DNA of 34,163 nucleotides from the NCBI GenBank assembly GCA_001714685.2, contig MDTP02000067.1, positions 1 to 34,163 of the forward strand. The letters run 5' to 3'. This DNA comes from Methanosarcina sp. Ant1. Lineage in GTDB: Archaea > Halobacteriota > Methanosarcinia > Methanosarcinales > Methanosarcinaceae. The first letter of the stretch is position 1. The number at the start of each line of letters is the position of its first letter. The position numbers and the translations under genes were made by a program. The notes under the pieces are model-generated. The model was given only the letters and a program-made list of their open reading frames with translations. It ran no database searches and was not told the origin of the DNA. Below, piece after piece: positions 1 through 34,163 of the stretch.

Positions 1-53
1 GAAGTGATTCCAATACCCCCAATAATAATAGATTCAAAAATATATAAAATTAA

Positions 54-76
54 GTCAATGATTTGGGGACACGACC
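54..76. repeat. Solo right end of a GGTCGTGTCC-type element
   Basis: Read on the minus strand the segment begins GGTCGTGTCC and continues with a stretch resembling the end of the 115-bp element at 24709-24823. The terminal 10 bases are identical; the inner part is only partly alike and the body upstream (1-53) does not match the miniature copies. It may be the end of a longer insertion sequence that starts left of the window, or a solo end. The claim rests on about 20 bases, so confidence is low. Confidence 0.3.
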
Positions 77-141
77 AAAATGTCAATATGTTTCTTACCA
101 GTAAAGCACTTAAAAAAAACACATTTTCATCTAGGTCACTA

Positions 142-861
142 CTACGTTTTGGGATATAACATTGTTCTGTTATCTTGTTTTTGCAACGGAACCCTAAAAT
201 ATGTACGCATTCCGTTATTCACAATTTTTGCACCTTTTGGAACCTGTAATAAAATAAGAATCAGTTCGAGTATCTCTCCAGAGCTTCCTATTGAATTTAA
301 AATAATGAATATCATTAGTGGTATATTATAAAGTCCCAATACTCCTGAAATCACATTTAAAATTATTGATAGAAATACAAACGGTGCTATATATATTAAA
401 CATGCCCTGTATTTTGAGAGTACGTCCGTCGTATACACGCATCCTCCATAATATGTAAGACCTATATACGTATTATCTGATTTAATGAAGTTCGGAATAA
501 ATAATAAATGAATTAACTCATGGACAACTATCAAAACGATTGCCATAACCAAGAAAGGTAAGGCATATTTCAACAGATCCTCTGTATTTTGTATAGTACC
601 AGATATTTGATAATCAGCAATTCCGCTTGTTTGTGTAAATATTCTCATTATAAACTGCACGATTAAAAGATTGATAATCATAATCGGTATTAATAAAGGT
701 AGTTGACCCATTATACTTTTAGGTCTCAGCTCTCTCCAGCCATCTTTCAGTAATTTTTCGTGAATCTCTTCGTCGAAACCCTGTAAGTCATTTTTTATTT
801 TTATAATAACCCCTTCCTCAGTTGTTTTTAATTTGCAGATGAGCCGGTTTGAACATTTCAA
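142..861 (-). CDS. DUF3267-type integral membrane putative zincin metalloprotease
   Basis: The 239-residue product has a short cytoplasmic N-terminus followed by about four hydrophobic segments (roughly residues 51-73, 98-121, 151-172 and 178-205). The zinc-protease motif HELIH lies at residues 114-118 within the second hydrophobic stretch, with His114 and His118 as likely metal ligands and Glu115 as catalytic base. The HELIH..LFIP arrangement is typical of the DUF3267 family of putative membrane zincins, whose substrates are unknown. The gene stands alone and is divergent from the IS701-like element beginning at 1007. The N-terminal 15 residues are not typical of the family, so a start a few codons downstream is possible. 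The third metal ligand was not identified. Protease activity is inferred from the motif only. Confidence 0.72.
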   Translation of the reverse strand: MKCSNRLICKLKTTEEGVIIKIKNDLQGFDEEIHEKLLKDGWRELRPKSIMGQLPLLIPIMIINLLIVQFIMRIFTQTSGIADYQISGTIQNTEDLLKYALPFLVMAIVLIVVHELIHLLFIPNFIKSDNTYIGLTYYGGCVYTTDVLSKYRACLIYIAPFVFLSIILNVISGVLGLYNIPLMIFIILNSIGSSGEILELILILLQVPKGAKIVNNGMRTYFRVPLQKQDNRTMLYPKT

Positions 862-1006
862 CGATTCACATTTTTGACAAAAATCGGGTACTCTAATTGG
901 TTCTATTTATTTTGATTTCTTCTAAATCTATAACACACGTATACACTTCAACATATAAATAATCATTTTAGTGTTTCATATACTACATATTGTCATACAT
1001 ATATAA

Positions 1007-2650
1007 CTTGACTTTGTCACATTTCCTTATTCATATCTGCCGCAATATATAATATTGTAGATATTGGTTTAATGTCATGAGTTCCATAACTGGAGACTTT
1101 ATTTCGTCAAATAAAATCTCTGTAGAAAAGTACCTTTTAGATGAACATCTTGAAGTCTATCTTAAAACAAAAACTCGTTCTGCCGTTTCAGTTTGTATTG
1201 ATTACATTTATGGCTTGATTCTCCTGCCAAAACGGAAGAATATGAGTAAAATGGCAATCTACTGTTGTAAGTGCTCCAACAACCAGTCGTTAAGCCATTT
1301 CATCTCAAATTCCACTTGGTCTTCTGCAGATCTCCTCAAATCTGTTCGAACAAAAGCCATTGAAATTATAGGTGAAGATGGTGTAATTATACTTGACGAA
1401 TCGGGCATGAGAAAATCGGGAAATTTTTCTGTTGGAGTTTCTCATCAGTACTGCGGCAACTTGGGTAAAATTGATAATTGCCAGGTTGGAGTCTTCCTTG
1501 CTTATTTTAAGGGTGAGAAGAGAATTTTGATTGACGAGAGACTATATCTTCCTGAAAAATGGGTAAATGATGAAGAACGTTGTTTAAAGGCCCAAATTCC
1601 TTATGAAGAAATAGTATTCCGAACCAAGTATGACCTTGGCCTTGAAATGATTGACAATGCCATCAAAGAGCGCATCCCTTTTTCTTATGTTACAATGGAT
1701 GGATTCTATGGGGAAAATCCAATATTGCTTACTGAACTTGAAAATAGAGGTCTAACTTTTGTCGCAGATATAGCAATTGACACTAAGGTTTATGTTCAGG
1801 AACCAATAGTTGGAATCCCTGGAAAAAAGGGAAAACGAGGGAGGCAGCCTACAATTCCTAGAGTTTTGAACCTATTCTCAATAAGGGTCGATTCTCTTTC
1901 CAGTTCTATTGAGGGGTGGGAACTGATCAGAATTCGAAAAACGGAACGAGGATACAAAGAAGTCTATTTTAAAGCCATAAAAGTATGGAGACGTCAGGAT
2001 GAATTGCCTTGTGAAAATCCACTGTGGCTTCTTATCAGTAAAGATGCAAAATCAGGTGAAATAAAACATTCATTTTGCAATGCTTCTGAAAATGCTTCAT
2101 TTGACGAACTTGCAAAAATGCAGAGTTCAAGGTACTGGGTTGAGAGAGCTTTTCAAGATGCAAAAGGATATTGTGGAATGGCTGAATACATGGTGAGAAG
2201 CTGGAATGCGTGGCATCATCATATGACATTGGTTATGCTTACGATGCTTATTCTGTTGTCGTACAAGATAAAATTTATAAAATTTCATAAGACTTCACTT
2301 CATAGTGTCATTTTGATTATGAAGTTCCATAATCCATTGAAGATATTGAATGCGGAAGAGCTTGCAAAAATCTTAAACCATGATAATAATATGAGAGAAA
2401 GAGCAAGAGCAAGCAGATTGAAAAGTTCCTGATAAAAAATGTGAGTCGGATTACTGAATTTTCTTTCTGGTTACTGGTAAGTATACAATTTTGGAAGTGA
2501 AAATGCATGACATTACAAATAATCACTGCATTGATCAAGGTGAATAATGAGAAAACAACAAATTCAAGTCAAAAATATTCAAAAGGGGGAATTATTTGGA
2601 AGAAAGATGTAGTAACAGCTCCAAATAAAAGTTAATTTGACAATGTCAAG
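1007..2650 (+). mobile_element. Complete IS701-like insertion sequence with 4-bp target duplication
   Basis: A 1644-bp element. The left end reads CTTGACTTTGTCAC and the right end, read inwards on the minus strand, CTTGACATTGTCAA, so the terminal inverted repeats differ at one of the first 13 positions. The element is flanked by ATAA on both sides (1003-1006 and 2651-2654), a 4-bp target duplication as expected for the IS701 family. It contains one intact transposase gene, so it may be recently active. The right duplication abuts a miniature element (2655-2773) with nearly the same terminal sequence, so the IS landed exactly at the edge of that element. Confidence 0.85.
1077..2432 (+). CDS. 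IS701-family DDE transposase (intact)
   Basis: The 451-residue transposase has full length for the family. The family hallmark around residues 104-142 is present: LDESG with catalytic Asp107, then SVGVSHQYCG and GKIDNCQVGVFLAY. A second catalytic Asp is at 208 in VTMDGFYG, and the glutamate of the triad at 356 in RYWVERAFQDAKG. All three catalytic residues and an uninterrupted frame argue that the enzyme is functional. A Gly/Lys-rich loop (about 247-257) sits between the second Asp and the Glu. The ATG at 1077 follows an AT-rich TATA-like region (about 1043-1056); no strong ribosome binding site is visible. It is the only gene in the 1007-2650 element. Confidence 0.9.
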   Translation: MSSITGDFISSNKISVEKYLLDEHLEVYLKTKTRSAVSVCIDYIYGLILLPKRKNMSKMAIYCCKCSNNQSLSHFISNSTWSSADLLKSVRTKAIEIIGEDGVIILDESGMRKSGNFSVGVSHQYCGNLGKIDNCQVGVFLAYFKGEKRILIDERLYLPEKWVNDEERCLKAQIPYEEIVFRTKYDLGLEMIDNAIKERIPFSYVTMDGFYGENPILLTELENRGLTFVADIAIDTKVYVQEPIVGIPGKKGKRGRQPTIPRVLNLFSIRVDSLSSSIEGWELIRIRKTERGYKEVYFKAIKVWRRQDELPCENPLWLLISKDAKSGEIKHSFCNASENASFDELAKMQSSRYWVERAFQDAKGYCGMAEYMVRSWNAWHHHMTLVMLTMLILLSYKIKFIKFHKTSLHSVILIMKFHNPLKILNAEELAKILNHDNNMRERARASRLKSS

Positions 2651-2654
2651 ATAA

Positions 2655-2773
2655 CTTGACTTTGTCAGATTAGACAGTTACTCCAATCGCTGTTATCGAT
2701 TTCACTACGAACGAGATCTTTGGTATACGAGATCTAATGATGATGCTTTACCTTGTAATGTGACATAGTCAAG
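2655..2773. mobile_element. 119-bp miniature inverted-repeat element with IS701-like ends
   Basis: The left end CTTGACTTTGTCAGATTAG and the minus-strand right end CTTGACTATGTCACATTAC match at 16 of 19 positions, and both resemble the termini of the adjacent IS701-like element. There is no coding capacity. Flanks are ATAA on the left (shared with the IS duplication) and ATAT on the right, so its own duplication is imperfect or eroded. It is most simply a non-autonomous derivative mobilised by an IS701-like transposase; that is inference from the ends. Confidence 0.7.
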
Positions 2774-2797
2774 ATATAATTCCTAAGTATAAAAATT

Positions 2798-2895
2798 ATG
2801 AATACCGCTGTAATTCAAAAGTGTGCTCACAAACCAGTGTTTTGAACAAATGTATTGATTACTTCGAAGAATTAGGTGTAGATCAATGGTTGTAA
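2798..2895 (+). pseudogene. Short frameshifted gene remnant, unidentified
   Basis: An ATG at 2798 opens a 15-codon frame ending in HKPVF, and an overlapping frame continues from 2821 as a segment ending NKCIDYFEELGVDQWL before a stop at 2893. Joined by one frameshift near 2840 they would give a short N-terminal fragment of a larger protein. I do not recognise the family; a transposase remnant is possible given the flanking elements. Neither frame has an obvious ribosome binding site. Confidence 0.25.
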
Positions 2896-2919
2896 GTAAA
2901 ATTTGCTCTCTAGTTTATG

Positions 2920-2944
2920 CACAGGTTTTACTACAAAACCTGTG
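2920..2944. terminator. Perfect 10-bp stem-loop, possible terminator or element relic
   Basis: CACAGGTTTT and AAAACCTGTG form a perfect 10-bp stem around a 5-base loop (ACTAC), followed by a T-rich stretch. No intact gene ends just upstream, so its role is unclear. A second hairpin (AATCAATT/AATTGATT, about 3011-3029) follows. Confidence 0.35.
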
Positions 2945-3288
2945 TATTTTGCTGTTTTTAACCCAATTTTTTATTTGAGTGAACAAAAATTAGTTCAAAA
3001 TTAGAAAATTCAATCAATTTTCAATTGATTTTATGCTTTTCTATTTTCTACTCGAAACACAGGTAAATTAAGTCACAGGCTGATACCTATATAAGCGAAG
3101 CGTTATGAATTTTAAAATTTAGATGTGCTAACTGTGCACCAAATCAAAGTTTTCATTTTTGAATTTGTATCCTAAATTTGTCAAGATTTCATGAAGGTAA
3201 ATCTCCATTGCAATGTGTTGGCACCATTTTTTCTACTTTATACTTAACAGTGGATTCAACACCCCGTCCAAAAAAAGAATGAAGGGAG
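2945..3288. other. AT-rich non-coding stretch
   Basis: No credible open frame. It contains the small hairpin at about 3011-3029 and otherwise only AT-rich sequence downstream of the minus-strand propeller gene. Nothing else was recognised. Confidence 0.5.
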
Positions 3289-4305
3289 TTACCCCACAAG
3301 AATTACAGTATCTTCTAAATTCGTCACATATACCTTTGTTCCTGTTGGATTAATTGCAACTCCATAAGGATAGGTTCCTACATTCACCGTAGCTATAACC
3401 TTGTTTGTGCAGGTGTCAAATACAGAGACGGTATTGATGTATTGGTTCGCCACATATACTTTTGTTCCCTTCTGGTTGACGGTAACCCCAAAAGGAGCGC
3501 TTCCTACCTTCACCGTGGCTATAACCTTGTTTTTGGTTGTGTTAATTACAGAAACAGTGTCATCCAGAGCATTCGTCACATATACCTTTGTTCCGGTTGG
3601 GTTAAACGCAACTCCCTCCGGTGACCTTCCTACGTTCACTGTAGCTATAACCTTGTTTGTGCAGGTGTCAATTACAGAGACATTGTTATCCCAAGAGTTC
3701 GCCACATATACCCTTGTTCCATCTGGAGTGACTGCAACTCCATCAGGGCCACTTCCTATTTTCACCGTGGCTGTAACATTGTTTGTGGCTGTGTCAATCA
3801 CAGATACAGTGTTGCTGCTAGGGTTCGTCACATATACCTTTGTTCCCTTTAGGTTGACTGCAACCCCAGAAGGATTAATTCCTACAGGCACTCTGGCTAC
3901 AACAGTGTTTTTGCAGGTATCAATCACAGAGACAGTGTTGCTGTATAAATTCGTTACATATACCTTTGTTCCATCAGGTGTGACTGCAATTCCTGCAGAT
4001 TCCCCACCTACATTAACCGTGGCTGTAACATTGTTTGTGGCTGTGTCAATCACAGATACAGTGTTGCTGTATAAATTCGTTACATATACCTTTGTTCCTG
4101 TTGGGTTAATTGCAACTCCATATGGACGTTCTCCTACAGGTACCGTGGCTGTAACTTTGTTTGTTGCTGTGTCAATTACAGAGACATTGTAGTTGTTTAT
4201 GTCCGTAGTTGAGCTTACTGCCATAGCTGTCGCTGGTATTAAAAACGCAAATACTAGCAAAATAGCGAGTGTCTTTTTCACTCTGTTAGACTTTTGTGGT
4301 TTCAT
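3289..4305 (-). CDS. Secreted seven-bladed YVTN beta-propeller protein
   Basis: From the ATG at 4305 the product is 338 residues: a signal peptide (basic MKPQKSNRVKK, hydrophobic core, AMA cleavage region near residue 29) followed by seven 42-residue repeats of the type NTVSVIDT..N.V.ATV.VG..P.GVA..P.GTKVYVTN. The last repeat ends in TVILVG, which can pair with the first-blade strand and close a seven-bladed ring. These YVTN repeats are typical of Methanosarcina surface-layer proteins, where they probably act in cell contact or protein binding. No PKD domain or C-terminal anchor follows, so the protein may be released or truncated. Blades 3, 5 and 7 carry DTC where the others carry DTA or NTT. 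The frame can be extended to 4365, but the start at 4305 has AAGGAAA upstream and gives a standard signal peptide. Confidence 0.9.
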   Translation of the reverse strand: MKPQKSNRVKKTLAILLVFAFLIPATAMAVSSTTDINNYNVSVIDTATNKVTATVPVGERPYGVAINPTGTKVYVTNLYSNTVSVIDTATNNVTATVNVGGESAGIAVTPDGTKVYVTNLYSNTVSVIDTCKNTVVARVPVGINPSGVAVNLKGTKVYVTNPSSNTVSVIDTATNNVTATVKIGSGPDGVAVTPDGTRVYVANSWDNNVSVIDTCTNKVIATVNVGRSPEGVAFNPTGTKVYVTNALDDTVSVINTTKNKVIATVKVGSAPFGVTVNQKGTKVYVANQYINTVSVFDTCTNKVIATVNVGTYPYGVAINPTGTKVYVTNLEDTVILVG

Positions 4306-4848
4306 ACAACTTTCCTTAATTTCATTCTCTTTTAACATGCTGTTATGATTAGAAAAAACATGCAATCGCTATATCTTCTTTTAAAACAACTGTTCGCAAT
4401 TTCCCCGTGTTGAATTTAAACACTACATGTTTTTTAAGTACATAATAATATTCACATGTTAAAAAGTTAGGATGTTCCGTATCCGTAAATCAATGAGAGA
4501 GTTTTATTTCCCTCTATATTTTCCCTCAATTTTAAATCGTCAGCAAGAGGATTTATTGATTTTCCCTATGTGTTCCTACCCTAGGTTCCCACATTTTAAG
4601 CGCATATATCTAGCTCCACTAACTCATAATGCCAGATGATCGTGATTTTTTAAATTAGAGCATCGTTTCGTGTGCTTAAGGTTAAACACATAATTCGGCA
4701 TCTATAGAAGTTCATGTGCCTAAAAAGGCGGAATTCAGGTTAATATAACTCACAACCATGTAAAATAATTCAATATATAAGAATATTAAGACAGCTTAAG
4801 ATATAAAGATGGGATTGTACTGGAATTGAGACAGATAAATCATGTTTT
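4306..4848. other. Intergenic region, AT-rich
   Basis: This is the promoter side of the propeller gene and the 3' side of the prenyltransferase-like gene. AT-rich tracts such as 4425-4455 could contain the minus-strand TATA element. No repeat pair, RNA gene or open frame that I would defend was seen. Confidence 0.4.
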
Positions 4849-5481
4849 TTAACCACCTAATGTGACATCTTGATCTTGATAAAATTCTATTGCATTATAT
4901 AATTGTTCGGGCATAAAATCTGGCCACATTTCATCAACTACATATATGTCTGAATATACCGTTTGAATTGGAAGTATTCCACTGAGTCTATGTCTCCCTC
5001 CCCAGCGAATAAGTAAATCTATCCTTGAGATATCTGCTGATGCAATGTTTTCTACCATTTTTCCTTTATCAGAAGAGTCATATGCATGTGTTAAATCCCA
5101 ATACCAACCATAATTTACCAAAAAATTTATCTTAATTTTACCTTTTCCAAATTTAGTTTTCTTTGTATATGGTAGTAACTCTTTTGGAAACATGTCCGAA
5201 TTAGTATTCCCTACTACAAGTAGTTCAGCATCACATTTAGAAAGTTCTTGAACTGATTTTATACAAGCATCAACAAAAGCTTTTCTTTGTACTTGAGGTC
5301 TTTTTGTATTATCTTGAGTAAATCCAAAAAAAGTAACTTCTTTTATTCTAAGTTTTACACATATATCGTACACTTTTAATCCTGGAATTATCCCATTTTC
5401 ATATCCTTCATGTTTTTCTAAACCTCGAGCTAGGGCCCATCTTCTATTACCATCTGGAATGATAGCAATATGTCTTGGCAA
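4849..5481 (-). CDS. Divergent cis-prenyltransferase (UppS-like) family protein
   Basis: The 210-residue protein begins with the cis-prenyltransferase signature HIAIIPDGNRRWA (Asp10 would bind the diphosphate-bound Mg). Further family regions are FTQDNTKRP (54-62), corresponding to the usual FSxENWxRP, and DLLIRWGGRHRLSG (155-168) followed by YSDIYVVDEMWPDF. Classical enzymes condense isopentenyl diphosphate onto an allylic diphosphate to make the long-chain lipid carrier for glycan assembly. Here the conserved Glu of the RTSGE/RTGGE motif is Arg163, the Trp after Asn in the earlier motif is missing, and the protein is shorter than most family members (about 230-300). Substrate or activity may therefore differ. 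The start is a TTG at 5481 without a clear ribosome binding site. The frame stays open upstream to about 5560 without an ATG, so the N-terminus is uncertain. Confidence 0.75.
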   Translation of the reverse strand: MPRHIAIIPDGNRRWALARGLEKHEGYENGIIPGLKVYDICVKLRIKEVTFFGFTQDNTKRPQVQRKAFVDACIKSVQELSKCDAELLVVGNTNSDMFPKELLPYTKKTKFGKGKIKINFLVNYGWYWDLTHAYDSSDKGKMVENIASADISRIDLLIRWGGRHRLSGILPIQTVYSDIYVVDEMWPDFMPEQLYNAIEFYQDQDVTLGG

Positions 5482-5883
5482 TCTTTTAAATTTTGGTATT
5501 TCCAGAATTTTTCCCCCATCATCAGTGTCGAGAACTTGCGTAAATTCGAAATGATTTTTTGCTTATTGTGAGCATTCCTTACTCTTTTGACCTATTCTCA
5601 AGTTAATATATACTATTATCCCCGTATTTCAAATTAATTATATGAAAAATTGTTTCAGAAAAAAAGGCACTCCCGCATAAAATTTTTTAAAATCGAACTA
5701 CATTTTAATATTAATGATCTCGTTTTTATTGTTTTCTGTTAACTTTAATATTTAATACTAAATTTTTCCAAAAAAAGCGAGACCAATTAAGTACATATCA
5801 AATTCTTGATATTGAAGGCCGGATGAGAATTAGCAAAACTAATAATAAGAAATTAAAAAGATAGGAAATTTTGTAAATGTATT
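5482..5883. other. Intergenic region, AT-rich
   Basis: The upstream region of the prenyltransferase-like gene. The frame of that gene remains open to about 5560, so a few N-terminal codons may lie here. The rest is AT-rich without recognisable genes. Confidence 0.4.
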
Positions 5884-5945
5884 AGGACTTATGCAATTTA
5901 ATTGAAAAATTAATAGCATCAAGCATCTAACTATCTAAAATATAA
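5884..5945 (+). repeat. Truncated AGGACTTATGCA-type miniature element (left end only)
   Basis: It starts AGGACTTATGCA and, over about 60 bases, parallels the left half of the complete copy at 30480-30594, including the shared AATAGCAT and CTATCTAAAATA blocks. No matching right end (TGCGTAAGTCCT) occurs downstream, so this is a truncated copy. It lies next to the 3' end of the catalase gene. Confidence 0.6.
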
Positions 5946-6050
5946 TTAATCTCGAATTATTGTCAATAGATCACCACGCCTTTACAGAACTGGGTGAAGA
6001 ATAAAAATGCAGTCTTGAAAAACAGAGAGGAGTTTTTCCTCTCTAGCAGT

Positions 6051-8189
6051 TCAGGCCGAAACGTGTTCTTTCTTTTCCCTATCCCAATGGCGGTGTTTTG
6101 CAATTGCAACAATGAAGGAATCGTTGAAAGAGCTACTATCACCTTTCATAACAGTCACGACACCTTTATCAGAGACTACTTTGTCAGTAGATTTCTGCCC
6201 TGCAAATTTTATATCGGGAAGGTTTGCAACTTTAAATAATTCAATACCCTCTCCTGTTGCTCCTAATGGCTTGCAGTGCCTGAATGTTTCATTGACGAAA
6301 TGGATCGCATCACCCTGCATCTTGAGAGTATCTATACTTCCTTTCCCTCCGGGAACATATACAGCATCGTACATTACTGATGCCGCAGTAAGGTAATTTT
6401 TATCGACTTCCAGTTTCTCTCCGCTTGAGCTCTTAAGCATTCCCCTGTATTTTGAAATTATATCTGCATGTGCTCCGGCACCCTTTAAAGCCTGCATCAC
6501 CTGGCTGACGTCTTTGTGATCGTACCCGTCTGCAGCAAGGATGGCAATTTTTCTGCTTTTGATGGTGTCTTTCACCGCATACTCCGTTCTTTCCTGGCTG
6601 ACGTTTGGAGACTCTTTCGTGACCGGAGATCCTCCTTTCTGTTCAGAGGCAGAGATGCCTACTCCCTTTGCGATTTGTATTGCAAGTTCACCATCAACAT
6701 TATTGAATAGCTCCACCACTGCTTTCCGGATTTCGGGATCAATGACTTTTCCCACTTCAAAATGAAATGCTCTTATGATATGTTCTTTTTCTGGCTCAGA
6801 CATGCTGTTCCAGAACAATTTGGCTTGACTGAAAAAGTCTTTGAATTTCTCACTGCGTTCCCGTATTTTTTTACCTTCCACCTTCTCCATATAATTATCG
6901 TATCCGCCTTCCTCTGCAGAAGCTGGCCGTGGAAGGTTTCCCCCAACTGAGTTAGGGAAATAACTAGTCTTGCCCTTATTTATCGTCATCCTGTGATATC
7001 CTTCCCTCTGATTATTGCTGATCGGCGCTAGGGGCCGATTAATTGGGATCTCGTGAAAATTCGGGCCACCCAGACGGATAAGCTGTGTGTCAAGATACGA
7101 GAAGAGGCGGCCCTGGAGGAGCGGATCATTGGAAAAGTCAATTCCGGGAACGATATTTGAAACGCAGAACGCAACCTGTTCTGTTTCAGCAAAGAAATTA
7201 TCAGGGTTACGGTTCAGGGTCAGCTTCCCTATAATTTTGACTGGAACTTCCTCTTCAGGCCAAATCTTGGTGGCATCGAGAATATCGAAGTCAAACTTGA
7301 ACTCATCCTCTTCCTCGATAACTTGTACCCCAAACTCATATTCAGGATAGTCTCCCATCTCAATTGCCTCCCACAGGTCACGGCGGTGGAAATCCGGATC
7401 CTTTCCAGAGATCTTCTGAGCCTCATCCCAAACAAGAGAATGGATTCCAAGCAGAGGCTTCCAATGGAATTTTATGAACCTCCCCTTGCCTTCTGCATTA
7501 ACAAAACGGTATGTATTAACCCCGAAGCCTTCCATCATGCGGTAACTTCTAGGGATTGCACGGTCTGACATTGCCCACATTATCATGTGCGCAGTTTCCG
7601 GGTGGCAAGTCACAAAGTCCCAGAGTGTATCATGAGCTGTTGATGCCTGAGGCATCTGGTTGTCCTGTTCGGGTTTAGCTGCATGAACAAAGTCTGGAAA
7701 CTTCATAGCATCCTGAATAAAGAAGACCGGAATATTGTTGCCAACGAGATCGTAGTTCCCTTCTTCGGTATAGAATTTTACTGCAAAACCCCGGACATCC
7801 CTGACAGTATCTGCCGAGCCCCTGAATCCTATAACTGTAGAAAATCTTACAAAGACAGGCGTTTTCTTTTCCGGGTCCTGCAGGAATTTCGCACTTGTAT
7901 ACTCCGTCATTGGCTCATATACTTCAAAATATCCGTGTGCTCCAGACCCGCGAGCATGAACAACCCTTTCGGGAATTCTTTCATGGTCAAAATGGGTTAT
8001 TTTCTCTCTTAAATGAAAGTCTTCAAGCAGGGTTGGTCCCCTTTCCCCTGCCTTGAGTGAGATATCGGTATTGCTGACTCTAACACCCTGATTTGTGGTC
8101 AGAAACTCACTTTCACTTTCAGGGTCTTTGCGAAACATTTCTAATTGTTCGTCTTTGCTTTTTTCATTGACTAGCCTCTTTTTATCCAC
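6051..8189 (-). CDS. katE: Large-subunit monofunctional haem catalase (HPII/KatE type)
   Basis: The product decomposes hydrogen peroxide to water and oxygen. At 712 residues it has the long HPII architecture. The catalase core covers about 25-500: catalytic His78 in [16 protein letters not shown], distal Asn in [12 protein letters not shown] (about 152), and the proximal haem Tyr365 in [11 protein letters not shown]-terminal flavodoxin-like (DJ-1/PfpI) domain follows at about 550-700 with VPGGKGS and GATGEG; it lacks a nucleophilic Cys, as usual in HPII. Translation starts at a GTG (8189) preceded by GGAAGGTG. The gene stands alone, with a truncated AGGACTTATGCA element downstream (5884) and another such end upstream (8555). 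Large catalases are mainly bacterial, so acquisition by transfer is likely but not proven here. It would protect an anaerobe during oxygen exposure. Confidence 0.95.
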
Positions 8190-8554
8190 TTTACAACACC
8201 TTCCTCATTATCTTAATTTCCAACTCCAGTTTTCTGTAAATTATAGAGCCTATATTTCCAGAATTCAAAGAACTGAAGATTATATGTCGATAGGCTCATA
8301 GTTGAAGCGAAGGCAAGTGGTAACATGATTCAATGCAAGTGGCAAATAGGCCTGAAATTAAATATCATATCCAATCTTATACAGAATCTGACTAAACTAC
8401 CAGAAGTATAATTTTAGCTTTTTAGACCCAATCTTTGAAATTTGATTTGAAACTTACAATTGAATGCATGTTGTGTATGCCCAACTCTCCCTTTTTCCAG
8501 TTGGTTTATTAGAATATAAAACTTACTCGCTTGAACCGATAGATTGATATTATT
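8190..8554. other. Catalase upstream region
   Basis: Non-coding. It holds the GGAAGGTG ribosome binding site of the catalase (about 8198-8208), AT-rich promoter sequence, and an inverted pair GAGCCTAT/ATAGGCTC (near 8245-8252 and 8290-8297) that could form a long-looped hairpin in the leader or an operator. No transcription factor can be assigned. Confidence 0.4.
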
Positions 8555-8572
8555 AGGACTTATGCATTGAAA
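8555..8572 (+). repeat. AGGACTTATGCA-type element end
   Basis: The sequence AGGACTTATGCATTGAA matches the left terminus of the miniature elements at 30480 and 30671 and of the truncated copy at 5884, in the same orientation. What follows differs from the miniature elements and leads into the ISH3-like transposase remnant, so this may be the left end of that larger element. Confidence 0.45.
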
Positions 8573-8672
8573 CAGTATTTCCGATTCACCCAAGTTCCGA
8601 ATACCGATTTTATAACAATATTCAATATTTTAACCCGGTCTAAAATTAATTATATATAATTATAAAATTCAC

Positions 8673-9426
8673 GTGATGAAAACTAATGAGTCCATGACAC
8701 CTACCTGCAGTGTTAGCTTGTTAACTACAGCATTTGAAATGTTCAGTAAATATAATCTAATAAAATTGCCATCGAATGCAGATTATAAATTTGAAAAAAT
8801 CCTAAACGTGTTATTGCATGCTGCGACGTCTACTTCTAATTCTCTTGAATCTGCAAGCAATGATCTCAAACGGAAAAACCCTGAAGCAAAGATACCTTCA
8901 TCAGATACCATTTTTAATTATATAAACTGCAACAATATTGGAGAGATTCTTTCTGCATTCAAAACCATCAATCTTGAAATATTCAAAATGATGGAACTTA
9001 AAGGTAAAGTCCATGATGTCGCAATTGATTTTCATCATGTGCCATTCTATGGTGATAAGAATAGACCCTTAATTAGAGGCATGAAACCCAAAAATGGAAC
9101 TTCATGGGGATATGAATATTGTACAGTGGACATCATTGGAGATGACAAGCTTACACTTGATGTGATCCCTATCAGTGCTCTTAAAAAGGATTATTCAATA
9201 CTAACTGAACTTTTGTAAAAGATTAGAAACAATGAGTGTAAAAGTAGGAACATTATATTCGGATAAAGAATTTTGTAATGATGATACGATTTCTGCATTG
9301 ACCAAACTAAAAATAAATTTTGTTATTGCCTGTAAACTCAATAAAAAAAATCAAAAGGAAACTTGAGGAATTCAAAAAAGAGAATGGGCATAAGTCAACA
9401 GTTTTTGAATATCAGTTTAATAAAAT
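8673..9426 (+). pseudogene. ISH3-family transposase, frameshifted and 3'-truncated
   Basis: The first 181 codons (GTG 8673 or ATG 8676) encode an ISH3-like transposase N-terminal half with the motif DFHHVPFYGDKNRP and the matching ...YCTVDIIGDDKLTLDVIP segment. The frame ends at 9218. Homologous coding continues in a second frame (...LETMSVKVGTLYSDKEF...), then in a third from about 9345 (KIKRKLEEFKKENGHKSTVF). Two frameshifts therefore interrupt the gene. About 250 codons remain where the family usually has nearly 400, so the C-terminal part is missing. A miniature element begins at 9427 where the similarity stops. The gene is non-functional. Confidence 0.8.
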
Positions 9427-9543
9427 GAGTCGTGGGTTTCAGTTATTGAAAACCGTAAGCACAAGAATCCCTCTACATTTTCCCCAAATACGGAAGAAGT
9501 ACTCGCTTTTTCGGAATTGATCAATAACTCACGGACACGAGCC
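9427..9543. mobile_element. Degenerate GGTCGTGTCC-type miniature element
   Basis: This about 117-bp segment aligns along its whole length with the well-preserved 24709-24823 element, sharing the TTATTGAAAACC, AAGAATC.CTC and GAATTGATCAATAACTC blocks. The right end reads GGCTCGTGTCC on the minus strand; the left end is mutated. No clear target duplication remains. It marks where the ISH3-like remnant is cut off. Confidence 0.6.
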
Positions 9544-9623
9544 AAATTAAAGGTATCTCAAAATACGAGCTGCTTGATAGAAGAGCCCCTCTTTTTTAGA
9601 AAATTATATTATCTTCCTCTGGC

Positions 9624-10355
9624 ATGACTTCTTTTATGAGCTTTCAGAGAATCGCATGGGGTATTACAGGTGCCGGCCATTTCCTGGACCGCAGTTACCA
9701 GGTCTTCAAGGAAATTAAGCTTAGAGACCCCCGGATTTCTGTAAATATGTATATTTCCAGGGCCGCAGAGGAAGTTCTGCGCATGTACGGGCTTGAGCAG
9801 AAGCTTGTTAAAATCTCTGGAGGCGACTACCTTGAAGAGATCTTCAGGGAAAGCGAACAGGGTTCGAGTTCTCCGAAGGTCGGGCGCTTCCTTCTTGACA
9901 GGTATGATGCCCTTTTCGTTACCCCTGCAACCTCAAACACGGTTTCGAAAATCGCTTATGGGATTGCCGATTCCCTTGTAACTAACGCCGTTGCCCAGGC
10001 CGTAAAAGGGAGAGTCCCTGTTTATATTGTACCTGTGGATATCGAAGGCTCAATCGTATCAGAAATGCCCTATAATATTGACCGGAAACGGTGCATGCAT
10101 TGTGAAGACTGTCCTCCAAGAGATAATTGCCCTCATGGAGCAATCACTGTAAAAAACGGCTTCACAGACCAGATAGAACTTCTGAAATGCAAAGGCTGCG
10201 GAATCTGCAAAGAACTCTGCCCTTATGAAGCCATCAAAGGCGGGCCCGTGGAAATCCTGGTCCGGGATGTGGATATGCGCAATGTTGAGCTTGTAAAAGG
10301 TCTGCAGGGCATCACCGTGCTTGAAAGCCCTGAAAAAATTCGGGATTTTTTTTAA
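9624..10355 (+). CDS. dmrX: Dihydromethanopterin reductase (iron-sulfur flavoprotein DmrX)
   Basis: It reduces dihydromethanopterin to tetrahydromethanopterin, the C1 carrier of methanogenesis, in the cytoplasm. The 243-residue protein has an N-terminal flavoprotein domain of the HFCD type (ITGAGHFL at 14-21; VTPATSNTVSKIAYGIADSL at 99-118) and a C-terminal ferredoxin domain. The Cys ligands for two [4Fe-4S] clusters are Cys157, 160, 163 and 169, and Cys189, 192, 195 and 199. This fused arrangement matches the enzyme described from Methanosarcina mazei. A second ATG at 9636 gives MSFQRIAWGITG and may be the true start, since TTATATTA at about 9604-9611 is well placed as a TATA box for a leaderless or near-leaderless message there. 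The gene ends in a T-rich tract and is followed by a 20-bp tandem repeat. Confidence 0.88.
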   Translation: MTSFMSFQRIAWGITGAGHFLDRSYQVFKEIKLRDPRISVNMYISRAAEEVLRMYGLEQKLVKISGGDYLEEIFRESEQGSSSPKVGRFLLDRYDALFVTPATSNTVSKIAYGIADSLVTNAVAQAVKGRVPVYIVPVDIEGSIVSEMPYNIDRKRCMHCEDCPPRDNCPHGAITVKNGFTDQIELLKCKGCGICKELCPYEAIKGGPVEILVRDVDMRNVELVKGLQGITVLESPEKIRDFF

Positions 10356-10431
10356 TTCCCTTTACTTGCACTTAATTCCCTTTACTTGCACTTAATTCCC
10401 TTTACTTGCACTTAATTCCCTTTACTTACAC
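10352..10431. repeat. Four tandem copies of a 20-bp repeat
   Basis: The unit TTAATTCCCTTTACTTGCAC occurs at 10352-10371, 10372-10391, 10392-10411 and 10412-10431. The first three are identical; the last has one change (TTAC for TTGC). The array begins at the dmrX stop codon and lies between dmrX and the convergent PHP gene. Its pyrimidine-rich top strand, together with the T-runs downstream, may serve as the transcription stop for dmrX. There are no spacers, so it is not a CRISPR. Confidence 0.9.
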
Positions 10432-10501
10432 CAGTATTTTTTTCTTTTCCCTATTTATCCGTTTTTCTACTTTTTTCCTTTAAGGCGTCGTTTTTAATGC
10501 C

Positions 10502-11506
10502 TTATTTTTGCTTTTCTATTTCGATTTGTTTTTTAATTTGCTTTACAATAATTTCTTTTGAATAGAGATAGAAAGAAGCCGGAAGCCCTGTGTTTGAGAT
10601 CATATAGAGTAAGTTCATAGCTGTCTGGTTAAGTCTCGGGGAGCATTTTAAAAGAGCGCTCCTTGAGATCCTCACCATCGCGTCCAGGGATTTTATCCCG
10701 CTAAGGTAGCTTTTAATATCCTTATTTCTCTGGCTTTTTTCAAAAATCAGGTCTATCCATGTATTCATTTCATCGATCAGGAGCTCCCTTGTAAGGTCTT
10801 CAGGGACGATGTAACTTTTTCCCTTTTCTATATTCCTGAAAAACTCCCTGAAATTCTCTCCCTTTGCAAGAGTGTAAACCTCCCCAAGCTTTCCTGAATG
10901 AGTGTCTGTTGTCGCAGCAATGCCTTTTCCAAATCTCTCAGCAAGCGCAATTGTAAGTTCGTTTTTCTGTTTTAGCTCATGCATGTTATACTCAAGTACA
11001 GGAAAAAGCTTTGCCAGTCTGAGTACTGCAGAAGGATTCGGCTCCTGATGGAAATCGAACCAGAAAGGATGGTTATACATAAAAGGCAATCTTCGTTTCT
11101 TGAGATACCTAACAAAACTTTTCAAATTCCGTTCGATTTCCGCGATCTCCCGAAGTTCGAAGAATTCCTCTCTATCAAGCTCGAAAACGTTAACATGAAG
11201 CTCGTGTCCTGCAAATTCAGGGTCATCTACACTCATTTCAACTCCAGAGATGAGCTTTTCCCGATCCCATCCAAGAAGCTCGTATGCCCCTACGGTATCG
11301 TGATCTGTAAATGTAATATAATCCATTCCCATTTTAAGGGCCTTCTCATAAAGACTCTCTGGATGTAGATCCATTGCAGGAAGCACATCAAAGGAATAGG
11401 TTGTGTGCACGTGCAGGTCTGCTCGTCTCCAGCCTTCTTCCATAAGCTCCTCTGCACGTTCCGAAGTTATGAGCTTATCATCGTAATTCTTCTGCCTTCT
11501 GCCCAT
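10502..11506 (-). CDS. PHP-domain metal-dependent phosphoesterase
   Basis: The 334-residue protein has a PHP domain with all metal-binding motifs in order: DLHVHTTYS (His32, His34), TFTDHDT (Asp68, His69), GVEMS (Glu90), HELHV (His101, His104), NHPF (His146) and TTDTHSG (Asp201, His203). PHP enzymes hydrolyse phosphoester bonds in nucleotides, nucleic acids or small phosphorylated substrates. The substrate here cannot be told from sequence. The C-terminal 100 residues (about 235-334) are helical and specific to this protein, ending in a Lys-rich tail. The start at 11506 gives a plausible N-terminus with no stronger competitor. The gene is convergent with dmrX and divergent from the PD-(D/E)XK nuclease gene. 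Confidence 0.85.
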   Translation of the reverse strand: MGRRQKNYDDKLITSERAEELMEEGWRRADLHVHTTYSFDVLPAMDLHPESLYEKALKMGMDYITFTDHDTVGAYELLGWDREKLISGVEMSVDDPEFAGHELHVNVFELDREEFFELREIAEIERNLKSFVRYLKKRRLPFMYNHPFWFDFHQEPNPSAVLRLAKLFPVLEYNMHELKQKNELTIALAERFGKGIAATTDTHSGKLGEVYTLAKGENFREFFRNIEKGKSYIVPEDLTRELLIDEMNTWIDLIFEKSQRNKDIKSYLSGIKSLDAMVRISRSALLKCSPRLNQTAMNLLYMISNTGLPASFYLYSKEIIVKQIKKQIEIEKQK

Positions 11507-11713
11507 AGGCGTAGAATCCAGCGATTTTAATTCTCTTTGAATTATTTTAATTAAGTTTTATATTTTTCCCAATATAGTATATTCTTTTTTTAGATTAAAG
11601 TTTTCCGCACAACTTCTATCAGTATTTAGAAGTTGTTGGACTCCTAGAATAAATTTTTAAGACTATTTCCTGTTTTAACGCCCATACACTTTTTTTCCCT
11701 GTCCAGACCACCA

Positions 11714-11740
11714 CATTTATAAATATTCCGAAATATTCCG
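11714..11740 (+). promoter_or_regulatory. TATA-like element and 10-bp direct repeat upstream of nuclease gene
   Basis: An archaeal TATA-like sequence (TTTATAAATA, about 11716-11725) overlaps a perfect direct repeat of AAATATTCCG (11721-11730 and 11731-11740). It lies about 50 bases before the ATG at 11772. A tandem repeat next to a TATA box is a plausible operator, but no regulator is identified. Confidence 0.45.
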
Positions 11741-11771
11741 GTATTTTTCACAAAAACGATAGTGATTAACT

Positions 11772-12269
11772 ATGGGTCTATTTAGAAAGCTAAGGAAGAT
11801 TATCAGCGTAATCTTTGAAAATGAGTCCGAACAAAAAGGAGACGATTTTGAAAGGTATGTAGTGGACAGTTTTGATGAAAAACACTTCTCTATCGTGCAG
11901 TGGACCACGGACATGGCAAGAAAACATACCCGATTTGTAGAATCCGACTGCGGTCCAGACCTTGTCCTCCGCTACAAACCCACAAATGAAATCTTCTGTG
12001 TAGAATGTAAGTTCAGGTCAAAACTCTTCAAAGGTAAACTCCAGTGGTCAGCATCAAGGCAGCTAGGACGTTACAGGGTCTTTGCAAAAGATAATGACGT
12101 TCCTTTTTTTGTAGTAATAGGGCTCGGCGACAAAGCAAGAAAGCCGAAAAGAATGTTTTGCATTCCGCTTGAAGAAGCAAAGCTTCCTGCACTTTCTCCA
12201 GAGCTTTTTGAGAAATTCGAACGTACCCCGAAAAAGAGCTTTTTCTGGAAAAATGGAATTTTGAAATAA
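11772..12269 (+). CDS. PD-(D/E)XK superfamily nuclease
   Basis: The 165-residue soluble protein shows the restriction-endonuclease fold signature: Glu27 in GDDFERYVV on the first helix, Asp63 in SDCGPDLVLRY, and Glu78/Lys80 in FCVECKFRS, the D...ExK core. A following QLGRYRVFAKDNDVPFFVVIG segment fits the conserved Gln/helix and late strand of the fold. It is probably a DNA nuclease of the RecB/Mrr-like type, though a DNA-binding domain is not obvious. Its N-terminus is basic (MGLFRKLRKI). The gene precedes nurA-herA by about 180 bp with its own promoter on the same strand, which suggests but does not prove a shared role in DNA repair or defence. Confidence 0.72.
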   Translation: MGLFRKLRKIISVIFENESEQKGDDFERYVVDSFDEKHFSIVQWTTDMARKHTRFVESDCGPDLVLRYKPTNEIFCVECKFRSKLFKGKLQWSASRQLGRYRVFAKDNDVPFFVVIGLGDKARKPKRMFCIPLEEAKLPALSPELFEKFERTPKKSFFWKNGILK

Positions 12270-12279
12270 CTTTTGACAT

Positions 12280-12312
12280 TTGATTTTTTTCTTTTATTTT
12301 TCTCTCTTTAGT
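12280..12312 (+). terminator. T-rich archaeal terminator
   Basis: T-runs (TTTTTTT, then TTTTATTTTT) directly follow the nuclease gene on the coding strand without a stem-loop, as expected for archaeal RNA polymerase termination. They separate this gene from the nurA promoter at 12412. Confidence 0.45.
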
Positions 12313-12411
12313 TCCTATATCTCCAATGTTTCTGCATTTCCAATATCAGAAACTCTTATTCAGAGGACTTATCTCAGAAATCCTTTTTCAGTTTTCTCCT
12401 TTTCACTCAAC

Positions 12412-12420
12412 AAATATATA
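12412..12420 (+). promoter_or_regulatory. TATA box for nurA-herA
   Basis: AAATATATA lies 25 bases before the nurA ATG at 12446, the spacing expected if transcription starts at or within a few bases of the start codon. No ribosome binding site is visible, so the message is probably leaderless. Confidence 0.55.
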
Positions 12421-12445
12421 AGACTCCTTAAAGTATCTTTTATCC

Positions 12446-13786
12446 ATGACCCTTGAGCCCGTGCATATGCATAAGATATCGGAGCTTGCAAAGAGGATTG
12501 ACCGGTCATTTGAGCTTGAAGAGTCGAAGACGGCAAAAGATATCTATTCTCTGCTTGAGGAATTGAAGCTCGACGGAAAAGTCATCCTTAAGGCTGTTGA
12601 CAGGCTCTTTCGAGGGATTGTCAGGACTGAGCTGATGGCACAGGGTGATGACCCATATCCGGTTACTTATGCCTGTGACAGCGGGAGCACAAATCCCAAA
12701 ACCTATGACAGCGGACTTTTTGTGGACTTTTGCCACTGCGGGCTGGCTTCAACACCTACTGATCTTGATATTCAGAGGTGCAGGACAATTGTGTGTGCTG
12801 CTTACTCTTCTTCGCAGAGAGTGGCAATGCGGGCTACATCAGGCTGGGAAACCTTCGACGAAGGGCTTGGAAGAGCAAAACTGATTACAATTGCGCCGGA
12901 TGAGCTGAAAAGAAAAGCTCCTGACATGGTGCATAGTTTTGCCATGTACCTTGCAGAGTCCGAGCATATTCTTTTTATGAAGGACATGGTGGAGCCAGAT
13001 AGCTTTTTCATAATGGACGGGCCTATTTACCCCAAACAGCTAATGTACTGGATGGTGCTGGATGACGAGGAAGTCAAGATCCGGCAGAACGACAATGCTC
13101 GAAAAATCCTCCAGAATTACATTGATATTATGGACCATTTTCTGGAAAAGCGAAGGCCTTTGATTGGGTTTGTAAAAAATCCGACTGACGTGCAGATCAT
13201 GGACAGCGTCCGAAAGAAAAAGGAATTCTTTGACCTGCCCTGGATGCTTGATGCTCAGTTTTTCCGAAACCTTCTTTCTCCCGAAAAATTTGATAGTAAG
13301 TCTGGACAGGGATACGGTGGGAAGAATTCGAAAAATAACGGGAAAAATGGCAAGCATAATGGTTCCAGAAATACCTACATTACTTACACTAACTGGTTCT
13401 TGCAACCCAACAAGTTTTACGAGAGGCTGCTTAACGGAACTTCACCTCTTGCAGCCGGCGATACACTCCAGCAAAAACTCAGGCACAGTTTTTCACCTGA
13501 GGATTATGCCCTTTGTTTTTTCATGCTTTACGTGCCCTCTACGGATATAGTCTTCAAAATAGAAGCTCCTTACGGGCTTATTAAGGATGATTTCCTGCGC
13601 ATGCAAATTACCAAAAAAGTGCTCTTTGACCTTTCTCTGCATGGTTTTCCCCTTACCCTCACAAAAGCAGACCATCTCGCAAAAATCCGGAAAGTAGAAA
13701 GGCAAGAGATTGATAAATTCTTTGAAAATATGAATCCTGATACCACTTATAATGACACTCGGTGGGGTAATATTATTGAAATATGA
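12446..13786 (+). CDS. nurA: NurA-type DNA end-resection nuclease
   Basis: NurA is the Mn-dependent 5'-3' exo/endonuclease that works with the HerA translocase to resect DNA double-strand breaks. The 446-residue protein carries the family motifs: Asp78 in ACDSGSTNP, Asp191 in FIMDGPIY, and the C-terminal KADHLAKI with Asp409/His410. A low-complexity Gly/Asn/Lys linker (about 284-309) interrupts the domain between Asp191 and the C-terminal motif. This is longer than needed for the core fold and probably an exposed loop. It overlaps the downstream herA frame, indicating translational coupling. Mre11 and Rad50, common partners elsewhere, are not in this window. Confidence 0.85.
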   Translation: MTLEPVHMHKISELAKRIDRSFELEESKTAKDIYSLLEELKLDGKVILKAVDRLFRGIVRTELMAQGDDPYPVTYACDSGSTNPKTYDSGLFVDFCHCGLASTPTDLDIQRCRTIVCAAYSSSQRVAMRATSGWETFDEGLGRAKLITIAPDELKRKAPDMVHSFAMYLAESEHILFMKDMVEPDSFFIMDGPIYPKQLMYWMVLDDEEVKIRQNDNARKILQNYIDIMDHFLEKRRPLIGFVKNPTDVQIMDSVRKKKEFFDLPWMLDAQFFRNLLSPEKFDSKSGQGYGGKNSKNNGKNGKHNGSRNTYITYTNWFLQPNKFYERLLNGTSPLAAGDTLQQKLRHSFSPEDYALCFFMLYVPSTDIVFKIEAPYGLIKDDFLRMQITKKVLFDLSLHGFPLTLTKADHLAKIRKVERQEIDKFFENMNPDTTYNDTRWGNIIEI

Positions 13787-15782
13787 AGACTCCGATATTC
13801 TGGCTTTTATCTCCGACAAACCTAAAAAGGTGCCGGCTCCTCAAATTAATTCGGGAGCAGAGGAGAACGCAGGCTTTAAACAAATCCCTGAAGAGGAAAA
13901 TCCTGAAATTAAGATAGAGGAAAAGGTCGCAAGTTCCCTTGAAGGCGCTTTCGATCAGGCTACAATGCTCACACCTGAAGAATCACATGCTTTTTTACCA
14001 GTCGCTTCTATGGAATCCCAGGCTGTCAGGCTTTCTGAAAAAGAAGATCTTCCCTTTGAAGCCTTTGTAGGTTATGACGAAGGTGTCTTAAAAACGTCCT
14101 CGTCTTCAGAAGCCTTCGGGATTGTTACTACAGGAATAGATCCTCTGGAAATAACTTCCTCAGGAGCCGTAATTACTGGATATATTACCTCTGCTCGGCG
14201 GGATGAGATCAGGCTCGGAACTTATGTGGTTGTACCCTATGATAATGGAGAAAAACTCTTCGCCCGTGTAGGAAAACTCCAGTACCGACAGGAGTTTGTG
14301 GTAGATGACGCAACTGAAATTCACTCAAGGCGTATGCTCAGTGCCCGTGCAAGCCCGATGAACGAAGCAGACTATAAGTTCCTTGCCTGCCTTGACCCTC
14401 TTTGCATCCTGTACAGGAAGACCGACGGTGCACTCACAAGAAGGATGGCAGACCGGATCCCTCGCCCGAACACTCCTATCCTGCCTGTTACGGACAGGCT
14501 TGAGGTTCAGACAGGGCTCAATATTCCTGAAGAAGGCATTTTCCTAGGGCACCTGAGCGTTGGAGGAGAACTTGTAAAGACCCATTCCGAGCCTGAAACA
14601 GTTGCTTATTACCTGAGGAATGACTATTCCATGGGCGATCCCCTTATTTTCAGGCACATGCTTATCTGTGGGAGCACAGGGACAGGAAAGACCTTCCTTT
14701 CTAAAAATATTCTCCACCAGTTCATGGGAGAAAACAACAGGTACAGGCTGCGAAGTTCTCCTGATAAGGCAAGGAAAAACCCCTGCCTGGTAATCATGGA
14801 CCCTCAGGATGAATACTCTCAGCTTTTTGAGGACAATGAAACTCTGAACGAGGGAGATAAGTTCCGGTTTGAGTCTGAAAAAGTAACCTACGGCCGGGTT
14901 CAGTCTACAAAAGCTTTTGTGGCAAAAGTGGAAGGGCAGAACTATCCTGGGGATAAATCGAGAGCCGAACAAATTGAGTTTACAATTCCTTTTTCCCTTG
15001 TAAAGCACAACTCCTGGCTTATTGCAGCAGCCGGAATGTCCGAACTCCAGTATATAGGGATTGAAGTGCTTCTGGGGGACTTCTTCAAGTCAAGCGTGCC
15101 CCATACTTACCTCAATTTCATTAACAATATTGAAAATGAGGGTACTCGCTCCTACTATGTTGACAGCGGAAAACTCCACGAGTCCTCGTATGACGGCATT
15201 GTGAGGAGAGTAAATAGTCGATTCTTCTCGAAGGTTTTTGATCAGGATGCAACCTCAATTACCGAAATCCTGGATAGAATCTTCAAGCCGGGGCAGATTT
15301 CGGTTTTTCCAACCGAATATATAAGTGATCCGAGAATAAGGGATCTTATAGTGCTCACAATCATGAGCCTTATCGTGGATAACAAGCTCAGTACAACGGG
15401 AAAGGATGCAATCAAGGAAACTCCAATTATTCTTGCGCTGGATGAAGCTCACCGCTACCTTTCAAAGGCAAATGGAGAGCACGCACGCCTTATTATCTCC
15501 CGTTTCGCAGATGCAGCCCGCCAGGGCAGAAAAGAGGCACTTGGGCTCTTTTTGATTACTCAGGACCCTCAGGATATCGATGACACTGTTTTCAAACAGG
15601 TTAACACAAAAATGATTCTTAACCTCAATAACGACGCAGCTATAACGTCTCTGAAAGTTCCGAAAGAGTATGAGCGGAGAATTCCCTATCTTAAGAAAGG
15701 ACAGATGATAATCCATTCCCCGGACAACAGTGATATCGTAGAAATCGTCGGACTTTCAAATTGTGTAGTAAGACACCGCTGA
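13752..15782 (+). CDS. herA: HerA-type bipolar DNA helicase/translocase ATPase
   Basis: HerA forms a hexameric ATP-driven DNA pump that feeds ends to NurA. In this 676-residue protein an acidic, low-complexity N-terminal stretch (about 20-110) precedes the HAS-barrel (about 139-186). The FtsK/HerA-like ATPase domain follows, with Walker A GSTGTGKT at 307-314, Walker B IILALDEAH at 559-567 (Asp564, Glu565), then RQGRKEALGLFLITQDPQD with sensor and arginine-finger-region residues. The acidic extension is unusual; typical HerA proteins are about 500-600 residues. The ATG at 13752 overlaps nurA by 35 bases. A TTG at 13776, after GGTGGGG, would start LKYEDSDIL and overlap by 11 bases, and may be the true start. 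Confidence 0.86.
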   Translation: MTLGGVILLKYEDSDILAFISDKPKKVPAPQINSGAEENAGFKQIPEEENPEIKIEEKVASSLEGAFDQATMLTPEESHAFLPVASMESQAVRLSEKEDLPFEAFVGYDEGVLKTSSSSEAFGIVTTGIDPLEITSSGAVITGYITSARRDEIRLGTYVVVPYDNGEKLFARVGKLQYRQEFVVDDATEIHSRRMLSARASPMNEADYKFLACLDPLCILYRKTDGALTRRMADRIPRPNTPILPVTDRLEVQTGLNIPEEGIFLGHLSVGGELVKTHSEPETVAYYLRNDYSMGDPLIFRHMLICGSTGTGKTFLSKNILHQFMGENNRYRLRSSPDKARKNPCLVIMDPQDEYSQLFEDNETLNEGDKFRFESEKVTYGRVQSTKAFVAKVEGQNYPGDKSRAEQIEFTIPFSLVKHNSWLIAAAGMSELQYIGIEVLLGDFFKSSVPHTYLNFINNIENEGTRSYYVDSGKLHESSYDGIVRRVNSRFFSKVFDQDATSITEILDRIFKPGQISVFPTEYISDPRIRDLIVLTIMSLIVDNKLSTTGKDAIKETPIILALDEAHRYLSKANGEHARLIISRFADAARQGRKEALGLFLITQDPQDIDDTVFKQVNTKMILNLNNDAAITSLKVPKEYERRIPYLKKGQMIIHSPDNSDIVEIVGLSNCVVRHR

Positions 15783-16084
15783 TCTCCCTCAGGCAAGAAC
15801 TCGATAAATGCCTGATAATTTGAGCCATCTATTAAATCTATAATTTTTGCGGATTCCATAACCTAAACTAACGTAAAAATATAGAGAATACCCCGAATGT
15901 AAAACAAAATATAAAAAAAATAATCTGGATGTAAAAGCTGCAATTAATATCTAAAAATTCACTTTACAAGATCAAAATTTGATTGGAAATAGTACCTGTA
16001 AAATTTAGAGAAGAGCTTGCTGGCATGTGAAAAAAAGTTTAAGGAATTAGACAAAAAGCTCTTGAACTAAAGTTCGCTGGTAGT
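15783..16084. other. Intergenic region
   Basis: Non-coding space between the convergent herA and the small membrane-protein gene. AT-rich, with no strong hairpin or repeat noticed. Confidence 0.4.
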
Positions 16085-16300
16085 TTACTTAATATACTTA
16101 TTTTTGGATGTGGAAACAAGGACTTTGACAACTCCAAATGAAATAACTGCTATCAGGGATGCAGTTAATAGAACCATTAATAAATTTCCTGCATCAGCAA
16201 ATTTAAACATAAAGTAGAATAAAACAGCACTTACTACTGCTCCGATGCCCATCAAGATTATAGTCGGGCCTCCTAAAACGTTTTCAGTATCCTTACCCAT
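16085..16300 (-). CDS. Small two-helix membrane protein, unknown function
   Basis: A 71-residue product from the ATG at 16300. It has two hydrophobic helices (about 12-33 and 38-61), a short hydrophilic N-terminus (MGKDTENVLGG) and a basic C-terminal tail (STSKNKYIK). TAAGGA lies about ten bases before the ATG; the frame extends three codons upstream to a TTG, which is less likely. The helix-turn-helix hairpin with a basic tail suggests an inner-membrane protein. I do not recognise a family. Confidence 0.55.
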   Translation of the reverse strand: MGKDTENVLGGPTIILMGIGAVVSAVLFYFMFKFADAGNLLMVLLTASLIAVISFGVVKVLVSTSKNKYIK

Positions 16301-16803
16301 CGTCCACAATTCCTTATAAATAATTACCAGTAAATTACGATTTAAGATTTAATGAAGAACCCAAAATCTAGTAAAGCACTAAACAGCGGATTACAGTTTT
16401 TAACGGAAACACCTATTTATTTAACTCGTTACAGGAACCAAGAGTGAGAACTCATGAGTAAAGGAAACCTGTACAGCTTAAGCGTAGTGAATTTTAATAT
16501 TTCACACAGATTGGGGTAATTGCATATAAACTTTAGGTAATTATAGTCCTTAAATACTAAAATAAATTTACATTTTCTGACATTGAAAATTAGGTATAAG
16601 TTCTCAAAAAAGCAGAAGATCAATAACAGGATCTTATTCTAACATAATTGCATCTTTTTCCAAATAACTGGTTTATTCCGAATATTACGAGATTCCAGAC
16701 ATTGCAGGATCTGCTAGTGGATTTTCTAAGCGGGTAGATATATGCAAAAAGCGACTTATTCAACAAGTGTCTTGGGAAATCTGGCATCATTAAAATCAAG
16801 TAT
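16301..16803. other. Intergenic region
   Basis: Contains only short AT-rich frames on the minus strand that lack start signals and coding character. No RNA gene or mobile-element end was recognised. Confidence 0.4.
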
Positions 16804-17025
16804 TTAGAGAAATTCAAGGCATAGGTCCACATAATATTCTCTTGCGATCTTTTTGAGCCAATCAGGCACCACACAATACCTGTCAACTATCATTTCATTA
16901 AGGTAGTAAAGAGACTCCTCTGTTCTACAGTCGCAGAGTCTTTTTATAGCAGTTCTCCTCCCCCATGCAGACCTTTCCTCGTCGAGGGCTTCAAGGTAAA
17001 GCTGGTATTCTCTACTATTATCCAT
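16804..17025 (-). CDS. Small HEAT-like helical hypothetical protein
   Basis: A 73-residue, soluble, strongly helical product rich in Glu, Arg, Leu and Tyr. The pattern ERSAWGRRTAIKRLCDCRTEESLYYLNEMI resembles one HEAT/armadillo-like helical pair of the type found in phycobilisome-lyase-like HEAT proteins, but one unit is too little for assignment. The start at 17025 has no clear ribosome binding site; TTTATAATG just upstream is AT-rich and might support a leaderless message. Probably a real gene from its amino-acid composition; function unknown. Confidence 0.5.
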   Translation of the reverse strand: MDNSREYQLYLEALDEERSAWGRRTAIKRLCDCRTEESLYYLNEMIVDRYCVVPDWLKKIAREYYVDLCLEFL

Positions 17026-17259
17026 TACATTATAAACATTATCAAGCGATATAATGGTTTGTATCGAATACCGGGAATTAAATTATTTTAAATTAATTCA
17101 AGGGAAAATGATTTTCTGCAGATTCTTTTAAGCAGTAGAACTAGCAAAACAATTATAATAATTTTAGTATAAGAAAGTCCGACATAAAAATAAATTATGC
17201 TAACTAATTATATGTAAAAAGAGTATCTCATTTAACTTAAAGTAGAAAAAAATAAAAAA

Positions 17260-17296
17260 AAGAATTCTCGTGTTTGATCGGGTGATGAGAATTCTT
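17260..17296. promoter_or_regulatory. Inverted repeat straddling the start of the 17270 ORF
   Basis: AAGAATTCTC (17260-17269) and GAGAATTCTT (17287-17296) are perfect 10-bp inverted arms with a 17-base spacer. The GTG (17270) and ATG (17285) start candidates of the following small gene both lie in the spacer. In RNA it would form a hairpin hiding the start region; in DNA it could be an operator. Confidence 0.6.
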
Positions 17297-17494
17297 GCAC
17301 AAGGTTGTTTGTTCGCTATTTTGAAGTATGTGAGTATTCGCCAAAGACGATATATAATTACCGGGGACGAATTTTTAATTACGGAGAGTTATTGGTTGAC
17401 GTTAAAATGTTTAATGGCAACAATTTTTTCAATCGCGTTATTGATTTCCCACTGGATCAAATTATTTGGCATAAAGAGTGAAATCGAGAACTAA
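17270..17494 (+). CDS. Small single-helix membrane protein, hypothetical
   Basis: A 74-codon frame from GTG 17270 (or 69 codons from ATG 17285, preceded by GGGTG). The N-terminal half is basic and amphipathic (RVMRILAQ, IRQRRY); residues about 43-66 form one transmembrane helix, ending in a short hydrophilic tail. No family is recognised. It ends just before a miniature element (17495-17615), so its 3' end could have been shaped by that insertion. The start is embedded in a perfect inverted repeat. Coding status is uncertain. Confidence 0.4.
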   Translation: MFDRVMRILAQGCLFAILKYVSIRQRRYIITGDEFLITESYWLTLKCLMATIFSIALLISHWIKLFGIKSEIEN

Positions 17495-17615
17495 GCGCCA
17501 ACTGCAAAATAACTCAGGTACATTTTTACATCGCACTTAACTATTTTCGTAAGCAACTACCTCGATTTTGTTCAAAAAGAATCATGTTTTACCTAAGTTG
17601 TTTCGTAACGAGCCC
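17495..17615. mobile_element. 121-bp miniature element with AACTTAGGTA-type ends
   Basis: The left inner end (CAAAATAACTCAGGTA, 17505-17520) and the minus-strand right inner end (CGAAACAACTTAGGTA, 17590-17605) agree at 13 of 16 positions; the outer ten bases agree less well. There is no coding capacity. A related end (CGCGAAATAACATAGGTA) occurs at about 27007-27024. No target duplication was recognised, so the exact boundaries are approximate. Confidence 0.5.
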
Positions 17616-17700
17616 TAACAAAAGAATCTGCTAATAGTTTACAACTATTTTGAGACACTTCTTATTTTAGAAATAAATTGCGAAATATATTCCAATGTCT

Positions 17701-18870
17701 TCACTTTGAACTGATAGCTTTCACAGGGTCCAGTTTTGCCGCCTGCTGGGCTGGATAAATCCCGGCAATCAAATTCAGAAGAAATACAGCAATAATAATT
17801 ACCAGAATATCCCCGGCACGGACTATAATAGGAATAGTTGTAATCCCGCCATATAGTTCCGAGGAAGCAGCTGGAAGTTCATACTGGCCTATTGCGAGGG
17901 ATATTGCAATTCCTGTGAGAGTACCTACAAGGGCCCCCAGCATACCTAGAATCCCGCTTTGAAGAATGAAGATTGTTCTGATACTTGATACAGTGGCACC
18001 CATTGCTCGAAGCATGCCTATCTGGCTTGTTGCGCCAATAACCGACAGGTTCAGGGTACTGACAACCCCGAATGAGGCGATTACGACAATTAGGCCAAGG
18101 ACAACATTATTGGAGGTGCTTTCGAGAGCAATGGTACGAAGGATTGCAGGATTTGTTTCTGTCCACCCCTTTGCCTTATAACCTGTTTTTTTGATCTCTG
18201 CAGCAACTTCTCTATCTCTGTTAAAATTATCAAGTCGGACAGAAATACCATTAATCACATCCGGAACATTATAGAACTCCTGCGCAGTATCCAGGGATGT
18301 ATAAGTAAAGGATTCGTCCAGAGGAGAGCCTGTATGGAAGATTCCAACCACTCTCAGGGAAAGAGGATTCGAATTGGGGAAAGACACATCAACCGAATCC
18401 CCAAGACTAACCTCAAGTTTATCTGCAAGCTTTGAGCCAATTACCACAGTATTTCTGGATAACTCAAGCTCCCTGAAATCTCCTTCCACCATATCGGATT
18501 CAATAGAGCTAATTTCATTTTCCTGTAAAGGGATTACCCCTTTCAGCTCAGCGTTACGGGAATTAGTCTTAAACCTGAAGGAAGCCTTTCCTGTGAGAAA
18601 TGGAGAAACTGCAGTAACACCTTCAATTTTACTGGTCTCCTCAATAATGGTTCTGTAAAGGTAAATGTAGTCCTCCCCTTCCTGAGGAGATACCGAGACA
18701 TGCGGAAGTTTATTTACAGTGGTGTTATAAAGCTCTCCCGTGAAACCAACCATAAGAGCCTGGGAAACTGTGAGCACCATTACTGCCAGGGCTATAGCTC
18801 CTACAGATAGAAGTGTCTGGAACTTTCTTGCCCGAATCTGCCTGATCGCAATAAAGAGTTCATAACGCAT
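17701..18870 (-). CDS. FtsX/MacB-type ABC transporter permease
   Basis: A 389-residue permease with the MacB/LolC architecture: one N-terminal transmembrane helix (about 18-41), a large extracytoplasmic MacB-like core domain (about 45-250), and three C-terminal helices (about 255-280, 303-330, 350-375) ending in PAQQAAKLDPVKAISSK, the characteristic FtsX-domain tail. Such permeases pair with an ATPase to drive lipoprotein, peptide or efflux processes without a classical substrate pore. No ATPase gene is adjacent in this window. The gene lies 105 bp downstream of, and on the same strand as, a secreted protein gene, which may be its extracellular partner. Specific substrate unknown. Confidence 0.85.
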   Translation of the reverse strand: MRYELFIAIRQIRARKFQTLLSVGAIALAVMVLTVSQALMVGFTGELYNTTVNKLPHVSVSPQEGEDYIYLYRTIIEETSKIEGVTAVSPFLTGKASFRFKTNSRNAELKGVIPLQENEISSIESDMVEGDFRELELSRNTVVIGSKLADKLEVSLGDSVDVSFPNSNPLSLRVVGIFHTGSPLDESFTYTSLDTAQEFYNVPDVINGISVRLDNFNRDREVAAEIKKTGYKAKGWTETNPAILRTIALESTSNNVVLGLIVVIASFGVVSTLNLSVIGATSQIGMLRAMGATVSSIRTIFILQSGILGMLGALVGTLTGIAISLAIGQYELPAASSELYGGITTIPIIVRAGDILVIIIAVFLLNLIAGIYPAQQAAKLDPVKAISSK

Positions 18871-18975
18871 AGGGTTAACAACCTTATATTTGAGCTCTTA
18901 CAGGGTTCCTGGAATTCATTTTTCGTATCCAATCAATTCCGCATCTTCCAAACTTCATGCAAACAGGCATCCGGT

Positions 18976-20124
18976 TCAACTTTGCTTCCTTAAAACGAAA
19001 GAAATTGCAGCAAGCCCTGAAATTAAGGCAGCCGCCGACAAATCGGGGATTCTTTTTCCACTTGAAGTCTCTGTCCCGGAAGTAGAATTATTTACTGCGC
19101 TCACATTGGAATAAGGGTAAAGGTTGGACTCGATAATAGTTTCCCTGTGTTCGAGAACCTCCCCACTGTTGCCTAAAAGCTCTATCTCAAGTCTGTAGAC
19201 ACCTTTTTGAAGTCTCTGTTTCCATGCAACTTCGACGGTCTCATCATCTCCATTCAACAGCACAGGAACTTTCTCCCGGATAGAGTCCACAGGTTCGGAG
19301 GTGTTTGCCCAGGTATCGTTCTTTAGCATGTGGACAGTAAAAACCAGACTCCCTTCAAAGGGCACCTGGGATCTGCCAAAAATTGTTGCACTTGCCCCGG
19401 TCTCATCCTTGAAAATATCTGTGATTTCTGCATTGTCTCTGGCGATAAAAGGTTTAGTTGAGACAAAAAGTTCTTCTTTAGGAGAATAAACCTTTATCTT
19501 CACTCTCCCCTGATATTCCCTGTTGTTCTCAAGCAGAGTGCCCCATGATGCAGAAAAGGTTTCGGGGATACTTGTGAGGCTCACGTTATCTCTTTTCGTT
19601 GTATACACCACATTGTTGCCGTCTACGAGCATGTACTCGATATCAAAAAGCACGGCTTCGACAGGAGAGAGTACAACACTGACTCCTTCGGAGTTAGAAA
19701 TAAGATCCCCAATTCGGAGCTTGGAAACGGAATGAGTACCGTAAGTGAAGTCGTATTTTGATTCGGAAAGCACCTGTCCATCCCCAATCAGGCTGGTTCG
19801 GGTGCTGTAAGCCCCCCTTTCTGCATTCCTCACATCCCAGAACCCTACTTTGGTAACCCTGGTATTTGCAGGAAGGTTATCAACTGGAAAAACCTGCCTG
19901 GCAAGGACTTCTTCATCATTTCCTACAGACCTGACCAGAATAACCTCAAGGGTCAGGTGTTCATAAGGTCTGTCCGAATAAAGAGTCACGTCGAAAGATT
20001 CAAGATCGCTATAAAGTTCGGCTATGCGGGCTGCGCTCGCGTCTCCAGAAGGAGAGTTATTTGCAGCAGAGGCAGGAAGGACCAATATAAGAAAAAAAAT
20101 AAGTACGAAAAGAGTGGTTTTCAT
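18976..20124 (-). CDS. Secreted, C-terminally anchored surface protein, hypothetical
   Basis: From the ATG at 20124 the product is 382 residues: signal peptide (MKTTLFVLIFFLILVLPASA), a long beta-rich region with repeated Ig-like segments such as FDVTLYSDRPYEHLTLEV, a Ser/Thr/Asn-rich stretch (NNSTSGTETSSG), and a final hydrophobic helix with a basic end (SAAALISGLAAISFVLRKQS). The tail resembles the sorting tails processed by archaeosortases but lacks the exact PGF motif, so it may be a simple membrane anchor. The frame extends eight codons upstream to 20148; the downstream start is favoured by the signal peptide. It precedes the FtsX-type permease, suggesting a joint envelope function. Confidence 0.7.
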   Translation of the reverse strand: MKTTLFVLIFFLILVLPASAANNSPSGDASAARIAELYSDLESFDVTLYSDRPYEHLTLEVILVRSVGNDEEVLARQVFPVDNLPANTRVTKVGFWDVRNAERGAYSTRTSLIGDGQVLSESKYDFTYGTHSVSKLRIGDLISNSEGVSVVLSPVEAVLFDIEYMLVDGNNVVYTTKRDNVSLTSIPETFSASWGTLLENNREYQGRVKIKVYSPKEELFVSTKPFIARDNAEITDIFKDETGASATIFGRSQVPFEGSLVFTVHMLKNDTWANTSEPVDSIREKVPVLLNGDDETVEVAWKQRLQKGVYRLEIELLGNSGEVLEHRETIIESNLYPYSNVSAVNNSTSGTETSSGKRIPDLSAAALISGLAAISFVLRKQS

Positions 20125-20221
20125 TGTTTTTCCCCGGTTAGATGTCAAAAAGATTGTTTTGATCTTATTTAAAAGAGATGCAGTGGACTAAAGCTGGAGT
20201 TATTCCTAATGTAAGAGGAGA

Positions 20222-20330
20222 AATGAAGAAAGGAAAGAAATGAAGAAAGGAAAGAAATGAAGAAGGAAAGAAATGAAGAAAGGAAAGAAATGAAGAAAGG
20301 AAAGAAATGAAGAAGGAAAGAAATAAAGAA
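20222..20330. repeat. Purine-rich tandem repeat (16-17-bp unit)
   Basis: About six and a half units of AAATGAAGAAAGGAAAG with one-base length variants (AAATGAAGAAGGAAAG). It lies upstream of the minus-strand secreted-protein gene and upstream of cobQ. On the minus strand it gives TTTC-rich RNA. The open minus-strand frame over it is an artefact of repeat composition. Confidence 0.85.
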
Positions 20331-20571
20331 AATAAGATAAGAACCAAGGTTAAAGTCGAGTAAAACCTGATAAGAACCATAAATAAAAAAATAAAAATTA
20401 AAGAATAAAAAGTCTCAAAAGTAGATATTTCCTTAAAGTAAATAAACAAAACCTTACGTGAATCCGAAAGTATTTATTCTTTCGTTGAAGTATAAGAGGA
20501 TAAATATTAAGAATGAACAAGTTTACTTGATTTATATCTACGTGAAAAATTTCATGGTCAATTTTTTGAAA

Positions 20572-20581
20572 TTATATAAAT
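20572..20581 (+). promoter_or_regulatory. TATA box for cobQ
   Basis: TTATATAAAT lies about 31 bases before the ATG at 20613, predicting a short leader that contains the GGTG ribosome binding site (20601-20604). No cobalamin-riboswitch-like structure fits between them. Confidence 0.5.
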
Positions 20582-20612
20582 AATAAGTGCTCGAGCAGAA
20601 GGTGTGGTAAAA

Positions 20613-22070
20613 ATGGAAAAGAAAAGCATCTTGATCCTGGGAACCGCCTCCCATGTTGGGAAAAGTTCAGTAGTGACTGCAATATGCAGGATCCTGTCAA
20701 GAAACTACAGGGTTGCCCCCTTCAAGGCTCAAAATATGAGCCTGAACTCCTGGATTACGAGGGATGGAAAGGAAATTGGAATTGCCCAGGCAATCCAGGC
20801 AAAAGCCGCAGGTGCCGAGCCCACTGCTGATATGAATCCTGTTCTTCTGAAACCCAAAGGAGATTGTGTTTCCCAGGTGATTGTTTTAGGGGAACCTTAT
20901 GCCGACAAGAGCGCAGGCCAATACTACGATTCCATCGCAGAGATGAATGCAGTCCTTGAAGGAGCGCTGGAAAGGCTTTGTAAAGAGTATGACATTATTG
21001 TTATGGAAGGAGCAGGAGGGGCTGCCGAGATTAATCTCTACGAAAGAGATATTGTAAATGTCGGCACTGCGAGGCTTACGCAGGCTCCAATAATCCTTGT
21101 TGGGGACATCGAAAGGGGAGGCGTTTTTGCAAGCCTTTACGGCACAATTGAGCTTCTGCCCGACGACGTGCGGAAAAACGTTAAAGGGCTAATCATCAAT
21201 AAATTCAGGGGCGACCTGGAAATCCTGAAGCCAGGCCTGAAACAGCTTGAAGAATTAACTGGAATTGCAGTTCTTGGGGTTCTTCCTTATTTCAAGCTCC
21301 ATATTCCCTCAGAAGATTCGGTCTCGCTTGGGGATAAAGAAGATACGAAAAACGAGAAGGAGATAGAGATCGCAGTCATCCGCCTGCCAAGAATCTCAAA
21401 CTTCACGGACTTCGAACCCCTGGAAGGACTTGCCCGAATTCGATATGTGGATCTTGACGAAGAACTCGGGACGCCGGATGCAATCATGATCCCGGGCACA
21501 AAAAATACGGTTAATGACCTGCTCGACTTAAAGGCAAGCGGTATGGCCGAGAAAATCCAGGCTTTTAAAGGAAAAATTCCTATTTTCGGAATTTGCGGCG
21601 GCTACCAGATGCTGGGCAAAACAATTTTTGATTCTGGAGTTGAAAACGGGGTCGAAGCAGAATTCGAAGGTCTTGGGCTTCTGGATGTAGGGACAAAGTT
21701 CGGAGCATACGAAAAGAAAACGATTCAGATCACGAAAAAAGTAAACGCCTACGGCCCGATCCTTGCTCCCATAGATGGGGAGGAAATAAAAGGATATGAA
21801 ATCCATATGGGTATCACCGATTCCTGCCGCAACGTATTCGGGGACGATGGCTCAATTGATGGGGAAGGCCTGGTAATTGGCACGTACCTGCATGGGCTTT
21901 TTGATAACAAGAATATAAGAGATGCTCTTATGCAGTACCTCTACAAGAAAAAAGGGCTTGAGTTCAGGCCTGAAGATGTTATGACCGAAAATGATGCTTA
22001 TGAAGAGCTCGCAAATGTGGTTGAGCGAAATCTGGATATGAAGAAAATATACGAGATAATAGGGATCTGA
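20613..22070 (+). CDS. cobQ: Cobyric acid synthase CobQ (glutamine-hydrolysing)
   Basis: It amidates side-chain carboxylates of adenosyl-cobyrinic acid a,c-diamide to give cobyric acid in corrinoid synthesis, required for the methyltransferases of a methanogen. The 485-residue protein has an N-terminal ATP-binding domain with the P-loop-like GTASHVGKSS (10-19), KAQNMSLNSW, and VMEGAGGAAEINL. A C-terminal class-I glutaminase-like domain follows, with nucleophile Cys328 in FGICGGYQMLG and His427 in GTYLHGLFD. Length and motif order are those of complete CobQ. GTG 20604 is a possible upstream start, but ATG 20613 has GGTG eight bases before it and gives the expected MEKKSILILG N-terminus. The gene is monocistronic here; other corrinoid genes are not in the window. 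Confidence 0.95.
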   Translation: MEKKSILILGTASHVGKSSVVTAICRILSRNYRVAPFKAQNMSLNSWITRDGKEIGIAQAIQAKAAGAEPTADMNPVLLKPKGDCVSQVIVLGEPYADKSAGQYYDSIAEMNAVLEGALERLCKEYDIIVMEGAGGAAEINLYERDIVNVGTARLTQAPIILVGDIERGGVFASLYGTIELLPDDVRKNVKGLIINKFRGDLEILKPGLKQLEELTGIAVLGVLPYFKLHIPSEDSVSLGDKEDTKNEKEIEIAVIRLPRISNFTDFEPLEGLARIRYVDLDEELGTPDAIMIPGTKNTVNDLLDLKASGMAEKIQAFKGKIPIFGICGGYQMLGKTIFDSGVENGVEAEFEGLGLLDVGTKFGAYEKKTIQITKKVNAYGPILAPIDGEEIKGYEIHMGITDSCRNVFGDDGSIDGEGLVIGTYLHGLFDNKNIRDALMQYLYKKKGLEFRPEDVMTENDAYEELANVVERNLDMKKIYEIIGI

Positions 22071-22236
22071 AAAAATCCTATAATCTAAATTTTATTCTTA
22101 TATAATCTGGAATTTCAAAAATTCCTTATCTTTTTTACGGGGCGTATTGTTTACTGCCCCCTTTTTTGAGAATCCCCATAGCTTTCAATGGATTGAGATT
22201 GGGCGATATGAAGACAAGAATAATAACAGAGTTTTT
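22071..22236. other. Region after cobQ
   Basis: T-rich sequence just past the cobQ stop may terminate transcription (for example CTTATCTTTTTTACGG near 22123-22138). No intact gene. Overlapping minus-strand frames extend from here into 22237-22575. Confidence 0.3.
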
Positions 22237-22575
22237 TTAATTTTTTCTGAGAATGTGGTTGCTGTTTTTCACCAGATCTACTGAGAATTGTGACCATGGA
22301 AAAATGTTTTTTCTGTCTAATTCCGAATCCTCTCGTTTGAAAAACCAATTCCTCAAGGAACTTATTCGCAGATGCGTGAACTTTAATTCCATGAAGGCAC
22401 AAATATTGATCTCACAAAGTACAGGTAACAATTTAGCATAGATATTATTAGGCTCTTCGTCATTCTCTATGGATAAGATGATTTTCAATTCAAGACAGCG
22501 TTGGAGTTTATGAGGATATCCACACAAAACAAAGAAGAGCCGATAACTTTGTGTTAATCCTAAAATTCTATCCAT
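22237..22575 (-). CDS. Hypothetical protein or decayed gene, unrecognised
   Basis: A 112-codon minus-strand frame beginning MDRILGLTQSYRLFFVLCGYPHKL. AGGT lies about eight bases before the ATG. The first 60 residues look coding-like; the part after about residue 62 is less so. An overlapping frame (ending at 22151) reads as plausible continuation, so this may be a frameshifted remnant, perhaps of a transposase. It is divergent from the thioredoxin-like gene with only 24 bases between the starts. I do not recognise the family. Confidence 0.3.
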   Translation of the reverse strand: MDRILGLTQSYRLFFVLCGYPHKLQRCLELKIILSIENDEEPNNIYAKLLPVLCEINICAFMELKFTHLRISSLRNWFFKREDSELDRKNIFPWSQFSVDLVKNSNHILRKN

Positions 22576-22599
22576 TTTATAATACCTGGGGGTAATTGA

Positions 22600-22992
22600 T
22601 TGAACGAAGGCAATGTGGTTGATATTGAGGACTCGACCTGGGGACAGCTGGTAGAAGAATCTTCAAAGCCAGTTATTGTAATGTTTTACAGCCCAGCATG
22701 TCCTTTTTGCAAAGCTATGGAACCCTATTTTGTGAACTATGCACAGGAGTTCAAAAGTTCAGCAGTCTTTGCCCGCATGAATATTGTAACAAATCCCTGG
22801 ACTGCAGAAAGATACGGAATTCAGGGCACGCCCACGTTCAAGTTTTTCTGTCACGGAAGACCTGTATGGGAACAGGTAGGTCAGATCTATCCTTCCATAT
22901 TGAAAACTGCGGTTGAGAACATGGTCAATTATGGAGAAGATTGTATACGAAAAAGCACCCCAATCGGGCAGGATATCACAGGGTACGTTTGA
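22600..22992 (+). CDS. Thioredoxin-fold protein with CPFC active site
   Basis: The 130-residue protein has a thioredoxin fold: the strand PVIVMFYSPACPFC ending in the redox pair Cys34/Cys37 (CPFC), helix KAMEPYFVNYA, and the cis-proline loop GTPTF (Pro78). It is likely a cytoplasmic disulfide reductase or a protein-specific redox partner. A CPFC site is unlike the CGPC of classical thioredoxin, so the redox potential and partner may differ. A fifth Cys near the C-terminus (EDCIRK) is outside the fold core. Translation starts at a TTG (22600) preceded by GGGGGTAAT at good spacing. It is convergent with fetB, with a T-rich repeat between. Confidence 0.82.
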   Translation: MNEGNVVDIEDSTWGQLVEESSKPVIVMFYSPACPFCKAMEPYFVNYAQEFKSSAVFARMNIVTNPWTAERYGIQGTPTFKFFCHGRPVWEQVGQIYPSILKTAVENMVNYGEDCIRKSTPIGQDITGYV

Positions 22993-23055
22993 CCTTCAGA
23001 TGAGCGGCTCTGATATCTTTTTTACTTATTTTCCTTTACTTCTTTTCCTTTTTCC

Positions 23056-23130
23056 TTCTTTCATTTTTCCTTCTTTCATTTTTCCTTCTTTCATTTTTCC
23101 TTCTTTCATTTTTCCTTCTTTCATTTTTCC
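23056..23130. repeat. Five perfect tandem copies of a 15-bp T-rich repeat
   Basis: TTCTTTCATTTTTCC occurs five times in succession. On the plus strand it yields a U-rich transcript downstream of the thioredoxin-like gene, suitable for archaeal termination. The last copy overlaps the fetB stop codon on the minus strand, so the C-terminal KENKEK of FetB is encoded at the edge of the array and has probably been set by repeat expansion. Confidence 0.9.
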
Positions 23131-23921
23131 TTATTTTCCTTATATATTTCCTTTCTAACAAGCCCGAATTCATCAAAAGTGGCCTGAGTTGCAGTCAGGA
23201 TGCTAAGGGTCGTACTCAGTGTTGTGGATACATAAATAGTAATCATTATGGATATCTGGTATTTTATTGCAAGAAGAGGACTTGCACCTCCGAGGATTTG
23301 CCCTGTCATCATTCCAGGCAAAAAGACAAGTCCTGCAGTTGCAATGTTTGCAAGAGTAGGCCGGAGCGCTGAACGAAGACTTTTGCGAATATAGGGCAGG
23401 AGGGCTTCGTACCTGCTTGCCCCCAGGGAGAGATTGTAAAGGTACCTGTTTTCGTTTCTCCGGATATCCTCATAAAATTCCCCTATGCCCACGACATTGC
23501 CGCTAAGCGAGTTCCCAAGAATCATTCCCCCTATAGGAATCAGGTATCGGGCTTCCAGAAGGTTTCCAAGGTCAAGCACGAACTCGTTGAAGTAAAGGAG
23601 CACGCTTAAATTTGCCGCCGTAAAGGAAAGAATCACCGGAAGAAACAGTTTTTCCATTTTAAGGTCGACATTGCGTATAGTTGTGTAGCTTGCTACAGTA
23701 ACCATTCCCAGTAGCCATGCCAGATTCAAGACCCTGTTGTTCAGTTCAAAGATAAAAGTTAAAAACACGCCTACAAGAAAAAGCTGGACTGTCATGCGCG
23801 AAACCGAGTTTATGGTTTTCCCGACGACGTTCAGTTTCACTCTGTAACTGATTACCAGAGGTACCGCAAGAAGTAAAAAGCATAATATCAGGGAAGGTAT
23901 CGATATATCCGGGCTTGCCAT
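23121..23921 (-). CDS. fetB: ABC transporter permease FetB (UPF0014)
   Basis: The 266-residue protein has about seven hydrophobic helices and the UPF0014/FetB hallmarks: the internal MILGNSLSG segment (about 133-141), the cytoplasmic RYEALLPYIRKSLRSALRPTL loop region and the GLVFLPGMMTGQILGG stretch (about 197-212). With FetA it forms an exporter associated in bacteria with iron homeostasis and peroxide resistance. GGAAAGGAAATAATAA precedes the ATG. The gene starts 48 bp after fetA on the same strand, an operon. The C-terminal residues run into a 15-bp tandem repeat. Confidence 0.9.
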   Translation of the reverse strand: MASPDISIPSLILCFLLLAVPLVISYRVKLNVVGKTINSVSRMTVQLFLVGVFLTFIFELNNRVLNLAWLLGMVTVASYTTIRNVDLKMEKLFLPVILSFTAANLSVLLYFNEFVLDLGNLLEARYLIPIGGMILGNSLSGNVVGIGEFYEDIRRNENRYLYNLSLGASRYEALLPYIRKSLRSALRPTLANIATAGLVFLPGMMTGQILGGASPLLAIKYQISIMITIYVSTTLSTTLSILTATQATFDEFGLVRKEIYKENKEK

Positions 23922-23969
23922 TTATTATTTCCTTTCCTAATTCTTCATTCTCTTTATTTACTGCTGTTT

Positions 23970-24611
23970 TTAGCTGAATTCGTCTTTTCCAATCTCTACA
24001 ATCTCTACTTCGTCTCTCTCCCACTCTTTATCATGCGAAATTACAAAAAGGGTCCAATCTTCGTGTTTAAGAAAATGGTCAACAACCCTTTTTTTAAGCT
24101 CGGAATCAAGGGCCGATGTTGCTTCATCAAGCAGAAAAATATCTCTTCCAAGCATCAGGGCTATCAGGATTCCTATTCTTTGCTTTTCCCCTCCTGATAA
24201 GTTTTCAAAATTTTTACCAAGTGTGTCTTTTTCGAGTTCAAATTCCTTCATCAGCGTATTTAACTTTTCTGGGCTCCTCTTTTCCCTGTTCGGAAGGTAA
24301 GTAAAAATCTCATCAAGCAGGTCCTTTACGGACCCCTGCCCAAGATCCGTATCCTGAGACACATAACTGACCTCTTTTCGGATTTCCCAGGCTACCTGAG
24401 AGTTTACAGGTTTTCCCCTGTAATAGAGCAAGCCTTCGGAGGGTTTTTCAAACCCCAGGAGCATTTTGAATAAAGTGGATTTTCCGGTTCCTGATTTTCC
24501 CCTGAGAAGGATTTTCCCCCCTCTCAAAATACGGATTGAGAAATCTGAAATTACTTTTTTGCTGCCGAAAAACTTGCCTATGTTTTCATATTTTATTATT
24601 TCTTCCTGCAT
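23970..24611 (-). CDS. fetA: ABC transporter ATP-binding protein FetA
   Basis: The 213-residue ATPase is complete: Walker A GKSGTGKS (38-45), Q-loop YVSQDTDLG (83-91), signature LSGGEKQR (138-145), Walker B and D-loop LLDEATSALD (160-169), H-loop VISHD (about 192-196). It energises FetB, whose gene follows directly. Substrate by family analogy is iron or another transition metal; this is inference. A peroxide-linked role would fit the catalase elsewhere in the window, but there is no sequence evidence of common regulation. The start at 24611 has no strong ribosome binding site. Confidence 0.9.
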   Translation of the reverse strand: MQEEIIKYENIGKFFGSKKVISDFSIRILRGGKILLRGKSGTGKSTLFKMLLGFEKPSEGLLYYRGKPVNSQVAWEIRKEVSYVSQDTDLGQGSVKDLLDEIFTYLPNREKRSPEKLNTLMKEFELEKDTLGKNFENLSGGEKQRIGILIALMLGRDIFLLDEATSALDSELKKRVVDHFLKHEDWTLFVISHDKEWERDEVEIVEIGKDEFS

Positions 24612-24700
24612 TTTGTGTCCCGAATCTTTTCGCTATTTACTTTTTCACTATTTGTTACCTTTCTCCTCAAGGTTTTCAATTTTCTGTTTTCTCAGGGTTC

Positions 24701-24831
24701 GGATTTCTGGTCGTGTCCACGAGTTACTGAAAACCATGAGCAAAAGAATCTCTCCCCATTTTCCTCAAATGCAAGAGAGGTGCTCGTTTTTTCAGAATTG
24801 ATCAATAACTCAAGGACACGACCGGATTTCT
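24701..24831. mobile_element. 115-bp GGTCGTGTCC miniature element with perfect 8-bp target duplication
   Basis: The element occupies 24709-24823 and the listed span includes the flanking duplications. The left end GGTCGTGTCCACGAGTTACT and the minus-strand right end GGTCGTGTCCTTGAGTTATT differ at three positions. GGATTTCT occurs immediately outside both ends (24701-24708 and 24824-24831), a perfect 8-bp duplication. No coding capacity. It lies just upstream of fetA. A degenerate copy is at 9427-9543. The mobilising transposase is not in the window. Confidence 0.85.
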
Positions 24832-25141
24832 ATTTTTTATTTTTCTGAAATTTTCCTGAAGAGAAGGTTTTTATCTGTAGAGACATGTTCCACATAAACC
24901 GTTCAATATAGTTACTCTGCGTAAGAAAGCTATTTCAATCAAGACTCTAAATCGAAATAATGATGAAATACATTGCTTTTTCAGGAATTTAAGAATATAA
25001 TAATCCTGAAACACAGATTCAGGATAAATACACTTACATTAAAACATCTTACTTCAAAAATAATATCAATACATCTTACTTCAAAAGTAATTACTTCGTA
25101 CAAGCTTACATCCGATTCGTAAAGCTTACGTCTTAGTATTC
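24832..25141. other. Upstream region of dhs, part one
   Basis: AT-rich non-coding DNA between the divergent fetA and dhs genes. It contains two copies of ACATCTTACTTCAAAA (25044-25059 and 25071-25086), 27 bases apart, the same period as the tandem repeat that follows. Confidence 0.4.
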
Positions 25142-25201
25142 TGTAATTAATATTCTTGTAATTAATCTTGTAATTAATATTCTTGTAATTAATCTTGTAA
25201 T
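25142..25201. repeat. 27-bp tandem repeat upstream of dhs
   Basis: Two identical 27-base units (25142-25168 and 25169-25195) built from TGTAATTAATATTC and TTGTAATTAATCT, plus a six-base start of a third. They end 14 bases before the dhs ATG, so they cover its core promoter or leader. TAATTAAT motifs could act as TATA-like elements or regulator sites. Confidence 0.8.
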
Positions 25202-25215
25202 CTCGAGGGAATAAA

Positions 25216-26169
25216 ATGGATTTTCAAGCTTCTGCTAAAAAACTTACAACTCCAGTCAAAAGTGCAAAAATCGTCCCGAATATGACTGTAGACGAGCTTG
25301 TGGCGGAATACGGTGGCTGTGCCTTTGGAGCAGGCAGGCTGGCTGAGGCTGTAGACATATATTACGAGATGTTGGCTTCTGAAAAAACTACGACATTTTT
25401 CGGGCTTGCAGGTGCCATGACTCCTGCGGGCATGAGAACGATCATTGCAGACCTTATCCGGGACGGACATATCGATGTCCTTGTCACTACCGGAGCGAAT
25501 ATGGTGCATGACACGGTTGAAGCTCTGGGTCTTCATCACTATAAGGGTACAGACTGTGCAAACGATATCCAGTTAAGGAATGAGTGTATAGACAGGATTT
25601 ACGATGTCTATCTTCCTGACCAGCACTTTACCGACCTTGAAGAGTTTCTACAGGGTGTTTATGCCGGGCTTCCACAAGAAAAGCTCTCTATCCGGCAGGT
25701 CCTTACCGAAATCGGGAAAAATCTTGACGACGACTCTTCTATTCTGAAAACTGCGGCAGAAATGGGTGTACCTGTCTACTGCCCAGCTCTGCAGGACTCT
25801 GTTATAGGGCTTCAAGCCTGGCTGTACAAGGAAGGAAATCCTCTGCATGTAGATGCCTTTGCTGATATGCATGAGTTCATGGAAATTTGCTATGAGGCTG
25901 AAAGTGCAGGTGCCATGCTGCTTGGGGGTGGAGTTCCCAAAAACTATATTCTCCAGTCCATGCTTGTGACTCCAAAGTCCTTTGACTACGCAATCCAGCT
26001 CACAATGGACCACCCGGAAACAGGCGGCTTGAGCGGGGCAACTCTTGATGAAGCCCAGTCATGGGGAAAGGTAGGCGAAAACGCAAAGTCAATAACTGTA
26101 TACGCAGATGCAACTATAACTCTCCCGCTCATAGTCGCAGCTGTGCGGACTCGCCTTTCAAAGAGGTGA
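25216..26169 (+). CDS. dhs: Deoxyhypusine synthase
   Basis: It transfers the aminobutyl group of spermidine, via NAD, to a lysine of archaeal initiation factor aIF5A, the first step of hypusine formation. The 317-residue protein is full length for archaeal enzymes. Visible hallmarks are the NAD-binding [15 protein letters not shown] and [17 protein letters not shown] segments, [20 protein letters not shown], and the active-site Lys285 in [14 protein letters not shown] lies before the ATG. pyrF follows after 4 bp, so the two are co-transcribed. Methanosarcina genomes can carry more than one deoxyhypusine-synthase-like gene; whether this copy acts on aIF5A or agmatine-type substrates cannot be decided here. 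Confidence 0.93.
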
Positions 26170-26173
26170 TTTT

Positions 26174-26839
26174 ATGGAAAAGAATACATGTCTAATTCTT
26201 GCCCTGGACGTGACCGACAGGGAAGAAGCGCTGAGAATTGCAGAAGATGTCCTGGAATTTGTGGATGCTATAAAGGTAGGCTACCCTCTCATACTTGCTG
26301 CAGGGCTTGAGATTATCGGGGAACTTGCTGAATTTGCCCCTATAATAGCCGATCTCAAGGTTGCGGATATACCAAACACCAACCGCCTTATCTGTGAACA
26401 AGTCTTTGAAGCAGGAGCAGATTCAGTCATTGTACAGGGCTTTACCGGAAGAGATAGCCTTGATGCCTGCCTTGAAGTAGCTTCCGGGTACAGGAAAGAT
26501 GTGTTTGTTGTTAGCGAAATGAGCCATCCGGGTGGAGCTGAATTCCTTCAGCCTGTTGCAGAAGCGATCGCAAAGATGGCAGCTGAAGCAGGAGCTTTCG
26601 GGCTTGTTGCCCCTGCCACCAGGCCGGAAAGGGTAAAAAAGATAAGAAATATCATCGGAGACGAACTTGCCATTATCTCCCCTGGAGTAGGCGCTCAGGG
26701 AGGAAAAGCCTCGGACGTGATTACAGCAGGCGCAGACTGGGTGATTGTAGGGAGAAGCATATATAATGCAGAATCACCAAAAGAAGTTGCTCGCGAGGTT
26801 GCTGAGGAAATTGAGGCCGAGCTCAGAAGAGAAAGCTGA
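26174..26839 (+). CDS. pyrF: Orotidine 5'-phosphate decarboxylase
   Basis: It decarboxylates OMP to UMP, the last step of pyrimidine synthesis. The 221-residue TIM-barrel has the catalytic [10 protein letters not shown] block (Asp60, Lys62, Asp65), the substrate-binding ALDVT (Asp12) and VKVG-like IKVGYPL (Lys34), and the phosphate-binding SPGVGAQGG and VGRSIY motifs. Length and motif order fit archaeal PyrF. GAGGTGAT stands just before the ATG and overlaps the dhs stop codon, consistent with translational coupling. The C-terminus ends in a Glu-rich helix. Confidence 0.94.
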
Positions 26840-26905
26840 AGAATATTTTTCTGAAATGTATTTCTTATATTAACCTGTATATTCTCTGAACATCGACCGG
26901 TGCCT

Positions 26906-27001
26906 ATGATGAAAAATTTAGCTGATTCTATGATGAGCCCTATGAGTTCTGAGGCACCAAAATTGAATGCTAGCGTTAATCTCAGAGAACCAATAACTTA
27001 G
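26906..27001 (+). CDS. Tiny Met-rich open frame, doubtful
   Basis: An ATG-ATG start preceded by GGTG opens a 31-codon frame (MMKNLADSMMSPMSSEAP...). It closes with TAG where an AACATAGGTA-type element end begins, so it could be the 5' fragment of a gene cut by that element, or chance. No family is recognised. Confidence 0.2.
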   Translation: MMKNLADSMMSPMSSEAPKLNASVNLREPIT

Positions 27002-27507
27002 TACCCACCGCGAAATAACATAGGTATCTTTTTAGATTGTACTCACCAATTTTCACAAGCAGACAATCACTTTAATCCCAAACTAAGAGACTTTTTATTA
27101 TTTAGGAATGATGAAACTATAATTTCAAATATTTCTCTGTTACCTATATTTCTTTGAGGGTTATTTGGGGAAATAGAATTATAGAGCAATTCCCAAAGTG
27201 AAAAATTGAAGTTGTTTTATAACCCTTCCTTAGCATATACCAAGTGATTATCTTTTTCATTGGAAATGCGATAAACATTCTCGCAAGACATGTGAGATAT
27301 ACAATTTTTGGATTCTGTTTTTGCTTGGAGGATCTGGGAAAGCCATGAAACTTTTCAAGCATCCTGTGAATTTCTTTGCTTTCCATAAGCTTGGCTTTCC
27401 AGATACATGGTTACAGCATCCCATAATTTTAACCAAACATTTTCAAGGCTGAAAGCCCTATTTTAGAGCTTGTTTTCGATAAAGGAACGAAACAAACATC
27501 ATCCGCA
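27002..27507. other. Remnant-rich region between pyrF and the beta-helix gene
   Basis: At about 27007-27024 CGCGAAATAACATAGGTA resembles the ends of the 17495-17615 element. On the minus strand an 80-codon frame (27144-27386, MESKEIHRMLEKFHGFPRSSKQ...) and neighbouring frames look coding-like in patches but are broken by stops. I read this as decayed DNA of one or more genes, without an assignable family. Confidence 0.3.
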
Positions 27508-29103
27508 TTAATTCTTTGATTTTGATGCATAAATTGTGTTTCCATATCTTCCGATGTTGATCCTGTTTCCGTTGGGTTTCGGTTCTTTAGAATAATCAGA
27601 GGAACGATAGCCAGTGTCAATACAGGGAGAACTCACTTTATCTTTAACCCATGTTTTTCCATTCCAGCGACCTGTGACCGATTGCAGGTGATAATCATGA
27701 TTTTTCTGGTTTGCAAAGAGAGGGTTCACATAGATATCAGTTGTTGATGCGCAGTTTTTATATTTACCTGCCAAGTTGTTGTAAAGGCAATTGTTTTCCA
27801 GCACAAGGGTATGTGTTGCAGGAAGGTAATTGGCAGCTCCATACCCTATCCCGCTAGAATCTTTTTTGTGCTTCTGAGTGTTTACGATTATATTGTTGCG
27901 GACAATGGTTTTGCATTTTTTACCTTTCGGTGAATAACCTGATGGAAAACCACCCATTGGATACATGATGGCAACAGCAGCGTGGTATGCGCCGTCAAAT
28001 ACATTATTTTCGATGAGAGTGTCATGGAATCCACTCGCTACAATCCCCCCTGCCCAGTCAATGCCCATATTTGTGCCTGTACCGTAGAAGGTATTGTGAT
28101 AAATATGGACATTTTTTCCCTGATCTTGGGTAGCAGAAGAAGTATCATAATTAAAAATCCAGATTCCAGGCCCATAAGTATTGTCGAACGTATTATCGTA
28201 AATATCAATATTATCCATAATGCCCGCACTCTTTTCGATCTGAATGCCCGGACCGCCTGTACACCCACTGTAGAAAGCGTCGATTACGTTATCGTGCAGT
28301 TTTACTTTATTAGAGTTCCATATTCTAAGAGCGCTGTTGGTCCTGCAGGTTATGCGGTTGTTCCAGGCTTCTACGTTCTCACACTCACCTGTAAACAAGC
28401 CGTCGTGCCCGAGCTTAGATATTTTATTATTGTAAAACTGAATATTTTTACCGTATCTTATTCTAAGCCCATCTCCTTGCCCATCGTGCATATACATATT
28501 GTATACTTTTACGTTGTTACAGTGAGTGAAGTACATTATATTATAGTACCCTTTACCGAAAGAAATTTCGGTGTTACCAGCATAGTTTACATTGACCTCG
28601 AAGCCCCTTATTACAATATTATTATTTCCCAAACTGCTCATCTGCTGGATAAGGGGTTTCATCGTAGGCCACCCTGCGTGATTAGTAAGTTTGATCACGG
28701 CAGTGGAGTCTCCTTCAAGAATTGTGTTACTGCCAATTAGGAGAGTATCGTCAATAACGTATGTAAACGGACCTTTTAGATGGACAGTTGTGTACCCGGA
28801 TTTAGAGTTTTCTGCCACGAACTTTAGAGCCTGGTTAATCTGGACATGGTCGTCTTTTCCATCGCATTTAAAGTCTCCACCACTGCCTCCTGAAACATAA
28901 ATTATTGGCGCTGGACTCCGGCATAAAGCAGTAGGAACACTTGCAAGGACAAGGCAACTAACCAGAAAAAGAATCACTAATTCTCGTCTTGGCACCGATA
29001 TAATAGGAGAGAGATCTGAATAAAATTTATGAGTACTTTCATTAGGTAAAGATTTATGTGATGACGTATCTATACCCCCATAAAACTTATTACTGTATAC
29101 CAA
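27508..29103 (-). CDS. Secreted right-handed parallel beta-helix (pectin-lyase-like) protein
   Basis: The product contains a hydrophobic signal segment (LVILFLVSCLVLASVP, ALC) and then a pectin-lyase-type fold: an N-terminal strand-rich cap with ILEGDSTAVIKL, and about ten coils of the form N.V.I..N.F....GPGIWIFN (residues about 150-440). It ends in the block SSPCIDTGYRSSDYS and GNRINIGRYGNT, frequent in Methanosarcina surface beta-helix proteins and disaggregatase-related proteins. A role in binding or cleaving the cell-surface polysaccharide (methanochondroitin) is possible, not shown. The frame opens with TTG at 29103, but GTG at 28995 (VPRRELVILF...) would give a classical signal peptide start and is likely correct. 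Confidence 0.8.
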   Translation of the reverse strand: MVYSNKFYGGIDTSSHKSLPNESTHKFYSDLSPIISVPRRELVILFLVSCLVLASVPTALCRSPAPIIYVSGGSGGDFKCDGKDDHVQINQALKFVAENSKSGYTTVHLKGPFTYVIDDTLLIGSNTILEGDSTAVIKLTNHAGWPTMKPLIQQMSSLGNNNIVIRGFEVNVNYAGNTEISFGKGYYNIMYFTHCNNVKVYNMYMHDGQGDGLRIRYGKNIQFYNNKISKLGHDGLFTGECENVEAWNNRITCRTNSALRIWNSNKVKLHDNVIDAFYSGCTGGPGIQIEKSAGIMDNIDIYDNTFDNTYGPGIWIFNYDTSSATQDQGKNVHIYHNTFYGTGTNMGIDWAGGIVASGFHDTLIENNVFDGAYHAAVAIMYPMGGFPSGYSPKGKKCKTIVRNNIIVNTQKHKKDSSGIGYGAANYLPATHTLVLENNCLYNNLAGKYKNCASTTDIYVNPLFANQKNHDYHLQSVTGRWNGKTWVKDKVSSPCIDTGYRSSDYSKEPKPNGNRINIGRYGNTIYASKSKN

Positions 29104-29762
29104 AATTATTTAATAAATAAATTAGTCTGTTTCCGACATTTCGGACAAGATTTTGGAAATAGAACCCACTCTCTTAATTCCAAGACTATAGAAAAAGTTT
29201 TAATGAAGTGCTCGTGTTACATGATATTGAATCAAAAAGATTATTTAAATACGAGATTAAGAATAAATGTTCATTTTTTCAGGCTAATTCCCCCAATTCA
29301 CATGAATTACCCCATGAAAACAAAGGAATTAATTAAGTTTCATACTCTAATTAAATTTCTATAGTCAGTATGTAATTTAGATCATTATATTATAAAAGTA
29401 TATACGTAACAACTGTTAAACTTGTTATTGCATCTTTAAAAAAATTATTTATACTTACTAGATATGAGGAAAGCAACTAAATAAATGAGAAAAGACGGAG
29501 TTGCAAAATTACAGTTTTTTTCCGCGCTTTCCGCGCTTTCAGCGGTTCAACTTTACATTAAGATGAGTGGCGAAATTTTGGTACTTGATGATAAATTTAT
29601 CTGCCAGTTTGTTAAGTGCTGATTTTTACTGTAAGCAATATAAGTGTGGAACTTAGAAAGACTTGGGATACAGCGATAAACTCAAGGAGACAGTCATTAG
29701 GATTTTATTGGAAAGGGCATCTACATAATTATTAAAAAGAAGTTATTCCAAGTCGTTTTTAA
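29104..29762. other. Long non-coding stretch
   Basis: About 660 bases without a credible gene. It includes an AT-rich promoter region for the beta-helix gene and a short repeated GC-rich motif (CCGCGCTTT twice at about 29522-29539). It leads into the hairpin cluster. Confidence 0.4.
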
Positions 29763-29911
29763 GTCCTCTTGAGCGAAGCGAAAAGGACAGCGCACTGCAG
29801 AGCCGCAACTCTGCCGAAAAGGACCTCGTGCTGTTGCACTTGCAGTGCAACTAAAAGAAAAATCATAGATTTTTCTGGTCCCGAAGCGAAACTCGGGGAG
29901 CGAAACTCGGG
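29763..29911. ncRNA. Cluster of five consecutive hairpins, candidate structured RNA or REP-like repeat
   Basis: Five stem-loops follow each other: GTCCTCTT/AAAAGGAC (29763-29788, one mismatch), GCAGAG/CTCTGC (29797-29814), GTTGCACT/AGTGCAAC (29833-29851), AGAAAAATC/GATTTTTCT (29856-29876) and CCCGA/TCGGG (29880-29897). The last is followed by a second GCGAAACTCGGG (29900-29911). The loops contain GCGAA tetramers. The segment is more GC-rich than its surroundings. It could be a small RNA, an array of REP-like hairpins, or a strong transcription barrier downstream of the minus-strand gene at 29955; strand is undecided. Confidence 0.5.
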
Positions 29912-29954
29912 AGAAGAAACTAACCCTTAAGACTGTAAGTGAGAGAGCTTGCTT

Positions 29955-30212
29955 TTAGTCTGCATTTGATTTGTTGAGTTTGTTGAAGATGTATCTAATA
30001 CCGAATGCTATAGCTACTAGTGCAGCTATTGTAGCGGCTGAAGCGATTAAGGATTTGCTGAATGCTGTTTTTAGATCATCGCCGTTAAGTCCAAAATATA
30101 GTATGAACGGTAAACTAGTTATGGGCCATATTAGCATGGCTGTTTTAAGAATGTTCCATCCTACTGTAGAATTGTCCTTGTTTATACTCAATTTCCTACG
30201 TGCTCCTTTCAT
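29955..30212 (-). CDS. Small two-helix membrane protein, hypothetical
   Basis: An 85-residue product with a basic N-terminus (MKGARRKLSINK) and two hydrophobic helices (about 21-43 and 53-75) joined by a polar loop (NGDDLKTAFSKS), ending KLNKSNAD. AAAGGAG lies just inside the frame, so translation could instead begin at a TTG at codon 8. No recognised family. It sits at the left edge of the region with DUF488-like repeats, and a similar-sized two-helix protein is at 31937-32158; the two do not align clearly. Confidence 0.5.
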   Translation of the reverse strand: MKGARRKLSINKDNSTVGWNILKTAMLIWPITSLPFILYFGLNGDDLKTAFSKSLIASAATIAALVAIAFGIRYIFNKLNKSNAD

Positions 30213-30472
30213 ATTTTGATGGTGTTATTAGCTGAGTAGGCTTTAATGTGTGATTAATTTTTAGTTTTACTTATTGTATTGGATTGGTTGGATTGGGTCT
30301 TTTTCTTAGGAATGATCTATCTATAATGATTCTGTTTTCTCTGAGGATATCCTTTTTTCCAGGGTCTCCGGACATACCTGAGAAGTAATCAAATAGTGGA
30401 ATACGTCAAAAACATGGACACGATAGAAGGCATTCAAACAATAACTTGCTTTACTGCAATTTAAACTGGAAA

Positions 30473-30601
30473 ATACTGTAGGACTTACGCAGTTGAATGA
30501 AAAACCAATAGCATGAAACCTTCAACTGTCTAAAATACAAATTTGACCACACCGTCTATTGCACTTTATTTTATACTTCAAGTGCGTAAGTCCTATACTG
30601 T
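30473..30601. mobile_element. 115-bp AGGACTTACGCA miniature element with perfect 7-bp target duplication
   Basis: The element is 30480-30594. The left end AGGACTTACGCAGTTGAA and the minus-strand right end AGGACTTACGCACTTGAA differ at one of 18 positions. ATACTGT occurs directly outside both ends (30473-30479 and 30595-30601). There is no coding capacity. It is the best-preserved of four related sequences in the window (others at 5884, 8555 and 30671). Confidence 0.85.
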
Positions 30602-30670
30602 TTTTGTGGCTGCATCATGCTTATCAAGTGATCTCCCCCTTCGAAATCTGCTTTAAAGACATATCCCAAT

Positions 30671-30783
30671 AGGACTCACGCGGTTGAACCGAGAAATCAA
30701 AGTATAAACCCTCAACTATCTAAAACATAAATATTAGCTCAAGGTCTATTATACGTGGTTTTGTACTTAAGTGCGTAAGTCCG
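30671..30783. mobile_element. 113-bp AGGACTTACGCA miniature element, older copy
   Basis: The left end AGGACTCACGCGGTTGAA and the minus-strand right end GGACTTACGCACTTAAG match the 30480 copy with several changes. The inner block CTCAACTATCTAAAA is also shared. The terminal base on the right is mutated and no target duplication remains. It lies 76 bases from the younger copy in the same orientation. Confidence 0.75.
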
Positions 30784-30889
30784 AATTTTATTCAATATCT
30801 ACAGGGTATGTGATAAGTTAAATAAAGGAAGTCAAAGAAGCAGAGCATTTTGGGATACACAAAGGAACTGCTTGAATTTGGAGGTAAGA

Positions 30890-31231
30890 ATGATAAAGGG
30901 AATTAATGTCGCTCATTTGAAAGAGAAGCTTGTAGGTGACGCTGAGGCCAGATATATTGTCGTCGCGCAGAAAGCTCCGAATTATGTAAAATTTGATCAG
31001 ACACAAGATTGTCAAACCCTAGCACCATCAGCTAAACTTACGCAGGATTTCAAGTTAGGCAATATTACAAGGGATGAGTATAAGAGAAAATATACAAAAG
31101 AGTTGGAATTACCAGTCGCACAAGAATTAATGCGATACCTTCAAAACGAAGCAAGAAATACAGACATCTTTATGGTATGTGATTTCGATGAAAGATTTAT
31201 TTTGCTCAACACAATCCATCATTTAAAATGA
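30890..31231 (+). CDS. DUF488/YeaO-like small protein, paralogue 1
   Basis: A 113-residue soluble protein. The block LAPSAKL..DFKLGNITRDEYKRKYTKEL (about 46-73) matches the pattern of DUF488/YeaO proteins (TPSTELRKAF...F...Y..EL), followed by a strand (TDIFMVCDFDERF) equivalent to the family's TLLYSAK. It shares the NVAHLKEKL, PNYVKF and QEL motifs with the two paralogues downstream. GGAGGT stands four bases before the ATG at 30890, which fixes the start over the in-frame TTG at 30872. The family's biochemical function is unknown. The gene follows directly after two miniature elements. Confidence 0.7.
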   Translation: MIKGINVAHLKEKLVGDAEARYIVVAQKAPNYVKFDQTQDCQTLAPSAKLTQDFKLGNITRDEYKRKYTKELELPVAQELMRYLQNEARNTDIFMVCDFDERFILLNTIHHLK

Positions 31232-31342
31232 AGTTCTCTTTATCCTTGTCCTTTATGGAATGGTATAATTACGGTAAAAAGAACATGTTTTATAGTATCC
31301 GAATGTTATAATAATAAAGAAGTTATAACAGTTATGGAATAA

Positions 31343-31477
31343 GTTGAATTATTAAAAATACCGGAAATAAAGCCTCTTAAAGTTAAAGGAGTTAAATAAG
31401 TATCCAGATTTGAGATTCCAGAGGTTAATAAGATCAAATTAACAGAAGAGCAAATTAAGAGGCATAATGGAGGTTAA
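31343..31477 (+). pseudogene. C-terminal remnant of a decayed gene, overlapping the next RBS
   Basis: A frame from about 31343 reads VELLKIPEIKPLKVKGVK, an in-frame TAA (31397-31399), then VSRFEIPEVNKIKLTEEQIKRHNGG and a TAA at 31475-31477. The last codons contain the GGAGGT ribosome binding site of the next gene (ATG 31479), so the lost gene was probably coupled to it. A homologous tail is found at 33588-33924. Only the C-terminus survives; the family is unrecognised. Confidence 0.5.
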
Positions 31478-31478
31478 A

Positions 31479-31835
31479 ATGTTACTGGAAACTGACTTTG
31501 CACATTTGAAAGAAAATATCAGCAAAAATACAGAGGCCCGATTTTATGTTATAATGCAACATCCCCCAAAATATGTGCGTTTTAATCAGATTCAGGAATG
31601 TCGCATCTTATCTCCATCTGATGAATTACTACAAAAATATAAGTTCGGTAGTGTAACATGGGATGGGTTCAAAAAGAAATATCTCAACGACTTAAAAAAT
31701 CCTATTGCACGCGCACGAATTAAATTTATTGCACAGGAAAGCAAGGTACATGATGTATACCTTGTATCAGACTGTGATTCAGAAGACTATTGTTACCGCA
31801 TCCTTTTGCAAGACGCGATCGAGAATTTTAAGTGA
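31479..31835 (+). CDS. DUF488/YeaO-like small protein, paralogue 2
   Basis: A 118-residue protein with the same layout as paralogue 1: LLETDFAHLKENI, PPKYVRF, LSPSDELLQKYKFG, FKKKYLNDL, then VYLVSDCDS. It is the most diverged of the three, with QESKVHDV where the others have QNEA, and a slightly longer C-terminus (DSEDYCYRILLQDAI). SPSDEL is closest to the classical DUF488 motif. GGAGGT precedes the ATG at 31479; the ATG at 31467 overlaps the RBS and is unlikely to be used. Function unknown. Confidence 0.68.
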   Translation: MLLETDFAHLKENISKNTEARFYVIMQHPPKYVRFNQIQECRILSPSDELLQKYKFGSVTWDGFKKKYLNDLKNPIARARIKFIAQESKVHDVYLVSDCDSEDYCYRILLQDAIENFK

Positions 31836-31936
31836 AGTATGCTTCCTCGTGAGAGGACTTGACTTTGGCACTTGACGCGTTTAGTATCAAAGTCAGGCGA
31901 CTCCAATTTTCATTTAAAATTTTTACAAAAAAAAAT

Positions 31937-32158
31937 TTAACGAATTGCATTTTTAACTCTTGTGAAAATAAATATTGCTGCTAAAAATGCTGTTGGTGGT
32001 ATTAAGCTTATTAAGGTGGTTGTGTAGTCTATTGTTATTATTTTCATTGGGTTTTTATCGATAAATACAAAAAAGTAACTGATAAAGTAAATGAGTACTG
32101 TTGATGCTATTAAGACTATTATGTCAATTTCGTTGTCTTTTTTTTGCAATGTTGACAT
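31937..32158 (-). CDS. Small two-helix membrane protein, hypothetical
   Basis: A 73-residue product: polar N-terminus (MSTLQKKDNE), a hydrophobic helix (about 12-34), a short loop (DKNPMKIITIDY) and a second helix (about 44-66) with a basic end (TRVKNAIR). It is placed between DUF488-like paralogues 2 and 3 on the opposite strand. No strong ribosome binding site. A short hydrophobic two-helix protein in such a context could be a toxin-like or immunity-like peptide, but no motif proves that. Confidence 0.5.
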   Translation of the reverse strand: MSTLQKKDNEIDIIVLIASTVLIYFISYFFVFIDKNPMKIITIDYTTTLISLIPPTAFLAAIFIFTRVKNAIR

Positions 32159-32405
32159 GTTTCTAGTTATTCAATTATTGTTTATATATGCTTGTACAGA
32201 CAAGATACAATAATATCTCTCTAATACTATAATATATTTCTATACTATTTCAGAAAAGTGTATTATTTGTATTATTTTTTACTTCAAAACAACCGGATGC
32301 TTATGGAAAAACAGCTTATTATGTTATATTATCAGAAATAAGAGAATAATAAAATATCGATACCTTTAGACTACTTTTTATAATATACAATAATGGAGTG
32401 ATAAA
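32159..32405. promoter_or_regulatory. Divergent promoter region of the small membrane protein and paralogue 3
   Basis: AT-rich intergenic DNA. TTTATAATATAC (about 32377-32388) is a plausible TATA box and GGAGTGATAAA precedes the ATG at 32406. Repeated TACTAT-type motifs give it a low-complexity character. No further structure was seen. Confidence 0.35.
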
Positions 32406-32741
32406 ATGATTAAAGAAACTGATTTCAAGAGTATGAAAAAAAGGCTATTAGAAGATGCTTCTGCGCATTTTTATATTATACAGAATAACCCTCCAAAATA
32501 CTTAAATTTTAGTCATATACACCCTTGTATTTCCTTAGCTCCTTCTGTTCCATTGGCACGAGAGTACAGATTAGGTAATATAACAGAAGAAGAATATAAA
32601 GAAAAATATACAAAAGAACTGGAACGCCCACTTGTGCAGGAATTAAAGACCTGGATTCAAAATGAGGCACAACATTCTGATGTCTATATTGTTTCTGAGT
32701 CTGCTGATCGATTTTTATTAATAGATGTCTTGAAAAACTAG
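32406..32741 (+). CDS. DUF488/YeaO-like small protein, paralogue 3
   Basis: A 111-residue protein: IKETDFKSMKKRL, PPKYLNF, LAPSVPLAREYRLGNITEEEY, KYTKELERPLVQEL, then DVYIVSESADRFLLIDVLKN. It is closest to paralogue 1 (shared GNIT.EEYK.KYTKELE.P..QEL). GGAGTG lies before the ATG. A duplicate of its last codons lies 50 bp downstream, evidence for a fourth lost copy. Function unknown; the pattern around LAPS and the C-terminal strand is what relates it to DUF488. Confidence 0.7.
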   Translation: MIKETDFKSMKKRLLEDASAHFYIIQNNPPKYLNFSHIHPCISLAPSVPLAREYRLGNITEEEYKEKYTKELERPLVQELKTWIQNEAQHSDVYIVSESADRFLLIDVLKN

Positions 32742-32755
32742 AGGAAATGTATTGT

Positions 32756-32791
32756 AATCGATTTCTATTAATAGACATATATGGGAATTGA
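32756..32791 (+). pseudogene. C-terminal relic of a fourth DUF488-like copy
   Basis: NRFLLIDIYGN followed by a stop repeats the end of paralogue 3 (DRFLLIDVLKN). The two DNA copies are exactly 50 bp apart (32709 and 32759). Their differences within the shared codons are mostly silent (TTA/CTA, GAT/GAC) or conservative (Val/Ile). This points to a remnant of another paralogue under past protein-level selection. Confidence 0.55.
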
Positions 32792-33167
32792 TTATCGGCT
32801 AGTAGCTGGAGGGATTATCGAGCACCTTTTATTTTATTCGATAAAATAGCCTATTTGAGATAAGCACGTACAGAGGCGAGTTATTCAATAAATAGGCACT
32901 TGTATAGTTGCAAAGTCGGAATCGACCAAATTATTTTTTTACAAATTTTTATATAAATTTATAGGGATAAATTCATATAAATATAATAAGAGATCACTAG
33001 AAGGAGTGTTGCATAACCATTTTCTTTCCTCCTATGTGCGATGCTCCTAGATTTTGTTGTCCTTTATCCAAATAGTTTACCGATTTGAAGGCGATTTAAG
33101 ACGTTTGTTTTTTCTTTACTAAGTAGAGTGGGACAAATTGAGAATAAAAGGAAATGAGTAAAATGAT
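32792..33167. other. Non-coding region
   Basis: No gene found. It contains an inverted pair TTTATTTTATTCGATAAAATAG-like near 32828-32849 and AT-rich DNA. No mobile-element end was recognised. Confidence 0.35.
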
Positions 33168-33413
33168 TCATAACATATCCGGTAAAACATCTGATTGCTT
33201 GCAATAGTCACAATTACATTTAGTCCATGTCTCCGGTTTAAACATCCTCACAATATGTAAGTTCATTTCAGCCACTCTTATAATTTCCTCCAAGATCTTT
33301 TCTTTTTGCAACATTATCTCTGCGCACGTTGGGCTTTTCATTCTCTCGCCTTGGAATTCCACATATTCCAAGGCCAATGTTACTAATGCATGTACCACTT
33401 CATCGCCATCCAA
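33168..33413 (-). CDS. Small Cys-containing hypothetical protein, possibly 5'-truncated
   Basis: An 81-codon frame from a TTG at 33413. The product is soluble and helical (DEVVHALVTLALEYVEFQGERM, EKILEEIIRVAEMNLHIVRMF), ending with a CNCDYC cluster that may bind a metal. The composition looks coding. Upstream the frame stays open for 15 more codons (...NYYDDWFLDGDEV) to a stop without ATG, so the N-terminus may be lost or the start non-standard. No family is recognised. Confidence 0.45.
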   Translation of the reverse strand: MDGDEVVHALVTLALEYVEFQGERMKSPTCAEIMLQKEKILEEIIRVAEMNLHIVRMFKPETWTKCNCDYCKQSDVLPDML

Positions 33414-33587
33414 AAACCAATCATCATAATAATTGGCCCCATAAACGGAACCTCACCGGTTACTTTGGCTATCCCTTCACGTGTATTTATACGTTGTTTT
33501 TTTATCTATTTCTCTCTGTAGTCTCGCCTTTAATCCCATGTAAGTAGGAGCACGCGTGATTGAGTGTAGCAGAAAAAAAGTCAGGAA

Positions 33588-33924
33588 TAAAGGTGGCTGA
33601 ATGATTATATTATCTGTAAAGATAACCCTGAAAATATTGTTTATATAATCCAAAAACTTGAAACTACAATAAAAGAAAAGGATAGTAAAATTGCTAAACT
33701 AGAAAATAGAATTTTCAAAGTCAAAGGAGTTCAAAAGAATTAAAAATTCAATTGCCTGAGAAGTATGGTAGAAGTACGGTAGAAGTATGGTAGAAGTATG
33801 GTAGAAGTATGGTAGAAGTATGGTAGAAGTATGGTAGAAGTATGTAGAAGTATGTAGAAGTATGGTAGAAGTATGGTAGAAGTATGGTATTACACCGGAG
33901 CAATTAGAGAGGTATAATGGATGA
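33588..33924 (+). pseudogene. Decayed coiled-coil gene tail, disrupted by tandem repeat
   Basis: A frame reads ...DNPENIVYIIQKLETTIK EKDSKIAKLENRIFKVKGVQ, with coiled-coil heptads, and stops at 33741. A second frame continues ELKIQLPEKYG, enters an 11-bp tandem repeat, and the end ITPEQLERYNG emerges after it (stop 33922). The KVKGV...(F/L)..(I/L)PE...T(P/E)EQ(L/I)(E/K)R(Y/H)NG pattern matches the remnant at 31343-31477. The ancestral gene thus had at least two copies here; both are broken. Confidence 0.5.
33759..33888. repeat. Twelve tandem copies of an 11-bp repeat
   Basis: AGAAGTATGGT repeats from 33759 to 33888: ten units of 11 bp (one with C for T) and two 10-bp units (33836-33855) lacking one G. 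An 11-bp period shifts the reading frame with each unit, so expansion here destroyed the host gene. The minus-strand open frame across it is an artefact. Confidence 0.95.
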
Positions 33925-34021
33925 TTCCGGAAATATGCTTTAAACATAAAAGCTTATCGACGTTTCTGCCGCAAAATTCTATGTTCGGTATTTTTGAATT
34001 CATATTTTGTAACTATTCAGA

Positions 34022-34067
34022 TAGCCTTTCAAAGGCTACAATTTTTCCTCGTTTCGAGGAAAAATTG
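34022..34067. promoter_or_regulatory. Two back-to-back perfect hairpins upstream of the terminal transposase
   Basis: TAGCCTTT/AAAGGCTA (34022-34038, one central base) is followed at once by CAATTTTTCCTCG/CGAGGAAAAATTG (34039-34067), a 13-bp stem with a TTT loop. They lie 33 bases before the ATG at 34101. They may form part of the left end of the element or block read-through transcription into the transposase gene. Confidence 0.65.
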
Positions 34068-34100
34068 CATATAAATTGAATCCTATTTTGTTTCGTTATT

Positions 34101-34163
34101 ATGCTTACACGTGAAGAGATTTTTGTTATCTATGAAGCTGGTCCTGAAGCTGTAATTTCTGTA
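34101..34163 (+). CDS. IS66-like transposase, N-terminal fragment cut by window end
   Basis: Twenty-one codons beginning MLTREEIFVIYEAGPEAVIS. This start is typical of the N-terminus of IS66-like (DUF6444-containing) transposases common in Methanosarcina, in which a coiled-coil follows. The remainder lies outside the window, so intactness cannot be judged. Assignment rests on the short N-terminal motif. Confidence 0.5.
   Translation, partial: MLTREEIFVIYEAGPEAVISV

Follow-up and report, generated by a model that had tools for sequence, protein, structure and literature searches.

The hairpin locus

The window analysed here is the whole 34,163-nucleotide stretch of Methanosarcina sp. Ant1 DNA, in which five stem-loops occupy positions 29763-29911 (29763-29788, 29797-29814, 29833-29851, 29856-29876 and 29880-29897). 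They are flanked by a Disaggr_assoc/beta-helix gene (27508-29103, minus strand) and by a small ORF on the same strand, which has no Pfam match and one weak paralogue in the genome; on the strand of this ORF, the element would start 43 nt past its stop codon. A sequence-only reading had described five consecutive hairpins within 149 bp of a long non-coding gap. All five stems were recovered there, no ORF of at least 80 aa overlaps 29763-29911, and the likeness of two of the loops through GCGAA is real, as is the repeated unit, which is AGCGAAACTCGGG(G/A) at 29885-29898 and again at 29899-29912. That reading counted three perfect stems, but there are four (29797-29814, 29833-29851, 29856-29876 and 29880-29897). 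The parts of this copy and its immediate neighbors are as follows.

29503-29590, minus strand: U-element, a second, different repeat, (GAAAGCGCG)nGAAAAAAACTGTAATTTTGCAA / (GAAAGCGCG)n GAAAAAAACTGTAATTTTGCAA
29753-29762, plus strand: A/T-rich lead-in, here TCGTTTTTAA, a weak match to the consensus YYATAAATTA
29763-29788, plus strand: head hairpin GTCCT-C-TT...AA-AGGAC, imperfect, 5+2+2 bp
29789-29796, plus strand: linker 1, AGCGCACT
29797-29814, plus strand: hairpin 2 of the GCAGA/TCTGC subtype, 6 bp, perfect
29815-29824, plus strand: second occurrence of the head's 3' arm (CGAAAAGGAC), which joins the two modules
29825-29832, plus strand: linker 2, CTCGTGCT
29833-29851, plus strand: cassette hairpin GTTGCACT-TGC-AGTGCAAC, 8 bp, perfect
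29856-29876, plus strand: A/T-rich cassette hairpin AGAAAAATC-ATA-GATTTTTCT, 9 bp, perfect
29880-29897, plus strand: hairpin 2 of the CCCGA/TCGGG subtype, 5 bp, GC-rich, perfect
29898-29911, plus strand: tail unit GAGCGAAACTCGGG, which duplicates the 3' half of hairpin 2 in tandem
29955-30212, minus strand: small ORF, 85 aa, membrane-protein-like, with its stop codon facing the tail of the element

The copy in the window accordingly runs from the head through linker 1, hairpin 2 (GCAGA), the 3' arm of the head, linker 2, the cassette and hairpin 2 (CCCGA) to a single tail unit; other copies carry several. The repeated 3' arm is recognized from a direct repeat, D1, in which 29779-29797 recurs at 29815-29833. 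Each linker can pair with a hairpin loop downstream, GCG of linker 1 (29790-29792) with CGC at 29804-29806, within the loop of the hairpin that follows (putative pseudoknot 1), and UCGU of linker 2 (29826-29829) with GCGA in the loop of the last hairpin (29886-29889, putative pseudoknot 2).

The hairpin density, which had been judged far above chance, was compared with 2000 dinucleotide-preserving shuffles of 29763-29911, and this control rules out chance hairpins. Two stems of at least 8 bp did not occur together in any shuffle, the summed stem length of 28 bp (shuffle mean, 5.5 bp) was likewise reached by none, and four perfect stems appeared in only 4 of the 2000. Folding of 29755-29930 gives z-scores of -2.3 (plus strand) and -3.2 (minus strand).

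In many of this genome's aligned copies, the U-element immediately precedes the head; in the window it is inverted, and it is a neighbor, outside the repeat unit. Further downstream, the window holds two MITE-like elements of ~113 bp with inverted ends (about AGGACTTACGC...GCGTAAGTCCT; 30482-30596 and 30671-30783), and a stretch similar to these adjoins a repeat copy at another locus (L011). Two adjacent ORFs of the DUF488 family follow on the plus strand (30872-31231 and 31467-31835).

A modular repeat family in Methanosarcina

When 29700-29950 was used as the query against the genome of the organism itself (342 contigs, 4.29 Mb), at least 60 matching pieces were obtained from the best 40 of 110 candidate places. 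The head hairpin, allowing up to three mismatches, occurs at least 55 times in this genome, about equally on both strands, compared with none for the reversed-pattern control. The other copies for which the sequence-only reading had proposed a search thus number in the tens, are dispersed and are nearly all intergenic; under a simple ORF rule, only 1 of 50 copies with a head falls inside an ORF longer than 600 nt.

Alignment of the copies reveals a consistent grammar. In the minimal unit, which is 52 nt long, an 8-nt linker joins the head hairpin to a second hairpin. The unit is preceded by the lead-in YYATAAATTA, the linker has the form NxCGNNCT, hairpin 2 is of the CCCGA/TCGGG or the GCAGA/TCTGC type, and tail units, from none to several, come after it, each repeating the 3' half of hairpin 2. 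In 247 distinct upstream 20-mers, the base frequencies of the lead-in are 0.81 for A at -5, 0.73 for T at -3, 0.66 for T at -2 and 0.92 for A at -1. Long copies additionally contain a cassette, inserted between the linker and hairpin 2, that comprises the 8-bp hairpin and the A/T-rich hairpin. The latter comes in two alternative versions across the long copies, and most copies other than that in the window have the version CAGAAAATC-TCC-GATTTTCTG. Beyond the minimal unit, the copy in the window has a second module, a cassette whose two hairpins are both perfect, and a tail repeat.

Among 25 sampled genomes of the genus, the one studied here included, blastn found the element in 24; all 15 genomes from other genera were negative. 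With a covariance model built on the 52-nt unit, we detected at least 50 copies in this genome, up to at least 48 elsewhere in the genus and at least 41-42 in two genomes of a sister genus, all copy numbers per genome being lower bounds. Between one and six matches each, mostly weaker, were obtained in five genomes of the same family and two of another family; the best match outside the two high-copy genera had an E-value of 8.6e-11. The suggestion that the array is specific to Methanosarcina holds apart from the sister genus and a handful of weak hits in related genera. When exact patterns were scanned across 84,980 species, the matches listed were all Methanosarcina or Euryarchaeota/Methanosarcinaceae records. 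Viral contigs contained no exact match to the head, and a virus-borne element was rejected on this ground. In the open literature, searched by sequence and for Methanosarcina intergenic repeats, we found no description of the family; this coverage stops short of subscription journals, in which the first Methanosarcina genome papers probably appeared.

Covariation of the stems and a putative pseudoknot

Compensatory changes across the copies, which the earlier reading had proposed to look for, are present and exceed both the shuffle and the slid-partner controls. In 37 distinct short units, 98.0% of the cells are paired, with 7 pairs changed on both sides and 49 doubly changed cells, counts that are inflated by relatedness and by the exchange of whole modules and hence do not give the number of independent events. 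None of 500 shuffles reached the pairing values of the short units, and pairing falls to 55% or less when the partners are slid. Compensatory pairs occur in the head stem at positions 2, 4, 5 and 8, and the arms of the head are of the types GTCCT/AGGAC, GCCCT/AGGGC, GTCTG/CAGAC and GTCCG/CGGAC.

The cassette hairpin alternates in the same manner between GTTGCACT..AGTGCAAC and GTTGCGAT..ATCGCAAC, the relatives having GTTGCGAT-TAC-ATCGCAAC, which amounts to two compensatory pairs. The cassette alignment exceeds the controls on cells paired and on doubly changed cells; its number of doubly changed pairs does not exceed that in the shuffles. As far as the aligned sequences can tell, such counts show either selection on pairing or templated copying of palindromes. 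Examined as a guide to the functional strand, G-U pairs occupy a similar number of positions on either strand, and an excess on one strand comes largely from a single pair.

Covariation also extends beyond the stems. In short copies, the second linker base, x, and a base in the loop of hairpin 2, x', form a standard pair in 99 of 102 cases, against 46.7 expected from column composition, the pair types being GC (57), UA (25) and CG (17). In long copies, 56 of 59 linker-loop pairs are standard (39.0 expected). Together with the adjoining CG/CG, this pair makes a helix of 3-4 bp that crosses hairpin 2 and in which 97.3% of the cells are paired. The loops, of 3, 1 and 3 nt, are compatible with a compact H-type pseudoknot, and the cassette is located in what would be its first loop. 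The covariation between the linker and the loop of hairpin 2 suggests an H-type pseudoknot, with the reservation that two mutually exclusive helices would yield identical counts.

Genomic position and turnover of sites

The two ends of the element differ in their proximity to genes. With simple ORF calls, a facing stop codon lies no more than 25 nt from the tail in 7 of 25 cases in this genome and in 13 of 39 held-out cases; the corresponding values for heads are 1 of 16 and 0 of 42, and the held-out difference is significant (Fisher, 2e-5). In many cases the facing stop is 0-16 nt from the tail, and some are flush with it. Seen from these genes, the 3' UTR starts with the reverse complement of the element. 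There is no overall bias of orientation relative to neighboring genes, so that this placement describes a subset, with many copies outside that sense. The asymmetry between head and tail is partly due to other repeat material that often precedes the head, and the proximity to stops could reflect insertions that are tolerated where they are least harmful.

Comparison of individual sites indicates both retention and loss or gain. Between pdxS and pdxT, the element is present in 21 of the 27 genomes in which both flanks were resolved, in the same orientation and abutting or near the pdxS stop; of the remaining genomes, two have remnants and four lack the element. Another site (L020) is filled in this genome and at L309 and is empty in seven relatives, with 26-51 nt between the genes; other relatives have there an opposite-orientation copy just past the upstream stop or a different hairpin array. 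A third copy (L036) is essentially private to this genome, and few of the sampled sites are common to different species. From these comparisons, sites turn over and a minority of them is old. At the empty sites, divergence of the flanking intergenic DNA prevents the exact junction, or a target-site duplication, from being placed.

Degenerate tandem heads (AAATTAGTCCNCTTGAG..., with a spacing of ~35-40 bp) were seen upstream of intact heads in three left flanks and at three pdx loci, as if elements add beside their own ends. A different family of hairpin arrays (CAAACTTTTTCAAAAAAAGTTTGATCA; CAACCGGCGCAACGGTTGCGATCA) occupies the same intergenic places at ten loci in other Methanosarcina genomes.

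Relationship to known repeats and RNAs

Two readings of the hairpins had been offered, a REP-like array and a structured small RNA. Tens of intergenic copies, modular mosaics and compensatory changes bear out the former, and from the sequences the family looks less like a single small-RNA gene than like an archaeal counterpart of the REP/BOX repeats of bacteria. As in structured RNAs, compensatory changes are above the controls, in counts that relatedness inflates. A dedicated small-RNA gene at this position found no support, the locus being one of many copies; the covariance models of Rfam 15 gave nothing at the gathering score and only chance-level matches below it, and Rfam families were rejected accordingly.

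Most work on REP-like and BOX-like repeats concerns bacteria, whose RAYT-REPs have a Y1 transposase nearby as their hallmark. In the family described here, which consists of high-copy, dispersed, intergenic palindromes as REPs in general do, the strict RAYT-REP tag GTAG/CGTC is absent from the foot of the palindrome, which is YYATAAATTA|GTCC. None of 35 Y1_Tnp loci has hairpin 2 within ~1.5 kb, which rules out a RAYT/IS200 linkage for the loci examined, and three genomes (G013, G020 and G024) carry the repeats with no detectable Y1_Tnp. The term REP-like is therefore used for the kind of repeat and not for membership of RAYT-REPs. Terminal inverted repeats of the MITE type are also absent, the aligned ends GTCCTC... 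and ...CTCGGG not being inverted repeats of each other.

Short non-autonomous IS200/IS605 derivatives such as PATEs contain hairpins and lack terminal inverted repeats, features that they share with the Methanosarcina family, which differs in having no matching hairpin near the 35 Y1 transposase genes. BOX of Streptococcus pneumoniae is modular as well; we know of no sequence relation between BOX, RUP or SPRITE and the present family. The BOX, RUP and SPRITE repeats are similarly restricted to a clade, intergenic and extensively structured, with slow insertion deduced from site comparison (PMC3049150), whereas in Methanosarcina it is the 3' half of hairpin 2, the hairpin of the putative pseudoknot, that is repeated. 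Like the REP/BIME repeats of enterobacteria and pseudomonads, the family comprises intergenic palindromes that number tens to hundreds per genome, forms mosaic arrays, shows compensatory changes and frequently lies just past stop codons (PMC2817692, PMC12306157). In contrast to REP/BIME, it has an archaeal host, no GTAG foot tag and no linked Y1 transposase, and its two-hairpin unit has a covarying linker-loop pairing and an optional hairpin cassette. The covarying linker-loop pairing and the placement at stop codons are the unusual features of the family.

Origin and possible function

We propose, with a probability of roughly 0.6, that 29763-29911 is a long copy of a modular repeat family of the REP/BIME/BOX kind at the level of Methanosarcina, which spreads non-autonomously and, where transcribed, forms a folded RNA that acts on the mRNA. 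The copies would spread as non-autonomous elements by some route. A copy in a transcribed 3' region would place a stable fold at the 3' end of the mRNA, and the folded RNA might alter the life or the end of that mRNA through protection from 3' exonucleases, weak termination or slowed release of the ribosome at the stop, in which case the selected parts would be the pseudoknot and the head hairpin. The placement resembles that of REPs, which often lie 1-20 nt after ORFs; those of E. coli that are within 15 nt of a stop affect translation and are reported to stall ribosomes (PMC12306157). The median length of the 3' UTRs of Methanosarcina mazei is 85 nt, and there is some folding potential before their 3' ends (PMC7237163).

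Alternatively, the elements could be purely selfish non-autonomous mobile DNA whose hairpins are recognized as single-stranded DNA by an enzyme acting in trans, with no role in the host. Presence and absence between species together with the empty site, the paucity of shared sites among those sampled, the two orientations, the modular mosaics and the tandem tails all agree with this possibility, which we regard as appreciable although unlikely, given that the obvious enzyme is not linked at any of the 35 Y1 transposase loci, that the repeats persist in the three genomes with no detectable Y1_Tnp and that the pdxS site is retained in most species.

It is conceivable, though we find it distinctly doubtful, that the unit of this dispersed archaeal family is an RNA pseudoknot under selection, which is brought into the first nucleotides past stop codons and serves there as a portable 3'-UTR control cassette, with its strength tuned by the addition of modules and tail units.

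It is improbable that the repeats are transcription terminators or mRNA 3'-end signals scattered after genes. The facing stops close to the tails would fit such a role, as would the A/U-rich UAAUUUAU that follows the head hairpin when read on the gene strand, but the head flank on that strand, UAAUUUAUGG, is not a U-tract, so that the combination of stem and U-tract is not found at the head, and many copies do not lie after a gene in the required sense. Archaeal intrinsic termination has been reported to depend on poly-U and not on hairpins (PMC7289017) and, as the head is not followed by a U-tract, the hairpin itself is unlikely to terminate transcription. Slightly less probable still is that this locus encodes a structured small RNA acting in trans. 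The strong folding on both strands and the RNA-like covariation of the family would speak for it; the existence of tens of similar copies that vary in their tails and modules, and the lack of an Rfam match, speak against it.

If confirmed, the preferred reading of a mobile repeat family that acts on mRNA through its fold would mean that genetically tractable methanogens harbor a modular archaeal repeat family that combines a covarying putative pseudoknot, presence and absence between species, and placement at stop codons. The question of whether such repeats are parasites or regulators would then become directly testable.
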